Below, piece after piece: positions 1-5,496 of a DNA stretch of 5,496 nucleotides (position 1 is the stretch's first letter; each line of letters begins with the position of its first letter). The stretch is from positions 1 to 5,496 of the forward strand of contig JAFVDC010000089.1 in NCBI GenBank assembly GCA_017478685.1. Reading direction: 5' to 3'. The position numbers and the translations under genes were made by a program. The notes below the pieces were generated by a model. It was not told the DNA's origin, ran no database searches, and was given only the letters and a program-made list of their open reading frames with translations. Source of the stretch: Bacteroidales bacterium. GTDB lineage: Bacteria > Bacteroidota > Bacteroidia > Bacteroidales > UBA932.

Positions 1-10
1 ATAAAAGTTG

Positions 11-91
11 TGGGAGGTGGTGGACTCGAACCACCGAACCCTGAGGGAGCGGATTTACAGTCCGCCGCAATTGCCACTATGCGAACCTCCC
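11..91 (-). tRNA. tRNA-Tyr, anticodon GUA
   Basis: Read on the minus strand this is an 81-nt class II tRNA. The acceptor arms GGGAGGT and ACCTCCC pair perfectly with discriminator A. The anticodon stem GCGGA/TCCGC closes a CTGTAAA loop with anticodon GTA. A long variable arm of about 13 nt (CCC-TCA-GGG hairpin) and a T arm GGTGG-TTCGAGT-CCACC follow. The long variable arm together with GTA identifies tyrosine. The CCA end is not encoded: the bases after the discriminator read CAA. It lies 39 nt downstream of tRNA-Thr and is probably processed from the same transcript. Confidence 0.97.
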
Positions 92-130
92 AATAATTAA
101 GCTTTACAATATGTCAAAGCCCCTTTTTTG

Positions 131-204
131 AGCCGATAGAGGGATTCGAACCCACGACCCCGAGATTACAAATCACGTGCTCTGGCCAACTGAGCTATAT
201 CGGC
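131..204 (-). tRNA. tRNA-Thr, anticodon UGU
   Basis: Read on the minus strand this is a 74-nt tRNA. The acceptor arms GCCGATA and TATCGGC pair perfectly with discriminator T. The D stem is GCTC/GAGC, the anticodon loop TTTGTAA carries TGT (threonine, ACA and related codons), and the T loop is TTCGAAT. CCA is not encoded. Two stems each carry one U-U opposition: U29-U41 in the anticodon stem (CGTGA/TCTCG) and U50-U64 in the T stem (GTGGG/CCCTC). The rest of the fold is canonical. It is the promoter-proximal member of the Thr-Tyr pair; the promoter ends about 32 nt upstream of its 5' end. Confidence 0.96.
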
Positions 205-235
205 GATAACGAATCCTTCATCGCTGAAAGGACTG

Positions 236-267
236 CAAAGGTAGAGACTTTTTTTGAATCTGCCAAA
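236..267 (-). promoter_or_regulatory. Bacteroidota-type promoter of the tRNA-Thr/Tyr transcript
   Basis: On the minus strand a -33 TTTG (264-267) is followed after exactly 20 nt by a -7 box TACCTTTG (236-243), matching the known Bacteroidota TTTG / TAnnTTTG promoter. Initiation is expected near 228-232, giving a leader of roughly 25 nt before the Thr tRNA. The -33 box begins only 5 bp past the dxs stop codon, so there is no room for a dxs terminator between them. Confidence 0.85.
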
Positions 268-272
268 CTTTT

Positions 273-2150
273 TTAAACATTTTTCATCATCTCCCTCAAA
301 AGATCCAGGAGAGATTCGGTATCAAGGCCGCACTCTTCACGCTGGGACTTCTGGGTGTCCTGCACCACAAACCTGTCCGGAATGCCAACTCCCTTTATCA
401 CAGGGGCGTCCGGCATTGCGGCAAAGTATTCGCTTACGGCGCCGTACAGGCCTCCCTTGAGGCAGCCGTCCTCAACAGTAAGGATAGCCTTGTAGCCGGC
501 CACTTCATCCATGATGTCGGGGTCCAGGGGCTTGAGGAAGCGCATGTCATAAACCGCGGGGCCCACCCAGTAATCGGTCTTGTGCCTCCTGGCAGCCTCA
601 AGGGCCCTGTTTGCAACGGGGCCGATTGCCAGCACCGCAACGCCTTTCCCATCCATGAGCTTCTCACCTTTCCCTACGGGGAATGCCTGAGGTTCGGACT
701 TCTCCCACTCCACGCCTTCTGCGGCGCCGCGGGGATAGCGGATGAAAAACGGCCCTCCGGGATACTCCAGGGCAGTGTACATGAGGCGCCTGAGTTCAAG
801 TTCGTTGCGCGGGGCCGAAATCACCGCGCCGGGTATGCTGCGATATGCAGCCATGTCAAACGCTCCGGTGTGGGTGGCGCCGTCCTCCCCTACCAGGCCC
901 GCCCTGTCAAGGCAGATGGTGACAGGAAGGTTCTGAAGCGCAACGTCGTGGATTATGTTGTCGTAGGCTCTCTGGGAGAACGACGAATAGATGTTGCAGA
1001 AAGGTCTGAGCCCGGCGGCGGCAAGGCCGGCGGAGAATGTCACGGCGTGGCCTTCCTCTATGCCGACATCGAAGAACCTGCCCGGGAAGACGTCCTGGAA
1101 GCGGTTCATGCCGCAGCCGCTTGCCATTGCGGGGGTGACGCCCACAACGCGGCTGTCTTTTCGGCCAAGCTCCACAAGCACCTTGCCGAAGATGTCCTGG
1201 TAGCGGTCCGGGGCGTTGACGGTCTTGATGCGGGTGCCGGTGGCGGCGTCGAACTTGCCGGGGGCGTGCCATGTGGTGGGATCTTCTTCTGCGGGGGCAT
1301 AACCCGCACCCTTCTTGGTGTGGATGTGAAGGATCCTGGGACCATGGAGGTCCTTGATGCGGGAAAGGACGGAGACCATCTGGCCGATGTCGTTGCCGTC
1401 CAGAGGGCCGAAGTAGCGGAACCCGAGGGCCTCGAAGAGGGCGCCGCCGCTGCTTCTCACAAGATTTGCCTTGGTGTCCGTGACGCGCCTCTGAATCCAG
1501 TCCCTGAGGCGTCCTTCCCCAAGACGGTTCCAGATGCCGCGCTTCACCCTGTTGTAGGTTTGGGACGTAGTTACCTTGAGGAGGTAGTTGTGGAGGCCGC
1601 CCAGGTTGCCATCTATGGAGATGTCGTTGTCGTTGAGCACCACAAGGATGTCTGACTTGGAACTGCCGGCGTTGTTGAGACCCTCCCAGGCAAGGCCGCC
1701 GGTAAGGGCGCCGTCACCTATTACTGCTACGGACTTGTAGGCGGCTCCGGAAATCTTGGCGGCTTCGGCGTAACCAAGCGCAGCGGAGATGGATGTGGAG
1801 GAGTGGCCGGAGCCGAAGGCGTCGTAGGGGCTTTCGTCCATTTTGGGGAAGCCGCTTATGCCGTCGCGCATGCGATTCTTGCGGAAAAGTTCCCTTCGGC
1901 CTGTGAGGATCTTGTGGGCATAGGCCTGATGCCCCACGTCAAAGACAATCTTGTCCTGGGGCGTATTATAAATATAATGTAAGGCAACTATAAGTTCCAC
2001 GGCACCAAGGCTTGCGCCAAGATGGCCGGGGTTCACGCTGCAGCATTCCACCATATAATCCCTAAGCTCTTTGCACACTTCCGGAAGTTTTCCGCGGGAG
2101 AGCTTGCGAAGATCCTGGGGCGAATCTATCTTTTCCAGCAGTTTATACAT
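273..2150 (-). CDS. dxs: 1-deoxy-D-xylulose-5-phosphate synthase
   Basis: This is a complete 625-aa thiamine-diphosphate enzyme, the usual length for the family. It condenses pyruvate with glyceraldehyde 3-phosphate to give 1-deoxy-D-xylulose 5-phosphate and CO2, the entry step of the cytoplasmic MEP pathway to isoprenoids. Visible landmarks: PGHLGASLG (41-49, active-site His43), DVGHQAYAHKILTGR (71-85), and the ThDP/Mg site GDGALTGGLAWEGLNN (145-160) with LNDNDISID (172-180). The transketolase-like pyrimidine domain has DVGIEEGHAV (361-370), whose Glu366 aligns with the catalytic Glu of E. coli Dxs. Substrate-loop segments DRAGLVGEDGATHTGAFD (415-432) and RYPRG (471-475) are intact, followed by a transketolase C-terminal domain. 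The start is chosen because the N-terminus aligns with known Dxs from its first residues. It lies 36 nt downstream of an MFS gene and just upstream of the tRNA promoter. No frameshift or missing catalytic residue is seen. Confidence 0.98.
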   Translation of the reverse strand: MYKLLEKIDSPQDLRKLSRGKLPEVCKELRDYMVECCSVNPGHLGASLGAVELIVALHYIYNTPQDKIVFDVGHQAYAHKILTGRRELFRKNRMRDGISGFPKMDESPYDAFGSGHSSTSISAALGYAEAAKISGAAYKSVAVIGDGALTGGLAWEGLNNAGSSKSDILVVLNDNDISIDGNLGGLHNYLLKVTTSQTYNRVKRGIWNRLGEGRLRDWIQRRVTDTKANLVRSSGGALFEALGFRYFGPLDGNDIGQMVSVLSRIKDLHGPRILHIHTKKGAGYAPAEEDPTTWHAPGKFDAATGTRIKTVNAPDRYQDIFGKVLVELGRKDSRVVGVTPAMASGCGMNRFQDVFPGRFFDVGIEEGHAVTFSAGLAAAGLRPFCNIYSSFSQRAYDNIIHDVALQNLPVTICLDRAGLVGEDGATHTGAFDMAAYRSIPGAVISAPRNELELRRLMYTALEYPGGPFFIRYPRGAAEGVEWEKSEPQAFPVGKGEKLMDGKGVAVLAIGPVANRALEAARRHKTDYWVGPAVYDMRFLKPLDPDIMDEVAGYKAILTVEDGCLKGGLYGAVSEYFAAMPDAPVIKGVGIPDRFVVQDTQKSQREECGLDTESLLDLLREMMKNV

Positions 2151-2157
2151 AGTTCCG

Positions 2158-2165
2158 CAAAGATA
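2158..2165 (-). promoter_or_regulatory. Probable -7 promoter box of dxs
   Basis: TATCTTTG on the minus strand matches the Bacteroidota -7 consensus exactly and is identical to the box of the ABC gene at 5337-5344. Only 7 nt (CGGAACT) separate it from the dxs ATG, so a transcript started here would have almost no leader. No TTTG is present at the expected -33 spacing; the nearest T-run (GTTTTC, 2179-2184) is too close. The upstream half would overlap the stop codon of the preceding MFS gene. The call therefore rests on the -7 box alone. Confidence 0.45.
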
Positions 2166-2186
2166 GGTATTTTTTGTGGAAAACCG

Positions 2187-3629
2187 CTAGTTGTTAGGTG
2201 CATCCAGCCGCAGTTCCGGGTGGCGGGCTGAAGTCCGGCGGAAGATGACAGCAACGGCAAGGGCGGCTATGCAAAGGCCGAAGAACATGAGCTCCACGGC
2301 GACGGGACCGCCGGCATCGGCCGAATGCGCACCAAGGATATTCCCGGCTATCATCTTGAAGCTGAGAAGCCCAAGGTTCTGCACCCAGTAGATGAGGGCG
2401 AATGTGGTTCCAAGCACCTTGTCCGGGACAATCTTGGGAACGGAGGGCCACAGGGCGGCGGGAACAAGGGAGTAGCCGAAGCCCAGGAACACCATGGCAA
2501 GGTAGCCCCAGAACGGGACTCCGGCAGGTGCGAAGGCAAGGATTGCATGGGCCACAAGCGACAGCACGGCGCCAAGGACCATCCAGCGGGTGCCCTTGCC
2601 GGCCTTGTCCACCATCATGCCGAAAAGCGGCGCGAAGATGACCGTGGAGAAAGGCAGCATGGATACTATCCAGCCTGCCGCCTGCGCGGGAATATCAAAA
2701 CGGGGCACCAGGATTGCTCCGGCAAATTTCTTGAAGGCTATGATGCTGCTGTAGAAAAGTACGCACAGTAGCCCCAGGAGCCAGAAATTCTTGTTGCCAA
2801 GCACACTGAGCACGTCCTTGAAACGGAAAGTGTCTTCGTCTTTCCCCTGATGTTCCTCCAGGGAAGAGGCTTCGGACCGGTACGCTCCTTCGGAGCTATC
2901 CCTCCCAGACAAGTCTGGGCCCCTCCCGTTCACGAAGCCACGGGCGGCTACGCCGTCCGAAGCCTCTTCCCTGGAGGATCTATCACTGCGGGCATCAAGT
3001 GCCACGAAAACGGCCCAGAGAATGAGACCGAGGGCCATCAGGCCCATGCCAACCAGGGCGGGACGGGCGGTTTCGGCCAGGGTGTATACGTGGCCGGGGA
3101 CCTGCTGCACAAGGCGGGGGCTGAGAACCAGCGCGAAGGCTGTCCCAAGGCGCGCTATGGCAAGCTGAAGGCCCATGGCAAGGGCCATCGGCCCTCCCTT
3201 GAACCATTTGGCGATTGAACGCGTGACGGCGGTTCCGGCAATCTCGGAGCCAAGGCCGAAGAGCATGGTGCCGGCATAGGCAAGTTTCAGGGCCGCGGAG
3301 CCGCCCTGAAGCACGGCCCATGTGACCATTCCGGCGCCAAGCACCATCATGCCCACAAACAGGGAGCCGCTGATGCGTACGCCCCACTTGTCAAGAAGGA
3401 TGCCGCCTATTACCAGGCCGCCGAAGACGCACAGCACGCTGTAGCCGCTGGTGTAAAGGCCGTAGCCCGCGGCGTCCCATCCAAGCTGAGTAAGGGAAGG
3501 GTTCTCAAACAGGTAGGAGATGCTGGAGAACATGTCGTCGAAGTAGTACGATGCGAACATCGGCACTACCAAACAGGCCAGCGCTATCCAAGCAGCCGGC
3601 CTGTAAAAGGATTTGCGGGCGGAAGCCAT
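2187..3629 (-). CDS. MFS transporter, MFSD1-like, with enlarged central linker
   Basis: This 480-aa polytopic inner-membrane protein has about 12 hydrophobic segments in two halves. Visible features: TM1 near 11-30; MFS motif A, GGILLDKWGVR (75-85), after TM2; a WFKGGPMALAMG segment (142-153) between TM4 and TM5; and a second-half conserved block AALWPSVPKIVP (391-402) followed by YWVQNLG (414-420). From memory, the WFKG..GLQLAIARLG and ALWP..VP..LGT..QNLGL patterns resemble the MFSD1 branch, whose lysosomal member has been linked to dipeptide transport; the substrate here is unknown. The linker between TM6 and TM7 (about 212-272) is long and rich in Ser, Arg, Gly, Asp and Glu. Residues 218-259 of it are encoded by a palindromic DNA element absent from the upstream paralog. 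The start is 1 nt after the stop of that paralog, so translation is probably coupled. The frame is intact. Confidence 0.93.
   Translation of the reverse strand: MASARKSFYRPAAWIALACLVVPMFASYYFDDMFSSISYLFENPSLTQLGWDAAGYGLYTSGYSVLCVFGGLVIGGILLDKWGVRISGSLFVGMMVLGAGMVTWAVLQGGSAALKLAYAGTMLFGLGSEIAGTAVTRSIAKWFKGGPMALAMGLQLAIARLGTAFALVLSPRLVQQVPGHVYTLAETARPALVGMGLMALGLILWAVFVALDARSDRSSREEASDGVAARGFVNGRGPDLSGRDSSEGAYRSEASSLEEHQGKDEDTFRFKDVLSVLGNKNFWLLGLLCVLFYSSIIAFKKFAGAILVPRFDIPAQAAGWIVSMLPFSTVIFAPLFGMMVDKAGKGTRWMVLGAVLSLVAHAILAFAPAGVPFWGYLAMVFLGFGYSLVPAALWPSVPKIVPDKVLGTTFALIYWVQNLGLLSFKMIAGNILGAHSADAGGPVAVELMFFGLCIAALAVAVIFRRTSARHPELRLDAPNN
2854..2978. repeat. 125-bp palindromic element inside an MFS gene, in frame
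   Basis: The arms 2854-2877 and 2955-2978 are perfect reverse complements over 24 bp, separated by a 77-bp loop. The loop itself contains GCTCC-TTC-GGAGC (2884-2896), CCCAGAC-AA-GTCTGGG (2904-2919), CCCGT/ACGGG (2925-2944) and GGCG-GCTA-CGCC (2943-2954). The central 7-bp hairpin sits close to the midpoint of the whole element. It lies within the coding sequence of the MFS transporter and encodes residues 218-259 without a stop. No T-run follows an arm, so it is not a typical intrinsic terminator. No convincing target-site duplication is seen at the edges. Interpretation as a MITE-like or REP-like insertion is inference; the symmetry is directly visible. Confidence 0.85.
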
Positions 3630-3630
3630 A

Positions 3631-5070
3631 TTACTGTTCCGCTTTCACGATATTAGGCTCTTCAAGGCCGAGGTGCTTCTTTGCATCCAGGGCTTTGAGG
3701 TATACAGCCACGATGAGGGCCAGGATTCCGAATCCGGCGAAGATGATGAGCGGAATGGTATAATTGTAAGGAATGAATTCCGCACCGGCCTGCTGGGCAG
3801 CAATGACTGCCGGATTGTTTGCGTTTGCACTCTGAAGGACAGAACCTATGAGAAGGGGCACAAAGCACAGGCCGATATTCTGCACCCAGAAAATGAGATT
3901 GTAGGCGCTGCCAAGGATTTTCTCGGGGATGATCTTGGGAACTGAAGGCCACAGGGCGGCAGGAACAAGCGCGAAGCTGATACCCAGGATGACGATTGTG
4001 GAGTATGCAAGGAACTTGCTGTGCGTTGCAGGAAGCGCGAATGCAAAAATCAGGTGGCAGGCGATAAGGAGCAGCGAACCCCAGATGAGCATGGTTGCGC
4101 CCTTTCCTTTGTGGTCCAGGAATGCACCCAGGAAAGGAGTGACGATGGCGGCGCCGATAGGGAACCAGCGGAAGATGTTGGCCGCCTGCTGAGGGGTCAT
4201 GTCTCCGATATTGCACTGCAGCATGTTGGCGCCGTAGCGCTGGAACGGGAATATGGCGCTGTAATAGAGCACGCAGAGGATGGCAACCGTCCAGAAGCTC
4301 TTGCTGGAGAACACCTTTCCAAGGTCGCTGATGTGGAATTCGTCCTCTGGATTGCGCTCTTCCTTGGCCTTGACAAGGCCGGCGTCAATAAGCTGGGTAT
4401 CGAACTTCCTGTCCATGAAGCTGAATACAATCCAGTTGATTACACCGACAAGAAGGAGCACGGTGCAGAAGCCCACCGGGGCTGCGATTGTGCCAAGTTT
4501 GGCTGCGATTGCGGGGGAGATGCTGAAGATTGCGAACACGCCCACGCGTGCGATGGCCATCTCAATGCCCATTGCAAGGGCCATTTCCTTGCCCTTGAAC
4601 CAGTTGGCAATGGCCTTTGACACCGTGGTGCCCGCCATTTCGCAGCCGCACCCGAACATCATGAATCCAAGGCAGGCGAGCTTGGCGCTGCCGGGAAGGT
4701 CTGTCCACCATGTACCAAGCCATGCGTTGAAAGCCGTGGTCTGGAACCAGTCCGATACTGCTATGTATTTGATTGCGGCGCCGCAGAACATTAGGCTGGA
4801 AGAGAGTATGCCGGTGAACCGCACGCCCATCTTGTCCAGGATGATGCCGGCCAGGATAAGGAAGCCGCACACGTTGAGGATGTACTCGGAGGCGGCGTAT
4901 GTGCCGAACACGTGGGGCGTCCAGCCCCTCTGCTGCTCCACAAGGCTCTGGAGCGGGCTCATTACATCTACGAACATGTAGCCGAAGAACATGGCCAGGG
5001 CAACCAGTATGAGTGCCGACCAACGGGCTACGGGATTGTCGTTCAGGAGTTTGTACACTTTTTCTGACAT
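3631..5070 (-). CDS. MFS transporter, MFSD1-like, first of a tandem pair
   Basis: This 479-aa inner-membrane transporter is a clear paralog of the next gene. Shared blocks include AGIILDKMGVR (74-84, MFS motif A), CEMAGTTVSKAIANWFKGKEM (143-163), MALAMGIEMAIARVG (163-177), VPAALWPSVPKIIPEKILGS (369-388) and WVQNIGL (395-401). About 12 transmembrane segments are apparent, with a charged linker between TM6 and TM7 at about 219-255 that lacks the palindromic insert of its partner. I place the start at the ATG at 5068-5070 (MSEKVYKLLNDN). The frame stays open to 5169, but the extra 33 residues are Lys-rich, unlike a conserved MFS N-terminus, and come from AT-rich DNA that looks like promoter sequence. 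The stop overlaps nothing but is only 1 nt from the next ATG. Substrate cannot be read from sequence; a peptide or other small solute is possible by the MFSD1 resemblance. Confidence 0.92.
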   Translation of the reverse strand: MSEKVYKLLNDNPVARWSALILVALAMFFGYMFVDVMSPLQSLVEQQRGWTPHVFGTYAASEYILNVCGFLILAGIILDKMGVRFTGILSSSLMFCGAAIKYIAVSDWFQTTAFNAWLGTWWTDLPGSAKLACLGFMMFGCGCEMAGTTVSKAIANWFKGKEMALAMGIEMAIARVGVFAIFSISPAIAAKLGTIAAPVGFCTVLLLVGVINWIVFSFMDRKFDTQLIDAGLVKAKEERNPEDEFHISDLGKVFSSKSFWTVAILCVLYYSAIFPFQRYGANMLQCNIGDMTPQQAANIFRWFPIGAAIVTPFLGAFLDHKGKGATMLIWGSLLLIACHLIFAFALPATHSKFLAYSTIVILGISFALVPAALWPSVPKIIPEKILGSAYNLIFWVQNIGLCFVPLLIGSVLQSANANNPAVIAAQQAGAEFIPYNYTIPLIIFAGFGILALIVAVYLKALDAKKHLGLEEPNIVKAEQ

Positions 5071-5099
5071 TTTCAGTAGCTTTTTTGTTTTACGAGGTG

Positions 5100-5107
5100 T
5101 AAAAATA
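5100..5107 (-). promoter_or_regulatory. Weak candidate -7 box for the MFS pair
   Basis: TATTTTTA on the minus strand fits TAnnTTT but has A instead of the final G. It lies 29 nt upstream of the chosen MFS start at 5070, the same distance as between the ABC promoter and its ATG. No TTTG occurs about 20 nt further upstream, so this is only a tentative site. Confidence 0.25.
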
Positions 5108-5177
5108 GTGATTTTTTGCGGAATAATCTTATTCGCCAACTCTTTTCCCTCATTTTTGCCCTTTCCCAATTAACATT

Positions 5178-5269
5178 CGGCCACAAAAAACGTCATAAAC
5201 GTGGACGGAGCCGCCAAAATCTCCGGCCCGGCCACAAAAAACGCCATAAACGTGGACGGAGCCGGCAAA
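5178..5269. repeat. Two-copy 41-bp direct repeat, period 51 bp
   Basis: Copies at 5178-5218 and 5229-5269 match at 39 of 41 positions; the differences are 5193 T versus 5244 C and 5214 C versus 5265 G. Ten bases (5219-5228) lie between them. Each copy starts CGGCCACAAAAAACG and contains CATAAACGTGGACGGAGCCG. On the minus strand each contains two ACGTTT-like or GCGTTT-like hexamers 9 bp apart. The repeat lies just upstream of the ABC promoter and could be a regulator binding site or part of a dispersed intergenic repeat. Two copies without uniform spacers of CRISPR size rule against a CRISPR call. Confidence 0.85.
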
Positions 5270-5292
5270 TCATGGTTCCGCGTAGCGCATTG

Positions 5293-5305
5293 GCAAAGAT
5301 TTTGC
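5293..5305. promoter_or_regulatory. Short palindrome upstream of the ABC promoter
   Basis: GCAAA-GAT-TTTGC is a perfect 5-bp inverted repeat with a 3-bp centre. It ends 7 bp before the -33 box at 5313. It could be an operator half-site pair, but a palindrome this short may arise by chance in AT-rich DNA. Confidence 0.25.
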
Positions 5306-5312
5306 AAAAATG

Positions 5313-5344
5313 TTTGGCGGTTTGAAAAAACCGTGATATCTTTG
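5313..5344 (+). promoter_or_regulatory. Bacteroidota-type promoter of the ABC transporter gene
   Basis: A -33 TTTG (5313-5316), a 20-nt spacer and a -7 TATCTTTG (5337-5344) match the Bacteroidota consensus. The spacing is identical to the tRNA promoter at 236-267. The 29 nt from the -7 box to the ATG leave a short leader of about 25 nt without a Shine-Dalgarno sequence, which is normal in this phylum. Confidence 0.85.
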
Positions 5345-5373
5345 CAGTGTAATAGAATACTAATACAGCAGAA

Positions 5374-5496
5374 ATGGCGCTCATAGAGCTAAGAGACATA
5401 AACAAGACCTACGACAACGGACAGCCGCTTCACGTGCTCAAGGGAATCAATCTTGACATAGAGCGCGGAGAGTTCGTTTCAATCATGGGTGCATCC
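5374..5496 (+). CDS. ABC transporter ATP-binding protein, MacB/LolD type, 5' part only
   Basis: Only the first 41 codons are in the window and the gene runs off the right edge. The N-terminus [16 protein letters not shown] (1-16), with the aromatic A-loop Tyr13, is followed by [16 protein letters not shown] (19-34) and VSIMGAS (35-41), which is the beginning of the Walker A P-loop. This pattern is typical of the ATPases of MacB, LolD and FtsE-like exporters, which pair with FtsX-fold permeases to move lipoproteins, peptides or antibiotics out of the inner membrane. A permease partner, if present, lies outside the window. The ATG at 5374 is chosen because homologs begin a few residues before the IEL strand and because it lies just downstream of a strong promoter. 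Confidence 0.92.

Follow-up and report, generated by a model that had tools for sequence, protein, structure and literature searches.

A 125-bp palindrome that lies in frame within a transporter gene of a Bacteroidales bacterium probably belongs to a dispersed family of miniature foldback elements, in which a core of two hairpins (P2 and P3) and a pseudoknot is carried on a stem of about 26 bp. The best reading of the evidence is that these repeats are foldback elements compatible with coding sequence and form a new family, an analogue of the RPEs of Rickettsia. Matches in related genomes show a multicopy family that is concentrated in one family-level clade of Bacteroidales, a clade known here from metagenome-assembled genomes (MAGs), many of them from the rumen.

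The window, i.e. the whole stretch of DNA that was analysed (5,496 nucleotides; contig JAFVDC010000089.1), carries on its minus strand dxs, an MFS gene and a second, paralogous MFS gene, and at its left end two tRNA genes found by a scan with Rfam 15. The tRNAs were the only Rfam matches in the window, with none to the element. The host gene and the parts of the element are:

2187..3629, minus strand: MFS transporter gene, 480 aa (Pfam MFS_1, PF07690), host of the element in its TM6-TM7 linker
2854..2978, no strand assigned: the complete palindrome, 125 bp, in frame, encoding residues 218-259
2854..2877, no strand assigned: left arm of stem P1, pairing conserved, sequence free
2955..2978, no strand assigned: right arm of stem P1, pairing conserved, sequence free
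2878..2954, plus strand: conserved core in the orientation of model R1, here antisense to the MFS gene
2872-2961: covariance model match, 100 bits, the window copy being among the 45 sequences that built the model
2884..2896, plus strand: hairpin P2, GCTCC-TTC-GGAGC, covarying
2904..2919, plus strand: hairpin P3, tip varying among copies
2925..2944, plus strand: pseudoknot stem S1, CCCGT (2925-2929) with ACGGG (2940-2944), 99.6% of cells paired
2936..2949, plus strand: pseudoknot stem S2, AGCC (2936-2939) with GGCT (2946-2949), 99.4% of cells paired, with compensatory changes

A sequence-only reading of this DNA had described perfect 24-bp inverted arms around a 77-bp loop, wholly within an open reading frame. 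This is confirmed: the arms are complementary at 24/24 positions and the MFS frame is intact. The runner-up among close-armed inverted repeats in the window reaches 14 nt at 93%. Folded as RNA, the 137-nt region of the element is 6.8 SD more stable than dinucleotide shuffles (0/200 shuffles as stable), and folded as DNA it gives a z of -7.1 against shuffled sequence. The same reading had equated the element almost exactly with the excess of the linker over that of the adjacent paralog. The element does encode residues 218-259 of the 480-residue frame, but the excess over the paralog is about 31 residues, not 42. An ortholog without the element (L004) is 38 residues shorter than the window protein (1326-nt match, or 442 aa). 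In an AlphaFold2 model of the MFS protein, which is of modest quality (mean pLDDT 60), residues 220-264 fall below pLDDT 50, as do several other stretches, and the low values at 220-264 are weakly suggestive of a disordered linker. Elsewhere in the window, at 5178-5269, two 41-bp copies that are 95% alike lie upstream of the rightmost ORF with their starts 51 bp apart, and a sequence similar to this repeat, CACAAAAACGTGCTCAAC, occurs inside RsmH of two relatives (G007 and G006; L244, L249).

That the palindrome should recur elsewhere was expected of a mobile repeat, and many copies are present in related genomes, both in other genes and between genes. The 125-bp query matched 10/10 close relatives (the genomes of L001-L010) at E <= 1, with 4 to 17 matches each, a count that includes self-matches of the arms and fragments. 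With a 93-bp core query, 43/61 genomes of the genus matched at E <= 0.001. A covariance model of the core matched 35/119 genomes of the family, 4/198 of the order (query genome included) and 1/395 of the phylum, which is the query genome only; these scans scored few candidates per genome and weak matches may be missed. Two of the order-set matches (G098, G248) may lie inside or outside the family alike, and the limit of the clade is approximate. Among the candidates scored with the covariance model, capped at 34, G300 has at least 30 copies and G317 at least 33. The element had no match in phages or plasmids, and viral contigs gave no match to one exact 17-nt pattern from it. No description of this repeat was found in the literature covered by our search, which took in few subscription papers and no preprints.

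A scan of the species genomes gave 80 orthologous MFS loci, from records titled as Bacteroidales or Bacteroidia MAGs or as uncultured, many of them named for rumen, reticulum or omasum. The element is present in the linker of 7/80 of these loci (L001-L003, L005-L008), in separate records, as well as in the window, and the frames of these seven orthologs extend uninterrupted for over 600 nt to either side. Remnants of the element were recognised by eye in the linkers of L009 and L054. An artefact of assembly, or chance, in metagenome-assembled genomes is an exceedingly improbable explanation. The relatives are MAGs or uncultured genomes, and one of them (G005) has two RibF genes and may be a mixed bin, but the recurrence of this insert at one site in these seven separate records plus the window, the intact ORFs, and covariation across 45 copies (see below) all argue against it.

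The core has the window orientation in L001-L003 and L008, and is reversed between the arms in L005-L007. Between L001 and L005 the arms are identical (24/24 on each side), and the cores match at 76/77 positions only after reversal. In a tree built from the DNA of 26 MFS genes, the reversed L006 is the sister of the unreversed L002 (support 99/98), and the orientation has therefore switched at least twice. The window is the sister of L004 (support 100/98), its closest relative, which has 95% DNA identity outside the linker and is without the element. As more distant relatives bear it, L004 is most simply explained by a loss, and was rejected as an empty site for this reason. L008 has a near-identical core and is placed elsewhere in the tree, where the surrounding loci lack the element; its copy could be old, with losses elsewhere, or could stem from transfer or from a second insertion. 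Alignment between species shows the core flipped at three orthologous sites, namely MFS, DapF and pyrD-pyrF. Separately, in-frame palindromic repeats of other kinds occur in the same MFS and RibF linkers (L006, L007, L013, L017, L020, L079; L233-L241), encoding peptides such as VISSEAEKS, HSRLDRES, EMADQVGHD and VIPGLTGNP, and some of them begin with CGTC, as known CGTC-REPs do.

Of the parsed copies, 204 have 150 nt or more of sequence to either side. In 45 of these an open frame runs through the element and 150 nt beyond each side, some of these 45 frames being spurious, and there is none in the remaining 159/204. Hosts above curated cut-offs are RibF, RsmH, PBP1C, MurB and DapF, along with a UDP-glucose-dehydrogenase-like nucleotide sugar dehydrogenase (TIGR03026, above cut-off). 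A SpoU/RlmB-type methylase is above the cut-off in Pfam and below it in NCBIfam, and a PLP-dependent aminotransferase has NCBIfam matches below cut-offs. Two copies are hosted by TrmB, near or past the end of the matched domain. Further hosts by family models are TilS, DNA polymerase I (PolA), an EamA transporter and the window MFS protein. Differing in-frame repeats are also seen in the aminotransferase loop before KFIYVIPDF in most of nine relatives (L384-L392), and the two RibF genes of the G005 MAG (L232, L241) include one that is 91% like that of G007.

Orthologs lacking the element, which had been named as a sign of mobility, were found for MFS, RsmH, DapF and UDP-glucose dehydrogenase, although the nearest MFS case, L004, is most simply a loss. 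RsmH was read in nine genomes, with an intact core in one, a remnant in one, a short plain linker in three and other inserts in four. For DapF the plain form is seen in G008 and G010, seven others have the element or a variant, and G004 yielded none. For UDP-glucose dehydrogenase the element is in 1/20 sequences read, out of 29 matching genomes. Stop codons in the core leave 3.75 open frames of six, compared with 3.66 for its composition, and a special coding adaptation of the core was rejected on this basis. The three frames of the drawn strand are open a little more often than in shuffles (129, 152 and 149 of 179 vs 120), and those on the opposite strand are on average less open (106, 91 and 44 of 179 vs 98). 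With no special shortage of stops in the core across the six frames, the in-frame copies are probably what selection left.

The core runs from the P2 hairpin through TATCCCTCC, the P3 hairpin with its variable tip and GGGCCCCTCCCGTTCAC to an H-type pseudoknot, and its parsed length is 53-113 nt (median 73). Covariation was assessed in an alignment of 45 copies (A2), for which 56 were first parsed, near-duplicates and doubtful parses were removed and three were added. Both pseudoknot stems covary, S1 (CCCGT/ACGGG) and S2 (AGCC/GGCT) being replaced by e.g. CCCTC/GAGGG, AGAC/GTCT and GGCC/GGCC. In A2, where the P2 pairs are badly aligned in some rows, 93.0% of 785 cells are paired, compared with 33.5-44.7% with slid partners. 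Doubly changed cells number 67, against 21.7 +/- 3.5 for 500 shuffles; with slid partners there are never more than 15. Two others of the set of five covariation measures are less striking: pairs changed on both sides (9 vs 6.3; 13/500 shuffles as high) and further pair types (20 vs 18.5; 156/500 shuffles as high). The fourth, closing pair of P3 is A-C in 20/45 rows. Conservation of the pseudoknot implies that a folded single strand, whether DNA or RNA, is under selection, and the folded core would most likely be the recognition signal for a mobilising enzyme. Two further features were seen around the core. The P3 tip holds a second palindrome (GTCATGCCCGGC..GACCGGGCATCTCC or similar) in L090, L100, L101, L106 and L165, giving nested repeats, and a conserved block with TTAACCTCCA precedes the intergenic copies L153, L155, L156, L159-L161, L166, L167 and L172.

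The stem is paired but free in sequence. A fuzzy pattern applied to the loci collected gave 210 copies, whose distinct arm pairs number 179; the parses were uncurated by hand, candidates with an arm score <9 were dropped, and some sites recur across several genomes. The arms have a median of 26 bp (range 10-43), with 4213 Watson-Crick pairs vs 400 mismatches over the 179 arm pairs; 44/179 are perfect over their parsed length, 35 of these being at least 20 bp. There is no arm sequence common to all copies, and the arm ends vary by subfamily and locus. Eighteen arm pairs occur more than once, some of them representing the same site in related genomes, and some copies within one genome have arms in common. 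At the pyrD-pyrF site of G317 and G332 the arms are 16/33 alike yet 28/28 and 26/26 paired within each, between flanks that match at 119/148 and 120/145 positions and around a reversed core (68/78). Upstream of a gene that is glycosidase-like by eye, the arms are 18/31 alike and 26/26 and 28/28 paired, with a core in the same orientation (81/84) and an identical P3, the arms having changed faster than this hairpin, a point against the foldback reading. In DapF of G003 and G001 they are 16/26 and 16/28 alike and 22/24 and 19/23 paired, and the core is reversed (61/72). Arms at orthologous sites can thus be seen in these alignments to drift while their pairing is kept.

Perfect inverted repeats and opposite orientations at the MFS, DapF and pyrF sites could also be produced by site-specific inversion, in which the arms would be the recombination sites of an invertase and the core would be switched on purpose, as in phase variation. 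Such a switch is very unlikely, as the copies do not have an arm sequence in common (179 different arm pairs); of the features of an invertible switch, both orientations at the same site are present and a common recombination sequence is absent.

A structured RNA with a function of its own (as a ribozyme, or as a regulatory or stability element) has more in its favour, and still seems unlikely. The family would then be mostly intergenic, with in-gene copies as strays and the stem kept by selection on the RNA. This would agree with the covariation of the pseudoknot, with the position of 11/23 copies examined no more than 40 bp from the 3' end of a long ORF (several at the same site in different genomes), and with the conservation of cores at orthologous intergenic sites. 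However, Rfam gave no relevant match, and on four loci other than the window there were two sub-threshold matches, neither of them on the element. The core is found in both orientations at orthologous sites, so that the transcribed strand is not fixed, and in-frame copies lie within many genes. The stem mismatches on the drawn strand (99 G-U, 142 A-C and 161 other) bear on both sides. RNA selection alone should favour G-U, and with no G-U excess in stems on the modelled strand it fits poorly there. The A-C excess, like the A-C closing pair of P3, corresponds to G-U pairs on the opposite strand and is a modest hint of a transcript, or of RNA selection, of that strand; it also hints at something beyond pure maintenance of the stem at the DNA level, which does not predict it.

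Alternatively, insertion itself could make the arms, each new copy inverting and duplicating neighbouring DNA so that the outer arms are local sequence copied backwards. In G317, L308 and L309 have near-identical cores and perfect arms that are alike over the inner ~13 bp only, and a long ORF upstream of L201 has its stop codon within the arm, as this would predict. The site of L309 is old, however, because G332 has the element there too, and arms can travel with the core, since L312, L320 and L321 of G317 have theirs in common. The aminotransferase gene has only one arm in G002 and G005 vs two in G003, but these one-arm forms may equally be deletions between short GAG repeats. In UDP-glucose dehydrogenase both arms are foreign to the ortholog without the insertion. 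Inverted target duplication at each insertion was demoted on these last two counts, and we consider it improbable.

Within the preferred reading of a dispersed foldback family, the direct signs of mobility come from one relative. In G300, near-identical copies lie within an element of ~170 bp whose ends read GATTATCCGCAAAATTACC. Its terminal inverted repeats (TIR) have 99 matches with no more than three mismatches, compared with 0 for the reversed pattern. A 9-bp flanking duplication is present at 8/9 or better in 11/18 elements vs 16.7% with swapped flanks, divided as 10/12 elements with the core and 1/6 without. This one subfamily appears to move as a MITE. There are also 69- and 82-bp G300 elements with the same ends and no core, which are ambiguous as a pre-insertion state because deletions between short repeats fit them too. 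No autonomous parent with the G300 ends was seen in 30 loci of the 99 TIR matches, several of which are at contig ends. A MITE of 389-401 bp in G300 (L286, L289, L290, L303) has the same terminal repeats and a different interior.

Shared terminal repeats were not recognised in the window subfamily. Among 162 copies outside the G300 set, direct repeats beside the arms match 5/5 in 1.9% vs 2.3% with swapped flanks, 6/7 or better in 4.3% vs 2.9% and 8/9 or better in 0.6% vs 0.4%, with a mean of 4.9 vs 4.5 matches of 9; target duplications in this set, to which the window copy belongs, are not clearly above the swapped control. Transposases of Y1/RAYT type (PF01797) gave 44 matches in the ten relatives (3-6 per genome), and the element is absent from the 12 of these loci that were examined, on which ground a RAYT/Y1 partner was rejected. 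The Y1 transposase-like genes at L111-L122 are mostly about 300-340 aa, and that of L111 has an N-terminal GADASSVTT repeat. The earlier suggestion of coding-compatible mobile repeats is therefore supported as regards the family, while direct signs of movement are confined to the subfamily of a single relative.

How such a family would arise can be outlined as follows. A transposase acting in trans would spread the copies, and those in genes would survive where a flexible linker had been hit in a stop-free frame. The arms would then template each other, through replication template switching or recombination between arms, and this mutual templating would keep the stem near perfect and turn the core around. 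Taken further, and tentatively, the repeats might represent a new class of mobile element, whose pseudoknotted tip is recognised as single-stranded DNA or RNA and whose arms copy each other, so that the stem is rewritten at each locus and the element fits into essential genes either way and flips repeatedly with the frame kept. For the coding-compatible foldback family itself, copies in polA, rsmH, dapF, murB and ribF of gut Bacteroidota would demonstrate that folded repeats insert into core proteins outside Rickettsia as well. Orthologous sites in several states (empty, sense, antisense and remnant) make spread, tolerance and arm correction testable, and the covarying core offers a definite starting point in the search for the enzyme responsible for moving such repeats.

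The best known case of in-frame palindromes is that of Rickettsia. RPEs are described as palindromic repeats of about 150 bp, many of them in frame in unrelated genes (PMC10969869, PMC3733652), with one end CGTC-tagged or having a common end sequence (PMC3733652). RPEs and the present element are both in-frame palindromes in conserved ORFs. Unlike RPEs, the element has a Bacteroidota host, a conserved pseudoknot core and a stem of free sequence, and it flips at orthologous sites. It also has no fixed CGTC end of RPE type, and the two are set apart by description rather than by sequence. As the tagged end is absent, we have not filed the element under RPE.

CGTC-tagged REPs have been reported in Bacteroidetes, and intragenic REPs in several species, in PMC3733652, so that the phylum is not without palindromic repeats. 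The sequence-only reading had known of no equivalent in Bacteroidota; this stands for the present family, of which we found no description, but not for palindromic repeats of the CGTC type. Repeats beginning CGTCATTCCCGGC occur in the same linkers of this clade and, by eye, look like CGTC-REPs. According to the same source, REPs are 20-40 bp with a fixed tag, and are often downstream of genes (PMC3733652). The element resembles REP/RAYT systems in being palindromic, dispersed and in part intragenic, and the ten relatives also have Y1 transposases, but at 125 bp it is larger than GTAG and CGTC REPs and is without a fixed tag or GTAG end. Bacterial MITEs include ERIC, Correia/NEMIS and RUP, which are named in PMC10969869 and PMC3733652. 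Like them the element is a short non-coding foldback, with terminal repeats and ~9-bp target duplications in its G300 form; the difference is that in the element it is the tip that is conserved, not the ends.

Template switching is reported to perfect stems by arm-to-arm copying and to invert spacers (PMC8794818, PMC8604942, PMC6649704). The hairpins it produces, and the coding palindromes of Nematomorpha mitochondria, share perfect stems and spacer inversion with the element. As described there, these cases concern RNA, yeast and mitochondrial genes, whereas the element is a dispersed bacterial repeat with a common core. A process that both perfects stems and inverts spacers would nonetheless fit the two facts that mark this family, its near-perfect stem and its turning core.
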